DNA from: Acidobacteriaceae bacterium KBS 83
Lineage (GTDB): Bacteria; Acidobacteriota; Terriglobia; Terriglobales; Acidobacteriaceae
NCBI GenBank assembly: GCA_000381585.1
Contig: KB906738.1
Coordinates: 186,001-250,000 of the forward strand
Direction: 5' to 3'
DNA length: 64,000 bases
Shown: piece by piece, positions 1-64,000 of the stretch
How the letters are laid out: each line of letters begins with the position of its first letter
Position numbering within the stretch: the first letter of the stretch is position 1
Made by a program: the position numbers and the translations under genes
The notes under the pieces: model-generated
What the model was told of the DNA's origin: nothing
The model's input: the letters and a program-made list of their open reading frames with translations, nothing else
The model's database searches: none

Positions 1-1685
1 AGGTGCGCGTGGCGGAATGCGAGCGGATCGGAGTCGGCGGTCGCTGCCAGCTCGTCCATGAAGACTTCGCGGGCGAAATTGTTTGCGGTGGCGGCGAGCC
101 CCCGATACGAACCGTGGCGTAACGGAGGTGTTGAGGGTATGAAACGGCAATCCGTCTTGCCGATGGAGTAGGGAGTGTCGACTGCGTTCGGGCCCGAGTT
201 GATGTTGATGAAGTACCATGTCGCGATTTTGCCTTGGGCGTCCAGGCTAGCCTCCGCCTCGATCACTCCGGCGGGACGAAAGTAGGCCCAGGTAAACTCT
301 TCCTCGCGCGTCCAGCGCAGGGAGACAGGTTTGCCCGCACCCCGGGCCAGCCGCGCTGCTTCCACTGCGCATTCGCCGGTATGCTTGCCGCCGAAGGCCG
401 CGCCAAAGTCAGGAATGACGACGCGCACCTGGTCTTCGGGCAAATGGAACGCTCTCGCGAGCTCGCCGCGCACTCCGAATGGATTTTGCGAGCCGGTCCA
501 GACGGTGAGGCGTCCGTCCTTCCACTCCGCAAGCGCCGCCCGCGGTTCGAGCGGCGCGTGCTGGATATAAGGAACGTTGTAAGTGCGGCGTAACGTCTTT
601 GCGACGGACGGACCATTCGCGAAGGGATTCGACGGCGGTCCGCCCTCCGCGTTACGCCTGAGATAGTCGAAGAGATCCTTACTCGACGGCTTGGATCCCG
701 ACGGCCGGGGGCCAGAGGACTGAGGAGTAGTACCCCACTTTGCAGTGTCGGAAATCGCAGCAAGAGCGCGCTCAGCCCGAAAACTAGTCGAAGCAGCAAC
801 GCCCACAAACTGGTCATCCTGATCGTCGCGAATGACGATCACCTCCGGGATGGCCCGGGCGGGTGCGAGATCGATCGAGAGCAGCTTTGCGTCATACGCC
901 GGCCGACGAAGAATCTTTCCGTAGAGCATTCCGGGGCGGGCGATGTCGGACGGATATTTATGTGCGCCGGTGACAAGATCATGTGCTTCCGGCCGGGAGA
1001 CGGAGGTTCCGAGCACCTTCCATTCCTTTATCGGTGTCAGCTCAATGTCTGCTGGAATGGCTTGCTGGAAGAGCTTTGCCGTTCCGACGCTCCTGGCGAG
1101 GTCAGCATAGTCGAGTGAGCGATTACTTCCCCGGTGAACAACCCTGCCGTCCCGCACTTCGACCGCGGCATGTTCAAGGGTCCACTGCCCGCAGGCAAAT
1201 GCAATTAGAAGATTGCGCGCTGTGGCGGCACCACGCCGCACCGCCGGTACTGTCCGTGGGGTAGTGCCGCTGCCGGCCGTCATACCATCGTCGGGAACCA
1301 TATCAGTGTCGGCAAGCATCATCCGCACGCGGGAGACCGGTACTCTGAGTTCTTCCGCCGCGGCTTGCAGCAACTCCGCACGTGCTCCCTGGCCCGCCTC
1401 AACCTTGCCCGCCATCACGGTGATGCTGCCGTCAGTGCCGAGGTGAATGCGTGCTGCGAGGTTTTGTGCTCCAGTGCCAAGAAAGGTATTCCGGCTGCGC
1501 TGTCCACTCTCCCGCTCCTGAGCCAGGACGGGAAGCGATACTGCGATGCATAACCCGGCTCCTAATCCCTTCACGAAGGCACGGCGACTCAGTCCGAAGT
1601 CGTAACCGACGCACTCGAGGGGGTGCTGAAGGTCATACTCGGGGTCCGGAGCTTGACTGCTCTTGATGGAAGATGCCGGTGTCAT
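1..1685 (-). CDS. iorB: Molybdopterin-binding subunit of isoquinoline 1-oxidoreductase-type dehydrogenase (IorB-like), partial
   Basis: Large molybdenum-cofactor subunit of a xanthine-dehydrogenase-family hydroxylase that oxidises N-heterocycles or aldehydes. The 3' end lies beyond the left window edge; about 561 residues are visible of roughly 700-750 usual. Residues about 34-42 read SRRAFVKGLG, a twin-arginine signal followed by a hydrophobic stretch, so the enzyme is probably exported to the periplasm. A cofactor-binding stretch near residue 430 contains FGGKHTGE. The start ATG overlaps the stop of the upstream [2Fe-2S] subunit gene by 4 bp (ATGA), so the two subunits are translationally coupled. 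The substrate cannot be told from sequence; iorB is a family label rather than a proven activity. Confidence 0.88.
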   Translation of the reverse strand, partial: MTPASSIKSSQAPDPEYDLQHPLECVGYDFGLSRRAFVKGLGAGLCIAVSLPVLAQERESGQRSRNTFLGTGAQNLAARIHLGTDGSITVMAGKVEAGQGARAELLQAAAEELRVPVSRVRMMLADTDMVPDDGMTAGSGTTPRTVPAVRRGAATARNLLIAFACGQWTLEHAAVEVRDGRVVHRGSNRSLDYADLARSVGTAKLFQQAIPADIELTPIKEWKVLGTSVSRPEAHDLVTGAHKYPSDIARPGMLYGKILRRPAYDAKLLSIDLAPARAIPEVIVIRDDQDDQFVGVAASTSFRAERALAAISDTAKWGTTPQSSGPRPSGSKPSSKDLFDYLRRNAEGGPPSNPFANGPSVAKTLRRTYNVPYIQHAPLEPRAALAEWKDGRLTVWTGSQNPFGVRGELARAFHLPEDQVRVVIPDFGAAFGGKHTGECAVEAARLARGAGKPVSLRWTREEEFTWAYFRPAGVIEAEASLDAQGKIATWYFININSGPNAVDTPYSIGKTDCRFIPSTPPLRHGSYRGLAATANNFAREVFMDELAATADSDPLAFRHAH

Positions 1686-2191
1686 ATGCGCGCCTTCTCC
1701 GTCTGCGCGCCTTCGGCAAGACGACGAATTACGCTGAGATATTTCGGATAGCCGCCGCAGCGGCATATATGCTTTTGGAGTTCCGCGCGGTACTCTGCTT
1801 CGTCCGCTGCGGGGTTTTTCTGTCTCACGCTGGCGACGCCGAGGATCATGCCCGCGGTGCAATAGCCGCACTGAAAGGCACCTTCTGCAAGGAATACCTC
1901 CTGCACCGGATGCAGCTTGTCACCATGGGCCAGCCCTTCAATCGTCAGTACGGGCTGCCCATTCACGCTGCCTACGGGGGTGAGGCATGAAGGTGTGCTC
2001 TCACCATTCAGCAACACCGTGCATGCACGGCATTCGCCTTCGCCGCAGCCATACTTGGTTCCGGTCAGGTGCAGATCTTCGCGGAGCACATCGAGCAGGG
2101 GACGATCGGGATCAGTAATGACGGAACGCGACTCTCCATTCAGGGTAAAGGTAATTCTGGCGTCCGTTTTCGTCTCCGCTCGGGTCTCCAT
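1682..2191 (-). CDS. iorA: [2Fe-2S] subunit of isoquinoline 1-oxidoreductase-type dehydrogenase (IorA-like)
   Basis: Small iron-sulfur subunit passing electrons from the molybdenum subunit to an acceptor. At 169 residues it has the usual length. Plant-type ferredoxin cysteines are C49, C54, C57 and C69 (CGEGECRAC motif), and the helical second domain supplies C108, C111, C143 and C145 (CGYC and CRC). It is the first gene of a two-gene operon with the TAT-signal subunit. It has no signal peptide, so it is probably co-exported by hitchhiking on the partner. No separate FAD subunit is adjacent, which fits the two-subunit Ior/aldehyde dehydrogenase type rather than three-subunit xanthine dehydrogenase. 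Confidence 0.92.
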   Translation of the reverse strand: METRAETKTDARITFTLNGESRSVITDPDRPLLDVLREDLHLTGTKYGCGEGECRACTVLLNGESTPSCLTPVGSVNGQPVLTIEGLAHGDKLHPVQEVFLAEGAFQCGYCTAGMILGVASVRQKNPAADEAEYRAELQKHICRCGGYPKYLSVIRRLAEGAQTEKARI

Positions 2192-2286
2192 AGACAGGCC
2201 CCCTTCCGATGATCGGCTAGAACACTTAACGATGAACCCGACAGGCTGCCCTCGTCAAAGGCGCCGGTTTACCGGCAGAAAGGCAA

Positions 2287-2317
2287 AAGGGCGGGCGGCC
2301 TTGCGGCGCCCACCCTT
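2287..2317 (-). terminator. Intrinsic terminator after the gene at 2339-2980
   Basis: On the minus strand an 11-bp GC-rich stem (AAGGGTGGGCG with CGCCCGCCCTT, one G-U pair) closes a short loop and is followed directly by T residues. It sits about 20 bp past the stop codon of the minus-strand hypothetical gene. Confidence 0.7.
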
Positions 2318-2338
2318 GCATAACCCCGTTCGATTTCG

Positions 2339-2980
2339 TTACGCCTGTTCGGCCATTCCGTCTCGGCCACCGAAGATGCGGCCCAGTCCGAAGCCAACCT
2401 GCGCGTTGTTCTTCTTCGCCGCGGCGGCATCCGGCAGTGGCATACCCTGCGCATCAGGCAGCATGTCCAGCCAGCGCGGGGCGGCCGGCATCGGCATCTG
2501 GTCGCGCGGCGGGAGATCAGCCTTGACCTCAATCGGCTTTGCCTCCGCGCGTATGTGGGCGGCTTCCTTGCGCGAAGTGGATACGGTCTGCTGTGGAGGC
2601 AACGGCATTTGGGCCTTCTCCACCCAGCTGCCGATCGCGCTGACGACGCGGGCTGCACGCAGGCGGCGGGATCCACCGACACCGTTATCGCCACCGCGAA
2701 AAAGACCGAGACTGCGCATTCCGTGTTCCGGATCCATGACTTCAAGCGACCATTCGCGTCCCGTCTTCGGCGTCAGCAGAAAAATCGCGCGGAGGCTCTT
2801 CGGCGCCAGTTCAATAGTCCAGTTGGCATACTCGTCAGAGGCGCGCGGCGCCAGTTCATCGCGCTCTTCGCGCGAGAACTCAAATGCTTCGTTGAAGCGG
2901 TGTTCCAGTTCCTCAAGCTTACGATCTGCTTCTTGAACCAACTGCCGTGCCTGTTGGAAGATACCGGATCCGTTCTCCAT
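2339..2980 (-). CDS. Hypothetical protein, coiled-coil N-terminus
   Basis: I do not recognise a family. The 213-residue product starts at an ATG preceded by AAGGAG eight bases upstream; an in-frame ATG 13 codons earlier lacks such a site. Residues about 5-45 are charged and heptad-like (QARQLVQEADRKLEELEHRF), suggesting a coiled coil. The middle contains a WTIELAPKSLRAIF segment typical of a small beta-rich domain, and the last 80 residues are proline- and alanine-rich and probably disordered. There is no signal peptide. It is a single-gene unit with its own terminator, transcribed toward the Ior genes. Confidence 0.7.
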   Translation of the reverse strand: MENGSGIFQQARQLVQEADRKLEELEHRFNEAFEFSREERDELAPRASDEYANWTIELAPKSLRAIFLLTPKTGREWSLEVMDPEHGMRSLGLFRGGDNGVGGSRRLRAARVVSAIGSWVEKAQMPLPPQQTVSTSRKEAAHIRAEAKPIEVKADLPPRDQMPMPAAPRWLDMLPDAQGMPLPDAAAAKKNNAQVGFGLGRIFGGRDGMAEQA

Positions 2981-3127
2981 CGCGCGCTCCTTATTAACTG
3001 ACGTGAGTCCGAGTATCAATGGGAATACGTGCCTTTGGGCATACCACTAAAGCTGAAGTTTCCCAGAACGAAACAGGTAACATCACTCTGATCTACGACT
3101 TCGGAAGCATCAAATGCGGAGACTGAA

Positions 3128-3730
3128 ATGAAGATCACCAGCCTTACTTTGCCTCTTTTTGCACTCTGCGCGGTTACTATCTCGGCGCAACAAACAACAC
3201 ATCATACGAGCACCACAGCCACGCAGCGTCGACCAGCAGCTCCGTGTACGGCAGAAAGTCCCGCCCCCCAATTACCGCCCGGTATTCCGCCGGCGAGTGG
3301 GAAGCTGGAATCGGCATTTGCTCTTCGCTATATCGATATCAAAGCCGGTGATGGAGCAGAGGCGCAGCCCAATCAGTTCTACACCGTCCATTACACGGGA
3401 TGGCTGGCGTCAGACGGAACGAAGTTCGACTCGTCGGTCGATCGCAATGAACCCATCACTTTCCAACAGGGTGTCCATCGAGTCATTCCCGGCTGGGACT
3501 ACGGCTTCGCCGGGATGCATGTAGGCGGAAAGCGCCGCCTGTTCATTCCCTATCAGCTCGCGTATGGCGAGCGCGGTCGGCCACCTGTGATCCCGCCAAA
3601 GGGTGATTTGATCTTTGATATTGAACTGCTTGCGGCCAATGACACGGAGCCGCCACCACCGCCACCGCCTGTGGCGCCTCCACAGCCAGAGCCGCCTCCG
3701 CAATCGACTCCGCCTCCACCGTCTAAGTAG
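3128..3730 (+). CDS. Secreted FKBP-type peptidyl-prolyl cis-trans isomerase
   Basis: Catalyses proline isomerisation during folding of exported proteins. The 200-residue product has a signal peptide (about residues 1-20, ending SAQ), a low-complexity linker, and one FKBP domain at about 62-170 with the family signature YTVHYTGWLASDGTKFDSS, then the VIPGWDYGFAGMHVGGKRRL block and IPPKGDLIFDIELL. The last 30 residues are almost all proline with E, Q, S and V, an unusual poly-proline tail that may cross the wall or bind a partner. The start is supported by GGAG a few bases upstream. Its 3' end overlaps the convergent gene by 8 bp. Confidence 0.93.
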   Translation: MKITSLTLPLFALCAVTISAQQTTHHTSTTATQRRPAAPCTAESPAPQLPPGIPPASGKLESAFALRYIDIKAGDGAEAQPNQFYTVHYTGWLASDGTKFDSSVDRNEPITFQQGVHRVIPGWDYGFAGMHVGGKRRLFIPYQLAYGERGRPPVIPPKGDLIFDIELLAANDTEPPPPPPPVAPPQPEPPPQSTPPPPSK

Positions 3731-5219
3731 CCGGTGCGGCTTTTTGGCGGTGACGCCGAAACAGACGCCAGGCCACAAAGACCAGGAGCAAGAGCACAAG
3801 AATGACGGCGATAAGAAACGTGAGGAATGGATGGGTGCGCTGCACCAGCCCGAGGCGATCGGCGACTGTGACGCGTTCCAGATCACCGGCAAGGCCGGGG
3901 ATGACCATGTCGCTATATTGCACAGTCGGCAATGCGCCGAGCACACGATCGATAGGAGGTAGTTCGGAACCGCGATCCGAAGGCAATGCATTGAAAGCAG
4001 CCAGGAACTCACGGTCGCGTGGATCTGTCGATCCGGCTTGCGGGAAGTATGCGGGATCGTGGGTTATAGGAAAGAGATGGGTTTTGCCGCGAAGATCTGA
4101 TTCCACCGCGGCGCTCACGTCCTGGCAGACTCCCAGCCGATAGTAGCCGCCGAATGGTAACTCCGGATGGGCGCGGCGTGCACCGTAGTAGACGCGGACA
4201 GCCGCGCTCAACAGCCTCATCGCGTGGAGCTGCTGGCTTGAGTCATCGTAGGCGAAAAGGATGCGGTGCATCACCCAGCTCTGATTGAGCGAGTCATTGG
4301 TGCGAAACTCTGCCTTGCCATCGATGCCGAAATAAAAGGCAACATCTGCATTCCACTTCGGGCCGCGTATATGCAACTCCTGCTCGGAGTGGCTGACTGG
4401 CAGCAGCAAGGAGCGCCGGCTCGCGGGGACAGCAATCTGCGTGTCAATCCAGAACGGCATGATGACCTCGCGACCGCGATCGTGGAGATGGCCGAAGTTC
4501 GCGAAATAGACATCATCGGTGATCGTCACCTTGTGTCCCTTCTGCCTGATCTCCTGAATGAGGGCGCCCCCATCGACGAAGCGCTTTCCGTCCAGGACAG
4601 CCGCGGCCTCGGGCTGGCCCGGTCCATTCATAGCCAGGCGATTCAATACCGACGCAAACTGGCGGCTCTGGGCATGCATCGGAGCGAGCACCGGGTCCGG
4701 TCCATCGCCCATGATGAGATCGAAGCCCATATTTCGAGGTGCTGTCGTTGGATCGTCGGCGTACGTGGGCGTTGTGGCGGGATGATCGAGATCGATCGTC
4801 GCCGAATGCCCGACAGGGTATTCGGCAGTGTCCAGCAGATCAGCAAGGTCGAGCGGCGCAGTCGACTTCCCTGCCATCGCGCTGGCCGCATCGACACTTT
4901 TGTTGAGAGCAGCGACAGTCAGCGCCGGGAAGTGATCGACGCGTTGCCACTCTTTCCCAAGGATGAGAACGCGCAAGCGCTGAACGAGATTGGGAGAAAG
5001 AAACTCGCCGGCCTTCGGGACATCATGTATCCCCTGAAGCACGCGCTCGCGAAACTCGGGCTGCGCCGAAACGCGCTGCATCACGGTCGAGAAAAGTACC
5101 GGCGATGTATCGCCCTCCTGCCCCGGGAGCCCAACCGCTACCAGGAGCAGGAGGACGAGACAACTCAGAGCCGTACGGTATGGCCGGCATATGCGCGGGG
5201 CAGATGCAGTTCTTGGCAT
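3723..5219 (-). CDS. Unrecognised exported protein with C-terminal membrane anchor
   Basis: Family not recognised. The 498-residue product has an N-terminal signal or anchor segment (residues about 15-33, SCLVLLLLVAVGLPG). A long soluble region follows with conserved-looking motifs: FDLIMGDGPDPV, ADVAFYFGIDGKAEFRTNDSL and YYRLGVCQDVSAAVESDLRGK. A C-terminal transmembrane helix (about 463-485) precedes a basic tail RRHRQK. The topology suggests a large periplasmic domain tethered at its C-terminus. It is transcribed alone and converges with the FKBP gene, overlapping its last codons. No catalytic triad or metal motif is clear enough to assign an activity. Confidence 0.75.
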   Translation of the reverse strand: MPRTASAPRICRPYRTALSCLVLLLLVAVGLPGQEGDTSPVLFSTVMQRVSAQPEFRERVLQGIHDVPKAGEFLSPNLVQRLRVLILGKEWQRVDHFPALTVAALNKSVDAASAMAGKSTAPLDLADLLDTAEYPVGHSATIDLDHPATTPTYADDPTTAPRNMGFDLIMGDGPDPVLAPMHAQSRQFASVLNRLAMNGPGQPEAAAVLDGKRFVDGGALIQEIRQKGHKVTITDDVYFANFGHLHDRGREVIMPFWIDTQIAVPASRRSLLLPVSHSEQELHIRGPKWNADVAFYFGIDGKAEFRTNDSLNQSWVMHRILFAYDDSSQQLHAMRLLSAAVRVYYGARRAHPELPFGGYYRLGVCQDVSAAVESDLRGKTHLFPITHDPAYFPQAGSTDPRDREFLAAFNALPSDRGSELPPIDRVLGALPTVQYSDMVIPGLAGDLERVTVADRLGLVQRTHPFLTFLIAVILVLLLLVFVAWRLFRRHRQKAAPAT

Positions 5220-5283
5220 CTCGTAACTCCGCTCCTTATCTGCGAGCAGACACAGCCTACAACACAGGGTTGATTCACAAGAA

Positions 5284-5311
5284 TTGAATGAAGAGCCGAT
5301 TCGGATACGAT
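5284..5311 (+). promoter_or_regulatory. Possible promoter of tRNA-Leu
   Basis: TTGAAT at 5284-5289 and TACGAT at 5306-5311 are separated by 16 bp, and the -10 element lies 12 bp before the tRNA 5' end. Matches to consensus are moderate. Confidence 0.4.
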
Positions 5312-5323
5312 GGTGGTGAAAGG

Positions 5324-5412
5324 GCCCGGATGGCGAAATCGGCAGACGCAGCGGACTTAAAATCCGCGGGCCGGAAACGGCTGTGGGAGTTCAAGTCTCC
5401 CTCCGGGCACCA
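5324..5412 (+). tRNA. tRNA-Leu (anticodon UAA)
   Basis: The acceptor strand GCCCGGA (5324-5330) pairs with TCCGGGC (5402-5408), followed by A and an encoded CCA at 5410-5412. The anticodon arm GCGGA-CTTAAAA-TCCGC places TAA at 5358-5360. A long variable arm (class II) and a T-arm with GTTCAAGTC complete the cloverleaf, identifying a leucine tRNA reading UUA. The genomic CCA and 89-nt length are normal for a bacterial tRNA-Leu. Confidence 0.97.
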
Positions 5413-5485
5413 TAGAATCAGCCGCTTAACTGAAGAGCAGCCACCCATGATCGCGGTATTTCGCTCGCGGTTGTTCTGGTGGCTC

Positions 5486-6814
5486 CTAGGTTTTGAGTTC
5501 CGCGAGCCACAGTAAGGCGCGAAGGCTAGGCATGAAGCAATATTCCCCGCCGCGTGTGATCACGAACCGGGGCAAACCTTGGAGGCGCGTCCGAATCGGA
5601 CGCCTCGGCACGTCGAAGACTCCTATACCATCGCCCGCGCCGGATATGGGGTCCACCCCCGATGTTCCCCCGAAGAAAGCACTGTCGTTCATCCACTCAG
5701 ATTGAACAAACTCGAATTGGCGGCCGATGTGGGCACCGACGAAGGCAAACATCAACCCGCGGTCCGCGCCATCATCTTCGAGGACACCCGGTGGGAGAGG
5801 TGGGCCATAGGCGGTTCCTCTACGTATCATTCGATGGATTCGTACCAGGCCTGCGACATCAGCATCCCGCGGGTTCAGGCGGCGGATGTGCGAGCCTAAA
5901 GGAGTCTTGTAGCCTATCGCATCGTCCGCCTTGAACAGGAAGTCGTTGTTGCGCCGCGAGTCAACTCCAAGCTCGGGATCGTCGTGCATAGGACACAAGG
6001 CTAGGGGAGCCCCACTCCGCCAGCGTCCCATCATCTTGGCCGCCAGAAATTCCTCGGTGTGAACGTCCGAAGCGTTGGCTTTCAGGTATTGACGGAAGGC
6101 GGCGACGCGCTGATGCAGTTTGCGAAAGACCACAAAGCTTCCATTGCGTCCCAAAATCTCCGGTTGCGGTATTTGTGGCGCCTCGCTGATCTCGTCGGGG
6201 TATCCCAGAACGAATTCGCCCGCCTTGAACGGTCTTTCATGGGAATTGGATCCCGGAATGCCGCTGCCCTCGATCGCGGGATGACTCATGCCGTCTTTGA
6301 AGCCGAACGGTTCCTTTTCATCTGGCAGAATATGGCAATCTTGCCGCCATATCGCTGCGACTCCAGTCAACTCCCGGTATGCTTTCTGGGCGCGTTCGAG
6401 CGCAGATTGAAGGTGTTCCGAGTCGGGCGAAAGTGCGGTGACGACAACGTGGACGTCGGGCGATCCGAGCGGCTTTTCCCAGTTCTCAGGACTGCTTTCA
6501 CCGCGATCTCCCAGCACTTTGGCGCGGGCCGCCATTCCCTGCTGGAACTGCAGGGGAAAGCTGTCCAGCGAGCTTTTTGGAACCCCAAGCGCCTTGAGAC
6601 CTTGAAAACTGACAGAGGCACTTACCCAGGTATCGCGAGCAGGGCTTACGGGATGAGCGGCCGATGCTACAGCCGCGCTCAAGCGGCGCATCAGTTCTCG
6701 TCCCGCAGTGCGCTCGTCAATGCGAAGCAATATATAAGTCGCCACATACGGCGTGGGCCGCGGACGCAGTACTCCGCTCTGGATCTGATCGAGTTCAAGA
6801 ACAGATGCGCTCAT
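5486..6814 (-). CDS. Dyp-type heme peroxidase
   Basis: Dye-decolourising peroxidase that uses hydrogen peroxide to oxidise dyes, phenolics or lignin-like substrates. The 442-residue length fits the family. The hallmark GxxDG motif is GFKDG at 171-175 with catalytic Asp174; the proximal heme ligand is probably His309 in HIRRLNPRD, and the distal Arg lies in IHRMIRRG near 328-332. There is no signal peptide, so it is cytoplasmic or encapsulated. It is the last gene of a minus-strand cluster starting at 10803, about 30 bp after the beta-barrel gene. The cluster also has a SthA-like flavoprotein and a DyP-fold-like small protein, hinting at one oxidative pathway. Confidence 0.92.
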   Translation of the reverse strand: MSASVLELDQIQSGVLRPRPTPYVATYILLRIDERTAGRELMRRLSAAVASAAHPVSPARDTWVSASVSFQGLKALGVPKSSLDSFPLQFQQGMAARAKVLGDRGESSPENWEKPLGSPDVHVVVTALSPDSEHLQSALERAQKAYRELTGVAAIWRQDCHILPDEKEPFGFKDGMSHPAIEGSGIPGSNSHERPFKAGEFVLGYPDEISEAPQIPQPEILGRNGSFVVFRKLHQRVAAFRQYLKANASDVHTEEFLAAKMMGRWRSGAPLALCPMHDDPELGVDSRRNNDFLFKADDAIGYKTPLGSHIRRLNPRDADVAGLVRIHRMIRRGTAYGPPLPPGVLEDDGADRGLMFAFVGAHIGRQFEFVQSEWMNDSAFFGGTSGVDPISGAGDGIGVFDVPRRPIRTRLQGLPRFVITRGGEYCFMPSLRALLWLAELKT

Positions 6815-6846
6815 GATGCCTCTCTTTGGTCAAGATCGACTTACGC

Positions 6847-7809
6847 CTAGAAGCTGAGCGAACCAGAAACCTGCAGCGAGTATCCCTGGAACGTGGAACG
6901 ATCAGAAAACTCCTTGAAATATTTGAGGCCCAAACTCGCTTTTCGCCTTGGGAAGGGCGAGTTGACAGCAAATCCAAGCGAGTTGATGGAGTAACGGTCA
7001 TTTGAGGCGGCTAAAGAAATCGTCGGCCCTGTCTTGGCGGTCGTCTGCCGTTGCTCATAACCCACAACACCGATTTGCAGCTGAACATTCCCATGGACAG
7101 AAATCGATCGCATCAGCGAGTAGTCGAGGTCGAATGTCTCCCCCGGATGGATAGTAGTGTCTTCCTGGATGGTATGAAACTCGTACATCTGAAATCCGGA
7201 GAAAACAAGGCGTTTGTTCCCCGTCAGATAGAAGGTCTGCCCTGAAGAGAGAGTATGTGTCCAATAGCCTGAACCAACGTTATCGTTCCCACCGGCGACG
7301 AAGCGCCCAGTAGGCGCAAGAAATCCATACATAGCGCGGATGGCGATGCGCTCGCGGTTCCAGCCCAGTATGAATGGCAGGTAGTATGAGTCGGCAAATC
7401 CTCCACCGCCACTGATCCTCCCCTGGATATCTGAAGTGAGGTCGTTCTTTGCGAACGGGAGGGTCGCAACCGCAGAGAAGTTTGCTCCACCAAGAAGCTT
7501 CTTCTTACTCACCCAGGCCAATGTATTCATGTCCATAAGGACGTAGTTCTCTCCTATAACCGGCAACGTATTACCGACATCGTCCTTAGCATGGTCCCGC
7601 GAGTAGAAGATAAGCTGATTGACATAAGTAAAGCCGGGCTGAGGCGTAACTCCGGAGTTGGTAGCGCTCATTCCGAGCGGATACACGCCTCGATTCTGAG
7701 CTTGTGCTCGCGTCCCAATAACCAACAAGCCGATCACTGCCAGGATCCAGCCTGGGGTCCTTTTGCAGGCGTGACGTGTCACCTGCTCGCGAGGTTCTTC
7801 CAAAAGCAC
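6847..7809 (-). CDS. Outer-membrane beta-barrel protein, SphA/phenol meta-pathway MetA-like
   Basis: Probable outer-membrane channel of the type linked to aromatic-compound catabolism (Phenol_MetA_deg-like, often labelled SphA or transporter). The 320-residue product carries a signal peptide ending TRAQAQ near residue 38. It then shows alternating hydrophobic/polar strands and a C-terminal aromatic residue (SGSLSF), typical of barrel assembly. Motifs seen include YLPFILGW and GFLAPTGRFVAGG. It overlaps the preceding gene by 31 bp and is followed at once by the DyP gene, so co-transcription is likely. The family call rests on overall pattern and context, not on a catalytic motif. Confidence 0.7.
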   Translation of the reverse strand: MLLEEPREQVTRHACKRTPGWILAVIGLLVIGTRAQAQNRGVYPLGMSATNSGVTPQPGFTYVNQLIFYSRDHAKDDVGNTLPVIGENYVLMDMNTLAWVSKKKLLGGANFSAVATLPFAKNDLTSDIQGRISGGGGFADSYYLPFILGWNRERIAIRAMYGFLAPTGRFVAGGNDNVGSGYWTHTLSSGQTFYLTGNKRLVFSGFQMYEFHTIQEDTTIHPGETFDLDYSLMRSISVHGNVQLQIGVVGYEQRQTTAKTGPTISLAASNDRYSINSLGFAVNSPFPRRKASLGLKYFKEFSDRSTFQGYSLQVSGSLSF

Positions 7810-8795
7810 TCCAGGCTCTCGTCTCCACCGAACAAGGTCGTGAAAATCGTCGAGTCTGCCAGCAATATGTCGCCGGCCCGCTCAGCATTTGGCGGCATCC
7901 AGAGAAACATGTTGAATTCACGGTTCCCGGCTTCGATGAAGGGATGCGGCCTGGACATATCGATCGGTTGTCGCGCCAGAACACGAATGGCCTTGGGATC
8001 GTCGGTGGTCACTGCGTAATGCGGCAGGTGCATGTGAAAGACGAAGGTATTGACGTCGGTCAGCCAACCTCGCGCGTCCAGGTCCTTGGCGGTGGAAAGG
8101 GGTACCGTGCGAGTTGTTCCGCTGACAGTTGCGGGGCGAAGACCAAACTTGTTTTCGACAGGCACGCCAAGCCCTTTCATGAGCGAACGGGTGTACTTGC
8201 CGAAACGCTGCTGGCGTGGGACCAGCGGATCGCCGTGATGGGCATACTCTATCTGGCGCGTTTTCAGATCATCGGAGACGCCCACGTCATGGTGCGGACC
8301 AAGGATCAGACAAGTGCCCTCGCGTGTGAGAAAGTTCCGCAGAGCTTCAATTTCTTCGGGAGAAGCCTCCTGCTCTGTCACTAGGTGGTCCAGGCCAAAC
8401 ACCATCAACGTATCTGTATCGTCGAGTATCCGCTCGTCAATCGGTAATCGCTGCCCAGCCTGATCGATCCGTTGGTATACGGCCACGGGATGTCCAGTGA
8501 CTTCGCCGACCGCCGTCTGGAAGCTCACGAGCGACAAATGGAAGAGTTCAAGAGTTCCTGCGATTCCCTGCAGAAACATCTGCTCCGAATACTCAACCGA
8601 CTCAAAGTTCGGCCATCCTACCCGGCGGACCTCAGTCATAGTCGAGAAGCGATTATCCATTTCCGTTACGTCACGATTTGCCTCCCATGGGTAACTCCAG
8701 GTCCAATAAACGCTGAACCGACGCTTACCTGGTGTGTATTTTCGCGGCGTGTGAAGTTGGTTGTAGGTTCGACCCGAACGTCTGGTTTGGCTCAT
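7779..8795 (-). CDS. Unrecognised cytosolic protein of the DyP cluster
   Basis: The 338-residue product has no signal peptide or membrane segment. The start ATG has GGGAG nine bases upstream. The central part (about 120-175), with DDTDTLMVFGLDH then EALRNFLTREGTCLILGPHHDVG, resembles the Rossmann-like ThuA/glutamine-amidotransferase-like fold, in which an extended sheet is followed by a helix and a glycine-rich turn. I see no Cys-His-Glu triad, so catalysis by that route is doubtful. A later HMHLPHYAV segment is histidine-rich and could bind metal. It lies between the flavoprotein and the outer-membrane protein genes, overlapping the latter by 31 bp. Confidence 0.65.
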   Translation of the reverse strand: MSQTRRSGRTYNQLHTPRKYTPGKRRFSVYWTWSYPWEANRDVTEMDNRFSTMTEVRRVGWPNFESVEYSEQMFLQGIAGTLELFHLSLVSFQTAVGEVTGHPVAVYQRIDQAGQRLPIDERILDDTDTLMVFGLDHLVTEQEASPEEIEALRNFLTREGTCLILGPHHDVGVSDDLKTRQIEYAHHGDPLVPRQQRFGKYTRSLMKGLGVPVENKFGLRPATVSGTTRTVPLSTAKDLDARGWLTDVNTFVFHMHLPHYAVTTDDPKAIRVLARQPIDMSRPHPFIEAGNREFNMFLWMPPNAERAGDILLADSTIFTTLFGGDESLECFWKNLASR

Positions 8796-8816
8796 ATATT
8801 CATCTCCCTGGATCCA

Positions 8817-10220
8817 TCAGACATGCGTTTCTGTTTCGGATGAAACAAGGCGACGCAAGCCGTCGAATGCGGCGTACTTGTAGGCATAACTGTAGGTGGG
8901 AGTGTTCATCGACATGTTGGCGATAGTATTCATCGTTCCTCCGCAGCGGATGACCATCTGCCCGATACCAACGATCTCCGAGGCGATGTCACCTATGCAG
9001 TGAACGCCGACCAGCCTCCGATCGGCCTTCAGAAAAATCAACTTCAAGAGGCCGCCACGTCCAGCAATGGCACCTCGCGGCGTGAGGGCGAGATCCGCGC
9101 GGCCGACTTCGTAATCGAGTTTTCTTTCACTGCACTGCGCCTCGGTCAGGCCCGCCCCGGAAACTTCCGGCATACTGTAAACCGCCGAGACGGGAGTCGG
9201 ATCCACTGTTCCCTGGAATGGAATACTGAAAGCGTGACAGATTGCCAATCGCCCTTGCTCCATCGCCGTTGAGGCCAACGTCGGCCCAAGCACGTCGCCT
9301 GCGGCATAGATCCCATCCGCAGACGTGCGGAAGCTCTGGTCGACAACGATTCGCCCGCGGGAATCCAGATCTACTCCTACGGCTTCAAGTCCGAGGCCGT
9401 CTGTGTTCGCACTACGACCAGCGGCGAAAAGCACGGTGTCTGGGAGCAGACTCTCTCCCGTCGACGCTTTCACTTGTAATCCATCGCCCTTCGCCGCAAT
9501 GCTTTCCGCGGTCGAACCGAATAGAATGCGCAGGCCCCATTTCCGAAATAGCTCCTCCATGCACGCTGACATTTCGGCGTCCATTGTCGGCATTAGGCGA
9601 GTTCCGCGATCGAGGATCGTTACTCTTGCCCCCAATACATGACAAATGGTCGCGAACTCCACACCGACAGGGCCCCCGCCCACGATGACGATGTCCTTTG
9701 GGACACGACCGCGCTGCAAGATGGTATCTGTATCGCAGACTCCTGGGATGTCGAACGAAATATTCCTTGGACGGAACGGACGGGAACCTGTCGAGATCAA
9801 GACCGCCTTCGCGCGCAGGTTGCGGTGATTCCCATCATCGTCGGACACGACGACAGAACCGCCTGGTTCGAAGCGGGCAGTCCCCTGGATGTAGTCCACT
9901 TTGTTCTTCGCAATATTCTCTGCTGTCACCTTTTGGAGCAGATCGCAAACACTTGAGGTCCGCTTGCGAATCACATCGGTGGCGATCTCAGGAGGCGCTG
10001 CCATGCGAAGCCCATACACATCGCCTTCGCAGAAGCCCCAAAAGTAAAGCGCGGCTTCACGAAGCGTCTTCGTTGGGGCACCACCGCTTGTCGTTACCGT
10101 TCCGCCTGGCCGGTATTTCTCGATGACCGCCGATCGGTAGCCAAAGAACGATGCTAGCTCCGTGGCGCTCTCTCCGGCAGGGCCCGCGCCGATGGCAATA
10201 AGATCGTAGATATCCGTCAT
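8817..10220 (-). CDS. SthA-like pyridine nucleotide-disulfide oxidoreductase lacking the redox cysteines
   Basis: FAD- and NAD(P)-binding flavoprotein closest in pattern to soluble NAD(P)+ transhydrogenase. The 467-residue product has the FAD dinucleotide fold GAGPAG at 11-16, the NAD fold GGGPVGVEFA near 183-192, the second FAD motif IYAAGDV near 308-314 and a C-terminal dimerisation domain. At the position of the usual C-x4-C disulfide the sequence is GGTVTTSGGAPTK, so both cysteines are absent; SthA itself keeps a single Cys here. It probably moves hydride between nicotinamides or to a partner acceptor. It is the second gene of the DyP cluster, 22 bp after the 186-residue protein gene. Confidence 0.82.
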   Translation of the reverse strand: MTDIYDLIAIGAGPAGESATELASFFGYRSAVIEKYRPGGTVTTSGGAPTKTLREAALYFWGFCEGDVYGLRMAAPPEIATDVIRKRTSSVCDLLQKVTAENIAKNKVDYIQGTARFEPGGSVVVSDDDGNHRNLRAKAVLISTGSRPFRPRNISFDIPGVCDTDTILQRGRVPKDIVIVGGGPVGVEFATICHVLGARVTILDRGTRLMPTMDAEMSACMEELFRKWGLRILFGSTAESIAAKGDGLQVKASTGESLLPDTVLFAAGRSANTDGLGLEAVGVDLDSRGRIVVDQSFRTSADGIYAAGDVLGPTLASTAMEQGRLAICHAFSIPFQGTVDPTPVSAVYSMPEVSGAGLTEAQCSERKLDYEVGRADLALTPRGAIAGRGGLLKLIFLKADRRLVGVHCIGDIASEIVGIGQMVIRCGGTMNTIANMSMNTPTYSYAYKYAAFDGLRRLVSSETETHV

Positions 10221-10242
10221 GGCAAGCTCGTTTCGCCGGGCC

Positions 10243-10803
10243 TTATTGCATCTGATCGAGCATTTCCCCGAAAGCCTTTTTCACCCTGAGGGCTTTCTTG
10301 ATCTCGTCAGCCGTCACAAACGGATACTCGCCATATTCCATGAAGCTGGGGCGGTGGTGGTCGCGCACAAACTTGATGAATGCCGGGATATTCGTCTTCC
10401 AGTCCTCAGGAAAGCCTTCGAGGTTCTCAAAAGTAGTTGACAAGCCGGACTTCGTGAAAAGGGCTACGGCGTCATCCGTGTACTTGTCAAAATCAGTGTC
10501 AAAGATTCCCTGGTACATGAAGTACTTCTCATCGCCAATGTCGAAGAGCACCCATTTTAGATAGTGGAGCTTCAGTGCCGCCAGGAAAAACGGGTCACCC
10601 TGTATCGCCTTTTCGATCGTGTCTGCATAGGCGCGTATTGCCGCTTCCCTGCCGGGCTTGACCTTCGCGATGATGGTGAAGCCGTAACACGCGGGTGTCC
10701 TGGGAAAGACCGGCCCGTAGTTTCCCTGTTCGAACTGGAAGTATCCCTCCTTGGGGATCGCCATCGCCTGCGGTTTGGTCCAGTCCCCTGCCTGTGACGC
10801 CAT
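10243..10803 (-). CDS. Small DyP-fold-like (dimeric alpha/beta barrel) protein
   Basis: The 186-residue product is the first gene of the DyP cluster, with a strong AGGAGG site eight bases before ATG. Residues about 38-100 (FTIIAKVKPGREAAIRAYADT, then LHYLKWVLFDIGDEKYFMYQG) look like a ferredoxin-like alpha/beta unit. Similar units occur beside or fused to DyP-type peroxidases and in dimeric alpha/beta-barrel monooxygenases. No heme ligand motif (GxxDG) is present. A role as a partner of the peroxidase, or as a small cofactor-free oxygenase, is inference from fold-like pattern and context. The gene is preceded by an 18-bp palindrome about 70 bp upstream. Confidence 0.7.
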   Translation of the reverse strand: MASQAGDWTKPQAMAIPKEGYFQFEQGNYGPVFPRTPACYGFTIIAKVKPGREAAIRAYADTIEKAIQGDPFFLAALKLHYLKWVLFDIGDEKYFMYQGIFDTDFDKYTDDAVALFTKSGLSTTFENLEGFPEDWKTNIPAFIKFVRDHHRPSFMEYGEYPFVTADEIKKALRVKKAFGEMLDQMQ

Positions 10804-10872
10804 ATCGCTGCCTCCTGCCCGGTTTGCATTGTTTGTACAACTCAGGTTATGAATTCACGATGGCGGAGGGAC

Positions 10873-10890
10873 ACTATCAATATTGATAGT
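10873..10890. promoter_or_regulatory. 18-bp perfect palindrome, probable operator of the DyP cluster
   Basis: ACTATCAATATTGATAGT is its own reverse complement over all 18 bases. It lies about 70 bp upstream of the first gene of the minus-strand cluster, in the only intergenic gap (10804-11001) between that cluster and the amidohydrolase gene. This is the expected place for a dimeric repressor or activator site. No regulator gene is adjacent. Confidence 0.55.
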
Positions 10891-11001
10891 AGTGAGTGAG
10901 TTCGGAACGCCGCTAAACACACCTGTGGACAGTATCGCTCTGGCCTCACGAAAAGATGCCGGGGCTTCCACCATGACGATTTAGCTCCCGACTTCTGCGA
11001 A

Positions 11002-12132
11002 TCAAGGCACAGCGTCAGGCGCTGCATTTCTTGCGGGCTCTTTCTGATGGGCCTCTTCCCACGCTCTGACGTTCTTTCGTGCGGAATCGAAAAGCCGCTC
11101 ATAGTTACCTTTGCGAACCGCCTCGCGCGCTCGAGGCGTAAGCGCCTTCCAGAGGGGGTCGTATTGGTAGTAGATCTTCACGTACTTATCCTGATTCGAA
11201 GGAGCAACCTCATCGGTTCCAAAGAGGAAACGGTCCGGATAGCGGTTGATCAGGTCCGCGACTATTCGTACAGTTTCCGGACTCGCCACGATGTACCGTG
11301 CAACGACATCCCAGGAGATATCGAAATAAATGTTGCGCATCGCAGGATCACTAAGAATTGATTCCAGCATCGCCACATGGCCCTTTATTGGGACGACGAC
11401 GCGACCTAACCCGCAGTGGGCCCAGATGATAGGTCCACTCGGATGACGCTTGAAAAGTGCCTCTACCTGGTCGAGATAGGCGGGTTGGGCGCCTTCCTTT
11501 GGAAAAGGCACGTCCACGTCATTGTGCATCAACACGACTAGACCTGCTTCCGCTGCAAAATCGAGGGTGCGGTCGAGCGCCGGATTGGTGAGACTGGCCG
11601 TTTCACCAGATATTTTCGAGGAGACAAATTCCTTGTGAATCGTAAACTCCCCTATACCTGAAAACACACCAGGGAATGTTCTGAGAACCCGTTTGATATG
11701 GTCTGCTGCATACATATCGGCAGGATCAAAGCCCGTGATCATCGGATCGAATCGCAAGCGTTGTTCGGGAGCAAGGGAGCGATAGGCCATCGCTATGTAA
11801 GCGTCCGTAAACGAGTAATAGTACAGAGGCGCGTCCGTTTGCAGATAGTATGTTGGAGCGAACTTGCCTGAGTTCTGAAACGACCACTGCTGCTGCAATG
11901 GGATACCGAACAGCGCAACTCTTCCCACCTTCGTGCCCATAATCTGCAGGAAATCGTTGATATCTGTCCCTTCCTGGACGTAGTTGGTCAGGTGGAAATG
12001 GACGTCATTGAATTCATATTGTCCTGTAGAGTCCGTTTGCCCTGTGAGATGGATGCCCCACGACAAGATAAGGGCAACACCCAATACAGATCTGGCTGCC
12101 CTGCAACGCCAGGATTCAGAGTCGCTTATCAT
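11002..12132 (-). CDS. Exported amidohydrolase-family (TIM-barrel) metal-dependent hydrolase
   Basis: Predicted metal-dependent hydrolase or decarboxylase of the Amidohydro_2 type. The 376-residue product starts at an ATG shortly after a G-rich site; a TTG nine codons upstream is less likely. An N-terminal hydrophobic segment (VLGVALILSWGIHL) suggests export. Metal-site motifs appear in order: DVHFHL (HxH on strand 1), GEFTIHKEF, VLMHNDVD, WAHCGLGR and FGTDEVAP (terminal Asp). The substrate is unknown. It follows the coiled-coil porin gene by about 50 bp on the same strand, suggesting the porin imports its substrate. Confidence 0.82.
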   Translation of the reverse strand: MISDSESWRCRAARSVLGVALILSWGIHLTGQTDSTGQYEFNDVHFHLTNYVQEGTDINDFLQIMGTKVGRVALFGIPLQQQWSFQNSGKFAPTYYLQTDAPLYYYSFTDAYIAMAYRSLAPEQRLRFDPMITGFDPADMYAADHIKRVLRTFPGVFSGIGEFTIHKEFVSSKISGETASLTNPALDRTLDFAAEAGLVVLMHNDVDVPFPKEGAQPAYLDQVEALFKRHPSGPIIWAHCGLGRVVVPIKGHVAMLESILSDPAMRNIYFDISWDVVARYIVASPETVRIVADLINRYPDRFLFGTDEVAPSNQDKYVKIYYQYDPLWKALTPRAREAVRKGNYERLFDSARKNVRAWEEAHQKEPARNAAPDAVP

Positions 12133-12179
12133 CGGAGAGCCCCCCAGGCATCTCGCCAAACCACTCGCTTAGAGATCGC

Positions 12180-13769
12180 TCAGAATGCCATCTCGAGAGT
12201 TGTAGAAAAGATCGGCCCTGTTCCTCCGAGGGCAAAGGGCACTGACGTGTAGCCAACAGGCGACCTATAGGTATAGAGATACTCGGTATTCCAGCGGACC
12301 ACTCTGTTCTTGTAGGGGAAGTAGTTAACACCAAACCTGTAGTCCCAGGGACGACCATAATGGCCCATGATTAAAGATCCTCCCGTGTAAAACTGCAGTG
12401 ACTTGGGTATCAGCATTGCTGAGCTCTGAATTTGAAAGCCATTGTCGAACTGGGCTGGAATGCTGGATGTATTCGTTCCTTCAAAATTGGTGAGCCAATG
12501 GAGGTAATACTCCCCCGCGAGAGAAAGACCGTGATACTTTACGCCGAAGTCATAGGCGTTCATCTTATATATTGCATCTTGGATGGTGATTCCCGGCCCA
12601 AAGAGGTTGGGCGTGAAGATGACGCTGCCGTCTGAAAGACGGAGCTGCACGTTCTCGAACTGCTCGCTGTTTGGCTGACTCTGTTTGTTCTCGTTGCTCC
12701 GCGTGTAGTGAACCGCAAACCGCGTGGCCAGTTTCTCATGCCACTCAAAGTCGCCGAAGCCCATGCCAAATTCGCCTGTAGTAGGCATCCAGACAAGTGC
12801 CGAGGCAACGGTACTGAAATTGTTCGGCAGCTGAGCTGCACTGACGCCCAATGTACTAAGGTTGTTACCCACCATGACCTGGTATGTCAGGTCCTTCCCG
12901 AGCGCGCCACTCGCCTTCACGCCCGAGGTGTATGAGGGACGGAAGTATTCGTCAGCTATGTGCCTGCTATCGACGTTCAGCCAGAACGGGAAATTGCCCT
13001 CCACGCTTCTTGTGCCAGGCAAAGAATAGATTCCAGCTCCTACGATGAAGGAGTCCTTGAATTTGTAATTCAGATTTCCAGCGAGTACCACCTGAGCACC
13101 AAGGCCCTGGTTTGCGTTCGAGGTCCAAGCATAAAGAAAGTAGCGGAACCTGGGATCAAACATCCATCCGAGGAATTTAATCTGCAGTTTGTTAAGCTGG
13201 AAGTCCTGACGCTGCTGGAGCTTGGTTGTAACACCAAATGCATTCGTGTAATACGGTTCCAGGCCTTTCTGGTTCAGATAACGGGCATACGTGTAGATGC
13301 TGATATTTAGGTCGCCATACTCCGTGTTGGCAACCTTATATCCAAAATTAGGGGTATAGGTGCCCCAGGTTCTCCGTTGCTCCTGTTCCGCAGTGGAGTG
13401 CGCCGGCGCCCCCGATGCTCCGCTGCCTTCGGCCGCCACTGGCATCGCACTGGAACTCGACGTGAATCGCGTCTCTTTCAAGACGGCCTGTTGAAGCTGT
13501 ACGGCGGTTGTTTCTCCAGCTTGCTCGGCAAGCGTCTGCCGTAGCGATCCAATTACATTCATCAAATCCTGATTCTGCTTTTCAAGCCGCCCGTTCTGCT
13601 GCACGAGCAGGTCGATCTGCTTCAATAGCTCAGAAGCATTCTGCGAAGTGAGGACCGCCTTATTCTCGCCAGTGGTTGTGGTTTGCGCATTCGTCAACTC
13701 GAAGTATCCGCCGCTGAAAAGCAGCATGAGGACAACACGCTGCGCTACTTTGCCCATACCCCAATTCAC
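12180..13769 (-). CDS. Outer-membrane porin with N-terminal coiled coil
   Basis: The 529-residue product has a signal peptide ending TNAQ near residue 29. A coiled-coil stretch (about 45-85, LLKQIDLLVQQNGRLEKQNQ) follows, then a Ser/Ala-rich linker and a long beta-barrel region ending in the aromatic STTLEMAF typical of outer-membrane proteins. The arrangement resembles phosphate-selective/OprO-type porins and acidobacterial porins with a trimerising periplasmic helix. Repeated aromatic strand patterns (FRYFLYAWTSNANQG, YYLHWLTNF, WNTEYLYTYRSP) support a barrel. It precedes the amidohydrolase gene in the same direction. Substrate selectivity cannot be inferred. Confidence 0.82.
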   Translation of the reverse strand: MNWGMGKVAQRVVLMLLFSGGYFELTNAQTTTTGENKAVLTSQNASELLKQIDLLVQQNGRLEKQNQDLMNVIGSLRQTLAEQAGETTAVQLQQAVLKETRFTSSSSAMPVAAEGSGASGAPAHSTAEQEQRRTWGTYTPNFGYKVANTEYGDLNISIYTYARYLNQKGLEPYYTNAFGVTTKLQQRQDFQLNKLQIKFLGWMFDPRFRYFLYAWTSNANQGLGAQVVLAGNLNYKFKDSFIVGAGIYSLPGTRSVEGNFPFWLNVDSRHIADEYFRPSYTSGVKASGALGKDLTYQVMVGNNLSTLGVSAAQLPNNFSTVASALVWMPTTGEFGMGFGDFEWHEKLATRFAVHYTRSNENKQSQPNSEQFENVQLRLSDGSVIFTPNLFGPGITIQDAIYKMNAYDFGVKYHGLSLAGEYYLHWLTNFEGTNTSSIPAQFDNGFQIQSSAMLIPKSLQFYTGGSLIMGHYGRPWDYRFGVNYFPYKNRVVRWNTEYLYTYRSPVGYTSVPFALGGTGPIFSTTLEMAF

Positions 13770-13869
13770 AAGATGACCCCCCAGCGTGACGTAACTTCAA
13801 CGTAGAGCTAGAACGTGACGACGACACACACCTAACCCCTCGATACCTCTCTACAACGTCGCACTCGTC

Positions 13870-14925
13870 TCATTTGAATCCAACTGAGCTCGGTGAAAAG
13901 AGGTTGTAATTCAGCTTCTCTGAGACATAGTCGATCACTTTCTGGGCCTTCACACTGTTTCCTGCCTCATCGAGAGGAGGTGCGAAGACTGCGATGGCGC
14001 CTTTTCCAGGCACAATGGACAGGATGCCGCCACCAACTCCGCTCTTGGAGGGCAAACCTACATGCCACGCCCAACCACCCGAGCCGTCATAGAGGCCGGC
14101 CATGGCCATCGTGCTGAGGATATGAGGAATGTCTTCAGGACTGATCACCTGCTCGCCGGTCGCCGGATTCTTCCCATTGTTCGCCAGGGTTGCGCCCATA
14201 CGAGCAAGCTGCAAAGCATTCACACCCACGGAGCACTGCTTCGTATAGATGTCCACTGATTCAAACGGATCGGCATAGATGCGATCGTATTTCGCCAGTA
14301 GATAGGAGAGCGCCTTGTTCCCTGTGTTTGTCGCCGCCTCTGACTTGTAGACCTCATCGATGAGCGACAACTTCTCTCCTGCTGCTTTGCTGTAAAAATC
14401 CAGGATCTTATTCCACTTTTCTGTCTCGTCCTTCCCTGAAATCAGACTTGTAGTCGCAATCGCTCCTGCGTTGACGAAGGGATTGCCGCTGTGCGTAGTC
14501 ATATCCACCACCGCAATCGGCGAATTAAACGGCCTGCCGGTCGGTTCTGATCCAACCTTGTCAAAGACCTTGTCCGCACCGAGTTCCTTCATCGCAAGGG
14601 CCAGAGTGAATACTTTGGAGATCGACTGAATGGAGAACGAGTAGTTCACATCTCCCATCGTGAGGGAGTCATTGTTCGTGGTAACGATTGCGATTCCGAA
14701 TAACTTGGAATCTACCTGGGCGAGATATGGAATATAGTCGGCGTTCTTGCCGCCGGTGTCGCTGCGGAACTTCTCGTATGCTTCGCGAACCGCGGCTTGC
14801 ACCTGTTCTTTCTTGGGCGCAACCGGACTCACCGATCCAGTTTGCGCCGTAAGTACAGGCGGAGTAGCGGTTGCAATGAATGCAAGTGCCGCTAAAAGTG
14901 CTGGAGTGATTCGCTTTGCAAACAT
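13870..14925 (-). CDS. glsA: Periplasmic glutaminase A
   Basis: Hydrolyses L-glutamine to glutamate and ammonia. The 351-residue product is about 40 residues longer than cytosolic glutaminases because it has a signal peptide (about 1-27, ending LTAQ). The serine-dependent beta-lactamase-like fold is shown by S101-I-S-K104 (SxxK), followed by the conserved NSPIAVVDMTTHSGNPFVNAGAI region (asparagine and NAGAI signature) and the GSGGWAW and GVGGGI loops near the C-terminus. Export suggests scavenging of external glutamine, which fits its place between two porin genes. Confidence 0.94.
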   Translation of the reverse strand: MFAKRITPALLAALAFIATATPPVLTAQTGSVSPVAPKKEQVQAAVREAYEKFRSDTGGKNADYIPYLAQVDSKLFGIAIVTTNNDSLTMGDVNYSFSIQSISKVFTLALAMKELGADKVFDKVGSEPTGRPFNSPIAVVDMTTHSGNPFVNAGAIATTSLISGKDETEKWNKILDFYSKAAGEKLSLIDEVYKSEAATNTGNKALSYLLAKYDRIYADPFESVDIYTKQCSVGVNALQLARMGATLANNGKNPATGEQVISPEDIPHILSTMAMAGLYDGSGGWAWHVGLPSKSGVGGGILSIVPGKGAIAVFAPPLDEAGNSVKAQKVIDYVSEKLNYNLFSPSSVGFK

Positions 14926-14988
14926 GGGTGAAGCTCCTTTTCATATGCGGTTGCCGAATAGCCCGGGTACTGCCGCGCCCTTCGTCTG

Positions 14989-16548
14989 CTAATAGACAAG
15001 GGTCTTTGAGAAGTTGTATCTGGCCGAGAACTGGATCTTGTAGTCGTTATAGTTCCAGCCGTCGTTGAAATTCACGCGCCGGCCAAACTGAAACTCGCCG
15101 CCCATCATGACGTTCTTCCATGGGTAATAGAGCAAATTCGTCAATGCGTAATCCCCCTGATGGAAAGCTGACGGAAGCTGCGCATCTGAGTTCGAAATGT
15201 TTTCGAAGGAATAGCCGATAGTGCTGCTGAAGCGTTCGCTCCATGTATGGTCAACGAATGCGACGACTCCAAGGACCGGCAAGGGCACTCCCACGATCGG
15301 CTTGCGGGGATTGCTGAAGTTATTCTTGATGCCCACATCAACCGGTGCATCGTTCATATAGTTCTCTATACCGTGTCCATAGACAAACTGGAATCGCCCG
15401 GTATCCTTCTTGGTGAACTTGAGGTTCGAACTCACGTTGATTCCCCAGCCGTATACCGTGTCACCCAGATCGCGCGTTGGTGTCTTATTCAGATCCTCCC
15501 AGCTGATCTTCCTGAATATGGCCGCTCCTTCGATGTAGCCCCACTTTCTGGCAAGGCGGCCTTCCATGGAGAGGTCCGGCAGAGTGAACTCGGGCTTTAC
15601 TCCCTGGAGCTCAATACGGCCTGAATAGGTTCCCTGATCCGCACTGGCACCCGGTTTCTCGGCCGCAAAGGTCAAGCGGCTGTCGCCCTTGATCGGCATC
15701 CAGCGGAACTGCACATTACGGAAGAAGACCATTCCGTTAGGTCCCCAGTACTCAATCGAGTTGGGAAACACATCGATATCCATGAATGGGCTCCAGGTCT
15801 GGCCGGCTCCAAATTTTCCCAGTTCTCCATAGGCTTGACGAAGACGAAAGGTCGTCTGACCCGCATCCACACCTGTACCAAACAGTTCGAACTCAAACCA
15901 TGTCTTCAAATCGCCCAGCGAGGTGGGATTGGATGTCTTGACCCCAAAACGTGTCTGGCGAACGCTAAAAAAGACGTTGCCGCTAGGCGCGAACTCGTTT
16001 TCGAAAGCGGGCAGTTTCGTGGGACGCATGACGTCGAACCAGTCGGGATCAATCTGACCGAAGTTATACCCCGAGTCGAGCATGATGAAACCGTAGATAT
16101 CAAAGGTGCCTTTCTTCTCTTTCGGCAACTCTACCTCTTCTTCTGCTGCTCGTGTTTCTTGCGTAACAACGTTGACGGTCGGGGCTGATTGCTGTGTCTC
16201 AAAAGTGGTCGGCCGATCAATCGTGCGCCGGATCGAAACCTGCTCCAGCTGCTTCGTCTCTTGGTCGCTCGGCGATGGGACATTTCCTTCACTGGGCTGG
16301 CGGTTGGCTGGCGGAAGCTCAGCGGGTTTATTTGTCTGCTGGGCCTTTGTCTGCTGGGTGTTTATCTGCTGCTTCAGTTCGCGAATTTCGTTTTCAAGCG
16401 CATCTAACCTCCTTTGCATCTGTTGTGAATCAGGCGTCTGCGGAGTGTGATCCTGCGCCCAAGCCGGCGCTGTTAACAGTGCTGGGAGGATTAGACCCAT
16501 GATCAAGAGCAATCCTCGGCGACAGATCTGCGACTCAATGAGTGTCAT
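14989..16548 (-). CDS. DcaP-like trimeric outer-membrane porin
   Basis: The 519-residue product is taken from an internal ATG (MTLIESQ), because the signal peptide starts there (LLLIMGLILPALLTAPAWAQ) and the 38 upstream codons carry no export features. A coiled coil (DALENEIRELKQQIN) and a Gln/Pro/Thr-rich linker precede a beta-barrel with the DcaP-type segment FDIYGFIMLDSGYNF. Later come WFEFELFG, GQTWSPFMDID and a C-terminal aromatic SKTLVY. DcaP porins admit dicarboxylates and similar small anions. It is separated from the glutaminase gene by 63 bp on the same strand. Confidence 0.85.
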   Translation of the reverse strand: MTLIESQICRRGLLLIMGLILPALLTAPAWAQDHTPQTPDSQQMQRRLDALENEIRELKQQINTQQTKAQQTNKPAELPPANRQPSEGNVPSPSDQETKQLEQVSIRRTIDRPTTFETQQSAPTVNVVTQETRAAEEEVELPKEKKGTFDIYGFIMLDSGYNFGQIDPDWFDVMRPTKLPAFENEFAPSGNVFFSVRQTRFGVKTSNPTSLGDLKTWFEFELFGTGVDAGQTTFRLRQAYGELGKFGAGQTWSPFMDIDVFPNSIEYWGPNGMVFFRNVQFRWMPIKGDSRLTFAAEKPGASADQGTYSGRIELQGVKPEFTLPDLSMEGRLARKWGYIEGAAIFRKISWEDLNKTPTRDLGDTVYGWGINVSSNLKFTKKDTGRFQFVYGHGIENYMNDAPVDVGIKNNFSNPRKPIVGVPLPVLGVVAFVDHTWSERFSSTIGYSFENISNSDAQLPSAFHQGDYALTNLLYYPWKNVMMGGEFQFGRRVNFNDGWNYNDYKIQFSARYNFSKTLVY

Positions 16549-17365
16549 AACAATCTCTGCTTTCCCAGTTCGCGTATGAGGATGAGTGCGAGCCGCCGTA
16601 GGTCTAAGTCCCAGCATGAGTTCTCGAGAAATAGCCAAAGCGCGCAGCACTGTACTAATCACCGGTCATCAATCGGACCGACTCGTAGCTACGCCGTATA
16701 AGACGACAGCATTCTGGCGCGGGACAACTAGCAGAATTGATAGCGGTATGGTCGTCGCTGAGTTTTCAGATCGCTGTTAGGAGCTTAGGTTCTGAAATGT
16801 GCATTTTGCCTTCGCGCTCGATCTGTTCTGCCTCCCGCGCCATGAAAGACTCGTGACACGCGCAGAAGAATGTTGGCAAGAACTAGGACACGAGGGCTGC
16901 CGCTTGAACAAGCAGCAAACCCCGAGACGCTCCAGAGAACTCTAGCGGAGCGCCGCAGGGTGCCAGCGCTTCTGCGAGCGAAGCAGCCATGTCCACGCGA
17001 TCGCAGCTGAGTCAGCTGTAAATCTCGTTCCATTCTCAATCTCAACCTCCTTGATATTTGGTCTGCCAGCCATCCGGGCCGTTCAGCCTGGTGTGCCTGC
17101 GGTTGGCGCGTTTGTGGACTCTATCGCGCTTCTGTGGGCTGAGATCATCGTTGGAGTGTCTGCCATCATCATGCTAATTCTGCGCCGCGCCTGAGCCATT
17201 CCTGGACAATCCACATTCGAGAGCGTGATGGCTGGATGAGGCTGACAGATAAGGTGGCTGTCCAAATAGGCCAAATCACTCAAGTGGTTGGGAATAAACC
17301 CTACCCTACTATCAGTTTTGCCAGTTACTAAACTCCTGGAACCAGATGACAATATCGCATTGTGA
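16549..17365. other. Intergenic region with one gene remnant
   Basis: About 800 bp without an intact gene. The part up to about 17020 shows short frames with no recognisable protein and no ribosome-binding site. The right part holds the remnant listed at 17029-17193. Sequence just before 17366 contains AT-rich tracts that may serve the sortase operon, but no confident promoter was picked. Confidence 0.5.
17029..17193 (+). pseudogene. C-terminal remnant of a DUF4436-like membrane protein
   Basis: One plus-strand frame reads, without a start codon, a hydrophobic segment, then LPAIRAVQPGVPAVGAF, then LLWAEIIVGVSAIIMLILRR and a stop at 17191-17193. This order (helix, PAxRxxQPGxPxxG loop, LWAE helix, basic end) is the C-terminus I associate with DUF4436 proteins. 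No upstream part of the family is seen in that frame, so this is probably a deletion remnant. The assignment is from memory of the family pattern. Confidence 0.4.
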
Positions 17366-18133
17366 ATGCGGGAAACGGCGAAACAGAAGGGTACGACTGT
17401 GGCATTGCTGAAAGTGAAGAGGGAGATGCGCCTGACGGAGCGGCTTCTCTTAGCAATCGGCGTGGCTCTCGTCAGCGCTTACCTTGTTGGAGAGATATGG
17501 AGCGCACTATTTTCTCGTCTCGCCGTCGCGTCCTTCGATCCAGAAAACAATGCGGTTTCCCTCCCCGAGCGCGTAGCTGATGCGGACAGCACGCCGGGAG
17601 TGGATTTCAGTCTCTGGTCGAAGAAACGGATCTCCGCATTCGAACAAACATTAGCGCAGCATTTTGCTGCCCCAGAGGCGCTTCTCCGAATTCCGAAGGC
17701 TCATGTCGCGGTACCGGTCTTTGATGGCACAGACGAGTTAACGCTAAACCGCGGGGTGGGACGGATCCTGGGCACGGCTCATCCAGGTGGGAACGGCAAT
17801 GTTGGCATAGCGGGTCATAGAGATGGATTCTTCAGAGGCTTGAAGGATATCCAGACCGGAGACACGGTGGAGTTGGTGATGCCTGGTAAGACGGAACTCC
17901 TTGCTGTCGACAGTATTTCCATAGTCGATCCGAGCGATGTAAGTGTGCTTCGACCTACACCGACCCCTTCTGTGACCTTAGTGACCTGCTACCCGTTCTA
18001 TTTCATAGGCAGTGCGCCGCTACGGTATGTAGTCCACGCGTCTCTTATCGGCCCCGAAGGACCCAGCCCTCGGGCCGCCACGAACATGATTTCTAAACCG
18101 AGCAATCAGAGCCACCAGGAGAGAACACCATGA
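17366..18133 (+). CDS. Class D sortase
   Basis: Cysteine transpeptidase that cleaves an LPXTG-like signal and links the protein to an amine acceptor. The 255-residue product has an N-terminal membrane anchor (about 27-48) and the sortase beta-barrel at about 105-228. The catalytic residues are visible: His151 in GIAGHRDGF, Cys208 in TLVTCYPF and Arg220 in PLRYVV. The true start is uncertain: ATG 17366 lacks a good ribosome site, while a GTG 11 codons on (17399) has AAGGG at good spacing. It overlaps the next gene by 4 bp (ATGA), and that gene encodes a probable substrate with LPKTA. Sortases are rare in Gram-negatives. Confidence 0.93.
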   Translation: MRETAKQKGTTVALLKVKREMRLTERLLLAIGVALVSAYLVGEIWSALFSRLAVASFDPENNAVSLPERVADADSTPGVDFSLWSKKRISAFEQTLAQHFAAPEALLRIPKAHVAVPVFDGTDELTLNRGVGRILGTAHPGGNGNVGIAGHRDGFFRGLKDIQTGDTVELVMPGKTELLAVDSISIVDPSDVSVLRPTPTPSVTLVTCYPFYFIGSAPLRYVVHASLIGPEGPSPRAATNMISKPSNQSHQERTP

Positions 18134-18912
18134 ATCGGAATACATCAATAGCGGTTTGCAGAGTGATTGTGGCGAGCGCCATGTATGCAACATTCGCCTT
18201 AGCTGGCGGCGCTCAAGTACAAACGGACACCAGTACAACGCATGGGCCGGCGACACACGAAGTGACGGTGGAGCGAGGAACGGTCGAGCTAGTACAAGGC
18301 AATGATCTCTTCGTGAAGATGGCAGACGGATCGACGCGCCATTTTGCAAACGTTCCGGAAAGCGCCCATGTGACGGTGGGAGGGCAACAGCTTGGAATTC
18401 ACGATCTCAAGCCAGGCATGAAGCTGGAACGGACCATTACTACAACGACTACCCCCAAAGTCGTGACAACCACGCAATCCGTAACGGGCACGGTGTGGCA
18501 CGTTTCGCCGCCGGCGCAGGTAATCTTGACCCTGGATGACGGCAAAAACGAGGCCTTCAAGATCCCGAAGGGACAGAAGTTCAACATCGATGGACAGATG
18601 CTCGACTCCTTTCACCTCAGAAAGGGTATGAAGGTTACAGCGACTAAGGTGGTTGAGACCCCAATCGACGTTGTCACCCAAAAGCAGAGCATCACCGGCC
18701 AACTTCCACCGGTTCAGCCACTTCCACCGGACCAGGCAGTACTCATAGTCTATTATGCAGCGCCCCAGCAGCAGGTAGCTCAGGCTCAGCCGGAGGCAGC
18801 GCCTCAGCAGTTGCCAAAAACGGCGAGTCCATTTCCGCTCCTAGGGCTGCTTGGCATCCTTTGCGCTGGCGGCTCCCTCGGAATGCGGGCAGTTCGGCAG
18901 TCCCTAGGTTAG
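18130..18912 (+). CDS. Exported protein with LPXTG-like sorting signal (LPKTA), sortase substrate
   Basis: The 260-residue product has a signal peptide (about 1-27, ending ALAGGAQ). Two similar beta-rich units follow (about 45-115 and 120-190); each has a VxGxV strand, an acidic DG turn, and a closing GMK motif (KPGMKLERT, then RKGMKVTAT). A Pro/Gln/Ala-rich stalk leads to a C-terminal sorting signal: LPKTA at 228-232, a hydrophobic segment of about 17 residues (PFPLLGLLGILCAGGSLG) and a short basic tail (MRAVRQ). It is translationally coupled to the class D sortase gene, so it is the likely cognate substrate. The function of the repeated domain is unknown. Confidence 0.85.
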   Translation: MNRNTSIAVCRVIVASAMYATFALAGGAQVQTDTSTTHGPATHEVTVERGTVELVQGNDLFVKMADGSTRHFANVPESAHVTVGGQQLGIHDLKPGMKLERTITTTTTPKVVTTTQSVTGTVWHVSPPAQVILTLDDGKNEAFKIPKGQKFNIDGQMLDSFHLRKGMKVTATKVVETPIDVVTQKQSITGQLPPVQPLPPDQAVLIVYYAAPQQQVAQAQPEAAPQQLPKTASPFPLLGLLGILCAGGSLGMRAVRQSLG

Positions 18913-18940
18913 ACTTACCATCCGTAGTCTGTGTTCAGCG

Positions 18941-18973
18941 AAGGCGGATGGCACTTGTAGCCGTCCGCCTTTT
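18941..18973 (+). terminator. Terminator of the sortase operon
   Basis: AAGGCGGATGG (18941-18951) pairs with CCGTCCGCCTT (18961-18971) with one G-U pair and a nine-base loop, followed by T residues. It lies 29 bp after the stop of the sortase substrate gene. Confidence 0.75.
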
Positions 18974-19213
18974 CGCTGGCGACTTCGTATCGAGCAGCTT
19001 GGGCCGGTGAGCAGCGCAATAGGGCTTCACACTCTCGGCAGTCAGAGCGACAGATGACGGCGTGACGTGGGCATTCGTATTTGTACGAAGATCGCGATCC
19101 CAAGTGATTCGCGTGTGGCCTGTGGGCGTTCGAAGCCATTTCAGTGGAAACGGCTTCGCGCCGCACCTTACGTCCATTGCTGACTACGCAGCTTGGCCTC
19201 GAGTCGACGCGCC
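18974..19213. other. Intergenic region without a supported gene
   Basis: Together with the terminator, about 300 bp separate the sortase operon from the convergent response-regulator gene. Only short frames without ribosome sites are present, and I see no further element. Confidence 0.4.
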
Positions 19214-19660
19214 TCAGCGAGGCACCGGCGGAGATATGAACCTCCGTCCCGCCAGTGCGTCGGAAATTGCGGGAATGAGGTCAATGGCAATACGGGATTT
19301 GACCACATATCCCAGTGCACCCTCCTCCACACATGCCCGCACGAATTCGACCCTCTCATGTACGGTCAGGAAGACAAATTTTGCTTCAGAGCCGGACTCA
19401 CGCAGCTCATGTGCGGCCTCAATTCCGGTCCGGCCAGGCATGGTTATGTCTAGAACGATAACGTCTGGATTCAGCCGTTCAGCCTCGGAAACGAGGTCTG
19501 CTCCATTGTCAACATCTCCTACAATGTCATAGTCATGCTGAAGCAGTGCCCGGACCCGCTGAATGATCGGGGCATGGTCATCGGCCAGTAAGATACGAGG
19601 CCGCTTCAAGGCATACCTGCTTTCTGTTGGCCTTTTCCCGCATTCAGGCGGCCGTACCAT
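19214..19660 (-). CDS. Single-domain response regulator (receiver only)
   Basis: Phosphoacceptor receiver protein of about 148 residues. The REC domain has the acidic pair in ILLADDHAP, the phosphorylated Asp in DVIVLDITMPG, the conserved Thr in FVFLTVHE and Lys in GYVVKSR. Unlike its neighbour it stops soon after the receiver (RRFISPPVPR) with no DNA-binding domain. The start is uncertain: ATG 19660 is used, but a TTG at about residue 20 with AGCAGG upstream would begin exactly at the domain. It probably acts with the histidine kinase encoded upstream on the same strand, as a phosphate sink or protein-protein regulator. Confidence 0.82.
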   Translation of the reverse strand: MVRPPECGKRPTESRYALKRPRILLADDHAPIIQRVRALLQHDYDIVGDVDNGADLVSEAERLNPDVIVLDITMPGRTGIEAAHELRESGSEAKFVFLTVHERVEFVRACVEEGALGYVVKSRIAIDLIPAISDALAGRRFISPPVPR

Positions 19661-19911
19661 ATAAACAACTCGCGCTCGTCGCCAGTCTTGCATCCGAACG
19701 GAGCCGAGCCTTAACGGGCGCACCGCGTTCCTCTCAGAGAATCCCGCCCTCCGCTGGCTACTCGGATGATTCGTACCATTACGAGACGCGGAACCTGTTG
19801 ACTGTCCGTCGACGCGCAGCAACATTACCGAGCGTGAGACAGACTCTCGATAGTCATGAAGATGCTATTGGAATGCGGAACACGCGACTACTGGGAAAAC
19901 ATATAGCTTCG

Positions 19912-20574
19912 TCAGGCGGATATCAGTCTTTCCTTCAACGCTAAGAGGATGACGTCGGCGTTGCTCTTGAGATTGTGGCATCTCATGATGTGGTATTTAT
20001 GGAACATCACTGTTTTTTCACTGACATTGAGGATGACGCCGATTTCTTTCATGGGCCGCCCCTCGGCCAGGAGTTGCAGAACTTCACGTTGCCGTTGCGT
20101 CAGAGACTTGGAGAACAGTTGAGCGCGGGTCTCCCGTACGGCCCAGTTTTCTGGTTTCAGCCTCGGAGTCACGTAAGATCTCCCGCGCGATACTTCTTTC
20201 AGCGCGGTCAGGAGCTCGGAGGCGGCAGAATGCTTGAGGACGTACCCTACGGGTCCTAAGCGAAGGACCGCGGCCGCAAGATTGCAGTCATCTTTCATCG
20301 TAAGGAAGACAATCCCCACCTTGGGGAGTGCTCGTCGTAATCCTGCTGCCGCATCAAGGCCGTTCATCAGAGGCATGCCTATGTCGAGAACAACGAAATC
20401 TGGCCTCAGGTTCTGGGCAGCCGCCAGCAGGGCTCGACCATCCGAGACAACTCCAACGACAAGATAGCCTTCATCCTCCAGGAGTGAACGAAGAGCTTCG
20501 GTCACCATCACATGATCATCTGCAAGCAAGAGCCGTGGGCGTTCGTCAGAATGGCTAGTCTGTTGCATATACAT
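19912..20574 (-). CDS. NarL/LuxR-family response regulator
   Basis: The 220-residue product pairs a receiver domain (acidic LLLADDHV near 16-22, phosphorylated Asp64 in FVVLDIGMP, Lys in VGYVLKHSA) with a C-terminal LuxR-type helix-turn-helix (about 158-215: LTQRQREVLQLLAEGRPMKE, then VSEKTVMFHKYHIM). It is a transcription factor switched by phosphorylation. A second ATG two codons in has the better AGGAG spacing. Its 5' end overlaps the 3' end of the histidine kinase gene by 20 bp, so the kinase is its likely partner. Confidence 0.94.
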   Translation of the reverse strand: MYMQQTSHSDERPRLLLADDHVMVTEALRSLLEDEGYLVVGVVSDGRALLAAAQNLRPDFVVLDIGMPLMNGLDAAAGLRRALPKVGIVFLTMKDDCNLAAAVLRLGPVGYVLKHSAASELLTALKEVSRGRSYVTPRLKPENWAVRETRAQLFSKSLTQRQREVLQLLAEGRPMKEIGVILNVSEKTVMFHKYHIMRCHNLKSNADVILLALKERLISA

Positions 20575-23359
20575 CTCTCCTGGTAATGCGGTCAGGTTCT
20601 TTGTGTTCCGATCTGTACTCCTTGGGAGGAAAAGGCACCGTGACCTGGATCACAGTACCGACCCCAGGTTGCGAACGGATCTCGAATCGTCCGTTTAACA
20701 GCCGTAATCGCTCCTGCATGCTCCTTACGCCCAGGCCGGTGCTAACCCGCGACAAGGGAAAGCCTACTCCTTCGTCCGAAATGGATAGGGAGATGACATC
20801 TCCCTTCCCTTCGAGGCGGACTTCGGCCCGCGATGCTCCGCTGTGGCGCTTCACATTACGCAGACCCTCTTGCGCGATGCGAAATAAGCACAATCCAATG
20901 TCTGGTGGAACGAAACGTGGGACACGATCATGCATGAAATCGACCTGCATCTCGTGTTGTGCGGCAAACTCCGCACATAAGGAACTGAGTCCGAGAACCA
21001 ATCCCAGTCCTTCCAGCGTCGAGGAATGCAGACGATGAGAAAGAGAATGCAAGTCCGTCCCTATTTCAGTCGCCTGGCTCCAAAGCTCATGAAGCTTCTG
21101 AGCGGCCTTCAAGGGTGAAGTCGCTACTGTCTGAGCCGTTCGTTCCAAATCGATCGCCAAAACCGCGAGCCTCTGATTGAAGTCGTCATGCAACTCACGT
21201 GCGAGCCGGCTGCGCTCCTTCTCCTGAAGATCGATAAGCCTGCCGCTCAGTTCTAGCCGTTCCTCCTCCGCCTGCTTCCGCGCTGTGATCTCAGTGCGGG
21301 TGACGACCGCGCCTCTCTCTCTCTCCCACGGATGGACAGGAGTCACGGAAGTAATAAACCATCGCTTTCCACGCCGCGACTCCTGCGACCACTCGACTTC
21401 GAAGTGCGGTAGCTGCCCCTCCAGTACAGCTCTTATGCCCGAGGCTACCGGGGTGCCAAGCGGATCAGTCATATGGGTGGAGCGTTGATAAATGTCCAGA
21501 AGATTCGCACCTCGAACAGATTCTTCTTCGGAGAACATCCCCATGTGGTCTTCATTCCGTTCCGCCCAGGCGTTCGTGCCCACGATTCTGCCATTGTGGT
21601 CGATCACTGCAACATCACCGCTCAGCGAGGAGAGAATGGCATTCTTCAAGAGCTCACTGGTCAAGAGTGCTTCGTCTTCTTTCTTGCGAATCAATGCACT
21701 CGCAAAGACCTGGCCTAGCATGATGCACTGCATTGCAACTTCTTCGGACCAGCAACGTTCCAGACCACTTACGAACGCGAGGGCACCTAACACGGATCCT
21801 CTGGCTTCGAGAGGGACGAATACGCCAGCTTGCACGCCGCGCGAACGCATCACCTCGCGCTCGTTCGTAGACATGTCGATACAACGATCAAGGCTGGAGA
21901 TGAAAACGGTTCTGTTATCTGCAAGCTGGCTTGTGAGATACGGAATCTCCGAACTCGGAATAATGGTACCTACCTGCGGACCGTTCTGCCGATCGCTGAC
22001 GTGAGTGAATCTCAGTGCACTGCCATTCTCAACAAACTCATTCACGGTAACCCGATCCAGCGCTAGCGACTCAACCACACGATGGAGCGCCGAGTCGATT
22101 CCCACATCCACCTGGTCAGGTCTCAGATCTATAAAGAACGTAGACAGTTCAGAGATGAGTCTCTGAAACTTCATCTCCTCCTCTAGTTCTCGTTCGGCCA
22201 CACCACGGCGCCGTCTTTCTAAGAGCAGATACGCACTCAGCAAGGCCATGAGGAATATGGTCAGTACGGTGGTGATGACCAACCGGCTGTGTTTTTCCCA
22301 GAGAGTCGATTCACGGTAGAGGACGATGCTGCCGGGTGGGAGATTTCGCTCGCTGAGTCCCCACCGCTTCAGAGCTCGCCAGTCAAACATGTACAGGCCG
22401 CTGCTGTGCCTGATTGGAATGTCTTTCGGACTCATCCCTGTCAGGATCTTGACCGTGGCGTCGGCTGCGATTCGACCTTGCAGGCCAAAGCTACTCACGT
22501 ACCCGCCAACAACGCCACGACCTACAAGCGTGTCCGCCAAGGCGAACGTTGGAACACTTGCGGCAGCGGCCACCATCGGTACCGACTGCGACGCGTTGAT
22601 ATAGTGGTTTCCAGCCGCGTCCACCTGCATCGATGTGAACAGCACGGCCGTATCGTTTGCAAGTTTCCTTACTCGGCTCAGCAGGGTCGGCATGCTTAGG
22701 TCGGTCAGATATATGAAGTCCAACTGGCTCCCAAATGCGGGCTCACTTCGCTTCACCAATTCCTCGAGATGGCGGTCATATCGAGATCTCCCACCTACCA
22801 CCGCAACGTGTCGGATACCAGGCTGTAAACGAGCCGCCACCTCGACTGTCTTCTCCGGCTCGATGGGCATCCAGGCACCTGTAAAGCTTGGGTCCAGCAC
22901 AGGGTTTTCCGCCTGCTCCCTGCTGCTCCCGCATATCACTATTGGCGTTCCGGGAAAGAATTGTGTTCGCGACGCAGCGAGGAATTTGATGGGCGACGGT
23001 CCCATCGCCACAATCACGTCGATCTTGCGATCGCGGTACTTATAGGCGTAGATGTTCCCAAGCACGATCTGCGAGTTTAGATCGTCAAACAGATTGGTAT
23101 TGAACGATTCGCTGTACAACTCAACTTCATAAGGAAGCTCCTCCACCGCAGCGCGTATCTCTTCAGACATTAAGGCGACGGCCGGAGCAGACGGGCCAAG
23201 CTCGCTGAGAACGAGGATGCGGCGCACTTCGTGCGGTTGATCTATCGCGACCGCGGATGGGCAGCCGAAGTATGCAGGGATGACCAGGAGCAGGAACGTA
23301 AGCCAAACTCGTCCACAGCTCCTTTGGTGAGCCTGAGCCGGGATTTTGTTTGGAATCAC
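20555..23359 (-). CDS. Membrane sensor histidine kinase with ABC-substrate-binding-like sensor, GAF and PAS domains
   Basis: The 934-residue product starts at GTG with AAGGGG five bases upstream. In order it has a signal/anchor segment (18-36), a periplasmic domain like ABC-type substrate-binding proteins (about 45-340; VIVAMGPSPIKFLAA, VVGGRSRYDRHLEEL), one transmembrane helix (360-380), a GAF-like domain (about 395-560) and a PAS-like domain (about 570-690). A HisKA_3 segment follows with phosphoacceptor His724 in ARELHDDFNQRL, then an HATPase (QEGLRNVKRHS, DEGVGF, GLGVRSMQER). It should phosphorylate the downstream NarL-type regulator. The sensed ligand is unknown; the periplasmic domain suggests a small solute. 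Confidence 0.92.
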   Translation of the reverse strand: MIPNKIPAQAHQRSCGRVWLTFLLLVIPAYFGCPSAVAIDQPHEVRRILVLSELGPSAPAVALMSEEIRAAVEELPYEVELYSESFNTNLFDDLNSQIVLGNIYAYKYRDRKIDVIVAMGPSPIKFLAASRTQFFPGTPIVICGSSREQAENPVLDPSFTGAWMPIEPEKTVEVAARLQPGIRHVAVVGGRSRYDRHLEELVKRSEPAFGSQLDFIYLTDLSMPTLLSRVRKLANDTAVLFTSMQVDAAGNHYINASQSVPMVAAAASVPTFALADTLVGRGVVGGYVSSFGLQGRIAADATVKILTGMSPKDIPIRHSSGLYMFDWRALKRWGLSERNLPPGSIVLYRESTLWEKHSRLVITTVLTIFLMALLSAYLLLERRRRGVAERELEEEMKFQRLISELSTFFIDLRPDQVDVGIDSALHRVVESLALDRVTVNEFVENGSALRFTHVSDRQNGPQVGTIIPSSEIPYLTSQLADNRTVFISSLDRCIDMSTNEREVMRSRGVQAGVFVPLEARGSVLGALAFVSGLERCWSEEVAMQCIMLGQVFASALIRKKEDEALLTSELLKNAILSSLSGDVAVIDHNGRIVGTNAWAERNEDHMGMFSEEESVRGANLLDIYQRSTHMTDPLGTPVASGIRAVLEGQLPHFEVEWSQESRRGKRWFITSVTPVHPWERERGAVVTRTEITARKQAEEERLELSGRLIDLQEKERSRLARELHDDFNQRLAVLAIDLERTAQTVATSPLKAAQKLHELWSQATEIGTDLHSLSHRLHSSTLEGLGLVLGLSSLCAEFAAQHEMQVDFMHDRVPRFVPPDIGLCLFRIAQEGLRNVKRHSGASRAEVRLEGKGDVISLSISDEGVGFPLSRVSTGLGVRSMQERLRLLNGRFEIRSQPGVGTVIQVTVPFPPKEYRSEHKEPDRITRRDVYATD

Positions 23360-23869
23360 AAAATCCCCTTTCTACTGGGGCGTTTCACCAAGTATCGAGG
23401 AGTACCCACCAGCCCGCAGCATTAGTGAGAACGTCCTGCACATGTCCCGGCGCGCAATCGAGAGACACTCACTATCAAGTGAGTGTTGGCGATGAGCGCC
23501 TGCCCACACCCTGTCACTGTAAGGATCGTCAGTCCCGGAGCCCCCCAAGTGCCCAAATGGTACTCCGGGGCCTTTACGGTGTCCTCAAAAAAGTAAGCCG
23601 TTGTAGCACGTTCTCTGAAGCATCTCGAGGACGTGTTCCAGACCTCGCCACACTTGGACGCCAGAAATGGCCATGAGTTGCCGGATGCAATCGTTTTCCC
23701 ATCCGTTTACTGTGAGGCCCGACAGGTTCTGCCGCCCACTGTCAGAACTGTCAGTGGCGATTCCGATAACCCATGGCGAAATCAATCCGGCGTGTTTAAA
23801 GCAGGATGGAGACCGGCAGCGCAAAAGGATTTGCTCCCTGTCGGCTGCGTGCTCTCATAGCCGGTGCCC
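23360..23869. other. Intergenic region upstream of the histidine kinase
   Basis: About 510 bp. It contains the inverted repeat at 23465-23486. Short frames exist on both strands, but none has a clear ribosome site or recognisable protein. Confidence 0.45.
23465..23486. promoter_or_regulatory. Perfect inverted repeat upstream of the histidine kinase operon
   Basis: ACACTCACT (23465-23473) and its exact complement AGTGAGTGT (23478-23486) flank ATCA. It lies about 110 bp upstream of the GTG start of the kinase gene, a position suited to an activator or repressor. A hairpin role is also possible. Confidence 0.45.
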
Positions 23870-24745
23870 TCACCCATGCGAGGGCGCCAAGGACGCAGCC
23901 TTCTTTAGCTTCCGCGCGTGATAGAGGGTAAATAGAAGATTTGGAGGCAGCATGAGTGCGCTGAATGCTATGACAGGAACGTCTACGTTCATGCCCGGAA
24001 AGCTCACCGAGGCGATCTCCAGGCATAGCGCGATATTTCGCATGCTTGTAGTGATCACCAGGACGCGGCGCGTGCCGGCTTCCGGTCCGCCAGATGCCCA
24101 CCCGACCAACATGCCGCCCACGACAAGCAGGATGAGCGCAAGCACATCGTATCCCCCTAGTTTTTTAGTCGCTGCTGATTTCAGCGTCAGGGTCAGGATA
24201 GTTACAAGTACAAAGAAAATACCGGCGCAGATCGAAGCTGGCTTCTGTATCGCTTGTGCAATGGACGGAGCTCGGAGGCGAATTGCGCGACCTGCGAACA
24301 ATGGAAGCGCGACCAATAACAAGAGCGTTAGCATTACTCTTCCATAATTCACAGTGACCTCCTTCTCCAGGCGCAAGGAGATCTCTACCAGTGGAGGAGT
24401 CAAAACAAATGACAGACCGGTCAGAAGAAGGAGCAAAGCTGCCGCAGTTGGAACACTGCCTTTCATCTTTCTGGTGAAGTTGATGGCGAACAGCGCGCCA
24501 GGCGCCGCAGCAAGTAGCAGGAGTCCAACCTCTACGTTGCGTGACAGGGGCAATACGCGGGCGATGAGAATCGCCAGCAGGGGCATTACCACGAAGTTCC
24601 CGATCAACGTCTTCGCAAGCAGTTTCTTGCTGTGCGTGGCTGACACAAGACCCTCAAGGGTCACCTCCAGCCCGATGGACAACATTACGCTCACGAGAAA
24701 TATGACGACACACGTGCTCGTGATAGGCCCAAGCAGTCCTGCCAT
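23870..24745 (-). CDS. Bile acid:sodium symporter (BASS) family membrane transporter
   Basis: Predicted sodium-coupled organic-anion transporter. The 291-residue product is hydrophobic throughout, with about nine or ten helices. Motifs are SVMLSIGLEVTLE in the first helices, AAAPGALFAINFTRK in the middle and TTSMRNIALCLEIA near the end, the last matching the TxxxRN-type region of the family. The start at 24745 has GGAGG at good spacing; a longer frame reading back 61 codons has no such site. It is a single-gene unit, and its upstream region carries a repeat shared with position 31439. Confidence 0.82.
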   Translation of the reverse strand: MAGLLGPITSTCVVIFLVSVMLSIGLEVTLEGLVSATHSKKLLAKTLIGNFVVMPLLAILIARVLPLSRNVEVGLLLLAAAPGALFAINFTRKMKGSVPTAAALLLLLTGLSFVLTPPLVEISLRLEKEVTVNYGRVMLTLLLLVALPLFAGRAIRLRAPSIAQAIQKPASICAGIFFVLVTILTLTLKSAATKKLGGYDVLALILLVVGGMLVGWASGGPEAGTRRVLVITTSMRNIALCLEIASVSFPGMNVDVPVIAFSALMLPPNLLFTLYHARKLKKAASLAPSHG

Positions 24746-25123
24746 ATCGTCCCTCCTACACGGTGCCAGCCAACCCTTCCATCCGCGTACCCTTGTCTGG
24801 AAGGGGCAAGGCCCGGGAAACGCACGTGAAAACCAGACCCCGTACATCTGTTCGCCACTCTCACATTCCATTCGGCCTTCTAGCCACTGGCAGAACTTCC
24901 AGTGGCGCGGCAACCTCCTGGCGGTCATAGTTGGTGATGGAAATCGACTGATGCGACGTGGACGGCTATCCGAGGCTAGCTGGCTTGACAGATCGTCTTC
25001 CCTCTACAGCCTGCCCGGTAGTGCAGTCAAAATACTGTCCCCATGTGCAGTCAGAGTTCTACTCCGCCACTGAAAGAGGACGGGGCGAGGGATCTACTTC
25101 AAAACGTGAAAGGATTCGCGATC
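24746..25123. other. Intergenic region carrying repeat copy A
   Basis: About 380 bp between divergently transcribed genes. It holds the element at 24844-24906 and a presumed promoter pair. No gene is supported. Confidence 0.5.
24844..24906. repeat. Dispersed upstream element, copy A, with perfect inverted repeat
   Basis: Shares ACATCTGT, CACTCTCAC, an 18-base spacer and GCCACTGGCAGAA with a second copy at 31439-31486, in the same order and strand. In this copy GCCACTGG (24883-24890) is followed by its complement CCAGTGGC (24899-24906), making an 8-bp stem. It lies about 100 bp upstream of the minus-strand BASS gene. Confidence 0.55.
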
Positions 25124-25762
25124 ATGTTCTTTACTGACGACTCACGGGTTACCGAAAATCGAGCTCCTCTGATGACCACCTCCGCGAGGAGAGCTTTGTT
25201 CGCGTGGCTGGTCACGTTGCTCATGGCTTCAAGTTCGGTGTTCGCGCAAGATGTTCGCTACAACTTCGACAAGGATACAGATTTTTCGAAGTTCAAAACC
25301 TACAAGTGGGTGGCTATCAAGGGCGCGACTCAGCCGGACGAAATCGTCGATAAGCAGATCAAGACAGCGTTCGATGCGCAATTAGCCACCAAAGGCCTTA
25401 GCAAGGTTGAAGGAGATGACGCCAACCTGTTGGTCGGCTATCAAACGGCCATCGGGACAGAAAAGCAGTTCACGTCATTCACTAGCGGCATGGGGGGTCC
25501 TGGTTGGGGATATGGGCCCGGGTGGTACGGAGGGGGATGGTACGGCGGCGGGGGGATGACAACCACTTCCGGGTCAACCTCGACAATCTACAAAGGGCAG
25601 CTCGCTCTCGATATGTACGACTCAGCACACCATGATCTCGTCTGGCGTGGGGTGGCTAGTAAAACGCTCGATCCCAAGGCAAAACCCGATAAGCGCGAGA
25701 AGAATCTGAACAAGGCCGTTGCGAAGCTGATGAAGAACTATCCCCCGAAGGCAAAGGAGTAG
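25124..25762 (+). CDS. DUF4136-domain protein, exported
   Basis: The 212-residue product has a signal peptide (LFAWLVTLLMASSSVFAQ) and a DUF4136-type domain opening with YNFDKDTDFSKFKTYKWV. It closes with LALDMYDSAHHDLVWRGVASK and a basic tail, and a glycine/tyrosine/tryptophan-rich loop (GPGWGYGPGWYGGGWYGG) interrupts the domain. Members of this family are usually periplasmic or lipoprotein-like and of unknown function. The start chosen has AAAGGA nine bases upstream; an ATG 16 codons later starts exactly at the signal peptide but lacks a good site. OmpA and another outer-membrane gene follow in the same direction. Confidence 0.85.
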   Translation: MFFTDDSRVTENRAPLMTTSARRALFAWLVTLLMASSSVFAQDVRYNFDKDTDFSKFKTYKWVAIKGATQPDEIVDKQIKTAFDAQLATKGLSKVEGDDANLLVGYQTAIGTEKQFTSFTSGMGGPGWGYGPGWYGGGWYGGGGMTTTSGSTSTIYKGQLALDMYDSAHHDLVWRGVASKTLDPKAKPDKREKNLNKAVAKLMKNYPPKAKE

Positions 25763-25840
25763 ATCAGTTATTAGCAACGTGTTGCTGATCGCATTGCGAC
25801 TCCGCGACTGCCTGATCTTCCGGAGTTAAGAAAGGAATCT

Positions 25841-26725
25841 ATGAGTCTGCTTAGTCTACGTCGGATGGCTGGTATCGCAGTGCTATCGATTTTTAGCCTG
25901 GTGTTTGTCGGCGAGACATTTGCTGCACAGACCGTTAAAGTCGAAGGCCTGATCAAGGGACGAAGCGGGGACCGCATGATCCTCAAGACCTCACAGGCGC
26001 CGAACCTTGTGGTCATTCTGACTGACGAGACCGACGTAGCTCAGGTGCAGGGAGTGCTGAAGGCCCGCAGGAAAGATATGTCGATGGCCGCCCTCATTCC
26101 AGGGCTCGCCGTTAAGGTTGAGGGCACATACAACGACCAGCAGCAAGTTGTGGCCAAAACCGTCAGATTCAAGGGTGACGACCTGCAACGGGCCCAAGCC
26201 ATTCAGGCTGGTATGCATGAAACTCAGGTGCAGACGCAAGAGAACAAAGCAGAACTGGAGGCGCAGAGTAAAGCGCTGCAGCAACAAGAAACGAACATCG
26301 CTGCGAATAAGGCCAGCATCGACGCAAATATTGCGCGCTTCGGGCAATTGGACGACTACTACATCATGGATGAAGTAACTGTGTACTTCGGCAACGGGAA
26401 GGTCGACGTCGATTCGAAATACGATTCGCAACTCAATGCTCTAGCGGAAAAAGCCAAAAGCGTAAACGGGTACATGATCGAGGTGAAGGGCTATGCCTCC
26501 GCCACCGGCAGCGTCGCACTGAATCAAAAGCTCAGCGAAGATCGCGCTCAGAATGTGACGAGCATTCTGCTACAGCAAGCGAAGGTGCCTCTTACCAGGA
26601 TGCTGGCGCCGGGGGCGATGGGTGAGAGCGAGCAAGTAGGCAATGAGAAGACGGAGGAGGGGCAGGCCCAAAATCGTCGTGTCGTTGTGCGCGTCCTCCA
26701 AAACAAAGCGATTGCAGGAGTCTAA
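25841..26725 (+). CDS. OmpA-family peptidoglycan-binding protein
   Basis: The 294-residue product has a signal peptide (about 1-29) and a small beta domain like DUF5666 (about 30-115; VEGLIKGRSGDRMILKT, then VEGTYNDQQQVVAKTVRF). A coiled coil follows (about 125-165), then a C-terminal OmpA domain (about 175-290) with TVYFGNGKVDVDS, VKGYASATGS and the LSEDRAQNV peptidoglycan-binding motif. It probably links the outer membrane or a periplasmic complex to the cell wall. AAAGGA lies five bases before ATG. Confidence 0.9.
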   Translation: MSLLSLRRMAGIAVLSIFSLVFVGETFAAQTVKVEGLIKGRSGDRMILKTSQAPNLVVILTDETDVAQVQGVLKARRKDMSMAALIPGLAVKVEGTYNDQQQVVAKTVRFKGDDLQRAQAIQAGMHETQVQTQENKAELEAQSKALQQQETNIAANKASIDANIARFGQLDDYYIMDEVTVYFGNGKVDVDSKYDSQLNALAEKAKSVNGYMIEVKGYASATGSVALNQKLSEDRAQNVTSILLQQAKVPLTRMLAPGAMGESEQVGNEKTEEGQAQNRRVVVRVLQNKAIAGV

Positions 26726-26778
26726 AGTTAGTCTGGTCTTTTCAATACAACATGATCAAAGCAGGATAGAAGCCTGAC

Positions 26779-28377
26779 ATGCGCCGAGCGATTCAATTAA
26801 GGAACAGATCGGCTGGCGCGGCTGCGTTACTCGGGGTGGTGCTCGCCATCATCGGGATATCGTCTGCGAGTGCCCAATGCTTGTCGGAGCCCAGTCAACC
26901 GGCGGACGACATCAAGATAGCGAGTACTGGGCTCCCGTATGGGAAGTGCTTCCTTGGCGCCCAGCAGTCGATTCGCCAGTTCAATCTTGTAGACCTGAAG
27001 ATCCGCGACCTTCCAGATAGCCCTGACCAACTAGCGCGCCCGTCGGATCTGGCCCTTATCGCTCATCCGGGGCGCCCGCCGGAGCCTGAAAACAAGGTGG
27101 CGTGGAAGGAAGCGATCGGCGAGTCACTGCTTTATACCGGGATCATGCACACATTCAACATCTGGACAGAGCCTGGAACCCGGGACACATTACTTGGGCC
27201 GTGGCTCCAACACTACCTCAATTCAGTCGGAGAGTTGCGAGGTTGGAGTGATAGCGATCGATTCATGGCCCCCTACGTGGGTCACACAATCGAAGGCTCG
27301 GCTTTCGGGTATATCGAGCGCCAGAACAATCCGAGATATCGCAATGTGCAGTGGGGCGACGGGCGAGATTACTACATAAGCCTTCTTCATGCGCTGGCGT
27401 ACTCCGCAGTGTGGCACACGCAGTGGAAGATCGGGCCCGTCAGCGAGGCCTCTATCGGCAACGTGATGCTTCATGCTTCACCTGGTTTCATCACACTCAC
27501 GCTAACGCCGACCTTGGGCGTCATAGGAATGATGGGAGAAGACGCGGCTGATCGGTATCTGATAACGGGTCTTGAGAATCGCACCACCAACCGGTTGGTG
27601 ATCGTCCTGGCTCGCAGTTTCCTGAATCCCGGCCGCTCTGTTGCGAACGGAATGGCGTTTCATCTGCCGTGGCGCAGGGATAACCGCCTCGGGCTGGGTG
27701 GAGAGGATTTAGTTCTCCGCAAGGAACTCGTCGCCGAGTACAAGGCTGGCGGGGAGAAGCCCTTCGAGTATGTTCGACCGGCTAAACCGGAGATGGAACG
27801 CACGTATCCCAAAGAGGCCGATGTCGAACTCACCGCCTTCCCTGTTTACGAGACCTTCCTCGGAGGTGGTGGCAATTGCATCGGAGGCGGCGGCTCGGGC
27901 GCCTCGCGCCTCAACCCAGACTTTCAGCTTGTCGGAGAGGTTAGCGGGTGTCAGGTGATGGACATGCCCGCCCCGAATCAGAGCGGCGATATGCTTTTCT
28001 ATGGTGGAGGAGTGCGTTGGACACCTCTCGCGGCGCACCGCGTTTCGCCCTTCATGCAGGCAATGTTCGGAGGGAAGAAAGTGACTCACGAGACCGACAA
28101 CATACCGCTCCGGACAAAGCTCATGGATGAGTGGAACGACGGCAGCGGAACTCTCCCTCATTACCCGATGCGCAGTGACTGGTCAGTGGAAGTAGTGAAG
28201 AATGGACCCGCTGTTGGTCTAGGAGGCGGCTTCGATGTGGTGCTGACGCGCGCCTTCGCCTGGCGCATGGTCAATCTTGAGTACTCTCATGCCTGGATGG
28301 GTAACGCAGATATGATTCAGCCGCAGAACACCCTGCGAATAACTACCGGCGCCGTACTGCGCATTGGTACATGGTGA
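26779..28377 (+). CDS. Unrecognised outer-membrane-like exported protein
   Basis: The 532-residue product has a signal peptide (about 1-32, ending ASAQ). The middle region (about 110-260) has helices and motifs such as ESLLYTGIMHTFNIWTEPGT and YVGHTIEGSAFGYIERQNN, resembling a family of putative outer-membrane or lipid-associated proteins in Acidobacteria. The last 180 residues look like a beta-barrel (VRWTPLAAHRVSPFMQAMFGG) ending GAVLRIGTW. Glycine-rich GGGGNCIGGGGSGAS occurs near 355. I cannot name a function. It follows the OmpA gene by 53 bp and is probably co-transcribed. Confidence 0.72.
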   Translation: MRRAIQLRNRSAGAAALLGVVLAIIGISSASAQCLSEPSQPADDIKIASTGLPYGKCFLGAQQSIRQFNLVDLKIRDLPDSPDQLARPSDLALIAHPGRPPEPENKVAWKEAIGESLLYTGIMHTFNIWTEPGTRDTLLGPWLQHYLNSVGELRGWSDSDRFMAPYVGHTIEGSAFGYIERQNNPRYRNVQWGDGRDYYISLLHALAYSAVWHTQWKIGPVSEASIGNVMLHASPGFITLTLTPTLGVIGMMGEDAADRYLITGLENRTTNRLVIVLARSFLNPGRSVANGMAFHLPWRRDNRLGLGGEDLVLRKELVAEYKAGGEKPFEYVRPAKPEMERTYPKEADVELTAFPVYETFLGGGGNCIGGGGSGASRLNPDFQLVGEVSGCQVMDMPAPNQSGDMLFYGGGVRWTPLAAHRVSPFMQAMFGGKKVTHETDNIPLRTKLMDEWNDGSGTLPHYPMRSDWSVEVVKNGPAVGLGGGFDVVLTRAFAWRMVNLEYSHAWMGNADMIQPQNTLRITTGAVLRIGTW

Positions 28378-28416
28378 GAAAACATCCCCGGTCTACCCGA
28401 TGAGTTCTTGCCCCGA

Positions 28417-29424
28417 TTAGTTCGACTTCTCTTGCTCTTCCTCGACGGGCGTCCAGGACTTATCAGGGTTGAAGCGTTCCATCTTCTTGAATGCGTCGAG
28501 AGTTGAGGGTCCAAGGTCCTTCTGATAGACAACGCCGTCGTTGCTGACGATGAAGGTCTTAACTCCGGTTTTGCGGTACTCTGCTGGCGCAGCCACCAGC
28601 GCAAAGCCCCCAATCATCACGCCTTTTATCACATAGTCCATTTGCCCCATCGGTGCAGCGGGGCCCTGTCCCTTCAGTATCTTGAAAAAATAGCCGTGAT
28701 ACGGTTCCTCGCGGCTGCTGTACCCCTGCGCAATCGCCCGGGCGATATTTTCGCCGATGGGACCGGCCCAGGTACCATCAGGCTTTCGCCACGCCAGGCC
28801 ATCCTGTTTTCCAGGGGTGCTTACGATGCGCTGCGCATATTGATTCACCGCATAGCCCTCGCGTGGCTGTTGAGCATATGTGTCCTGCGCCTCCACGTAG
28901 CCGTGGCAGATCTGAATGGCGTCGAGTTCATTGGCGCCTATACGGCGATACAGCAGCTCCTGCCGCCCGGCTTTGCTGTCGAAGTGCCATTTGTCACCAA
29001 CCTTGACAAGCGGCACAGGGAAGGGCCAGTTCTCGTTGCCTACGAGCAGAAAGGCGCGTCTCCCTCCTGTGGGTTGCACCGAAATGCTCTGCTTTTCACG
29101 AGCCTCAGCAGCGAAAGCAATGGCGCGCTGCCGATCCTGCGCCATCTCTCCGGTGAAGACAACGTCCTTCCCATCAGATCCGAATATCTTGGTCAACGCT
29201 GCCGTATCGAACTGCTCTGCAGCATCCACCAGAGCTTTGGCAGCCTGCTCAGGAGTGTTAAAGGTCTCGGCAGTCGTGCCTTGGGCAGGTCCGGCAGTTG
29301 AGGCTTCTTTGGCAGTAGATTGCTGCGCCGCGAGGAATTGCGGTAACGGCGGGCATGCCCAGGCAATTGTGCCCACGAGTAACGCAAGCTGGCGAATATT
29401 TTTTTTAGGATGTATTGCTCGCAT
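28417..29424 (-). CDS. DUF2950-domain exported protein
   Basis: The 335-residue product has a signal peptide (about 1-34). The DUF2950 pattern is FNTPEQAAKALVDAAEQFD, GEMAQDRQRAIAFAAEARE, WHFDSKAGRQELLYRRIG, QREGYAVNQYAQ and the C-terminal VKTFIVSNDGVVYQKDLG. The function is unknown, but the gene commonly follows a DUF3300 gene, as here (31 bp downstream of it). AGGAG lies eight bases before ATG. Confidence 0.9.
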   Translation of the reverse strand: MRAIHPKKNIRQLALLVGTIAWACPPLPQFLAAQQSTAKEASTAGPAQGTTAETFNTPEQAAKALVDAAEQFDTAALTKIFGSDGKDVVFTGEMAQDRQRAIAFAAEAREKQSISVQPTGGRRAFLLVGNENWPFPVPLVKVGDKWHFDSKAGRQELLYRRIGANELDAIQICHGYVEAQDTYAQQPREGYAVNQYAQRIVSTPGKQDGLAWRKPDGTWAGPIGENIARAIAQGYSSREEPYHGYFFKILKGQGPAAPMGQMDYVIKGVMIGGFALVAAPAEYRKTGVKTFIVSNDGVVYQKDLGPSTLDAFKKMERFNPDKSWTPVEEEQEKSN

Positions 29425-29454
29425 CTCAGTGCTCCTATGCCGTTCCTGGACTAC

Positions 29455-30903
29455 CTACCTGCGGCGCCCACCGCCGCCGCGAGAGCCACCACCGCGCCCT
29501 CCCATACTTGAGGCGCCGCGGCTACTGTTGGCACGCGTACTCGATCCGTTGAAGCCTCCGCTGCCGCCGCCAAAGGCACTGCTGTTGCCGCCGCCGCTTC
29601 TTGAAACATTCCGACTTCCTATGGAATCCGCGCCACCGCCAGCGGCGCGATTGCTGGCTCCAGAGCCGGCACCGCCGGCGCGGTTTCCAGCCCCGCCGCC
29701 AGCCGCACGATCGCTCACCCCGGCACTTCCGCCCCGATTGCTTTGCAGATTTCCGCCCTGCTGGCCTATCTGTTGCCTTGCTCCCGCCTGGCGGTTGGCC
29801 ATCGAATCTCCCCGAGCCTGGCCGCCAAAGCGGTCCGCAGTCGCCCGATCTTTATACGGCGCGCCGCCCCGATGCTGCGGGTTGTGCTGCCACTTGCCAC
29901 CTGCGCCTCCGGCGCCGCCAGCTCCACCGACACCACCGACGCCGCCAGCTCCGCCGACACCACCAGCTCCGCCAACACCACCGACGCCACCAGCTCCGCC
30001 AACACCTCCGACGCCACCAGCTCCGCCAGCGCCTCCGCGAGCAGGTAGCTGCGATGCGCTGCCCCTCCCACCATTGACACGGTTACCGCCGTTGACGTTC
30101 GTGTTCCGGTTAAAATTGTTGTTGACGTTGATGTCGACATCATTGTGGCCCCAACCGGCGCCCCACCCCCAGCCGCCACTCCACATCGCCCCCATCGCGA
30201 CACCGACACCGAACGAAATCGCCATGCCAGCCGCATAGTATCCGACAGGCGGGTAATAAACCGGTGGGTAGGGATATACCGGCGGCCCGTACACCACTAC
30301 CGGATTGTACGAAGGCACGTATACAACTTGCGGATTGGCCTGTTCGACAACGATTACGCTCTTGCTCTCGATAACTTTGGTTTCTACCTTCTGCTGCTCA
30401 CTCGACTTCAGATTCCCTGTGTCCTTAGCCTTCTTGCGCATACGCTGTACGGCATCCATCACGTCACTTTGTTGCGCCAGGAATGCGTTACCGAGATCTG
30501 TCGCCCACTGGATATCGTCGGCCAGTCGTTTAACGACCTCCGGCAAACCAGCCATGGCTTGAACGCTCGGGTCCCAGGGTTGTTTAGCCACAGCATCGGC
30601 GAGTGCCTTGTCCTTCAGGCCTTGATTTCTTGCGAGCCATTGTTGGAGCTGGACAATCTCCAGAGGATAGGTGGAGGCTGCTAGGGTTTGCGCGAGCATC
30701 GGGTCGGGATAAAGAGCGATCGGCGCCACCAGCGAATCCAACTGATCCGGAGGAATTTTTGCGGCATCCTTTTCTGGCGCCGGCGCTTTCCCGGTCTGAA
30801 TTGGTGACATGTTCGTGAGGGCGTCTCCGGGTACAAGGGCAACCATGCAGATCACAACAAGCAGATGCCGAACTGCCGTAGTCAATATTTTTGTCTTCGA
30901 CAT
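29455..30903 (-). CDS. DUF3300-domain exported protein with long Gly-rich tail
   Basis: The 482-residue product has a signal peptide (about 10-27) and the DUF3300 domain (about 52-170; LVAPIALYPDPMLAQTLAAS, QPWDPSVQAMAGLPEVVKRL). A tyrosine/proline segment (YPPVYYPPVGYYAAG) with a hydrophobic stretch follows, and about 200 residues of Gly-, Ser-, Asn- and Arg-rich repeats close it, ending RGGGGRRR. The tail resembles fibrous or RNA/protein-binding low-complexity regions. It is the first gene of a DUF3300-DUF2950 pair. The function is not known. Confidence 0.9.
   Translation of the reverse strand: MSKTKILTTAVRHLLVVICMVALVPGDALTNMSPIQTGKAPAPEKDAAKIPPDQLDSLVAPIALYPDPMLAQTLAASTYPLEIVQLQQWLARNQGLKDKALADAVAKQPWDPSVQAMAGLPEVVKRLADDIQWATDLGNAFLAQQSDVMDAVQRMRKKAKDTGNLKSSEQQKVETKVIESKSVIVVEQANPQVVYVPSYNPVVVYGPPVYPYPPVYYPPVGYYAAGMAISFGVGVAMGAMWSGGWGWGAGWGHNDVDINVNNNFNRNTNVNGGNRVNGGRGSASQLPARGGAGGAGGVGGVGGAGGVGGVGGAGGVGGAGGVGGVGGAGGAGGAGGKWQHNPQHRGGAPYKDRATADRFGGQARGDSMANRQAGARQQIGQQGGNLQSNRGGSAGVSDRAAGGGAGNRAGGAGSGASNRAAGGGADSIGSRNVSRSGGGNSSAFGGGSGGFNGSSTRANSSRGASSMGGRGGGSRGGGGRRR
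29911..30039 (-). repeat. Tandem Gly-Gly-Ala/Val coding repeat
   Basis: Within the DUF3300 gene, 9-bp units coding GGA or GGV alternate for about 14 copies. Near-identical units make the stretch prone to slippage. The repeat is read in frame on the minus strand. Confidence 0.75.
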
Positions 30904-30957
30904 GTATCTCCCTTCGCATTCGCGTGCAGCTCGCTGGGTCCACCCCCAAGCTCTCCT

Positions 30958-31373
30958 TCACACGCGCCACTTATCTAAAAAGGGCAACCTGGAGCGCGAT
31001 TTGATGAACACCAGAACACGCGCCGCAGGAATGAGAACGCCCATGAGCAGCACAAGATTGACCAGCCCTCCCGAAGCGGACGCGGGATTGGGAATCGTCG
31101 ATGCTGCCCCAATATTGAACGGACGCTGCCATTTAAAGATGGACCGTCCAGCGTCAGACCGACATTTTTAGGGTCCCTGTCCGTTGTCTTCGAGCCTTGC
31201 AGCTTCGACTTGTAGATGGCAAAACCTATCATCGACGGCACGGTTCGCACCCATGTCATCAGCATGCCCTCGTCTGCAATCTTCGTGGGCCTCACCGCGA
31301 GACTTGTCCGAGGATCGACGAGCAGACTCGCGTTTACTGCTGCAGCTTCCGACTCTGTTGCAGCTCCGCTCAT
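30958..31373 (-). pseudogene. Frameshifted DUF202 (YidH-like) membrane protein gene
   Basis: ATG 31373 has GAGG five bases upstream. The first frame reads a DUF202-like start (LLVDPRTSLAVRPTKIADE, then MLMTWVRTVPSMIGFAIYK, matching the RTLMAWVRTxxSMIGFGFTIYK pattern), then PKNVGLTLDG and GQHRR. After that point the same frame loses membrane character. A shifted frame carries the expected last helix (GLVNLVLLMGVLIPAARVLV) and a stop at 30958-30960. The usual charged residues are partly changed (RPTK, ADEG), so the gene looks decayed rather than merely mis-sequenced. Confidence 0.5.
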
Positions 31374-31438
31374 CGCGACCTCACTTCTGATTCGACACCT
31401 GTCCTGTCATCGAGGGACAAGGCTGGCTCAATTAGCAC

Positions 31439-31486
31439 ACATCTGTCACTCTCACCCTGCGGTCGCGCTCCGAGCCACTGGCAGAA
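31439..31486. repeat. Dispersed upstream element, copy B
   Basis: Matches copy A at 24844: ACATCTGT, CACTCTCAC, an 18-base spacer with scattered identities, then GCCACTGGCAGAA. The 3' arm of the inverted repeat is not conserved here. It lies about 66 bp upstream of the DUF202 remnant start. Confidence 0.5.
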
Positions 31487-31700
31487 GTTCTAGGTGGAGA
31501 CCTTAACCCGCAATTGGCGCCTCTGGTGACAACATCTTCAAGTTCAGAATTGAGCCCCGTAATGCCGAGAAAAACAATGTGTCTTCCAAATGAACACCTC
31601 GGGCGAAGGAAAACTCGGAATCGGTCTGGGGGTCGCGACGGGGCGAACTGCCAACATCTCGGGGAGGGTTGTTGTTAGCGATCCCTAAAAGGAAGATGAA

Positions 31701-32480
31701 CTAATGGGACGACGGTGACGATTGGTCGAGATCTGTTCGCAATCGTTCCAAACTTCCCGAACCAACGTTGATCAGGCCGCTTTTCGAAGTGTCCAAGTCG
31801 GCAATGACCGCAAACACGATGGAGATCATGAGTGGCATGACCATCAGCGCTGGGATCACGAGTGGTCGCTGAGTCAAACCAACCAACAGGCAAGTCAACG
31901 CTGAAAGTGAGAGGAGAACAAACCACATCGCGCGCGGTAGCCGGTTCTGTTGGGCAGCCAGCCGCCTCTCATTGAGGTCAATCGTCTCGTTCAGCTCCTG
32001 GATAAAAAGCGAAGTGAAAAGAGTCGGGCGCTGCTCCACGGCTGACTTCGCTATCTGCCACAACTCTCGTTGTATTTTCGTTGCCTGTTCAAGAGCGGCG
32101 CGTCGGGCTTCCTCATCCCGCTCGGCTCGTGAATAGTCCAAGCGGGCATCCGTGTATTGCCGAAGGAGAACCCGCGCCTTGCTGGCGCCTGGCTCGGGTA
32201 GCAACTCGGCTCGAAGGCTCGTCGTCCTTATGGCATCCGCCTCTTCAACTAACAACTGGTGTCGCACATCATAACGCGACAAGACCAGCCCTAGGCTGAA
32301 CCCGAGCAATAGACTTAGCAGCACAGCGATCTCGTTACGAGATTTTGCCAGCTGCTTTTGGTAGTCCGCTTGATGGAACTTCGCCGATCGACGTTCCAGC
32401 CTTACCCCGCTTGCAACACAGGCAAGCAGTCCGAGGAACGTGGACACCAGCAAGACCAAAGGATAATCCGACAGTCTCAT
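31701..32480 (-). CDS. DUF4239 (bestrophin-like) membrane protein
   Basis: The 259-residue product starts at an ATG directly before its first helix (YPLVLLVSTFLGLLACVASG); the frame extends back 93 codons without membrane features. A second helix (IAVLLSLLLGFSLGLVLS), a long cytoplasmic helical segment with RQYTDARLDY, and a C-terminal pair of helices (WFVLLSLSALTCLLVGLTQR and PALMVMPLMISIVFAVIAD) match the DUF4239 layout. Its function is uncertain; some relatives are thought to be ion channels. Confidence 0.85.
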   Translation of the reverse strand: MRLSDYPLVLLVSTFLGLLACVASGVRLERRSAKFHQADYQKQLAKSRNEIAVLLSLLLGFSLGLVLSRYDVRHQLLVEEADAIRTTSLRAELLPEPGASKARVLLRQYTDARLDYSRAERDEEARRAALEQATKIQRELWQIAKSAVEQRPTLFTSLFIQELNETIDLNERRLAAQQNRLPRAMWFVLLSLSALTCLLVGLTQRPLVIPALMVMPLMISIVFAVIADLDTSKSGLINVGSGSLERLRTDLDQSSPSSH

Positions 32481-32809
32481 GACGCCCCGGTCCTGTTTCT
32501 GAATGTGATCCGCCAGTTCAGAATATGCATCGCGAGTCGCGAATCGTCTCCTAGGAGTTATGCCAGTAACTCGACATGGGATCCGCCGGTTGGCGTTCGC
32601 GCTTGGCGCTTTGAAAGCGGCCCGGAGCTTTATTAAGAGGCGAATCGCGGTTTTGACGCGCTCACTGCGAACTATCTCGCGGACGGTGCGAGTTACAGCA
32701 CCCGCGGCAGCTAGGGGTTCGCCGGCGAAGAAATGATTCAGTTTCGATGAGTGCAGCAAAGTAGAGATTCGGTTGAAAGCAGCGCTGGTCCAATAGCGCG
32801 AAGCCGGCG
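32481..32809. other. Intergenic region, no gene supported
   Basis: About 330 bp between two minus-strand genes. The frame upstream of the DUF4239 start stays open but has no conserved-looking protein, and no clear terminator or promoter was found. Confidence 0.4.
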
Positions 32810-35248
32810 CTACTCCATCCCCTTCGCCGCGTCTGCTGTCGATGCTTTGGTAGCCGTGCTGGGAGCTTTCGACGCGGGGCGGTGTGCCGCAAGGTCGCGG
32901 TAGATCATCTCATTGCGCACAATTCCCTGCACGTACTCGCGGGTTTCGGTGAACGGGATTGACTCCACGAATTCATCCATGCCGTGGAAAGGAGCGCCTG
33001 AGCGCCAGTCCACCACGCGGTCGTCACCTGCGTTGTAGGCTGCGAATGCGTACTCCGGCTTGTTATCAAACTTGTTCAGCGTTTGCCGCAGATACTGCGT
33101 CCCGAGCCGGATATTGATCGACGGATTCAGCAGTTCGTTATGGTCGAAATGGTGAATGCCATCTTTGCGCGCCATCTCTGCGCCGACGCGCGGCAGTAAC
33201 TGCATCAGACCCCACGCATTGGCGTAGGACACTACGGTCGGATTGAATTCCGACTCCTGCCGAATCAGCGACGCGACCATAAAGGGATCCAGGTCGTTCT
33301 TCGCCGACTCGCTCTCGATCGTGCTCCAGTACGGTTCGGGAAAGAGGATGTGCCAATACGCCAGAGGAATGGCTTCGATCGGCGCGGAGGTATAAAACGG
33401 CAGCGCGCGCTTCATGACTCGCATCGCCTTCGCGTCCTCCCCATAGGAGTGATATATCTCCGCCTCCGCGAAGGCGCCCCACTCCTCGCTGCCTTCGGCA
33501 GCCTGAATCTCTGGCGCGATGTACTCGTTCAGGCCGGCATTCGCCAGCAGCTTCGCGCGGACCACATGCGGATCGTCCTCAGGCACGTCGTCGGTAAGCG
33601 CCGGTATGGTCGGCGGACGGATGCTTTCGAGTTCCGGAGCCTCGGCTGGCGGGACACCACCTAGTTCGGCTAATCGCGCACTCGCCTGCTGTGCGTAGTA
33701 GTAGTGAAGATAGGTGTCCTTAATTACGAGGTAGTAGGCTGCAGCCTTGGCCGGCTCGCGCTCCTGATCCTGATAGATTCGCGCTCGCCAGTAGATAGCG
33801 CTGGGAACCTCCTTGCCGCCGGGATAATGGGCAATCTGTTCATCGAAGAGCTTCGCAGCGTCAGAGTACTTCTCCAGCCGGTAATCAAGCCAGGCGGCGC
33901 GCCAGTGTGCGCTCGGCGCATAGTCGGAGCATGGCCCGTCAGTTCCCTTGCATATAGTTGGGAAGCGCTGCACCAGCTCCGTGTAGTAGGCAGCGGCCGA
34001 CGGGAAGTCCTTGCGCAGCAGGTACATGTTGCCCGAGGAATAGAGTGCCTCGGCGAGCCACGGGCTTTGCGGGAATCGCTGTTCCAGCTGAGTCACGTCG
34101 GCCTGTTGCTCGGTGACGTCGCCGCGATCGCGGGCCAATTCCATCAGCAGGTAAAGACGGCGTGCACCAGCCTCGCCGTTATCGTCCGGCAGGCTAGCGA
34201 TCTGCTGTCGGTAAGCCCGCTTCAGCTTGTAATCGCAGGCTGCGGCCGCCACCAGCAGTCGGTTGCGCTGCTCCGGATCCTGGACGCCGGGATCCGCAGC
34301 GAGGGCGCGGTAGTCGTCATATGCCTCGTTATAGCGGGCAGCAGCGTAAAGGGCGTCAGCATGGTTTTGACGCTCGGCGACTGTAAGTGACGCGCTCTCG
34401 TCCATGGTCTGCAGTTGCGTCTTGGCCTGCGCAGCCTCTGGGCTGAGCGGATAGCCGAGGAAAACCCGGCGGAAGCTCCTGGCGGCGGCGCCCGTATCGC
34501 CGGCGATCTGCTGGGCGCGCGCCAATGCCAGCACATAATCAGGTTTCTTGGCCACGGGCTCTGCGGCATGTTCACTCAGTACGTGGAGAGCCGTTTGCGG
34601 ATCTCCCTGGGAGAGAGCCAGGTTCGCGAGCAGGACAGGCATCTGAGGCACAAAGACGCTGTCTGGGTATTTGGTGGCGAATCCGTTCAGCAGCATCTCC
34701 GCCGCGGGCAACTGGCCGGACTGCATCTCTGCCTGTGCTTTTAGATAGGTAGCGTAATCGTCAAGGACGTCGCCCGTTGCATCCGCGTGGGCGAGAGCAG
34801 CGATCGCATCGGGAAAGCGTCGGTCGAGCAGATAAGCATGGCCGAGCGACACGTACGCGGCTGCTGCCGCATCTCCAGTGTGCGATTGAGCATAGTGCGT
34901 GACACCACCGTAGGCAGCAGGAGAGCGGTCCTGCGCCAGTTGCTGGGCCATGGGCCGCAACTGCGAGGAAGCCACGAAGGCGCGCTGCAATTTACGGCTG
35001 CGGGCGATGCTCTTCGCCGTCCGCCGGGAACGTCGCGTGTGAGCGTGACGGACATGCGCAGTCTGGTGTGACCGCGTATGGGTGGTCGGCTTATGAGTCC
35101 CCGACCCGCTCTTGCTGGTCTGGGCGGTGTGATGGGTGGTGGTGTGCTTCTCCTGTTGAGCAGTCGTCGCCTGGACAGCCTGCGCAGGGCCGCTGAAGAA
35201 AACCAGTACCAGGGCCAGGCAGCAGCCGGCACTCAGAATCGAACGCAT
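32810..35248 (-). CDS. Soluble lytic transglycosylase (Slt70-type) with helical repeat region
   Basis: Cleaves peptidoglycan between N-acetylmuramic acid and N-acetylglucosamine, releasing anhydro-muropeptides. The 812-residue product (start chosen at the signal peptide MRSILSAGCCLALVLVFF) has an unusual Thr/His/Arg-rich segment at about 30-80. A long alpha-helical TPR-like superhelix follows (about 110-610), then a C-terminal SLT domain with catalytic Glu665 in LIRQESEFNP, AWGLMQLLP and FAAYNAGDDRVVDW. It is longer than E. coli Slt70 (about 645) because of the repeat region. It acts in the periplasm. Confidence 0.92.
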   Translation of the reverse strand: MRSILSAGCCLALVLVFFSGPAQAVQATTAQQEKHTTTHHTAQTSKSGSGTHKPTTHTRSHQTAHVRHAHTRRSRRTAKSIARSRKLQRAFVASSQLRPMAQQLAQDRSPAAYGGVTHYAQSHTGDAAAAAYVSLGHAYLLDRRFPDAIAALAHADATGDVLDDYATYLKAQAEMQSGQLPAAEMLLNGFATKYPDSVFVPQMPVLLANLALSQGDPQTALHVLSEHAAEPVAKKPDYVLALARAQQIAGDTGAAARSFRRVFLGYPLSPEAAQAKTQLQTMDESASLTVAERQNHADALYAAARYNEAYDDYRALAADPGVQDPEQRNRLLVAAAACDYKLKRAYRQQIASLPDDNGEAGARRLYLLMELARDRGDVTEQQADVTQLEQRFPQSPWLAEALYSSGNMYLLRKDFPSAAAYYTELVQRFPTICKGTDGPCSDYAPSAHWRAAWLDYRLEKYSDAAKLFDEQIAHYPGGKEVPSAIYWRARIYQDQEREPAKAAAYYLVIKDTYLHYYYAQQASARLAELGGVPPAEAPELESIRPPTIPALTDDVPEDDPHVVRAKLLANAGLNEYIAPEIQAAEGSEEWGAFAEAEIYHSYGEDAKAMRVMKRALPFYTSAPIEAIPLAYWHILFPEPYWSTIESESAKNDLDPFMVASLIRQESEFNPTVVSYANAWGLMQLLPRVGAEMARKDGIHHFDHNELLNPSINIRLGTQYLRQTLNKFDNKPEYAFAAYNAGDDRVVDWRSGAPFHGMDEFVESIPFTETREYVQGIVRNEMIYRDLAAHRPASKAPSTATKASTADAAKGME

Positions 35249-35399
35249 CAATGACAATTCAGGAACCTCGATCCGCAACGCACCTGACTGAAGAGTAAGC
35301 GTTCTGTTGATTGGTTTGCCATCAAACATTCGGGGGAGTAGTCCGGGCAGTTACGTGCCGGGTCTATTCAAGAGACGGATATCAATGCGTAGGGGTGCC

Positions 35400-35432
35400 G
35401 GGCCGGGCGCTTAATATTAGGACGCCCGGCCC
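35400..35432 (-). terminator. GC-rich hairpin after the gene at 35455
   Basis: GGGCCGGGCG (35400-35409) pairs perfectly with CGCCCGGCCC (35423-35432) around a 13-base loop, just past the stop codon of the minus-strand secreted protein gene. No T-tract follows, so termination is inferred from position. Confidence 0.5.
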
Positions 35433-35454
35433 TCGGCCACGCCACGACACTTCG

Positions 35455-36471
35455 CTACCAGGCGAAAACGGTGGTGTTCGCCATCTCCATCGTCTGCATG
35501 CCCTTAGCTCCCTCGCCGTCCATCTGGAAATTGGTGAGCAGCACCGGTCCCCAGTTGAGTGCGAATTGCGACGGCCCTACGGCACCCGAAAAGGGCGTTT
35601 CAACCCCATCGAGCGACACGGATTCATAGGTCACAATACCGCCGTCATCCCGTGAATACGCAATTTGGACGTGGTGCCATGCATCCTTGGTCCATTTGTC
35701 CGGATCGCAGGCCACGTTTGTGTGCCGCCAGGTGGACAGGCTCCTCGTGGGAGTGCCCTCATTCACTGTGTAGTCCCACGTGCCGGTCCAACCATCGCAC
35801 TGTACGCCATAGATCACCACATCGCGATTCGCCAGGACCTGGTTCATGTCCAGCTCCACATTGGACAGCTTTCCGCAGAGTACGTTCCCGCAGTATTTGT
35901 TCACCATCAGGTACGTGTCATACACGAAGTGAGTTGCCGAAGTGTTCGCCGGAAAAGAAATATGGAAGCGGTGACCACCGTCGTTGGAGTATTGAAACGT
36001 GAACTGTCTCGCCTGCCCATTCAGTGGTGCGCCTGAAAGCAGGCTCGTCGTTCCTGTTGAGGTTCCGCTGGTGGCAGCATCGTGCACTCCCGTCCAGCCG
36101 GTCATGTTCTGGATGTTCGCTGTCGCGGCGACGTTCGCCGGAAGAGCCGGCAGCCTGTCCAGCACGTTGATACTCACTGTCTGCTGGCATAGCGCGCCGT
36201 TAGCACCCCACGATTTCACATGCAGGTTGTGAGCACCGGATCCCGCAGATAACTGCACGGCAATAGCGGAGGCCTTGACGAGCGTGTCGTGACCACTGTC
36301 GATTGAGTAGGCCATCGTGGTGAGTGGTTGCGACTGGCACGCGCCCGCTGTAGCTTGCAGCGTAAACGGAGACATGAGCGCGGCGCCGTCGATGGGAAAG
36401 CTCACGCTGACATCAGCAAGAGCAGGAGCAGTAAGGCAGAAAAACGCCAATATGGCGTGCAAATGCTTCAT
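35455..36471 (-). CDS. Unrecognised secreted protein with Ig-like and lectin/LamG-like regions
   Basis: The 338-residue product starts at an ATG with GAGGTG seven bases upstream, directly at the signal peptide (MKHLHAILAFFCLTAPALA). Residues about 20-100 form an Ig-like unit (VSFPIDGAALMSPFTLQATAG, SAGSGAHNLHVKSWGANG). The rest (about 130-338) has paired cysteines (YCGNVLCGK, VQCDGW, NVACDPDKW) and a jelly-roll-like pattern including DAWHHVQIAYSRDDGG, common in carbohydrate-binding LamG/concanavalin-like domains. It may bind a polysaccharide outside the cell; no catalytic residues are evident. Confidence 0.7.
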   Translation of the reverse strand: MKHLHAILAFFCLTAPALADVSVSFPIDGAALMSPFTLQATAGACQSQPLTTMAYSIDSGHDTLVKASAIAVQLSAGSGAHNLHVKSWGANGALCQQTVSINVLDRLPALPANVAATANIQNMTGWTGVHDAATSGTSTGTTSLLSGAPLNGQARQFTFQYSNDGGHRFHISFPANTSATHFVYDTYLMVNKYCGNVLCGKLSNVELDMNQVLANRDVVIYGVQCDGWTGTWDYTVNEGTPTRSLSTWRHTNVACDPDKWTKDAWHHVQIAYSRDDGGIVTYESVSLDGVETPFSGAVGPSQFALNWGPVLLTNFQMDGEGAKGMQTMEMANTTVFAW

Positions 36472-36647
36472 GAAACACACCTCGGGGGAGGGTTCAAAAT
36501 ACGAACCTTGGCTGGTTACGTGAATGGATAAGGGCCCGGGCATTGCCGGTGCCCCACGGATTGGTATTGCGATTAGGATTTTTTCGAGAGAATGGCACTG
36601 TGCGTGTGACATATAAATCACCCAAAAGAAGTGTCAGGAGGTAACAC

Positions 36648-36761
36648 GTGCCTGAAGCAGGTACTTTTGTACTGCGACCCACTGGCTGGATCGCGGCAAT
36701 TATGCCGTCGAGTGGCTTATGCCCTCGTGCATCGGAATGTCATGCTTTCGTCGTTTGCTAA
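36648..36761 (+). CDS. Candidate small protein (37 residues)
   Basis: GTG start with AGGAGG seven bases upstream, the strongest ribosome site in this gap. The frame reads VLRPTGWIAAIMPSSG and ends with three cysteines spread over the last 15 residues. No homologue is known to me. It is followed four bases later by a hairpin. Low confidence because frames this short arise by chance. Confidence 0.3.
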   Translation: MPEAGTFVLRPTGWIAAIMPSSGLCPRASECHAFVVC

Positions 36762-36764
36762 CGG

Positions 36765-36785
36765 CTTCGTGCACAATGCACGAAG
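36765..36785. terminator. Perfect 9-bp hairpin
   Basis: CTTCGTGCA (36765-36773), loop CAA, TGCACGAAG (36777-36785). It follows the candidate small frame. No T-tract, so it may instead be an RNA structure or protein-binding site. Confidence 0.4.
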
Positions 36786-36878
36786 ACCGTATTCCCCCGT
36801 TGTGCCGAATCGGGGGATGATTCAGTCGCGGCGAGGATCCCAAGGGCGGCATCCCACCCTGCCCTCAAGTCGCCATTA

Positions 36879-37159
36879 TCAAAACCGGTGACCATGTTGG
36901 TCTGAACCTGACAGCTGGATCCGCGTGGTCGTCTCCGTTCTGGGGTAGATGACCACGGCGATGATGTTCATCGTGTTATCTGGATCGGTGCTGTCCCTCT
37001 TGAATTCCGGCGGCATCGCGAACTTTCGGCCTCCGCCAACCAGTCCTCCTGGCACTCCAGTTCCTCGACTGGCGCTCCTGACACGTAGACAGTAAGCCGC
37101 TCAATCACGGTCTCTGCGACTAGCCACACAAATGCCCGAGCATCTCCATCGGTCGCCAT
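36879..37159 (-). pseudogene. Possible frameshifted ORF remnant
   Basis: One minus-strand frame from ATG 37159 reads DARAFVWLVAETVIERLTVY and VEELECQEDWLAEAE before losing sense. A second frame continues with KFAMPPEFKRDSTDPDNT and MNIIAVVIYPRTETTTRIQL to a stop at 36879-36881. Both halves look protein-like, suggesting one former gene with a frameshift near 37035. The family is not recognised. Confidence 0.25.
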
Positions 37160-37174
37160 TCACCTCACGCTTGA

Positions 37175-37942
37175 TTGAAGATCCAAAGGCATCTACCTGG
37201 CGGTCAATCGGCGGAGCCAGACCATGCCCCTGTTAAAATTGGACAGGAGCTGCTGCATCCGCCGGTCTCCCATCACCCGAAAGGCGCGAATCCTCTGAAA
37301 CCTTCTGAGAGTCCGACCATCGAACCAGTGGGCGCACCCGAAGAGGTGCATCCGGACGTAGCTCTCGTCGAGCGGGCTCGAGGCGGAGACGTACACGCCT
37401 TCGAGACGCTGGTGAAGCAGTACGACCGGCAGGTCTTTCGCATTGCGCAGCACATCACACAGAACCGCGAGGATGCTCAGGATGTCGTGCAGGACGCCTT
37501 CCTGAAGGCGTACGAGAAGCTCGACCAGTTCCAGGGCAACTCCAAGTTCTATACGTGGTTAGTGCGTATTGCGGTAAACGAAGCGCTGATGCGGCTGCGC
37601 AAGCGGCGCACCGGCAAGATGGTCTCGATCGACGAGGACGTGCAGACCGAGGAAGGCTCGGTGCCGCGCGATCTAGCTGAGTGGCGGCCAAACCCGGAGC
37701 AGGAGTACGGGCAATCGGAACTGGCGGACATACTGCGCAAGACCATCAACGGTCTTCCGCCCGGCTTTCGAGTCGTATTCGTGCTGCGGGACGTGGAAGG
37801 TCTCTCGACCGAAGAAACGGCCAATGCGCTGGGGCTGAGTGTGCCGGCGGTCAAGTCGCGGCTGTTGCGAGCGCGGTTGCAGTTGCGGGAACGGCTAAGC
37901 CGCTACTTCCGCAAGAAGAATAATGAGGATGGTGTTCAGTGA
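37175..37942 (+). CDS. ECF-type RNA polymerase sigma factor (RpoE-like)
   Basis: Directs RNA polymerase to stress or envelope promoters. Region 2 (about 65-135: LVKQYDRQVFRIAQHITQN, DAQDVVQDAFLKAYEKL, FYTWLVRIAVNEALM) and region 4 (about 180-245: GLPPGFRVVFVLRDVEGLS, TEETANALGLSVPAVKSRL) are clear. The first TTG at 37175 gives 255 residues with a poorly conserved 55-residue lead; a GTG near residue 52 or 58 may be the true start. It overlaps the anti-sigma gene by 4 bp (GTGA), which fits control by that partner. Confidence 0.9.
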   Translation: MKIQRHLPGGQSAEPDHAPVKIGQELLHPPVSHHPKGANPLKPSESPTIEPVGAPEEVHPDVALVERARGGDVHAFETLVKQYDRQVFRIAQHITQNREDAQDVVQDAFLKAYEKLDQFQGNSKFYTWLVRIAVNEALMRLRKRRTGKMVSIDEDVQTEEGSVPRDLAEWRPNPEQEYGQSELADILRKTINGLPPGFRVVFVLRDVEGLSTEETANALGLSVPAVKSRLLRARLQLRERLSRYFRKKNNEDGVQ

Positions 37943-38175
37943 CCTGCTCGGAATTTTTGGCCGAACTCGACGATTTGATCGACAACTCCGTGACGCCCAC
38001 TTTGCGCGCGGACCTCGAGTTGCATCTGCGCGAGTGTGAGCACTGCGTTATCACTCTGAACACCACCCGCAAGACGATCGAAATCTATCGCCAGCACGAG
38101 CTCTATGAGCTGCCGACGGCGCTGAGGGAGCGCCTGCAGGCCGCGATTCTGGCAAAGTGCAAACGCGGCTGTTAA
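37939..38175 (+). CDS. Small zinc-finger anti-sigma factor
   Basis: The 78-residue product starts at GTG overlapping the sigma gene stop. It carries the ZAS zinc motif HxxxCxxC as HLRECEHC (about 28-35) with a Cys at residue 3 as possible fourth ligand. There is no membrane segment, so it is a soluble, probably redox- or zinc-responsive anti-sigma factor that holds the co-encoded ECF sigma inactive. The tail KCKRGC holds two more cysteines. Confidence 0.88.
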   Translation: MTCSEFLAELDDLIDNSVTPTLRADLELHLRECEHCVITLNTTRKTIEIYRQHELYELPTALRERLQAAILAKCKRGC

Positions 38176-38209
38176 CTATGTGCGCCGCATCTCGTCTTTC
38201 TTGAGCAAG

Positions 38210-38245
38210 CAAAGCGCCGGAACCCCGACCAGTTCCGGCGCTTTG
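38210..38245. terminator. Strong bidirectional terminator between anti-sigma and pfkA
   Basis: CAAAGCGCCGGAAC (38210-38223) pairs perfectly over 14 bp with GTTCCGGCGCTTTG (38232-38245), loop of eight. The A/T ends on both sides suit both converging genes. Confidence 0.8.
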
Positions 38246-38259
38246 TCGTCTGTGCCCGA

Positions 38260-39294
38260 TTACACTTCCGGCTGCAGGCCGTCCGCAAGCGCGATCAAGT
38301 CGTCGCTAATTGTCCGGGTCTTCGCAATCGCATCCTTGAGCGGAATGCTCGTGATCTCCGTACCCCGCAGCACGACCAGTCGACCGAAGTTGCTCTGGTG
38401 CACCAGATCGATGGCCGCCGTTCCGTAGCGCGTGGCAAGCATGCGGTCATACGCAGTCGGCGTGCCGCCGCGCTGGGTGTGACCCAGGTTTACGCTGCGG
38501 GTCTCGAAGCCGGTCTTTTGCTCGATCAACTCCGCAACAGCCTGACCGATGCCGCTGAGGCGCTCGTGCCCGAAGGCGTCCAGCTTGGATCCCTGCGTTG
38601 CTTTTTCTCCGCTCGGCAGCTTCGCCCCCTCCGCAACTACGACGATCGAGAACTTCTTCCCGTTGTCGTGACGATGCTTCAGGATCTTTGCAATGTGGTC
38701 GATGTCCATTGGTTTCTCCGGCACGCCGATGGCGTCGGCTCCGCCGGCAATACCGCTGGTGATCGCAATCCACCCGGCATCGCGTCCCATCACCTCGCAT
38801 ACGATGACGCGGTTGTGCGCTTCGGCGGTGGAGTGCAGCCGGTCGATCGCTTCTGTAGCGATCGAAACCGCCGTGTCGAAGCCAAAGCAAGCATCGGTGC
38901 CGCTCAGGTCATTGTCGATGGTTTTGGGCACCCCAACGATCTTCACTTCCTTTTCGATCAGTGCGTTCGCCACGCCCTGCGTGTCGTCGCCGCCGATGGT
39001 GATCAGCGCATCGAGATTGTTGGCCTTTATGCTGGCGAGGCATTTGTCGATGCCGCCTTCCATCTTGCGTGGGTTGGTGCGCGAAGTACGTAGGATGGTG
39101 CCGCCGAGATGCAGGATGCCGGAGACACTCTCGGCATTCAGCGGCCTGGTTTGATTCTCTACCACACCCCGCCAGCCCTCCAGAAAGCCGACAAACTCAT
39201 CCTTATAGTGGAAGATTCCCTTGCGTACCGCGGCGCGAATCACCGCATTCAGTCCGGGGCAATCACCGCCGCCCGTCAATATTCCAACTCGCAT
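38260..39294 (-). CDS. pfkA: 6-phosphofructokinase with PPi-type active-site residues
   Basis: Phosphorylates fructose 6-phosphate to the 1,6-bisphosphate. The 344-residue length fits the short family. The phosphoryl-donor loop is GGDDT at 101-105 and the next motif is PKTIDND at 123-129; Asp at the position of E. coli Gly104 and Lys at Gly124 are the residues used by pyrophosphate-dependent enzymes. The catalytic Asp is in TIDND, and the MGRDAGWIA (169-177) and GHTQRGGTPTAYDR regions are intact. If PPi-dependent, the step is reversible. The gene stands alone and faces the sigma/anti-sigma pair. Confidence 0.94.
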   Translation of the reverse strand: MRVGILTGGGDCPGLNAVIRAAVRKGIFHYKDEFVGFLEGWRGVVENQTRPLNAESVSGILHLGGTILRTSRTNPRKMEGGIDKCLASIKANNLDALITIGGDDTQGVANALIEKEVKIVGVPKTIDNDLSGTDACFGFDTAVSIATEAIDRLHSTAEAHNRVIVCEVMGRDAGWIAITSGIAGGADAIGVPEKPMDIDHIAKILKHRHDNGKKFSIVVVAEGAKLPSGEKATQGSKLDAFGHERLSGIGQAVAELIEQKTGFETRSVNLGHTQRGGTPTAYDRMLATRYGTAAIDLVHQSNFGRLVVLRGTEITSIPLKDAIAKTRTISDDLIALADGLQPEV

Positions 39295-39419
39295 CTGTTT
39301 TCCGTGCTCCTCTCAAGTGACTCAGTCAATCGAATCGGCTAATCGACTCGAATGATACGTGCGGCGGAGCGGTGGATCAAACGCGCGCATCTAATCAGAG
39401 AACGCACGAAGATCTAAAC

Positions 39420-39448
39420 TTGACAAATACGAAATGCATAAATATACA
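39420..39448 (+). promoter_or_regulatory. Promoter of the arginine operon
   Basis: A perfect -35 TTGACA (39420-39425), 17-bp spacer and -10 TATACA (39443-39448) precede argR. The -10 lies inside the left half of the ARG-box dyad, so a bound ArgR would block polymerase. The expected transcription start is near 39455. Confidence 0.8.
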
Positions 39449-39468
39449 TATAAGTGTATATTTATGCA
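39435..39468 (+). promoter_or_regulatory. ARG-box dyad (ArgR operator)
   Basis: TGCATAAATATACA (39435-39448) and its exact reverse complement TGTATATTTATGCA (39455-39468) are separated by six bases. Each half resembles the AT-rich ARG box (TGAATAAATATACA type). It overlaps the -10 element and start of transcription and lies 60 bp before argR, implying autoregulation and arginine control of the whole operon. Confidence 0.8.
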
Positions 39469-39470
39469 GT

Positions 39471-39503
39471 GGCCGCCCGGCGCCCTTCCCGGTGCGGCCT
39501 TTT
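39471..39503 (+). terminator. Terminator-like hairpin in the argR leader
   Basis: GGCCGC-CCGG pairs with CCGG-T-GCGGCC around a short loop and is followed at once by TTTT (39500-39503). It sits after the predicted transcription start and before the argR ribosome site (GGAGG at 39509), so it could attenuate the operon. No alternative antiterminator pairing was identified by eye. Confidence 0.45.
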
Positions 39504-39527
39504 GCTTTGGAGGTTTGAGCACGAGCG

Positions 39528-39971
39528 ATGAAAGTGGAACGGCACAATGCGATTCGCCAACTCGTGACCACGCGTGTCGTGAGTAATCAGGACGAGCTTC
39601 GGCGTCTATTGCTGAAACGGGGCCACGAGGTCACGCAGGCCACCCTATCGCGGGATCTGCATGCTCTACGGCTCTTCAAAGGGCCGGGCGGCTACCAGAT
39701 TCCAACCGCGCCTGGCGCGAACCACGATGAAGACCTGCCGGAAATCGCCGACATCCTGCACAACTTCGGCCTCCGCGTCCGTCAGGCGATGAATCAGCTC
39801 GTCGTGATCACAACGCAGGGCAGCGCGCAGCCGGTCGCTGCCGGCATCGACGACGAAGGATGGCCGGAGGTTGTCGGCACCATCGCCGGGGACAACACGG
39901 TGCTGGTCATCTGCCCGGATGCGAAAAGCGCTACCACACTCAAAGCACGCCTCGAAGGACTTATTGGTTGA
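39528..39971 (+). CDS. argR: Arginine repressor ArgR
   Basis: Arginine-responsive transcription regulator, 147 residues as usual. The N-terminal winged helix (about 1-70) has ELRRLLLKRGHEVTQATLSR with the recognition helix around TQATLSRDL. The C-terminal oligomerisation and arginine-binding domain (about 75-147) has GTIAGDNTVLVICPDAK, the GTxAGD(D/N)T motif. It is the first gene of the operon, behind its own operator. The stop shares one base with the argC start. Confidence 0.96.
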   Translation: MKVERHNAIRQLVTTRVVSNQDELRRLLLKRGHEVTQATLSRDLHALRLFKGPGGYQIPTAPGANHDEDLPEIADILHNFGLRVRQAMNQLVVITTQGSAQPVAAGIDDEGWPEVVGTIAGDNTVLVICPDAKSATTLKARLEGLIG

Positions 39972-41023
39972 TGCAACAGCAAGCCCAAATCGCGGTCCTC
40001 GGTGTGACCGGCTACGCGGGTGCAGAGCTGGCGCGGCTGCTCCTGCGCCATCCTCGCCTCGCTGGCGCTTCCCCGCTGTTTCTGGGACGGGAGGGTTCTG
40101 CGCGCGAGTCGCTGACCGCGATTCATCCGCAGCTCGCCGGCCTTTCGCAGGATCAGCTCTGCGTCGAGCCGTTCTCCTGGGACCTGCTTACTTCGCGCGG
40201 AGTCAAAGTGCTCTTCCTCGCCACACCGCATGAGCAGTCGCGCAAATTGGCGCCGGAGGCATTGTCTCGCGGCCTGCGCATCATTGACCTCAGCGGCGCC
40301 TGGCGCCTCAACGATTCCGCAAATCGCGCCGTCTACAAGTTTTCCGACGAAGCCTCCCTCGCCGCCACGAAAGCACAATCCCAGAGCGTCTACGGATTGC
40401 CCGAGCTGCACCGCGGCGATATCGCCAAAGCGCAACTTGTGGCCAATCCCGGCTGCTATGCGACGTCCATCATCCTCGCCCTCAAGCCGATGGTTGCCGC
40501 CGGCTGGGTTGACATCAATCGCGGCATCGTCTGCGATGCCAAATCCGGTGTCTCCGGGGCCGGCAAGGAGCCAACCGCGAAGACCCATTTCATGCACGCG
40601 GCAGACAATCTCTCCGCGTATGGAGTCTTCGGCCATCGCCATACCGGCGAGCTCCTGGAGCAGCTGAACCTGCCATCCGATGCCATCACTTTCACACCGC
40701 ATCTCCTTCCGATTCCTCGCGGCATTCTCGCCACTATTTATGTCACCCTTCGCGAGAAACGTACTGCCGAGGAAATAGAAACGTGCCTACGCGGGTTCTA
40801 TATAGACAGCCCGATGGTCCGCATCCACGCTGCCGGCCACCTGCCGCACATCCAGCATGTGGTGCGTACAAACTTCTGCGATCTCGGCTTCCAGCTCGCT
40901 CCGGATGGCCGACGATGCATTGTCATCAGCTGCCTCGACAACCTGCTGAAGGGCGCCGCCGGTCAGGCGGTACAGAACCTGAACGTAATGAATGGATGGC
41001 AGGAGACGGAAGGACTCTTATGA
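39971..41023 (+). CDS. argC: N-acetyl-gamma-glutamyl-phosphate reductase
   Basis: Third step of arginine synthesis: NADPH-dependent reduction of N-acetylglutamyl phosphate to the semialdehyde. The 350-residue product has the Rossmann motif GVTGYAGAELARLL near residues 10-23 and the catalytic Cys in VANPGCYATS. The substrate-binding HRHTGELLEQL region is intact. ATG overlaps the argR stop by one base (TGATG) and the stop overlaps argB by 4 bp. Confidence 0.96.
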   Translation: MQQQAQIAVLGVTGYAGAELARLLLRHPRLAGASPLFLGREGSARESLTAIHPQLAGLSQDQLCVEPFSWDLLTSRGVKVLFLATPHEQSRKLAPEALSRGLRIIDLSGAWRLNDSANRAVYKFSDEASLAATKAQSQSVYGLPELHRGDIAKAQLVANPGCYATSIILALKPMVAAGWVDINRGIVCDAKSGVSGAGKEPTAKTHFMHAADNLSAYGVFGHRHTGELLEQLNLPSDAITFTPHLLPIPRGILATIYVTLREKRTAEEIETCLRGFYIDSPMVRIHAAGHLPHIQHVVRTNFCDLGFQLAPDGRRCIVISCLDNLLKGAAGQAVQNLNVMNGWQETEGLL

Positions 41024-41802
41024 GATATGTGGTGAAACTGGGAGGCACGGCGCTCGAGAATGCAGAGACGCTGCACGGCTGCGCCCAGGCGATCGTCGAA
41101 ATGGTGCGCGATGGCCATCAGGTTGCGGTCGTCCACGGCGGCGGTGTAGCGCTGACCCGCACACTCAAGGCGCTGGGCAAGCAGAGCGAATTCGTCGCGG
41201 GCTTGCGCATCACTGACGCGGAAACACGCGATGCGGCCCTGATGGTGCTGGCAGGCCGCGTCAACAAGGATCTCGTGGCCGCCCTGGGCTCGCACGGACA
41301 GCCCGCAGTGGGCCTTTCAGGCGGCGATGGCCTCGTTTTTCGCGCCCGCAAAAAACGCACCGCTCCGGACCTCGGTTTTGTCGGCGAGATTGTCAGCTCC
41401 GACCCCCGCTGGCTTGAAGCCATCTGGAAGATGGGCGCGGTGCCCGTATTGTCGAGTCTCGCGCTCGGCTTCGACGGCGAGTACTACAACATCAACGCGG
41501 ACGAGATGGCGTCAGCATGCGCGGTCGCCGCGCATGCTGACGCCCTTGTCTTTCTCACGGACGTTCCCGGTGTGCGGGGTGCGGATGGCGAAGTGATGCG
41601 CTGGCTGTCCGTCGACCAGATTGCTCCGCTCACCCGCGACGCGATCATCAGCGGCGGCATGCTGCCGAAACTCGGCGCCTGCCGCGAAGCACTCCTGCAT
41701 GGCGTGAAGCGCGTTCGCATTCTTCCCGCGGAGGAAGCATCGTCTATGCCCGACTTGCTCCAGGCGAAGATCGCGTACGGGACGGAGGTGCTGGTCGCAT
41801 GA
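41020..41802 (+). CDS. argB: Acetylglutamate kinase
   Basis: Phosphorylates N-acetylglutamate. At 260 residues it is the short E. coli type; the arginine-inhibited type is nearer 300 with an extra N-terminal helix, so feedback probably acts elsewhere. The nucleotide-binding KLGGTAL is at residues 6-12, HGGG near 41-44, and the later EMASACAVAAHADALVFLTD block carries the substrate-site acidic residue. ATG overlaps the argC stop (ATGA), and its own stop overlaps argD the same way. Confidence 0.95.
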   Translation: MRYVVKLGGTALENAETLHGCAQAIVEMVRDGHQVAVVHGGGVALTRTLKALGKQSEFVAGLRITDAETRDAALMVLAGRVNKDLVAALGSHGQPAVGLSGGDGLVFRARKKRTAPDLGFVGEIVSSDPRWLEAIWKMGAVPVLSSLALGFDGEYYNINADEMASACAVAAHADALVFLTDVPGVRGADGEVMRWLSVDQIAPLTRDAIISGGMLPKLGACREALLHGVKRVRILPAEEASSMPDLLQAKIAYGTEVLVA

Positions 41803-43124
41803 CCCAGAACAACGGAATGAAGACACTCGAACTCGCAGCGGCCCAGTTGCCTGCCGTGCAGGCGGCTGAGGCGAAACTCCTGCTCCAGACCTACGAGCGC
41901 AATCCCATCCTGTTCGTCGGCGGCGAAGGCGTGCACCTTATTGACGACAAGGGAGACCGCTACCTCGATCTGCTGAGCGGAATCGGTGTCAACGCGCTGG
42001 GCTATCGTCATCCGGCGATCGAAGAGGCCATTGCGGAACAGAGCAAAAAGCTGCTGCACATCTCGAATCTCTTCTTCCACAGCGGCCAGGCAGAACTTGC
42101 CGCCCGCCTCACGGAGATGACGGGGATGGACCGGGCCTTCTTTTCGAACAGCGGCACGGAAGCGTGGGAAGCTGCGCTGAAGCTGGCGCGACTCTACGCC
42201 GGAACCCGTCGCAGCAAAGGCGCGAAGATCGGCACAAAGTTCCTCGCGCTCGATCACAGCTTTCATGGCCGCACCATGGGCTCTGTGGCGACGACCGAAA
42301 AGGAGAAGTACCGCGAACCCTTCATGCCGGTGATGCCGGGTGTCGACTTCGTGCCGTTCAACGACGTCACAGCATTGCGCGCCGCATTCTCCGATGAATA
42401 CTGCGCCATCTGCCTCGAAGCCATCCAGGGCGAGGGCGGCATTCGCCCCGTCTCGCAAGAGTTCCTTGATACAGCGCGCGAGCTGACACGCTCCACCGGC
42501 GCACTGTTGATCATTGACGAGATTCAGGCCGGCCTTGGTCGCACCGGCAAGTGGTGTGCGTACCAGCACTACAACGTCCAGCCGAACATCACCACACTTG
42601 CCAAGCCGCTTGCAGGTGGTCTGCCACTGGGCGCCATGTTGTGCACCGACGAGGTCGCGAGCGCTATGCAGCCCGGCCTCCACGGCACGACCTTCGGCGG
42701 CGGCCCGCTGGCGTGCGCTGTCGCCATAGCCGTCATCGACACGCTGAAGCGCGAAGAGATGCTTGCGCATATTCAGGACGTGGGCGGCTACTTTCGAGCG
42801 CAGCTTGCTCGCCTGGCGGCGCAGCACTCCGCCATCGTAAACGGTGCGCGCGGTATCGGGCTGATGCTGGCGCTCGAACTCCGCTCCGCCGACACTGCAA
42901 GGTCCGTGACCGCTACGATGATGCAGAGACGCATTCTCATCAACCGCACCAGTGAAACGGTGCTGCGCTTTCTTCCGCCCTACATCCTCGGCAAGTCACA
43001 TGTTGACCTTGCCATTGCCGCACTTGACGAAGTCTTGCACGGGCACGCGCCTGCCGAGAGCAGCGCCGCACCCGAGGCTACACACACGAGAGCCACCCCT
43101 GGAGGAACCCCAATTGGCCGCTAA
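41799..43124 (+). CDS. argD: Acetylornithine aminotransferase
   Basis: PLP-dependent class III transaminase converting N-acetylglutamate semialdehyde to N-acetylornithine with glutamate as donor. The 441-residue product has the family blocks LDLLSGIGVNALGYRHP, FFSNSGTEAWEAALKLAR, LIIDEIQAGLGRTGK (PLP-binding Asp) and the Schiff-base Lys in TLAKPLAGGLPLG. It is about 35-40 residues longer than the E. coli enzyme, with a Glu/Ala-rich C-terminal tail that overlaps the argF ribosome site and start. Confidence 0.95.
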   Translation: MTQNNGMKTLELAAAQLPAVQAAEAKLLLQTYERNPILFVGGEGVHLIDDKGDRYLDLLSGIGVNALGYRHPAIEEAIAEQSKKLLHISNLFFHSGQAELAARLTEMTGMDRAFFSNSGTEAWEAALKLARLYAGTRRSKGAKIGTKFLALDHSFHGRTMGSVATTEKEKYREPFMPVMPGVDFVPFNDVTALRAAFSDEYCAICLEAIQGEGGIRPVSQEFLDTARELTRSTGALLIIDEIQAGLGRTGKWCAYQHYNVQPNITTLAKPLAGGLPLGAMLCTDEVASAMQPGLHGTTFGGGPLACAVAIAVIDTLKREEMLAHIQDVGGYFRAQLARLAAQHSAIVNGARGIGLMLALELRSADTARSVTATMMQRRILINRTSETVLRFLPPYILGKSHVDLAIAALDEVLHGHAPAESSAAPEATHTRATPGGTPIGR

Positions 43125-44178
43125 CGCTTCTCTGTTGAAGCCCGTTCCCTACAGCAGTACCGCTACTGGTCCTTTCGCGCTTGCTGCGAAGTCCCTGGCC
43201 GGCAACGATCTCTGCTCCATCGCCGATCTTTCCGCGGGTGAGATTGCCGCCCTGCTCAAGCTGGCGCATGCCGTCAAGGCGCGTCCGCGCGACTATCGCT
43301 ACGCGCTCGACGCCAAGCAGCTGATCATGTTTTTCGAAAAGGCTTCTCTGCGTACTCGGCTCACCTTCGAGACTGCCATCAACACACTGGGCGGCAACGC
43401 GATCTTCGTCGACCAGACCCAGTCGCCGCTCGGTGAGCGGGAGTCGCTCGGCGATATCTCGCGAAATGTGGAGCGCTGGTCGGACGGCATCGTGCTGCGT
43501 ACTTACGCGCACGAAACCATCACTGAGATGGCCCAGTATGCCGCTGTGCCGGTCATCAACGCGCTCAGCGATCTGGAGCACCCGTGCCAGGCCCTGGCCG
43601 ACTTCATGACGCTCGAAGAGCGGTTCGGCACCGTGCGGGGGCTCAAGTTCGTCTACGTCGGTGACGGCAACAACGTCTGTCACTCGCTGATGCTCACCGC
43701 TGCCCTGCTCGGCGCAAATTGTGTTGTAGCCACGCCGAAAGGCTATGGACCAAAGGCGGAGATCGTCGCCAAGGCCAACGCCATTCTCGGCGACATCGGG
43801 GGTTCGCTCACCCTCATGCAGGATGCGCAGGCCGCAGTGACGGGGGCCGATGCAATCTACACTGACGTCTGCACCAGCATGGGCTTCGAGCACGAGGCCA
43901 CCAAGCGTGCACCGCTCTTTAAGCCCTACCAGGTGAACGAAGCGCTGATGGCTCGCGCCGCGCAGCATGCCGTCTTCATGCACTGCCTGCCCGCGCACCG
44001 CAACGCCGAGGTCACCGACCAGGTTCTGGACGGGCCACAGTCCATTGTCTTTGATCAGGCGGAGAACCGCATGCACGCACAAAAGGCGATTCTACTGATG
44101 CTGCTGGGCGCTGCCGTTACACCTGAGCGCCGCAAACTTCCGAAGCCGGCACGACGCCGCGCTGTTGCCCTTCAGTAA
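43114..44178 (+). CDS. argF: Ornithine carbamoyltransferase
   Basis: Makes citrulline from ornithine and carbamoyl phosphate. The start is TTG at 43114, with GGAGG eight bases upstream inside the end of argD; this gives 354 residues with a 25-30 residue N-terminal extension. The motifs are those of OTCases: FEKASLRTR (carbamoyl phosphate), HPCQALAD, TDVCTSMGFE (ornithine loop) and FMHCLPAHR (catalytic Cys). The carbamoyl phosphate motif matches ornithine rather than N-acetylornithine enzymes, although a search would settle that. argF overlaps argD by 11 bp. Confidence 0.93.
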   Translation: MAANASLLKPVPYSSTATGPFALAAKSLAGNDLCSIADLSAGEIAALLKLAHAVKARPRDYRYALDAKQLIMFFEKASLRTRLTFETAINTLGGNAIFVDQTQSPLGERESLGDISRNVERWSDGIVLRTYAHETITEMAQYAAVPVINALSDLEHPCQALADFMTLEERFGTVRGLKFVYVGDGNNVCHSLMLTAALLGANCVVATPKGYGPKAEIVAKANAILGDIGGSLTLMQDAQAAVTGADAIYTDVCTSMGFEHEATKRAPLFKPYQVNEALMARAAQHAVFMHCLPAHRNAEVTDQVLDGPQSIVFDQAENRMHAQKAILLMLLGAAVTPERRKLPKPARRRAVALQ

Positions 44179-44191
44179 CACTCAACGCGAA

Positions 44192-44210
44192 TGCCCGCCA
44201 GACGCGGGCA
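44192..44210 (+). other. Small hairpin between argF and argG
   Basis: TGCCCGC and GCGGGCA (7 bp, loop CAGAC) lie in the 83-bp argF-argG gap, the only real gap in the operon. No T-tract follows. It may tune mRNA stability or be without function. Confidence 0.35.
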
Positions 44211-44261
44211 GAACCAGGCTGGACCGCTTCGCGCGGGCCACGCACAGGAGATTGGATTCAC

Positions 44262-45476
44262 ATGGCTGACAAAGTTGTTCTTGCGTATTCCGGCGGGCTC
44301 GATACCTCGATCATCATTCCCTGGCTGAACGAAAACTATGGCCTCGACGTGATCGCGATGGTGGCCGATGTAGGGCAGGGTGAAGACATAGACGCAGTGG
44401 TCGAGAAGGCAAAGAAGACGGGCGCGAAGAAGGTGGTCGTGCGCGATCTGCGCGACGAGTTTCTACGCGAGTACGTCTTCCCTACCGTGAAGGCCGGCGC
44501 AGTGTATGAGAACAAATATCTGCTCGGCACATCAATCGCCCGCCCGGTGATTGCGAAGCATCAGGTGGAGGTCGCGCTGGCTGAAGGCGCAACCGCCGTC
44601 GCGCATGGTTGCACCGGTAAGGGCAACGACCAGGTGCGTTTCGAGCACGCCTACCAGGCGCTTGCGCCCGAGCTGAAGGTGATTGCGCCGTGGCGTGAGT
44701 GGACGCTCACCAGCCGCGAGGAATGCCTGGACTATGCCGAGGCACACGGGATCTCGGTCGCTGCAAGCCGCGAGAAGATACACTCTCGCGACCGCAACCT
44801 GTGGCACGTGAGCCACGAGGGCGGCGAGCTTGAGGACGCCGGTAACGCGCCCCTTGCCACTACCTGGACCATGAGCCGCTCGCCGCAGGAGGCGCCCGAC
44901 CGCGAGGAGCAGGTGACCATCGGCTTTGAACAAGGCATCCCCGTCTCCGTTGGCGGCATGAAGCTTCCTCCGGTGCAACTCGTCGAGTTGCTGAACGAAA
45001 TCGGCGCCCGTAATGCCATCGGCCGCATCGACCTGGTGGAAAACCGCTTCGTGGGCATCAAGAGCCGCGGCTGTTACGAGACGCCCGGGGGCACGCTGAT
45101 CGTCGCCGCCCACCGCGAGTTGGAAGCATTGACGCTCGATCGCGATCTGTCGCACTACAAGCAGCACGTCGCACTACGCTATGCCGATCTGGTCTACAAC
45201 GGCCTGTGGTTCACACCTCTGCGCGAAGCCTTCGATGCCTTCGTGCAAAAGACGCAGGAGAACGTCACCGGTACGGTCACGATCTCGCTCTACAAGGGCA
45301 ACCTGAACATCATCAGCCGCGCCTCCGCCCTATCGCTGTATTCCACCGACCTCTCATCCTTCACCATGGGCGAGAGCTACGATCAGAAGGACGCCAAGGG
45401 TTTCATCCAGATCCTCGGGCTGCCCGCTCGCACTCGCGCGCGGCTGTTGCAGAAGCAGAAAGAGGTTGTGAAGTGA
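44262..45476 (+). CDS. argG: Argininosuccinate synthase
   Basis: ATP-dependent ligation of citrulline and aspartate. The 404-residue product has the N-type ATP-pyrophosphatase loop LAYSGGLDTSIIIPWL at about 7-22 and the family signatures GCTGKGNDQVRFE and REWTLTSREECLDYAEAHG. The C-terminal tetramer helix is intact. AGGAG lies 11 bases before ATG. The stop overlaps the GTG start of argH. Confidence 0.96.
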   Translation: MADKVVLAYSGGLDTSIIIPWLNENYGLDVIAMVADVGQGEDIDAVVEKAKKTGAKKVVVRDLRDEFLREYVFPTVKAGAVYENKYLLGTSIARPVIAKHQVEVALAEGATAVAHGCTGKGNDQVRFEHAYQALAPELKVIAPWREWTLTSREECLDYAEAHGISVAASREKIHSRDRNLWHVSHEGGELEDAGNAPLATTWTMSRSPQEAPDREEQVTIGFEQGIPVSVGGMKLPPVQLVELLNEIGARNAIGRIDLVENRFVGIKSRGCYETPGGTLIVAAHRELEALTLDRDLSHYKQHVALRYADLVYNGLWFTPLREAFDAFVQKTQENVTGTVTISLYKGNLNIISRASALSLYSTDLSSFTMGESYDQKDAKGFIQILGLPARTRARLLQKQKEVVK

Positions 45477-46897
45477 AGATGTGGTCTGGCCGCTTCCGCG
45501 AGCCGCTTGATGCGCGCTTTGAGGAGTGGCAGCGGTCCTTTGGGTTTGACTGGCGGCTTCTCCCCCAGGAGATTGCCGCCAGCAAGGCGCACGCGAGCGT
45601 GCTCGCTGCTGCCGGCATTTTGACGCCTACCGAGTCCGCCCAGGTGCGCAATGGGCTGGATGCCATGCTCAAGGACTGCTGGGACAGCGCTCGGCGCTCC
45701 TCCCTGGCATCCGATTCGCGTGCCGAAGACGTGCATCATTTCGTCGAGCTCGAATTGACAGCGCACATTGGCGAGCTGGCTCTGAAGCTCCACACCGGCC
45801 GTAGCCGCAATGAGCAGATCGCGACCGACCTGCGCCTTTACGTGCGCGAGCATGCGGCGAAGGCTCAAGAACTGCTGCGCAACTGGGCCTTGGCCTTGGT
45901 AGAGCGGGCCGAAGCCGCAGGCGACGCCATCATGCCCGCCTACACGCATCTGCAGCGCGCGGAGCCGGTGCTACTCGCGCACTGGCTGTTGGCCTATGTT
46001 TCGATGATCGAGCGTGACATCAGCCGCCTCGCCGATCTGACCACGCGGCTGAACTATTGCCCGCTTGGCTCCGGCGCGATCGCGGGCGCCACGCTTGCTC
46101 TCGATCGCACGATTGCTTCGCGCGAGCTCGGCTTTACCGCTCCTACTGCCAACAGCATGGACGCCACCAGCGACCGCGATTTCCTGGTCGAATTTTTACA
46201 GGCGCTCGCGACCATCGCACTTCATACAAGTCGCTTCGCGGAGGAGATCACGCTCTTCGCCACCGCCGAATTCGGCTTCATCACACTGCCCGAAAGCTTC
46301 TCCACCGGCTCGAGCGCGATGCCACAGAAGATGAATCCGGATCTCACTGAACTCGTTCGTGGACGAACCGGCCGAATCCAAGGAGCCGTCACTGCTGTCA
46401 CCATGCAGTTGAAGGGACTGCCGTTGGCATACAACAAAGACTTGCAGGAGATGCAGCTTCCGCTGTTCGAATCAGTAGAGGGTCTGCTCGCCATCCTCGA
46501 GCTATTGTCGCCTTTCACGAACAAGTTAGGCTTTCGTCTGCAAACTATGGAAAATGCGGCAGAAAGTGGATTCTTAAACGCGATGGCGGCGGCCACGTAT
46601 CTCTCGCATCGCGGCGTTCCTTTTCGCCGTGCCCATCACATCATCGGCGAAGCGGTCCGGCTCTCGTTGGATAAGGGATGCGAACTCGATGGCCTCACAC
46701 TGGAAGAACTGCGCCAGTTCTCACCGGCATTTGCGGAAGATTTCTATTCGAACATCACGCTCGCGGCAACGGTTGATTGCCACGACGTGATCGGGGGAAC
46801 CGCTCGCGCGCGGGTTCGTGAAGCATTGACAAGGGCAAAGGCGCGACTCAACTCCGAAGTCACGTCATCAATGGAGGTTGCCGGTGCCCATTCGTAA
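45473..46897 (+). CDS. argH: Argininosuccinate lyase
   Basis: Last step: cleaves argininosuccinate to arginine and fumarate. GTG 45473 overlaps the argG stop (GTGA) and has AGAGG seven bases upstream; starting here gives MKMWSGRF, the usual opening, and 474 residues. The catalytic loop signature GSSAMPQKMNPD is complete, and the KLHTGRSRNEQIATDLRL and THLQRAEPVLLAHWLLAY blocks are present. The 3' end overlaps the next gene by 14 bp. Confidence 0.96.
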   Translation: MKMWSGRFREPLDARFEEWQRSFGFDWRLLPQEIAASKAHASVLAAAGILTPTESAQVRNGLDAMLKDCWDSARRSSLASDSRAEDVHHFVELELTAHIGELALKLHTGRSRNEQIATDLRLYVREHAAKAQELLRNWALALVERAEAAGDAIMPAYTHLQRAEPVLLAHWLLAYVSMIERDISRLADLTTRLNYCPLGSGAIAGATLALDRTIASRELGFTAPTANSMDATSDRDFLVEFLQALATIALHTSRFAEEITLFATAEFGFITLPESFSTGSSAMPQKMNPDLTELVRGRTGRIQGAVTAVTMQLKGLPLAYNKDLQEMQLPLFESVEGLLAILELLSPFTNKLGFRLQTMENAAESGFLNAMAAATYLSHRGVPFRRAHHIIGEAVRLSLDKGCELDGLTLEELRQFSPAFAEDFYSNITLAATVDCHDVIGGTARARVREALTRAKARLNSEVTSSMEVAGAHS

Positions 46898-47405
46898 AGC
46901 CCGCCTCCAGGACGCGGAGAAGGTCCACGCGCTGGTCAACAGCCTCTCCGGCGATGGCACGCTTTTAAGCCGTCCGTTCGCGGAGATCTGCGAAAACATT
47001 CGCGATTTCACGGTCGCCGAATCCAGCGGCGGCGAATTCCAGGGCTGCGGCGCCTTGCATCTCTACGGGCCTCATCTTGCCGAGGTGCGCTCCATCGTTG
47101 TGCGTCCAGAATGGAAGGGCTGCGGCCGCGGCCAGGACTTGTTGCAGGCGCTGCTCGAAGAGGCCGAACAACACGGTGTTGGCTGCGTCTGCCTGTTCAC
47201 TCGCATTCCCGAATTCTTTCAGAGCGCCGGCTTCTTTGTCGTGGAAGACCGCGCTGCCCTGCCCGACAAGATTTACAAGGACTGCCAGGTCTGCCCGCGG
47301 CTGTATCGCTGCGATGAAGTGGCGATGGCGCACGGAGTGTTACCCGACGTCTCTATCCTCGGACCCCGCGAACCGGTGGAACAATTGGTGCGCCTCGCAA
47401 CGTAG
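46884..47405 (+). CDS. argA: Short-form N-acetylglutamate synthase (GNAT only)
   Basis: Probable first enzyme of the pathway, acetylating glutamate with acetyl-CoA. The 173-residue product is a lone GNAT domain lacking the kinase-like regulatory part of classical ArgA. The acetyl-CoA site is VRPEWKGCGRGQDLLQALLE, and LPDKIYKDCQVCPRLYRCDE with its three cysteines is typical of this short family. GTG 46884 has GGAGG six bases upstream inside argH, so the genes overlap by 14 bp. Its place at the end of the arg operon supports the role. Confidence 0.82.
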   Translation: MPIRKARLQDAEKVHALVNSLSGDGTLLSRPFAEICENIRDFTVAESSGGEFQGCGALHLYGPHLAEVRSIVVRPEWKGCGRGQDLLQALLEEAEQHGVGCVCLFTRIPEFFQSAGFFVVEDRAALPDKIYKDCQVCPRLYRCDEVAMAHGVLPDVSILGPREPVEQLVRLAT

Positions 47406-47529
47406 TCCAGGCCCGTACATCTCTCACTTGGCGTTTCCCGCGCATCCAGTTATAGTCAGATATATGCGACCGCTTCGGTCGCCTTTGGCGAAGCCAGTTT
47501 CTTCCGAGGACGTGTTCGAGGTGCAGGTG

Positions 47530-47787
47530 ATGGCGCTCAGTGAGGTCGAGGTGGGAACGTCAGCAGTGGTGGCCTCGCTGGAGCTGCCCCATGACATCCT
47601 CGATCATCTGATGCATCTCGGCTTCCTCCCGGAGGCCATCATCGACGTTCTACGCCGCGCTCCGGCGGGTGACCCGACGGTCTACCGTGTTGAAGGCGCC
47701 GAAATCGCTCTGCGCCGCGAAACAGCTCGCCACATCCAGGTGCGCCGCACGGTTCAGAATCCAGATCAGACTCGAGAGCAGCCATGA
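47530..47787 (+). CDS. feoA: FeoA-like ferrous iron transport protein A
   Basis: Small SH3-like cytoplasmic partner of FeoB, 85 residues. ATG 47530 has GAGG eight bases upstream and gives the usual opening MALSEVEVGTSAVVASL; an ATG 22 codons upstream is open but has no ribosome site. Then LMHLGFLPEAIIDVL and YRVEGAEIALRRETARHIQV match the FeoA core. Its stop overlaps the feoB start by 4 bp. Confidence 0.88.
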   Translation: MALSEVEVGTSAVVASLELPHDILDHLMHLGFLPEAIIDVLRRAPAGDPTVYRVEGAEIALRRETARHIQVRRTVQNPDQTREQP

Positions 47788-49715
47788 GCTGCCACGCGCC
47801 TTCCCCGCCACCGGCAGTTCTCGAGGAGTCGCCGCTCAAGAGCGTGCAGCCGCGCGGCCGCTTCCGCACCATCGCCCTTATCGGGCCTCCAAACAGCGGC
47901 AAGTCCACGCTGTTCAACCGCCTCACTGGGTTGCGGCAGAAGGTCGCGAACTATCCCGGTGTCACCGTAGAGCAGCGCTTCGGCCGCATGAGCGGAATAA
48001 GGCGCCACGATCTCACCCTGATCGATCTGCCCGGCATTTACAGCCTCGGTGGTTACTCAGAGGATGCGCGCGTTGCGGTAGATGTGCTGAAGGGCGAGAT
48101 GCCAGGTACCCCGCGTCCCGACGCTGTCCTCATCGTGCTCGATGCGCTCAATCTGAGCCGCCAGCTCATGCTGGCAGGTCCGATCCTCGCCATGGGGCTT
48201 CCCACAATGGTGCTCCTGAATATGGCGGACTTGATGGAATCACGCGGCGGAGTCGTAGACCCGCTGGCACTCGCCCAGGAGTTGGGGCGTCCCGTTGCCC
48301 TGATTAGCGCTGCGCGCGGCACGGGCATCGACGCCATCGAACGGTTCCTGCAACAGCGTGGCGGTGCAAACTCGGAAATCGCGCGCACCCTGCCCGTGAT
48401 CCCAATCGAGCTCCCGGTTTTGCAGAATCCGGGCGAGTGCCGTCGCTGGGCCTCCCAGGTCAGCAGCCGCACCAAATACAAGGCGCCCGCCTCGCCATTG
48501 TGGACGCGCCGGCTCGATTCGGTACTGCTGCATCGCGTCTGGGGGCCACTCATCTTTCTCACCGTCGTAGTCACGGTCTTTCAGGCAGTCTTCACCGTTG
48601 GCCAGCCGCTCAGCGACTGGATGGGAAACGGTCTTACCCTGCTCGGCACGAAAGTAGCGCACACTATCCCTGTTCCGTGGCTGCAGGAGCTGGTGCGCAA
48701 CGGTTTGTGGAATGGCGTGCAGGCAGTGTTGGTCTTCCTCCCGCAGATCCTATTGCTCTTCCTCTTTATCGGGATCCTTGAGGACTCCGGCTACCTGGCG
48801 CGCGCGGCGCTGATTGCCGACCGATTGATGCGCTCTATCGGACTCAACGGCAAGGCATTCATCCCGCTGCTATCTGCATATGCATGCGCTGTCCCAGCCA
48901 TCATGGCCACGCGCACCATCGAAAACAAACGTGACCGCCTTGCCACGATCCTCGTTGCACCGTTCATGACCTGCTCGGCGCGGCTGCCCATCTACACGCT
49001 CATCATCGCCGCCTTTATCCCCAACCGACCAGTGCTCGGCAGCTTGATCGGCATGCGTGCTTGCGTCATGCTCAGCCTGTATGTCCTGGGCTTTCTCGCG
49101 GCGCTGCTCACCGCAAAACTGCTGAAGTCTTCGGTGCTGAAGGCTTCTTCTGCTCCCTTTGTGCTAGAGCTGCCGCAGTACCGCTGGCCCACCGTCCGCT
49201 CGCTCAGCCTGCGGCTCTACGACCGCAGCGCACTCTTCCTCAAGAAAGCCGGCACCATCATCCTGGCCGTCAGCTTTGTCCTCTGGGTCCTGAGCATCCT
49301 GCCGCTCCACAACGGCCACTTCTCTGACCTGGCCGGCAGCGTAATCGGGAAACTGGGTCACTTGGTCGAGCCGGCGCTGCGCCCGCTCGGCTTCAACTGG
49401 AAGATCGGCATCGGCTTGCTGAGCTCAATCATCGCGCGGGAAGTGATCGTCGGCACGCTGGGTACGCTCTACGGAGTGGACCCGAATACCCAGGCCCTCA
49501 GCCTGCAGGCAGCACTCCGACACGACATGACCATCGGCGGAGCCATCGCGCTGGTTGTCTTCTTCGCCTTCGCCATGCAATGCACCTCGACGCTCGCGGT
49601 AGTCCGGCGGGAGACCAACAGTTTGCGCTGGCCGGTTATTCAGTTCTGCTACATGAGCGGTCTCGCCTACATCGCTGCCTTGCTGACTAACCAGATTTTG
49701 TTGCATTTGCTGTAG
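47784..49715 (+). CDS. feoB: Ferrous iron transporter FeoB
   Basis: GTP-driven Fe(II) uptake channel of the inner membrane. The 643-residue product has an N-terminal G domain with GPPNSGKST (34-42), YPGVTVEQ, DLPGIYSLGGYS and NMADLMES. Two Gate domains follow with LPQILLLFLFIGILEDSGYLARAAL, AYACAVPAIMATRTIENKRDR and LSSIIAREVIVGTLGTLYG. It is shorter than E. coli FeoB (773) because the C-terminal tail is lacking. feoA overlaps it upstream. Confidence 0.95.
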   Translation: MSCHAPSPPPAVLEESPLKSVQPRGRFRTIALIGPPNSGKSTLFNRLTGLRQKVANYPGVTVEQRFGRMSGIRRHDLTLIDLPGIYSLGGYSEDARVAVDVLKGEMPGTPRPDAVLIVLDALNLSRQLMLAGPILAMGLPTMVLLNMADLMESRGGVVDPLALAQELGRPVALISAARGTGIDAIERFLQQRGGANSEIARTLPVIPIELPVLQNPGECRRWASQVSSRTKYKAPASPLWTRRLDSVLLHRVWGPLIFLTVVVTVFQAVFTVGQPLSDWMGNGLTLLGTKVAHTIPVPWLQELVRNGLWNGVQAVLVFLPQILLLFLFIGILEDSGYLARAALIADRLMRSIGLNGKAFIPLLSAYACAVPAIMATRTIENKRDRLATILVAPFMTCSARLPIYTLIIAAFIPNRPVLGSLIGMRACVMLSLYVLGFLAALLTAKLLKSSVLKASSAPFVLELPQYRWPTVRSLSLRLYDRSALFLKKAGTIILAVSFVLWVLSILPLHNGHFSDLAGSVIGKLGHLVEPALRPLGFNWKIGIGLLSSIIAREVIVGTLGTLYGVDPNTQALSLQAALRHDMTIGGAIALVVFFAFAMQCTSTLAVVRRETNSLRWPVIQFCYMSGLAYIAALLTNQILLHLL

Positions 49716-49759
49716 GATGTAAGGCCATTCGTCATTCGGGCTCCAATTTGGAGGTTCTT

Positions 49760-50320
49760 ATGGCAACGCCTTCTCCAGCACGGCAGCTCCATGGATCTAG
49801 TGGGCTGTCCATCGTCATTGCGATTCTTCTCATCCTGGCCGGGCTCGCGGCCATCTTCCTTCCCTTCGTTGCCGGAATTGCGGCAAGCATCGCAGTGGCT
49901 TGGCTCTTGCTCTTTGCTGGAGTCATCCATCTCTTCTTCGGCTGGCACACGCGCTCTGCAGGAGCAGTAATCTGGAAGATTCTGGTAGGGCTGGCTTACC
50001 TCGTGGCTGGTATCTATATCCTCGGTCACCCGGGCCGCGGCCTGCTTACCTTGACCCTGATACTCGCCTTCTATCTCTTCTTCGAGGGCATATTCGAAGC
50101 CGTGATCTATGCGCAACTCCGCCGCCTTCCCGGGGCAGGATGGTTCCTCTTCGACGCAATCGTCACCATCGTGCTTGGCATCATGATCCTGATGTCCTGG
50201 CCGGTCAGCTCAGTGTGGGCAGTTGGCACGCTGATCGGCATCAGCATCCTGTTCAGTGGAATTGCGCGACTCAGTTACGCTTTTGCCGCACGACGCGCCG
50301 GCGTTGCCGCTGCAGCTTAG
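49760..50320 (+). CDS. HdeD-family membrane protein
   Basis: The 186-residue product has six predicted transmembrane helices in the HdeD/DUF308 pattern: AILLILAGLAAIFLPFVAGI, then WLLLFAGVIHLFFGW, LTLTLILAFYLFFEGIFE and the final FLFDAIVTIVLGIMILMSWP with GTLIGISILFSGIARL. GGAGG lies a few bases before ATG; an upstream TTG (49748) is unlikely. The family is linked to acid resistance in enterics, but no function is established here. Confidence 0.88.
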   Translation: MATPSPARQLHGSSGLSIVIAILLILAGLAAIFLPFVAGIAASIAVAWLLLFAGVIHLFFGWHTRSAGAVIWKILVGLAYLVAGIYILGHPGRGLLTLTLILAFYLFFEGIFEAVIYAQLRRLPGAGWFLFDAIVTIVLGIMILMSWPVSSVWAVGTLIGISILFSGIARLSYAFAARRAGVAAAA

Positions 50321-50365
50321 CCCGAGGGCCGCATCTTCTGCGACAATAAAGACTGAGACCAGGCA

Positions 50366-51973
50366 ATGATTTCAGTCAACAATGTGAGCATGCGCTACGG
50401 CGCAAAGGTCCTCTTTGAGGATGTAACCACCACTTTTATCGCCGGACGCCGTTATGGCCTGACCGGCCCGAACGGCTCCGGCAAATCCACCTTCATGAAG
50501 GTGCTGGCCGGTGATCTTGACGCCCAGAAGGGCACCGTTGTGCGCCCCAAAAAAGTTTCCGTTTTACGCCAGGACCAGTACGCCTTCGACGCTTTTCGTG
50601 TCATCGACACTGTCATCATGGGAAACAAAGGCCTGTGGGCGGCACTTGAGGAGCGCGAGCACATCTACGCAAAACCCGAGATGTCCGACGAAGACGGCAT
50701 GCGGCTGGGCGAGCTCGAAGGCATCGTCGGCGAAGAGGATGGATACACCGCCGAGAGTGACGCCGCGATCCTCCTCCAGGGTCTCGACATCCCGGACGAA
50801 TTCCACGATCGCAAAATGAGCGAGCTGCAGGGCGGCCAGAAGGTGCGCGTGCTGCTGGCTCAGGCGCTCTTCGGAAAGCCGCAGGCACTCCTGCTGGATG
50901 AGCCCACGAACTATCTGGATCTTGACTCCATCCACTGGCTACAGGATTTCCTCGAGCACTTCGAAGGCACGCTGATCACCATCTCTCACGATCGGCACTT
51001 CCTGAACAGCGTCTGCACTCACACCGCGGATATCGACTACGAAACGATCATCACCTACACCGGCGGCTATGACGACATGGTCGTCGCTAAGACCCAGATC
51101 CGGTCGCGTCTCGAGTCTCAGAACGAGCAGCGTGAGAAGAAGATTGCGCAACTGAACGAGTTCATCGCGCGCTTCTCTGCCGGCACGCGATCGAGCCAGG
51201 TAACGTCACGCAAGAAAGAAGTTGAGCGGCTACAGACAACCGAGCTCGCGCGTTCGAACATCGCTCGTCCCTTCATTCGTTTTGACATGCTGCGCCCCTC
51301 GGGCAAACACATCCTCGAGTTCGACAGCCTGATCAAGCGCTACAGCGACCAGCAGGTGGTAAAGGACTTCAGCGGCTCTGTGATGCGCGGCGAAAAGATC
51401 TGTCTGATGGGCCGCAACGGCCTGGGCAAGACCACGCTGCTTAAATCGCTGCTCTCCGGACTTCCAGACCTCGTTGAGAAGGACTTTCAACTCGACGGCG
51501 GGACAGTGAAGTGGGGACACGAGGCGCAGGTCGGCTATTTTCCGCAGGACGTTTCCGGGCTTATCGACAAGGGCACCACAGTTGCCGAGTGGCTGCACAA
51601 CTTCGACCCCCAAGCCAGCAATGAGGACATTCGCGGCATCCTCGGACAGATGCTCTTCCGCGGTGAGGAAGGTCTGAAGCCCACGGATGCGCTCTCAGGC
51701 GGCGAGGCTGCGCGTCTTATCTTCTGCCGCCTGATGATGCAGAAGCCAAACATCCTGGCGCTTGACGAGCCCACCAACCACCTCGATCTGGAGTCGATCA
51801 ACGCTCTCAATATTGCACTACAGCGATACGAGGGAACGGTGCTGCTCGTCACCCACGACCACGACCTCATCGACGAAGTGGCGACGCGCATCTGGCACTT
51901 CGACGGTTCAGCGATCGAAGACTTCAAGGGACCGTACGAGGAGTATCTGGCTGCTACGGCAGCGGTGCGCTAG
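50366..51973 (+). CDS. ABC-F ATPase, YbiT-like
   Basis: Duplicated ATP-binding protein without membrane domains that acts on the ribosome. The 535 residues align in pattern with E. coli YbiT: first Walker A GPNGSGKST, an ERIYA-like EHIYAKPEMSDEDG insert, first signature LQGGQ and Walker B LLLDEPTNYLDLD, the linker with RFSAGTRSSQVTSRKKEVER, second Walker A GRNGLGKT, signature LSGGE and LALDEPTNHLDLE. Both Walker B glutamates are present. Confidence 0.92.
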   Translation: MISVNNVSMRYGAKVLFEDVTTTFIAGRRYGLTGPNGSGKSTFMKVLAGDLDAQKGTVVRPKKVSVLRQDQYAFDAFRVIDTVIMGNKGLWAALEEREHIYAKPEMSDEDGMRLGELEGIVGEEDGYTAESDAAILLQGLDIPDEFHDRKMSELQGGQKVRVLLAQALFGKPQALLLDEPTNYLDLDSIHWLQDFLEHFEGTLITISHDRHFLNSVCTHTADIDYETIITYTGGYDDMVVAKTQIRSRLESQNEQREKKIAQLNEFIARFSAGTRSSQVTSRKKEVERLQTTELARSNIARPFIRFDMLRPSGKHILEFDSLIKRYSDQQVVKDFSGSVMRGEKICLMGRNGLGKTTLLKSLLSGLPDLVEKDFQLDGGTVKWGHEAQVGYFPQDVSGLIDKGTTVAEWLHNFDPQASNEDIRGILGQMLFRGEEGLKPTDALSGGEAARLIFCRLMMQKPNILALDEPTNHLDLESINALNIALQRYEGTVLLVTHDHDLIDEVATRIWHFDGSAIEDFKGPYEEYLAATAAVR

Positions 51974-52081
51974 CTCACCGTTGCTGGACGGATTGCGCTA
52001 ACGTCTCACCGAATTGACAGCGTGACCGCTGAAGTCTAGCATCCGCGACACAAGGGCCCCGTCTCGCGAAAGGAGACAATG

Positions 52082-52270
52082 ATGAAGACATTGAGCTGTC
52101 GTGATGTAGGGGTTGATTGTGACTTTGTAGCTCAGGGGCAAACCGAGCAAGAAGTGATGGAAAAGGCGGCGCAGCATGCTCGCCAGGATCACGGATTCGC
52201 GGACATTCCCCCGGAGCTGCAGGCGAAGGTAAAGGCTGCCATCCACGACAAGGAAACAACTGCCGCTTAA
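52082..52270 (+). CDS. DUF1059 small protein
   Basis: The 62-residue product opens MKTLSCRDVGVDCDFVAQG and contains EQEVMEKAAQHARQDHGF, the DUF1059 pattern with two early cysteines (C6, C12 region). AGGAG is six bases before this ATG (another ATG is one codon earlier). The function is unknown; the family is often small, soluble and stress-linked. It lies between two ABC-F genes and has its own terminator. Confidence 0.9.
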   Translation: MKTLSCRDVGVDCDFVAQGQTEQEVMEKAAQHARQDHGFADIPPELQAKVKAAIHDKETTAA

Positions 52271-52292
52271 CGAAACGCACAGGATAGCTTCC

Positions 52293-52318
52293 GAGCCGGC
52301 TCATTGGAGAGCCGGCTC
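52293..52318 (+). terminator. Terminator after the DUF1059 gene
   Basis: GAGCCGGCTC (52293-52302) and the same sequence at 52309-52318 pair perfectly (the arm is self-complementary) around ATTGGA, followed by a T-rich run. It lies 22 bp past the stop codon. Confidence 0.7.
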
Positions 52319-52367
52319 TTCCATTCTTGCGAGAGAAGCCTGTCGCGTAATCTGGTTTTGTCCGTCT

Positions 52368-54173
52368 ATGCCGCCACTTCTCAACGCACAAAACATCACC
52401 AAGGCTTTCGGCCCACGGCCGCTCTTTCGCGAACTCTCCTTCACCATCGACGAAGGATCTCGCATTGGCCTCATCGGACCCAACGGCGCAGGCAAGTCCA
52501 CGCTGCTCAAGATCCTCGCCAGCGAGGAAACGCCCGACACCGGCGAGCTATCGGTGCGTAAACGTACCCGCGTCAGCTACGTGTCACAGATCTCGGACTT
52601 CGTAGCCGGACAGACCGTGTGGTCGGTGATGGAGGACGCAGTTCGCGCGGCAAAGGTACCGACAACCGACTGGGACAAGGAAATTCGCGAAACCCTCGGG
52701 CGCGCAGGCTTCACCAACTTCGCAGCACCAGCCACTTCGCTCTCCGGCGGCTGGCGCAAGCGGCTTGCCATCGCGCAGGCCCTCGCCGCAGTCCCCGACG
52801 TCTTGCTTCTGGACGAGCCTACGAACCACCTCGACCTCGAAGGCATCGAGTGGCTTGAAGGAATCCTGAATGGCTCCTCCTTTGCCTCCGTGACCATCAG
52901 CCACGACCGCTATTTCCTCGAATCAGTTGCGCTCGAGATCGCGGAGATCAATCCCGCCTATCCCACTGGTATTCTGCGCACGCGGGGCAATTACAGCCGC
53001 TTCCTGGAAGACAAAGAGGCGTTTCTGGAAGCGCAGCAGCGTCGCCAGGAATCCCTGGAGAATCGAGTTCGCACGGAGATCGAATGGCTGCGGCGCGGCC
53101 CGAAAGCGCGTGCGACCAAGGCCAAGGCGCGCATCGACAATGCGCACGTGCTCATCGGCCAGCTCGCAGAGGTCACAGCGCGAAACCGTACTTCGGCAGC
53201 CGACATTGAGTTCACTGAAAGTGGCCGCGAGAGCAAGCGCCTGGTGGCGCTCGACCATCTCGCGTATGAGATCGCTGGCCGCACGCTCTTCCGCAATCTC
53301 ACCTACCCGCTCACGGCGGGAACACGCGTCGGTCTGGTCGGTCCCAACGGCAGCGGCAAAACCACCATCCTCCGCCTGCTGCGAGGCGAATTGGAGCCCA
53401 CCTCCGGTACCATCGAGCGCGCGAATGCACTGCGCGTCGTTTACTTCGACCAGAACCGGCAGCTCGAGCCCTCGCTCACACTCCGCCGCGCCCTCGCGCC
53501 TGACAGTGACTCTGTGATCTACCAGGACCGTGTCATCCACGTCGCATCATGGGCCTCGCGCTTTTTATTCACCAGCGAGCAGCTCAACCAGCCCGTCGCA
53601 AACCTCTCGGGAGGCGAGCGAGCTCGCGTCCTCATCGCAAAGCTGATGCTGGAGCCCGCCGATCTCCTGCTGCTCGACGAGCCCACAAACGACCTCGACA
53701 TCTCCACGCTCGAGATCCTCGAAGAGAGCCTGCTCGAATTTCGCGGCGCGTTGGTACTCGTGACTCACGATCGCTATTTACTGGATCGCGTGTCGACCGT
53801 CGTGCTCGGTCTGGATGGCAATGGCAACGCCGGCCAGTTCGCGGACTATCTGCAATGGGAGGCATGGCGCGACGAACTCGAACAGGAGCGCGACATCTCG
53901 AAGCGGTCCGTCAGCAGCGTGCCGGCGCCCAGTGGTACGCCATCCACACGCAAGAAGCTCTCTTACCTGGAAGCACGAGAGTACGAAACCATCGAAGCTC
54001 GCATAGCTGAGGCTGAGGCAACGCTGCGCCAGGCACAAACCGTCGTCGAGGATCCATCAATTGCGAGCGATGCCGCGCGGCTACAGACTGCCTTGAATGA
54101 TCTGACGAGCGCGCAGGCTGCAACCGATGCGCTCTACGCACGGTGGGCAGAGCTCGAAGCGAAGATCAGCTAG
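52368..54173 (+). CDS. ABC-F ATPase, Uup-like
   Basis: The 601-residue product has two ATPase domains: Walker A GPNGAGKST, signature LSGGWRK and Walker B LLLDEPTNHLDLE, then GPNGSGKTT, LSGGERARVL and LLLDEPTNDLDI. A linker RRGPKARATKAKARIDNA is typical of Uup. The C-terminal arm (about 500-601) is charged and coiled-coil, with SYLEAREYETIEARIAEAE, as in Uup, where it binds DNA or branched nucleic acid. Membrane domains are absent. It converges with the gene at 54177. Confidence 0.9.
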   Translation: MPPLLNAQNITKAFGPRPLFRELSFTIDEGSRIGLIGPNGAGKSTLLKILASEETPDTGELSVRKRTRVSYVSQISDFVAGQTVWSVMEDAVRAAKVPTTDWDKEIRETLGRAGFTNFAAPATSLSGGWRKRLAIAQALAAVPDVLLLDEPTNHLDLEGIEWLEGILNGSSFASVTISHDRYFLESVALEIAEINPAYPTGILRTRGNYSRFLEDKEAFLEAQQRRQESLENRVRTEIEWLRRGPKARATKAKARIDNAHVLIGQLAEVTARNRTSAADIEFTESGRESKRLVALDHLAYEIAGRTLFRNLTYPLTAGTRVGLVGPNGSGKTTILRLLRGELEPTSGTIERANALRVVYFDQNRQLEPSLTLRRALAPDSDSVIYQDRVIHVASWASRFLFTSEQLNQPVANLSGGERARVLIAKLMLEPADLLLLDEPTNDLDISTLEILEESLLEFRGALVLVTHDRYLLDRVSTVVLGLDGNGNAGQFADYLQWEAWRDELEQERDISKRSVSSVPAPSGTPSTRKKLSYLEAREYETIEARIAEAEATLRQAQTVVEDPSIASDAARLQTALNDLTSAQAATDALYARWAELEAKIS

Positions 54174-54176
54174 GGC

Positions 54177-55562
54177 CTACTTCCCTGCAGTCTCAATCGC
54201 CTTGCGCCACACCGCAACATTCGTGCCGGCAGAAGGCTCCATCTCCAGCAGCAGCGCGTCTGCCTCGTCCGCTGCACCGATGCCGGCATGCACCGCAACC
54301 GGCGGGTCGCTTGGGTTGTGCGGGTTGCTGGCGGAGTTGTCGTAGCTCACCTTCCAATGAATAACGGACCCACGGGGCAGCATCACCGGACGACGGTATT
54401 GATATACCTCCACCCAGTCCACATCCCACTTAGGAATCGACAGCAGCCAGACCTGCTTGCCGCTGGGAGTCGTCGCATATGCGTCAAAGCTGCGGGCCAG
54501 AAAGTGGGCGCGCGGATAGATGGCCGTTATCGAAACCGGCTCCGGCAATTTGTAACTATCTTCGAGCTCTGTGGATGAAGTTCCCGCCGGTATTTCGATC
54601 GGCCCGCGGTGCCGAAGCCTCAGAACAGCCGCTCGCCCTGAGCCCGACTTCGCCTTCGTTTCGTAATAGAGGCCGATCTGGAACTGCAATGCGGCCTTTT
54701 TTCCGGTAGTTTTCAGGTGCGCCGTCAACAGCAGATTGCTCCCCGGCTTCACCGTCCAGTTCTCTCCTGCTCCAGGCCTCAGCGCCTGCGATGCCGCCGT
54801 CCAGAAAATCAGCCCAGCGGAGGTGGGTGTTACGCTGTCCGGCGGCTCCATGCCCGCAATTCCCTGCTTCCAGCCATCGGTCTGCCGAAGGCCGCCGCTC
54901 TCATCGAACGAAAGCAGAACACCCCGCACAGCCTGCGGATCGCTTGGCCGGATCTGAATCGCACGCAGGCTTCGCAGTTGGTTGCCCGGGAAAGGCAACA
55001 CCAGATTGGTAAAGACATCTGGCCCATTGCCCGGTAGTGCCACCGGTTCGGGCAGCGTAAGGACCGCGTCCGGTCGGCCAAGCGGCCATTCCGTCGTCTC
55101 CGGCGCCTGGGCCGGAGTCCCACCCGTTCCCGACTCATCCGTCCCCGGAGCGCCTGCGCCCACCCAGCTACGTATCGCGGCCAACTCCGTATCGGAGAGG
55201 CGGCGCTCGCCGGAAAACTCTCCCTTGCCTGGAACAGGCAACCATGGCGGCATGTAGCGGCTCTGGGTCACTTCTAGTATCTGACCGCTCCATTGCTTGG
55301 CCTCCTCGTAATTTTGCAGGCTAAAGGGCGCGCCGCCCTGTGGATTGTGGCAGCTCGCGCATCGTGCCTGCAGAATCGGAGCCACCTGCGCGTAGGTAGC
55401 CGCCGCATTGACTGACGGCTTCCCGGTAGCGGCTGCAACGGAACGATCTGACGATCGCGCGACCAATATTGAACTGACAAGAGCGAGAGTGGCGAGGACG
55501 GGAGTAATGCCCCGCCGGATGCTGCAATTCTTCACGTGTCTGAGAATACAAGAAGGGCCCAC
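54177..55562 (-). CDS. Exported cytochrome c / copper-monooxygenase-like protein
   Basis: The 461-residue product has a signal or anchor segment (about 15-35). A c-type heme motif CASCH lies at residues about 68-72 with a probable Met ligand in SRYMPPWLP. A long C-terminal region (about 170-461) resembles the two beta-sandwich domains of ascorbate-dependent copper monooxygenases (LLLTAHLKTTGKKAALQFQIG, IYPRAHFLARSFDAY, LLSIPKWDVDWVEVYQY). Start GTG 55562 has AAGGA about seven bases upstream. The copper-ligand histidines are only partly visible (AHLKT, RAHFLA), so oxygenase activity is unproven. Confidence 0.75.
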   Translation of the reverse strand: MGPSCILRHVKNCSIRRGITPVLATLALVSSILVARSSDRSVAAATGKPSVNAAATYAQVAPILQARCASCHNPQGGAPFSLQNYEEAKQWSGQILEVTQSRYMPPWLPVPGKGEFSGERRLSDTELAAIRSWVGAGAPGTDESGTGGTPAQAPETTEWPLGRPDAVLTLPEPVALPGNGPDVFTNLVLPFPGNQLRSLRAIQIRPSDPQAVRGVLLSFDESGGLRQTDGWKQGIAGMEPPDSVTPTSAGLIFWTAASQALRPGAGENWTVKPGSNLLLTAHLKTTGKKAALQFQIGLYYETKAKSGSGRAAVLRLRHRGPIEIPAGTSSTELEDSYKLPEPVSITAIYPRAHFLARSFDAYATTPSGKQVWLLSIPKWDVDWVEVYQYRRPVMLPRGSVIHWKVSYDNSASNPHNPSDPPVAVHAGIGAADEADALLLEMEPSAGTNVAVWRKAIETAGK

Positions 55563-55719
55563 CCTTTATTCCTTCTCGCGTATCGTCCTTCTCTCCGGTT
55601 TTTTCTTACCTCGAAAGTTGTAACCGCTGGTACCGATGGCCCAAAGCTCATTCGGCGGAGCGGCGCTATGCTCAACGTGAGCCGGGTCTTCCTGCTCTAC
55701 GGCCACGACACGAAACCAC

Positions 55720-56598
55720 ATGCCTCGCTCTCCATTGTTGCGTACCAGTCTCGCCATCCTCCCCATTTTCGGCGCCCTTCTGGCGGCGCTCGCCGAACAC
55801 AAAGGCTGGCCCATTCCGTTAAGCCTGTTCGCGATGGCGGTTGTTGCATCGTCGTCTGCGGTGATCTATTGGTCCGCGCCGCTCAGCAAACGCACCGGTA
55901 CCCCACTGGCGGAGCCGAACCTGCTGGTCCCGGCCACCCCGAATGTCATGCCGGAGGTCGCCGCTGGAGCGGAGCAGCTGGAGCCAGCCACTGAATTCCG
56001 TTCCCGCGCGGCGCAAAGGTCGCCTGAGCCAGGAACTGTAGGGACTCGTGCGCACACTCTGATCACGGGCGAATCGCACGAGACGGATCTTCTCACCGGC
56101 GTGCTCGGCCCCGAGGCATTCCTGGCGCGCCTTGCAGTTGAACTCGAGCGCTGCAGATCTGCGCAGCAAACTGCGATCCTCGTCATCTGCGACCTCGACG
56201 CCTTTGGCGAGGTCAACCGCACCGTTGGACTGGCAGATGCGAACCGCATGCTGCGACAGGTCGCCGATTGTTTCCGCCTCACAGTCCGTGAAGGGGATGT
56301 GATCGCCAGGCTTGGAGGCGACGAGTTTGGAATCTTCTTTCCCGGCCTGCCTGCAGAAATTGCTGAAACACGCGTGCGCGATCTGCGCGCTGCGGTACGC
56401 GAAGCCGCCCTGCTTACTCTGCCCGAGGAGGGGAGGCTGGTAACTGCGTGCATCGGCACCAGCTGCTTTCCCGCAGATGGCTCCAGTTTGGACGCACTGA
56501 TGACAGCGGCCGCGCTATCTCTGTCTAACGCCAGGCGCGAACGTCAGGAGAACGCGAATAAGCCAATTCCATCGGCACTCGTCATCACTCGCAACTGA
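55720..56598 (+). CDS. GGDEF-domain diguanylate cyclase
   Basis: Makes cyclic di-GMP. The 292-residue product has two N-terminal helices (about 8-45, SLAILPIFGALLAALAE and PLSLFAMAVVASSSAVIYW), a Pro/Ala-rich linker, and a GGDEF domain (about 120-280). The active-site motif is intact (ARLGGDEFGIFF) with ILVICDLDAFGEVNR upstream; the RxxD inhibitory site is not obvious. There is no sensory domain except the membrane anchor. It converges with ppc. Confidence 0.9.
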   Translation: MPRSPLLRTSLAILPIFGALLAALAEHKGWPIPLSLFAMAVVASSSAVIYWSAPLSKRTGTPLAEPNLLVPATPNVMPEVAAGAEQLEPATEFRSRAAQRSPEPGTVGTRAHTLITGESHETDLLTGVLGPEAFLARLAVELERCRSAQQTAILVICDLDAFGEVNRTVGLADANRMLRQVADCFRLTVREGDVIARLGGDEFGIFFPGLPAEIAETRVRDLRAAVREAALLTLPEEGRLVTACIGTSCFPADGSSLDALMTAAALSLSNARRERQENANKPIPSALVITRN

Positions 56599-56637
56599 AG
56601 CATTCTTTCCTGCATGCTGCGAGCTAAGGAGAGCGTC

Positions 56638-59457
56638 TCAGCCGGTATTGCGTAGTCCCGCGGAAATTCCGTTGATGGTCGCGCCAAGGGCTCGGTTGAG
56701 CGCATCGGAGTTGTCGCCACCGCGCTTGCGCCTCAGCAGCTCTACCTGGATCAGGCTCATCGGATCGACATACGGATTGCGTAGCCGAATGGAGCGGGCC
56801 AGCACCGGATTCGATTCGAGCAGCGCCTTCTGCTCTGTCACCAGCAGTACCGACTGCTCCGTCCGCTCGAACTCTTTCTTCAGCTTGCCGAAAACGCGTT
56901 CGCGCAAAGCCTTATCGCTTACCAGTTCGCTATAGAGCTTCGCAATGCCAAAGTCAGACTTTGCCAGCGCCATCTCCACATTGCGCACCAGGTCAATGAA
57001 GAGCGGGAAGCGGGTCATCATCGCCCGCAGTAAAGCCAGATCGCGTTCCGCAAAGCGGGTCAGCGCATGGCCGACGCCGAACCACGCCGGGAGTTGGTGC
57101 CGGCTCTGCGTCCAGCCGAAGACCCATGGGATGGCGCGGAGATCCGCCAGGCTTCGCTTACCGCTGCGCCGTGACGGACGTGAGCCTATCCGCACATTTT
57201 CGAGCTCTGCGACCGGAGTGGCCTGCTCGAAGTATTCGAGCACCTCCGGATCTTCGACCACGTGTTCGCGATAGAAAGCGAAACTCTCTTCGGAAAGCGT
57301 GTTCATGGCCGCTTCCCAGGCCGGCTCCATGCGTCCGCTGAGCCGTCCGTCGCCAATGCGATCGTTGGGTCGTGCCAGCGCATCGAGCGATGCTGCCAAC
57401 ATCAGCTCCAGGTTGCGCTCGGCCAATACCACGTCACCGTATTTGAAGCTCAGGACTTCGCCCTGCTCCGTGATGCGCAGTTGTCCCTCAAAACTGTCGA
57501 AAGGCTGCGCGTAGATGGAGCGGTGTGTCGGGCCGCCGCCGCGCCCGACCGTACCGCCGCGGCCGTGAAAAAGCCGCAGATGCACGCCGCACGCCCTCGC
57601 CACCTTGTGCAGCGCACGGTGGGCTCGATAGATCTCCCACGTGCTGGTCAGCATCCCGCCATCTTTGTTCGAGTCGGAATAACCAAGCATCAGCTCCTGC
57701 GTGTTGTTCCATGACGCGAGCAGCTTGCGATATTCGGATGAACTCCAGAGAGCCTGGCAAATCTCCGGTGCATGCTGCAGATCTTCGATCGATTCAAACA
57801 GCGGCACCGGCATCAGGCCATGCAATCCATCGCCGCCTTCCACCTGCACTCCTGCGATCCGCGCCAGCCCGACGACGCGCAGCACATCTTCCGCCGAGGC
57901 CGCGCCGCTGATTACATAGTGCCGGATGGCCTCACGCTGTGGTCCCTGCTGCAAGCGAGCGATGGTCCTCAGCGTATCGAGCACATCTTCACTGTCCGGC
58001 TGCAGCGCTTCAGCCGCCCTTCCATCCGCGGCAGCGCAGCCCGCGGCTGCTGCGACTTCGCGCACCGCCACCTCATGACGGCGTGCATGCTGCCTCACAT
58101 CGAGCGTGTGCAGATGCAGGCCAAATGTCTGTAACTGCAGCAGCAGCGGGTCAACGAGTTCCTCCGCGATGCGCTCGCCGCGGTTCTCGTCGAGGCTTCT
58201 GCGTAGCAGCAGAAGGTCGTCTCGGAACTCACTCGCGTCTTGGTAGGGCTTTAGCATCCCCGGTGTTTCGGTGTCTCGATTAAGTCGTTGCTGCACGCAC
58301 AGAAGAAAGCGGCGATACTGCTCCAGAGCATATCGTTCCGTCGTTTCGGCGGCGGGGTAGGAGGTCTGCGTCAGATAGCTATCGATCCGCTTGCGCAGGG
58401 CTGCGCTGACGTCCACCTGCTGCACAGAAGTGGTCAGCAGATCGAAAAGCGATTGCACCTGCTCCCGGTAAAACGCCAGGATATGCTCCCGCGCATCTGT
58501 GATCGCCGATATTGTCACGTCCTGTGTAACAAATGGATTGCCGTCCCGGTCGCCGCCGATCCACGATCCGAAGCTGAGCATCAATGGCATCTCGGTTGGC
58601 GAAAGCTGTCGTCCATACTCTGCAGCGAACGCCGAAGCCAACTCTGCATACAGCGCCGGCACGGTCGCGAAGATCGATGCGTGGTAGTAGTCCAGCCCCA
58701 TCTTCACCTCGTCGCTCACCAGCGGACGCCGCGCGCGTACTTCGTCGGTTTGCCACAGCGCTGTAATCTCCGCGGACACTGCGGACTGCAGCCGATCGAG
58801 CTCGCCGTCCGGTAACGGGATGCGATCCAGTTCCTCCAGCAGCGTGCCCAGACGGCGTCGCTTGTAGAGCACAGAGCGTCGCGACACCTCCGTCGGATGT
58901 GCGGTAAAGACCGGAGTGATATGGACACGCTCCATGAAGGCGAAGGCCGCGTCCGCATCGATGCCCGCCAGGCGCATAGCGCGCAGCGTTCCTCGAAATG
59001 AGCCCCGCTGTAGGGCTTCGTCAGCACCCTGGCCACCCGCCCCCGTCCTCATCTGCATCGATGTCCGGCGCCGCTTACGGTGGTTCGTCTCCGCCAGGTT
59101 GATTAGCTCGAAGTAGTAGGCGAAAGCGCGTGTCAGTTGATATGCATCGGGCAGATCGAGTTCCGCAACGCGTGTCATCTGTTGCTTCAGAAGCTGTGCA
59201 GCGCTCCTTGCATCGCCCTGGGACGCAGCCTCACGCCGCTCAATCGAGAGCTGCCGCAGGTCTTCTTCCAGGTGGAACAGCCGTTCCCCGGCCTGCTCCC
59301 GCAAGACCTCTCCCAGCAACATGCCGAGCGACCGAACATCGCGGCGCAGGGGCGCTTCCTTCAGCTCGCCGGCCCTCGCCTCCAACTCCTCTAGGCGCGA
59401 TAACCAGCTCTCAGGCTTCCATAGCAAGGGACTCATCGTGTTTCCAGTATGCGTCAT
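56638..59457 (-). CDS. ppc: Phosphoenolpyruvate carboxylase
   Basis: Fixes bicarbonate onto PEP to give oxaloacetate, refilling the citric acid cycle. The 939 residues match the usual length. Catalytic His187 lies in VFTAHPTEVSRRS; the GYSDSNKDGG, FHGRGGTVGRGGGPTH and VFGWTQSRHQLPAWFG signatures are complete, and the C-terminus RNTG is the conserved end. An ATG seven codons on (MSPLLWK) is an alternative start. It diverges from gltB across 111 bp. Confidence 0.96.
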   Translation of the reverse strand: MTHTGNTMSPLLWKPESWLSRLEELEARAGELKEAPLRRDVRSLGMLLGEVLREQAGERLFHLEEDLRQLSIERREAASQGDARSAAQLLKQQMTRVAELDLPDAYQLTRAFAYYFELINLAETNHRKRRRTSMQMRTGAGGQGADEALQRGSFRGTLRAMRLAGIDADAAFAFMERVHITPVFTAHPTEVSRRSVLYKRRRLGTLLEELDRIPLPDGELDRLQSAVSAEITALWQTDEVRARRPLVSDEVKMGLDYYHASIFATVPALYAELASAFAAEYGRQLSPTEMPLMLSFGSWIGGDRDGNPFVTQDVTISAITDAREHILAFYREQVQSLFDLLTTSVQQVDVSAALRKRIDSYLTQTSYPAAETTERYALEQYRRFLLCVQQRLNRDTETPGMLKPYQDASEFRDDLLLLRRSLDENRGERIAEELVDPLLLQLQTFGLHLHTLDVRQHARRHEVAVREVAAAAGCAAADGRAAEALQPDSEDVLDTLRTIARLQQGPQREAIRHYVISGAASAEDVLRVVGLARIAGVQVEGGDGLHGLMPVPLFESIEDLQHAPEICQALWSSSEYRKLLASWNNTQELMLGYSDSNKDGGMLTSTWEIYRAHRALHKVARACGVHLRLFHGRGGTVGRGGGPTHRSIYAQPFDSFEGQLRITEQGEVLSFKYGDVVLAERNLELMLAASLDALARPNDRIGDGRLSGRMEPAWEAAMNTLSEESFAFYREHVVEDPEVLEYFEQATPVAELENVRIGSRPSRRSGKRSLADLRAIPWVFGWTQSRHQLPAWFGVGHALTRFAERDLALLRAMMTRFPLFIDLVRNVEMALAKSDFGIAKLYSELVSDKALRERVFGKLKKEFERTEQSVLLVTEQKALLESNPVLARSIRLRNPYVDPMSLIQVELLRRKRGGDNSDALNRALGATINGISAGLRNTG

Positions 59458-59568
59458 ACGCCTGAGTCTCCCTGCACCAAGCCCGTTCCCACCTGGTCCT
59501 CTGCCGGATTACGAAATTTCCGAGGAACACATAGGTGCTAATGACAGCAATCCGGCTTATAGTTAACT

Positions 59569-62500
59569 ATGGCGAACCACTGGCACCCTGCGACTGCCAC
59601 TTCTGCGTCCTTGTGTACCGACACAGCGATTCCAGGTGTTGATGCGCGTCCCAATGCGCATCCTGACCCGAGCCTGCCGCAGCCCTCCTTGCCACCCGCA
59701 TGGCTGCTAGATCCGCGCTTCCACCATGACTCCTGTGGCGTGGGCTTTGTAGCGCGGGTTTCCAATCAACCCTCGCACGAAGTGCTCGCTCATGCCCTCA
59801 CAGCGCTGGGCCGCCTTGCACATCGCGGAGCCGTCGCCGCCGATGGCAAAAGCAGCGATGGCGTCGGAATCATGACCCAGCTGCCCCGCAACTTTTTGCT
59901 GCACGCCGCCGGCGTCACCCTCAAGAGCGACCGCACCCTCGCCGTCGGAGTGTGCTTCTTCCCTGCCGCCGTCGATCCCGCTCCTGCGCAGAAAACCTTC
60001 GAGGAAGCACTCAGGGCGCACCGCTGTCGGTTGCTCGCCTGGCGTGAGGTTCCCACGCGTCCCGAGCATCTGGGTCAGCAGGCTATGGCCTCTGCGCCGC
60101 GCATCCTGCAGGCGCTCATCTCCGCCCATCCGGCAGACCTCGACCGCCGTCTCTTTCTCGCCCGCAAGCAGTTTGAGCGCAAGAAGACTGCCGTCCACAT
60201 CTGCTCTCTCTCCGATTCAACGATCGTCTACAAGGCTCTCTGCGCCGGCAGCGTGCTCGCGGACTACTATGCCGATCTCGCCGACCCCGCGTACGAAACC
60301 GCATTCGCCATATTCCATCAGCGCTACGCCACGAACTCCGAGCCCGCCTGGAGCCGCGCCCAGCCCCTTCGCATGCTCGCGCACAATGGCGAGATCAACA
60401 CGGTATGGGGTAACCGCGCGCGCATGGACGCCCGCGCCTCCACCATCCCGGCGGAATATTATCCGCTCTACTCGCCCGATGGTTCGGACTCAACCAGCCT
60501 CGACGAAGCCGTCGAGCTGCTGGCCCGCAACGGCCGCAGCGTAAGCCAGGCAGTCCGCATGCTCGTGCCGCCCGCCAAGCTTGAGAAGGTTTCCGAGTTC
60601 ATGCACTATCACGCCGATTGTGTCGAGCCGTGGGACGGCCCCGCTGCGCTTACCTTCGCTGACGGTCATCTCGTCGGTGCTGCGCTCGATCGCAACGGTC
60701 TACGGCCCTGCCGCTACTTCATCACACGCGATGGCCTCGTGGTCGCCGGTTCCGAGGCTGGTCTGGTCGATCTCGATCCCGAGTCGGTTCTCGAAAGCGG
60801 ACGTCTCGGTCCGGGCGAGATGCTGGTCGTCGACCTGAAAAGCTATGAGGTACTGAACACCCGCGAGATCCTCGCCCGCTTCGACCGCGAAGTGGAATAC
60901 GAGACGCTCGTCTCCGACCTTGCCCTTACGGACGCGGAAGGCTGGAAGAGCGGCCTGCCTGCTGAGCGGCTGCTCGCACTGCAACGGCTCTTCGGCTACA
61001 CGCGCGAAGACGTCCGTATGGTCCTCCAGCCGATGGCGGCCGAAGGTAAAGACGCGGTCTGGTCCATGGGCGACGACACGCCCATTGCCGCGCTCGCGCG
61101 CTCGCCACGCCCGGTCTACAACTATCTGCGCCAGCGCTTCGCCCAAGTCACCAATCCACCCATAGACGCGTTGCGCGAGGCCTGCGTTGTCCAGCTACAC
61201 ACACGTCTCGGCCCGTGGCCTCACCTGCTCGATCCTCACGCGCGCATCCCTGGCCTCTCACTCTCCTCTCCCTTCCTCTCCCTGGGACAGGTAGAGGCGC
61301 TTCGCGAGCGCAGCCATCCGCTGGCCGCCGATCTGCCCACCGCCGTTCTCGAGTGCGTTTTCTCGACTGCAGAGACACTGTCCTCCGCGATCGATCGCCT
61401 CTGCGCAGAGGCAATCGCGCTGGTCACCGGCGGCGCACAACTGCTGCTGCTCACCGATATGCCGGCCGGTCACGAAAAACTGCCTGTGCCGATGGCGCTC
61501 GCCACTGGTGCTGTCCATCACGCACTCGTCGATGCCGGCATCCGTACACGCGTCGGGCTGGCGGTCGAAGCAGGAGACTGCCGCGATCTCCACCATGCTG
61601 CCGTGTTGCTGGGTGCGGGGGCAGGCGCAGTATGTCCCTGGCTCGCCCTGCAGACCGCGGCCACTGCCTCCCCGGAACACGGCGAGCAGAACATGCTCAA
61701 GACCTTCGATTTGGGCCTCGCGAAGATCATGTCGAAGATGGGCATCTCCGTTGTGGACAGCTACCGTGGGGCCCATCTCTTCGACTCCATAGGCCTCAAC
61801 GATGATGTGATCTTCCGCTGTCTTCGCGGCACACCCGCGCCTCTCGGCGGCATCGGCTTTGCCGAGATCGAAGCGCAGGTCCGTCGCTCTTGGCAGGAGA
61901 CGTTCCATCCTGAACCTCCTGTCGGAGGCGCGCCGGCATCCGCGGACCTGCCCGACTATGGCTGGGTACGCTTCCGCAAAGCCGACATCGCAGAGCCGCA
62001 TGCCTGGCAGCCGCAGCGCGTCAAGGTTGTGCAAAGCAGTGTGGGCTCTGTCCGCGGCGCTGTTGCCGTAGCGGAGCCGCAAAGTCTCAGCGTCCTCACC
62101 GCAGCCTCAGAGGCTGCGCCACAGATGCTGCGCGACATGCTCAACATTCGCGCGGCAGGTCCTTCCCTGGCGGAAGATTCTATTGAGTCGACACCCGAGA
62201 TCACGCGCCGCTTCATCGCCTCTGCCATGTCGCTTGGCTCGCTCAGTCCGGAGGCCCATGGCACGATCACCGAGGCAATGAATATCCTCGGCGCACGTTC
62301 GAACACCGGTGAAGGTGGCGAGGATCCGGCCGTGTGGGCGCCCGATCCTCTCACCGGCGGTCGCGGCCTGCACAACAACAAGATCAAGCAACTCGCCTCC
62401 GGGCGCTTTGGGGTCACCGCTGAGTACCTTGCTAACGCGGAAGAGATCGAGATCAAGATCGCGCAGGGCTCGAAGCCTGGCGAAGGCGGCCAACTCCCGG

Positions 62501-64000
62501 CGCACAAAGTCACGGAGCTGATCGCACGTCTCCGCCACGCGCAACCCGGCGTCATGCTCATTAGTCCGCCGCCGCACCATGACATCTACTCAATCGAAGA
62601 CCTGGCGCAACTCATCTACGACCTCAAGCGCGTCAATCCCCGCGCTGCCATCGGGGTCAAGCTGGTCTCCTCTTTTGGTGTGGGCACCATCGCGGCGGGC
62701 GTCGCCAAGGCCTTCGCGGACTACATCGTCATCGCCGGCCACAGCGGCGGAACCGGCGCTTCGCCGCTCTCCAGCATCAAGCACGCAGGCAATCCCTGGG
62801 AGCTGGGCCTCGCGGAGGCGCAGCAGTCGCTTCTTGCAGAGGGTCTTCGCGGCCGTGTGCGTCTGCGCTGCGATGGCGGTCTTCAGACCGCGCGAGATGT
62901 CCTGATCGCTGCCATGCTCGGCGCGGATGAATTTGCTTTCGGTACCGCGGTGCTCGTCGCGATGGGCTGCGACATGGCGCGGCAGTGTCACCTCAACACC
63001 TGCCCCACCGGCATCGCTACCCAAAAACCCGAGCTGCGCGCGAAGTTCCGCGGCAAGCCCGAACACATCATCCGCTTCTTCGAAGGCCTCGCAGGCGATC
63101 TGCGTCACATGCTCGCCGGATTGGGCCTCGCAACTCTCGGCGATGCGGTGGGCCGCGCCGATCTGCTCGAGCAGACTCGCCGCATCGGTGCCCTCGATCT
63201 CACCCGCATGCTTGCAGCTCCGGTAGATGGTGTGCGTGCGTGGGCCGGACAGCGCAACGTGCGCCCCCAGACAGATACTCCGGTAGACGACCAGTGGCTC
63301 GAGCCAGCGCTCGCCGCTGCGCGCGAGGGCAAGCCCTTCTCTATCAGCGGCGAAATCGCAAACAGTGACCGCGCGGTCGGCGCCCGCATAGCAGGCCAGA
63401 TCGCGCTGGAACGCTTGCACCATCGCGAGCCGGCGGCGCCCATCGAGATCGAACTGCAGGGTGTCGCCGGCCAGTCTTTTGGTGCCTTTGCCGTCCCGGG
63501 CATGCGGCTCGTCTTCGAAGGACTGGCCAATGACTTTGTCGGCAAGAGCCTCAGCGGTGGGGAGATTGTTCTTCGCGCCGAGGGCGATGCTGCGCGCGAA
63601 AGCTCCCACCATGTCCTCCTCGGCAATGTCGCGTTGTACGGCGCTACCGCAGGCCGCCTGCTTGCTGCCGGACGTGCTGGCGAACGCTTCGCAGTCCGCA
63701 ACTCCGGTGCAACCGCTGTCGTCGAAGGCGTGGGCGATCACGGTTGCGAATACATGACCGGGGGCGCCGTGCTGGTGCTGGGCCGGGCGGGACAGAACTT
63801 CGGAGCGGGCATGACCGGCGGCATCGCCTGGGTGCTCGATGAGGACGGCAGCTTTGTCAGCGAGCAGCGCTATCACGCCGACTTTCTTGTGGCATCGTCG
63901 CTCGCAGACGATCCGGAATCGGCGGCACAGGTCTACGAGCTACTGAGCATTCACGCAGCAGCCGCGCTGAGTCAGCGAGCTGAGGTCCTGCTTGTCGATT
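59569..64000 (+). CDS. gltB: Glutamate synthase large subunit, partial (3' end beyond window)
   Basis: Transfers the glutamine amide to 2-oxoglutarate. About 1477 residues of roughly 1500-1550 are visible; the frame is open to the right edge. The N-terminal amidotransferase nucleophile is Cys56 in DSCGVGFVA, after a 55-residue propeptide-like lead longer than usual. The synthase part shows GEGGEDP, HSGGTGASPLSS and IKHAGNPWELGLAEAQQ, and the [3Fe-4S] motif MGCDMARQCHLNTCPTG (cysteines coded near 62968-63003). The glutamate-synthase alpha C-terminal domain has begun. No strong ribosome site precedes the ATG. Confidence 0.94.
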   Translation, partial: MANHWHPATATSASLCTDTAIPGVDARPNAHPDPSLPQPSLPPAWLLDPRFHHDSCGVGFVARVSNQPSHEVLAHALTALGRLAHRGAVAADGKSSDGVGIMTQLPRNFLLHAAGVTLKSDRTLAVGVCFFPAAVDPAPAQKTFEEALRAHRCRLLAWREVPTRPEHLGQQAMASAPRILQALISAHPADLDRRLFLARKQFERKKTAVHICSLSDSTIVYKALCAGSVLADYYADLADPAYETAFAIFHQRYATNSEPAWSRAQPLRMLAHNGEINTVWGNRARMDARASTIPAEYYPLYSPDGSDSTSLDEAVELLARNGRSVSQAVRMLVPPAKLEKVSEFMHYHADCVEPWDGPAALTFADGHLVGAALDRNGLRPCRYFITRDGLVVAGSEAGLVDLDPESVLESGRLGPGEMLVVDLKSYEVLNTREILARFDREVEYETLVSDLALTDAEGWKSGLPAERLLALQRLFGYTREDVRMVLQPMAAEGKDAVWSMGDDTPIAALARSPRPVYNYLRQRFAQVTNPPIDALREACVVQLHTRLGPWPHLLDPHARIPGLSLSSPFLSLGQVEALRERSHPLAADLPTAVLECVFSTAETLSSAIDRLCAEAIALVTGGAQLLLLTDMPAGHEKLPVPMALATGAVHHALVDAGIRTRVGLAVEAGDCRDLHHAAVLLGAGAGAVCPWLALQTAATASPEHGEQNMLKTFDLGLAKIMSKMGISVVDSYRGAHLFDSIGLNDDVIFRCLRGTPAPLGGIGFAEIEAQVRRSWQETFHPEPPVGGAPASADLPDYGWVRFRKADIAEPHAWQPQRVKVVQSSVGSVRGAVAVAEPQSLSVLTAASEAAPQMLRDMLNIRAAGPSLAEDSIESTPEITRRFIASAMSLGSLSPEAHGTITEAMNILGARSNTGEGGEDPAVWAPDPLTGGRGLHNNKIKQLASGRFGVTAEYLANAEEIEIKIAQGSKPGEGGQLPAHKVTELIARLRHAQPGVMLISPPPHHDIYSIEDLAQLIYDLKRVNPRAAIGVKLVSSFGVGTIAAGVAKAFADYIVIAGHSGGTGASPLSSIKHAGNPWELGLAEAQQSLLAEGLRGRVRLRCDGGLQTARDVLIAAMLGADEFAFGTAVLVAMGCDMARQCHLNTCPTGIATQKPELRAKFRGKPEHIIRFFEGLAGDLRHMLAGLGLATLGDAVGRADLLEQTRRIGALDLTRMLAAPVDGVRAWAGQRNVRPQTDTPVDDQWLEPALAAAREGKPFSISGEIANSDRAVGARIAGQIALERLHHREPAAPIEIELQGVAGQSFGAFAVPGMRLVFEGLANDFVGKSLSGGEIVLRAEGDAARESSHHVLLGNVALYGATAGRLLAAGRAGERFAVRNSGATAVVEGVGDHGCEYMTGGAVLVLGRAGQNFGAGMTGGIAWVLDEDGSFVSEQRYHADFLVASSLADDPESAAQVYELLSIHAAAALSQRAEVLLVD

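Follow-up and report, generated by a model that had tools for sequence, protein, structure and literature searches.

A three-gene core around a class-V DyP peroxidase recurs across bacterial phyla and may form part of an uptake-and-oxidation module

We analyzed a window of 64,000 nt, the whole stretch under study, from Acidobacteriaceae bacterium KBS 83 (GCA_000381585.1, contig KB906738.1, positions 186,001-250,000, forward strand). Five genes lie close together on its minus strand:

10243..10803, minus strand: S186, core gene 1, a half-barrel-fold protein of 186 aa by prediction (open reading frame; its family adjoins class-V DyPs)
8817..10220, minus strand: SthA-like FAD/NAD(P) flavoprotein of 467 aa, an accessory gene (PF07992/PF02852)
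7779..8795, minus strand: P338, core gene 2, a His-rich protein of 338 aa with a GATase1/ThuA-like predicted fold (open reading frame and model)
6847..7809, minus strand: outer-membrane beta barrel of 320 aa, an accessory gene and putative entry channel (PF13557, Phenol_MetA_deg)
5486..6814, minus strand: class-V DyP peroxidase of subtype B, 442 aa, core gene 3 (TIGR01413)

A preliminary description had proposed five minus-strand genes with short gaps or overlaps, and all five open reading frames are present at these positions. From S186 through the flavoprotein, P338 and the barrel to DyP, the genes are separated by a 22-base gap, a 21-base gap, a 31-base overlap and a 32-base gap. The identical five-gene set in identical order was found in Edaphobacter aggregans and in one Bryobacteraceae MAG. 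The G+C content of the cluster is 0.562 against 0.588 for the window, and its composition shows no sign of recent entry. A promoter and terminator scan of the cluster returned nothing clearly above shuffled sequence.

Conservation of the cluster was assessed in module loci, defined as the best 80 of 248 P338 loci in GTDB genomes and anchored on P338 alone. Both S186 and DyP lay within 4 kb of P338 in 76 of the 80 loci, far beyond chance, and three of the four loci without the full core are cut by contig ends. The three core genes share one strand in 75 of the 76 complete loci, with P338 identities of 65-88%. Gene order corresponded to DyP subtype: S186-P338-DyP in all 45 loci with a subtype B DyP and S186-DyP-P338 in all 31 with subtype A. 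The preliminary description had read the five genes as one system, to be judged by conserved co-occurrence. The cluster is indeed not incidental, the core being complete in nearly every locus, but the five-gene extent did not hold, as within the search distances the flavoprotein was found in 16/80 loci and the Phenol_MetA_deg barrel in 14/80. The unit is therefore the three-gene core of S186, P338 and DyP, with the barrel and flavoprotein as accessories. Flanking genes were also considered as members. An upstream amidohydrolase and porin (11002-13769) were left out of the cluster, since just 3/80 loci have an amidohydrolase relative no farther than 10 kb from the core; for the downstream 498-aa open reading frame (3723-5219), blastp gave no match among the loci searched.

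The core was found in twelve phyla, as assigned by record title. It is not peculiar to Acidobacteria, being patchy there (7 of 200 genomes in the host family) and widespread elsewhere. P338 had appeared unique to KBS 83 in the first phylum draw (1 of 297 genomes), a result overturned by matches in plasmid records. The complete core is present on eight plasmid records, with Nostoc and Streptomyces plasmids among the carriers. The P338 tree mixes phyla, placing Comamonas within a supported Myxococcaceae clade and grouping Nostoc with one planctomycete and one gemmatimonadete. The DyP subtype label requires three changes on the P338 tree and four on the S186 tree. To judge from these trees and the plasmid records, the module has spread laterally between bacterial phyla, and DyP subtypes appear to have been swapped between module copies. 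The gene set was not found in the family libraries searched, nor in the titles and abstract openings returned by literature searches of open-licence PMC papers.

The peroxidase passed TIGR01413 (114.1 bits, cutoff 100.5), which bears out its earlier assignment as a DyP. Its distal GXXDG motif reads GFKDG (171-175), with D174 invariant in 83/83 DyPs. H309 and R331 are likewise invariant in 83/83; from other DyPs, we take these to be the proximal His and distal Arg. The DyP catalytic residues are intact. The fifth motif residue is Gly in the window DyP and Arg in all 34 subtype A module DyPs. The closest solved relatives are 8re3 and 8re2, both DrDyP of Deinococcus radiodurans. According to PMC10820274, DrDyP is inactive at physiological pH, replacement of its Met190 left the low-spin heme state unchanged, and it is unclear what DyPs act on in nature and which roles they play. 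The same paper describes DyPs as generally active at acidic pH, so the behavior of DrDyP needs no missing partner. In the accessible part of PMC8197335, the words "partner", "heterodimer" and "accessory" are absent.

S186 matched nothing above Pfam or NCBIfam cutoffs. Its model (pLDDT 92.9) predicts a half-barrel that comes closest in fold to ABM, TcmI-cyclase, NIPSNAP and mutarotase proteins. The best Z was 7.6 and the best Foldseek E 1.4e-3, values within the range of common arrangements. On this predicted ferredoxin-like half-barrel fold, membership of the dimeric alpha+beta barrel superfamily is no more than plausible. The earlier label of a small DyP-fold-like protein holds in general terms, as the half-barrel resembles the halves of DyP, but not in particular: the best fold matches are other proteins, and comparison of the S186 and DyP profiles (hhalign, probability 1.5) gave no sequence relation. 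No DyP chain was among the 50 fold matches listed, although one may rank lower. Searches of solved structures with the S186 and P338 sequence profiles returned just weak matches to unrelated molecules.

The tie between S186 and class-V DyPs extends beyond the module. Of the 217 genomes examined from the phylum, the same eight carried both DyP and S186 matches and the others carried neither, a coincidence partly built in for four of the eight, which contributed rows to the S186 profile; at all nine DyP places in these genomes, S186 lay within 3.5 kb. In plasmid records with a DyP of at least 40% identity, an S186-family gene was nearby in 40 of the 40 listed, and two DyPs of lower identity (30-34%) had no S186 match nearby. 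Furthermore, in two single-ORF fusions an S186 domain precedes the aligned DyP region. A bolder proposal, which we hold tentatively and at rather less than an even chance, is that bacterial class-V DyPs are two-component enzymes with an S186-family half-barrel as obligate subunit, and that the P338 module is a specialized branch feeding a new metalloenzyme family in a laterally spread oxidation pathway. If true, the need for this subunit might account for the inactivity of DrDyP on its own at physiological pH.

P338, unrecognized in the preliminary description, reached no Pfam or NCBIfam cutoff, including that of PF06283 (ThuA). Its model (pLDDT 80.1, pTM 0.84) has a GATase1/ThuA-like predicted fold, matching the N-terminal domain of IFT52 (Z 15.4) and the ThuA-like 1t0b (Z 13.2, rmsd 3.4, 203 aligned); this fold is very common, and the match gives no function. 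A profile comparison with seven ThuA proteins yielded a probability of 0.3 (hhalign). H168, H169, H186, H187, H254, H256 and H284 are invariant in 92/92 sequences. No P338 relatives were found in viral contigs. P338 represents a widespread and highly conserved family that Pfam does not cover and that is linked to a heme peroxidase.

The accessory flavoprotein has SthA as its closest family (PRK05249, 410.7 bits, below the cutoff of 465) and the soluble transhydrogenase 9n4y as its closest solved chain. It lacks the redox disulfide (GGTVTTSGGAPTK), both Cys positions being replaced, in agreement with its earlier description as cysteine-less and SthA-like. Both cysteines are also missing in all 16 module homologues, which form two lineages; in 2 of these 16 loci the gene lies on the opposite strand. 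KBS 83 encodes a separate relative at 36% identity, perhaps its ordinary SthA, and the module flavoprotein may act as a reductant handler.

The barrel matched PF13557 (Phenol_MetA_deg) with 124 bits against a cutoff of 22, consistent with the outer-membrane channel first proposed, and its N-terminus looks signal-like in the open reading frame. Other porin families occur in 11 further loci, bringing the four Pfam families present (DcaP, OprD, OprB and Phenol_MetA_deg) to 25/80. Channels of these families are known chiefly for uptake or catabolism. An SBF carrier was likewise found in 25/80 module loci, and in two relatives within the host family SBF and barrel genes lie directly downstream. The porin and SBF queries were chosen as module neighbors, so these counts describe and do not test. 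No porin was found in the 36 actinobacterial module loci. In 36/80 loci, 17 of them outside Actinomycetota, no nearby gene matched a porin or SBF query; transport is thus not obligatory, lies beyond short contigs or involves other transporter types.

The import-plus-oxidation role suggested in the preliminary description fits these recurrent porins and SBF transporters. We give about an even chance to a reading in which this cluster is one copy of an uptake-and-oxidation module that has spread laterally and has a two-component DyP at its base. We infer an S186-DyP complex, a P338 metal site, a substrate class and the chemical steps as follows. The porin, together with an SBF-type inner-membrane carrier in other copies, would admit a small organic compound, probably an anion, present in soil or water, and this compound would be oxidatively converted in the cytoplasm. 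The class-V DyP would activate H2O2 on heme, and S186, as a separate half-barrel, would serve as its partner subunit and either gate or shape the active site or keep the substrate in place. P338, with its invariant His and Asp residues, might carry out a second reaction, probably with the help of a metal, on either the substrate or its oxidized product. The optional disulfide-less flavoprotein could hand NAD(P)H electrons straight on, either to a small molecule, thereby reducing the product, or to O2, thereby supplying peroxide locally.

Defense against oxidative stress is an unlikely alternative. DyP and its partner would remove H2O2 or lipid hydroperoxides, the flavoprotein would supply or balance NAD(P)H, and P338 would be a repair enzyme. 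In D. radiodurans, Agrobacterium and Acinetobacter, S186-DyP pairs outside the module do adjoin fatty-acid and catalase-family genes; however, searching all 80 module loci with five of these catalase-family proteins brought up no relative, the entry porins and SBF carriers are hard to reconcile with this role, and the distribution is patchy. We likewise consider a biosynthetic module improbable, in which a secondary metabolite would be made or modified by DyP, P338 and S186, whose fold is ABM/cyclase-like, and then exported by the SBF carrier or porin. The best S186 fold matches do include polyketide cyclases and ABM oxygenases, SnoaL-type genes occur in 10 fetched loci, some beside core genes (one member was Pfam-checked), AMP-binding enzymes occur in four loci, and many hosts are Streptomyces, myxobacteria and Nostoc. 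Against this, scaffold-building proteins numbered 0/10 among the neighbor proteins first annotated, which represent a minority of neighbor clusters, and the porin families point to uptake and catabolism. A single-enzyme system in which P338 and S186 serve to mature or protect DyP (by heme insertion, folding or dimer control) is quite improbable, for although S186 accompanies class-V DyPs generally and is twice fused to DyP, most plasmid DyPs lack P338 (17 plasmid records matched P338, 66 DyP), the P338 His and Asp residues are invariant as in an enzyme, and a P338-like protein was also seen beside DUF692 and DUF2282 genes where no DyP is annotated.

The uptake-and-oxidation module we favor shares features with several known systems. 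The flavoprotein resembles the soluble transhydrogenase SthA, whose second Cys is missing in the alignment, but it scores below the SthA cutoff and both Cys positions are replaced. P338 resembles ThuA and class I GATase-like proteins in predicted fold and in a His after the matching strand; unlike ThuA, it has no Pfam match above cutoff, and the profile comparison was not significant. Where GATases carry the nucleophile Cys, P338 has His-His-Asp. As in EfeUOB iron uptake, in which EfeB is the DyP, a DyP stands in an operon with transport genes, but no EfeU or EfeO family was present among the ten window genes scanned, and the EfeB model scored 19 bits on the window DyP against a cutoff of 428. 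Encapsulin-DyP nanocompartments also join a DyP to a dedicated partner gene; the partner there is a shell protein, whereas S186 is a predicted half-barrel, and no encapsulin family was present among the same ten genes. DrDyP (PDB 8RE2/8RE3) is likewise a class-V DyP, 48% identical to the window DyP, with an S186-family gene directly upstream. Its record has no P338 match and a catalase-family gene downstream instead, and its fifth motif residue is Met (PMC10820274) where the window DyP has Gly and the subtype A module DyPs have Arg. The constant S186 link makes possible a specific and cheap test of DyP partnership, namely activity at neutral pH. The tie of P338 to the peroxidase in twelve phyla (by record title) suggests one shared, still unnamed soil substrate. 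Overall, the pairing of a peroxidase with S186 and P338 points to a previously undescribed oxidation pathway.

The preliminary description of the window proposed a DyP-centred cluster of five genes with no assigned pathway, and its five minus-strand ORFs were borne out. They and their neighbours lie as follows:
3723-5219: an ORF of 498 aa that has a hydrophobic stretch near its C-terminus.
5486-10803, minus strand: in order of transcription, S186 (186 aa), an SthA-like flavoprotein (467 aa), P338 (338 aa, His-rich), a barrel (320 aa) and the DyP (442 aa).
11002-13769: immediately upstream, an Amidohydro_2 protein and a protein resembling a porin.

Pfam and NCBIfam backed the identities given to the DyP, the barrel (Phenol_MetA_deg) and the pyridine-nucleotide flavoprotein, and S186 and P338 passed no cutoff in either database. 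The cluster is real, but its five-gene extent did not hold. What we find is a larger system than described: a three-gene peroxidase module (S186, P338 and a class-V DyP), laterally spread, with an exchangeable entry channel and flavoprotein, and founded on a DyP-S186 pair whose range extends well outside it. We are nearly certain that it is a module. The window's genome (6.25 Mb, window on contig 6) contains one P338 match. It also encodes a second DyP, 41% identical, accompanied on the other strand by a tandem S186-like protein (locus L109, 1123-4152). Relatives of the amidohydrolase occur within 10 kb of the core in L025, L031 and L074, and the 498-aa ORF had no Pfam or NCBIfam match and no blastp match among the loci searched.

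An initial sample of 297 genomes from the phylum showed P338 in the window's genome only. Its status as a single-genome orphan was overturned by tblastn against plasmids, which located P338 at 67-72% identity on eight plasmids, three from Nostoc and five from Streptomyces (three of the latter nearly alike). Rhizobium and Caballeronia gave nine weaker matches. The same eight Nostoc and Streptomyces plasmids also carry S186, with a DyP adjoining. One scan of GTDB genome contigs yielded 248 stretches encoding P338 relatives, of which the best 80 were kept. By record title, these 80 represent twelve phyla (Acidobacteriota, Bacteroidota, Eremiobacterota, Gemmatimonadota, Myxococcota, Planctomycetota, Actinomycetota, Cyanobacteriota, Verrucomicrobiota, Pseudomonadota, Ignavibacteriota and Rokubacteria), many of the loci coming from MAGs, in which binning may err. 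Both S186 and DyP lay within 4 kb of P338 in 76 of the best 80 loci (tblastn), and all three genes shared one strand in 75. Three misses (L035, L050 and L062) have P338 at most 413 bases from a contig end, and the fourth, L049, keeps a DyP fragment.

Module DyPs fall into subtype B, that of the window (63-78% identical to the window DyP), and subtype A (39-46%). Gene order was S186-P338-DyP in 45/45 subtype B loci and S186-DyP-P338 in all 31 subtype A loci having the three genes. In the window and its relatives L022 and L023 the order is S186, flavoprotein, P338, barrel, DyP. Within the window's family P338 is patchy (7/200 genomes, the window's own included). Regions fetched from four of the six other genomes, two of them, judging by length, the contigs of L025 and L057 already in the set, all carried S186, a type A DyP and P338 with a barrel, and two of the four carried an SBF carrier.

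A porin was present within 4.5 kb of P338 in 25 of the best 80 loci, all among the 44 outside Actinomycetota, and came from four families (Phenol_MetA_deg barrel 14, DcaP 8, OprB 2 and OprD 1). An SBF carrier lay near P338 in 25 of the 80, 17 of them actinobacterial, and neither type matched in 36, the queries for both having been chosen from module neighbours. Non-homologous porins in one role argue for substrate import, and we give even odds to the module importing and oxidising an organic compound. The flavoprotein occurred within 6 kb in 16 of the best 80 loci, 14 times on the core's strand, and falls into two lineages, roughly 30% alike. The two redox cysteines are replaced in 16/16, the truncated L047 protein being readable at the first motif alone. 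That a disulfide-less enzyme was recruited twice may point to hydride passing directly to a small molecule and not to disulfide chemistry.

Phyla are intermingled on the P338 tree, with Comamonas inside a supported Myxococcaceae clade and Nostoc copies grouped with a planctomycete and a gemmatimonadete. The DyP subtype label requires three changes on the P338 tree, at least two being forced by supported branches, and four on the S186 tree (row L091 is a long branch), at least three being forced. These changes indicate that DyPs of both subtypes have functioned alongside S186 and P338. In a same-family genome, G036, a 65% S186 match (L106, 8307-8870) ends at residue 164; the 18 kb retrieved around it contains neither DyP nor P338, and a fragment nearby reads like what we take to be an IS110 transposase. 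This S186 is probably a decayed copy, the remnant of a lost module. Separately, the P338 relative of R. leguminosarum RCAM0610 (L021, 9962-10952) is split over two frames and therefore looks broken.

The S186 profile also found relatives beside DyPs without P338. The eight plasmid loci initially retrieved through their DyP match alone, including that of DrDyP from D. radiodurans, all contained an S186 relative. Across 217 genomes from the window's phylum, DyP occurred at 9 places in 8 genomes (E up to 1e-20), and the S186 family (E up to 1e-3) in those 8 and no others. Each DyP place has S186 no more than 3.5 kb off. The two share a strand at eight places, and at the ninth S186 is on the other strand at a distance of about 0.7 kb; the sole S186 match distant from any DyP belongs to the G036 remnant. 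Profile rows were drawn from four of the 8 genomes (the window's, G051, G063 and G075), so the untrained support comes from the other four and the 209 empty ones. A DyP match was found in 66 plasmid records, and 40 of the 60 listed had at least 40% identity. S186 lay close to DyP in 37 of these 40 (coordinates compared by eye; several records are near-copies) and also in the remaining three, in one about 1.5 kb away. Among seven loci fetched below 40% identity, one of which (L117) also counts among the eight plasmid loci, an S186 domain was nearby or fused in five and was not found near the DyP in L129 and L133. L128 (1443 aa) and L130 (987 aa) join both domains in one annotated gene, S186 ahead of the aligned DyP region. 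Fusion and constant linkage usually mark partners that interact physically or are closely tied in function, and we favour, with some reserve, S186 as a working partner of class-V DyP. The available text of the DrDyP paper names no partner and contains neither "operon" nor "catalase" (PMC10820274), and "partner", "heterodimer" and "accessory" do not occur in that of a DyP review (PMC8197335).

Catalase-family genes adjoin other S186-DyP pairs. Relatives of five such proteins were found in 0 of the best 80 module loci, indicating that P338 marks a different branch. In L110, L112 and L113 the pair is accompanied by a catalase-family gene and a 3-hydroxyacyl-CoA dehydrogenase, gene company suggesting a sister cluster that acts on unsaturated or hydroperoxy fatty acids. 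The A. pusense cluster additionally has an oleate hydratase and a thioesterase.

The predicted P338 structure (pLDDT 80; residues 36-66 and 73-79 poorly defined) matches GATase1-like folds, the best being 5fms (Z 15.4, rmsd 2.9, 202 aligned), with Z 13.2 for the ThuA-like 1t0b. Strand 162-167 ends in P167-H168-H169-D170, at the position that holds the nucleophile elbow in GATases. All 92 sequences share seven invariant His, including five far relatives from Rhizobium and Caballeronia, and this conservation suggests a candidate metal or catalytic centre. The S186 model is confident (pLDDT 92.9) and looks like a half-barrel of the kind seen in ABM, TcmI, NIPSNAP and rhamnose mutarotase (best Z 7.6). 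In Rhizobium sp. T1473 (L014, 8182-12350), a 38% P338 relative sits beside DUF692, DUF2282, "DNA-binding domain", DoxX and ABM genes, which we take to be a bufferin-type operon carrying a P338-like protein.

D174, H309 and R331 of the DyP are invariant in 83/83 sequences (34 subtype A; 49 subtype B, including the window's and one from Rhodococcus that has no P338). At position five of GXXDG, 49/49 subtype B sequences have Gly and 34/34 subtype A sequences have Arg, giving GXXDR in L024 and 33 further proteins. Subtype A module DyPs may be catalytically unusual. According to the available text on DrDyP, the same position is Met in that enzyme, a Met-to-Gly variant is likewise low-spin, and there is almost no activity above pH 4, acidic-pH activity being general for DyPs (PMC10820274).
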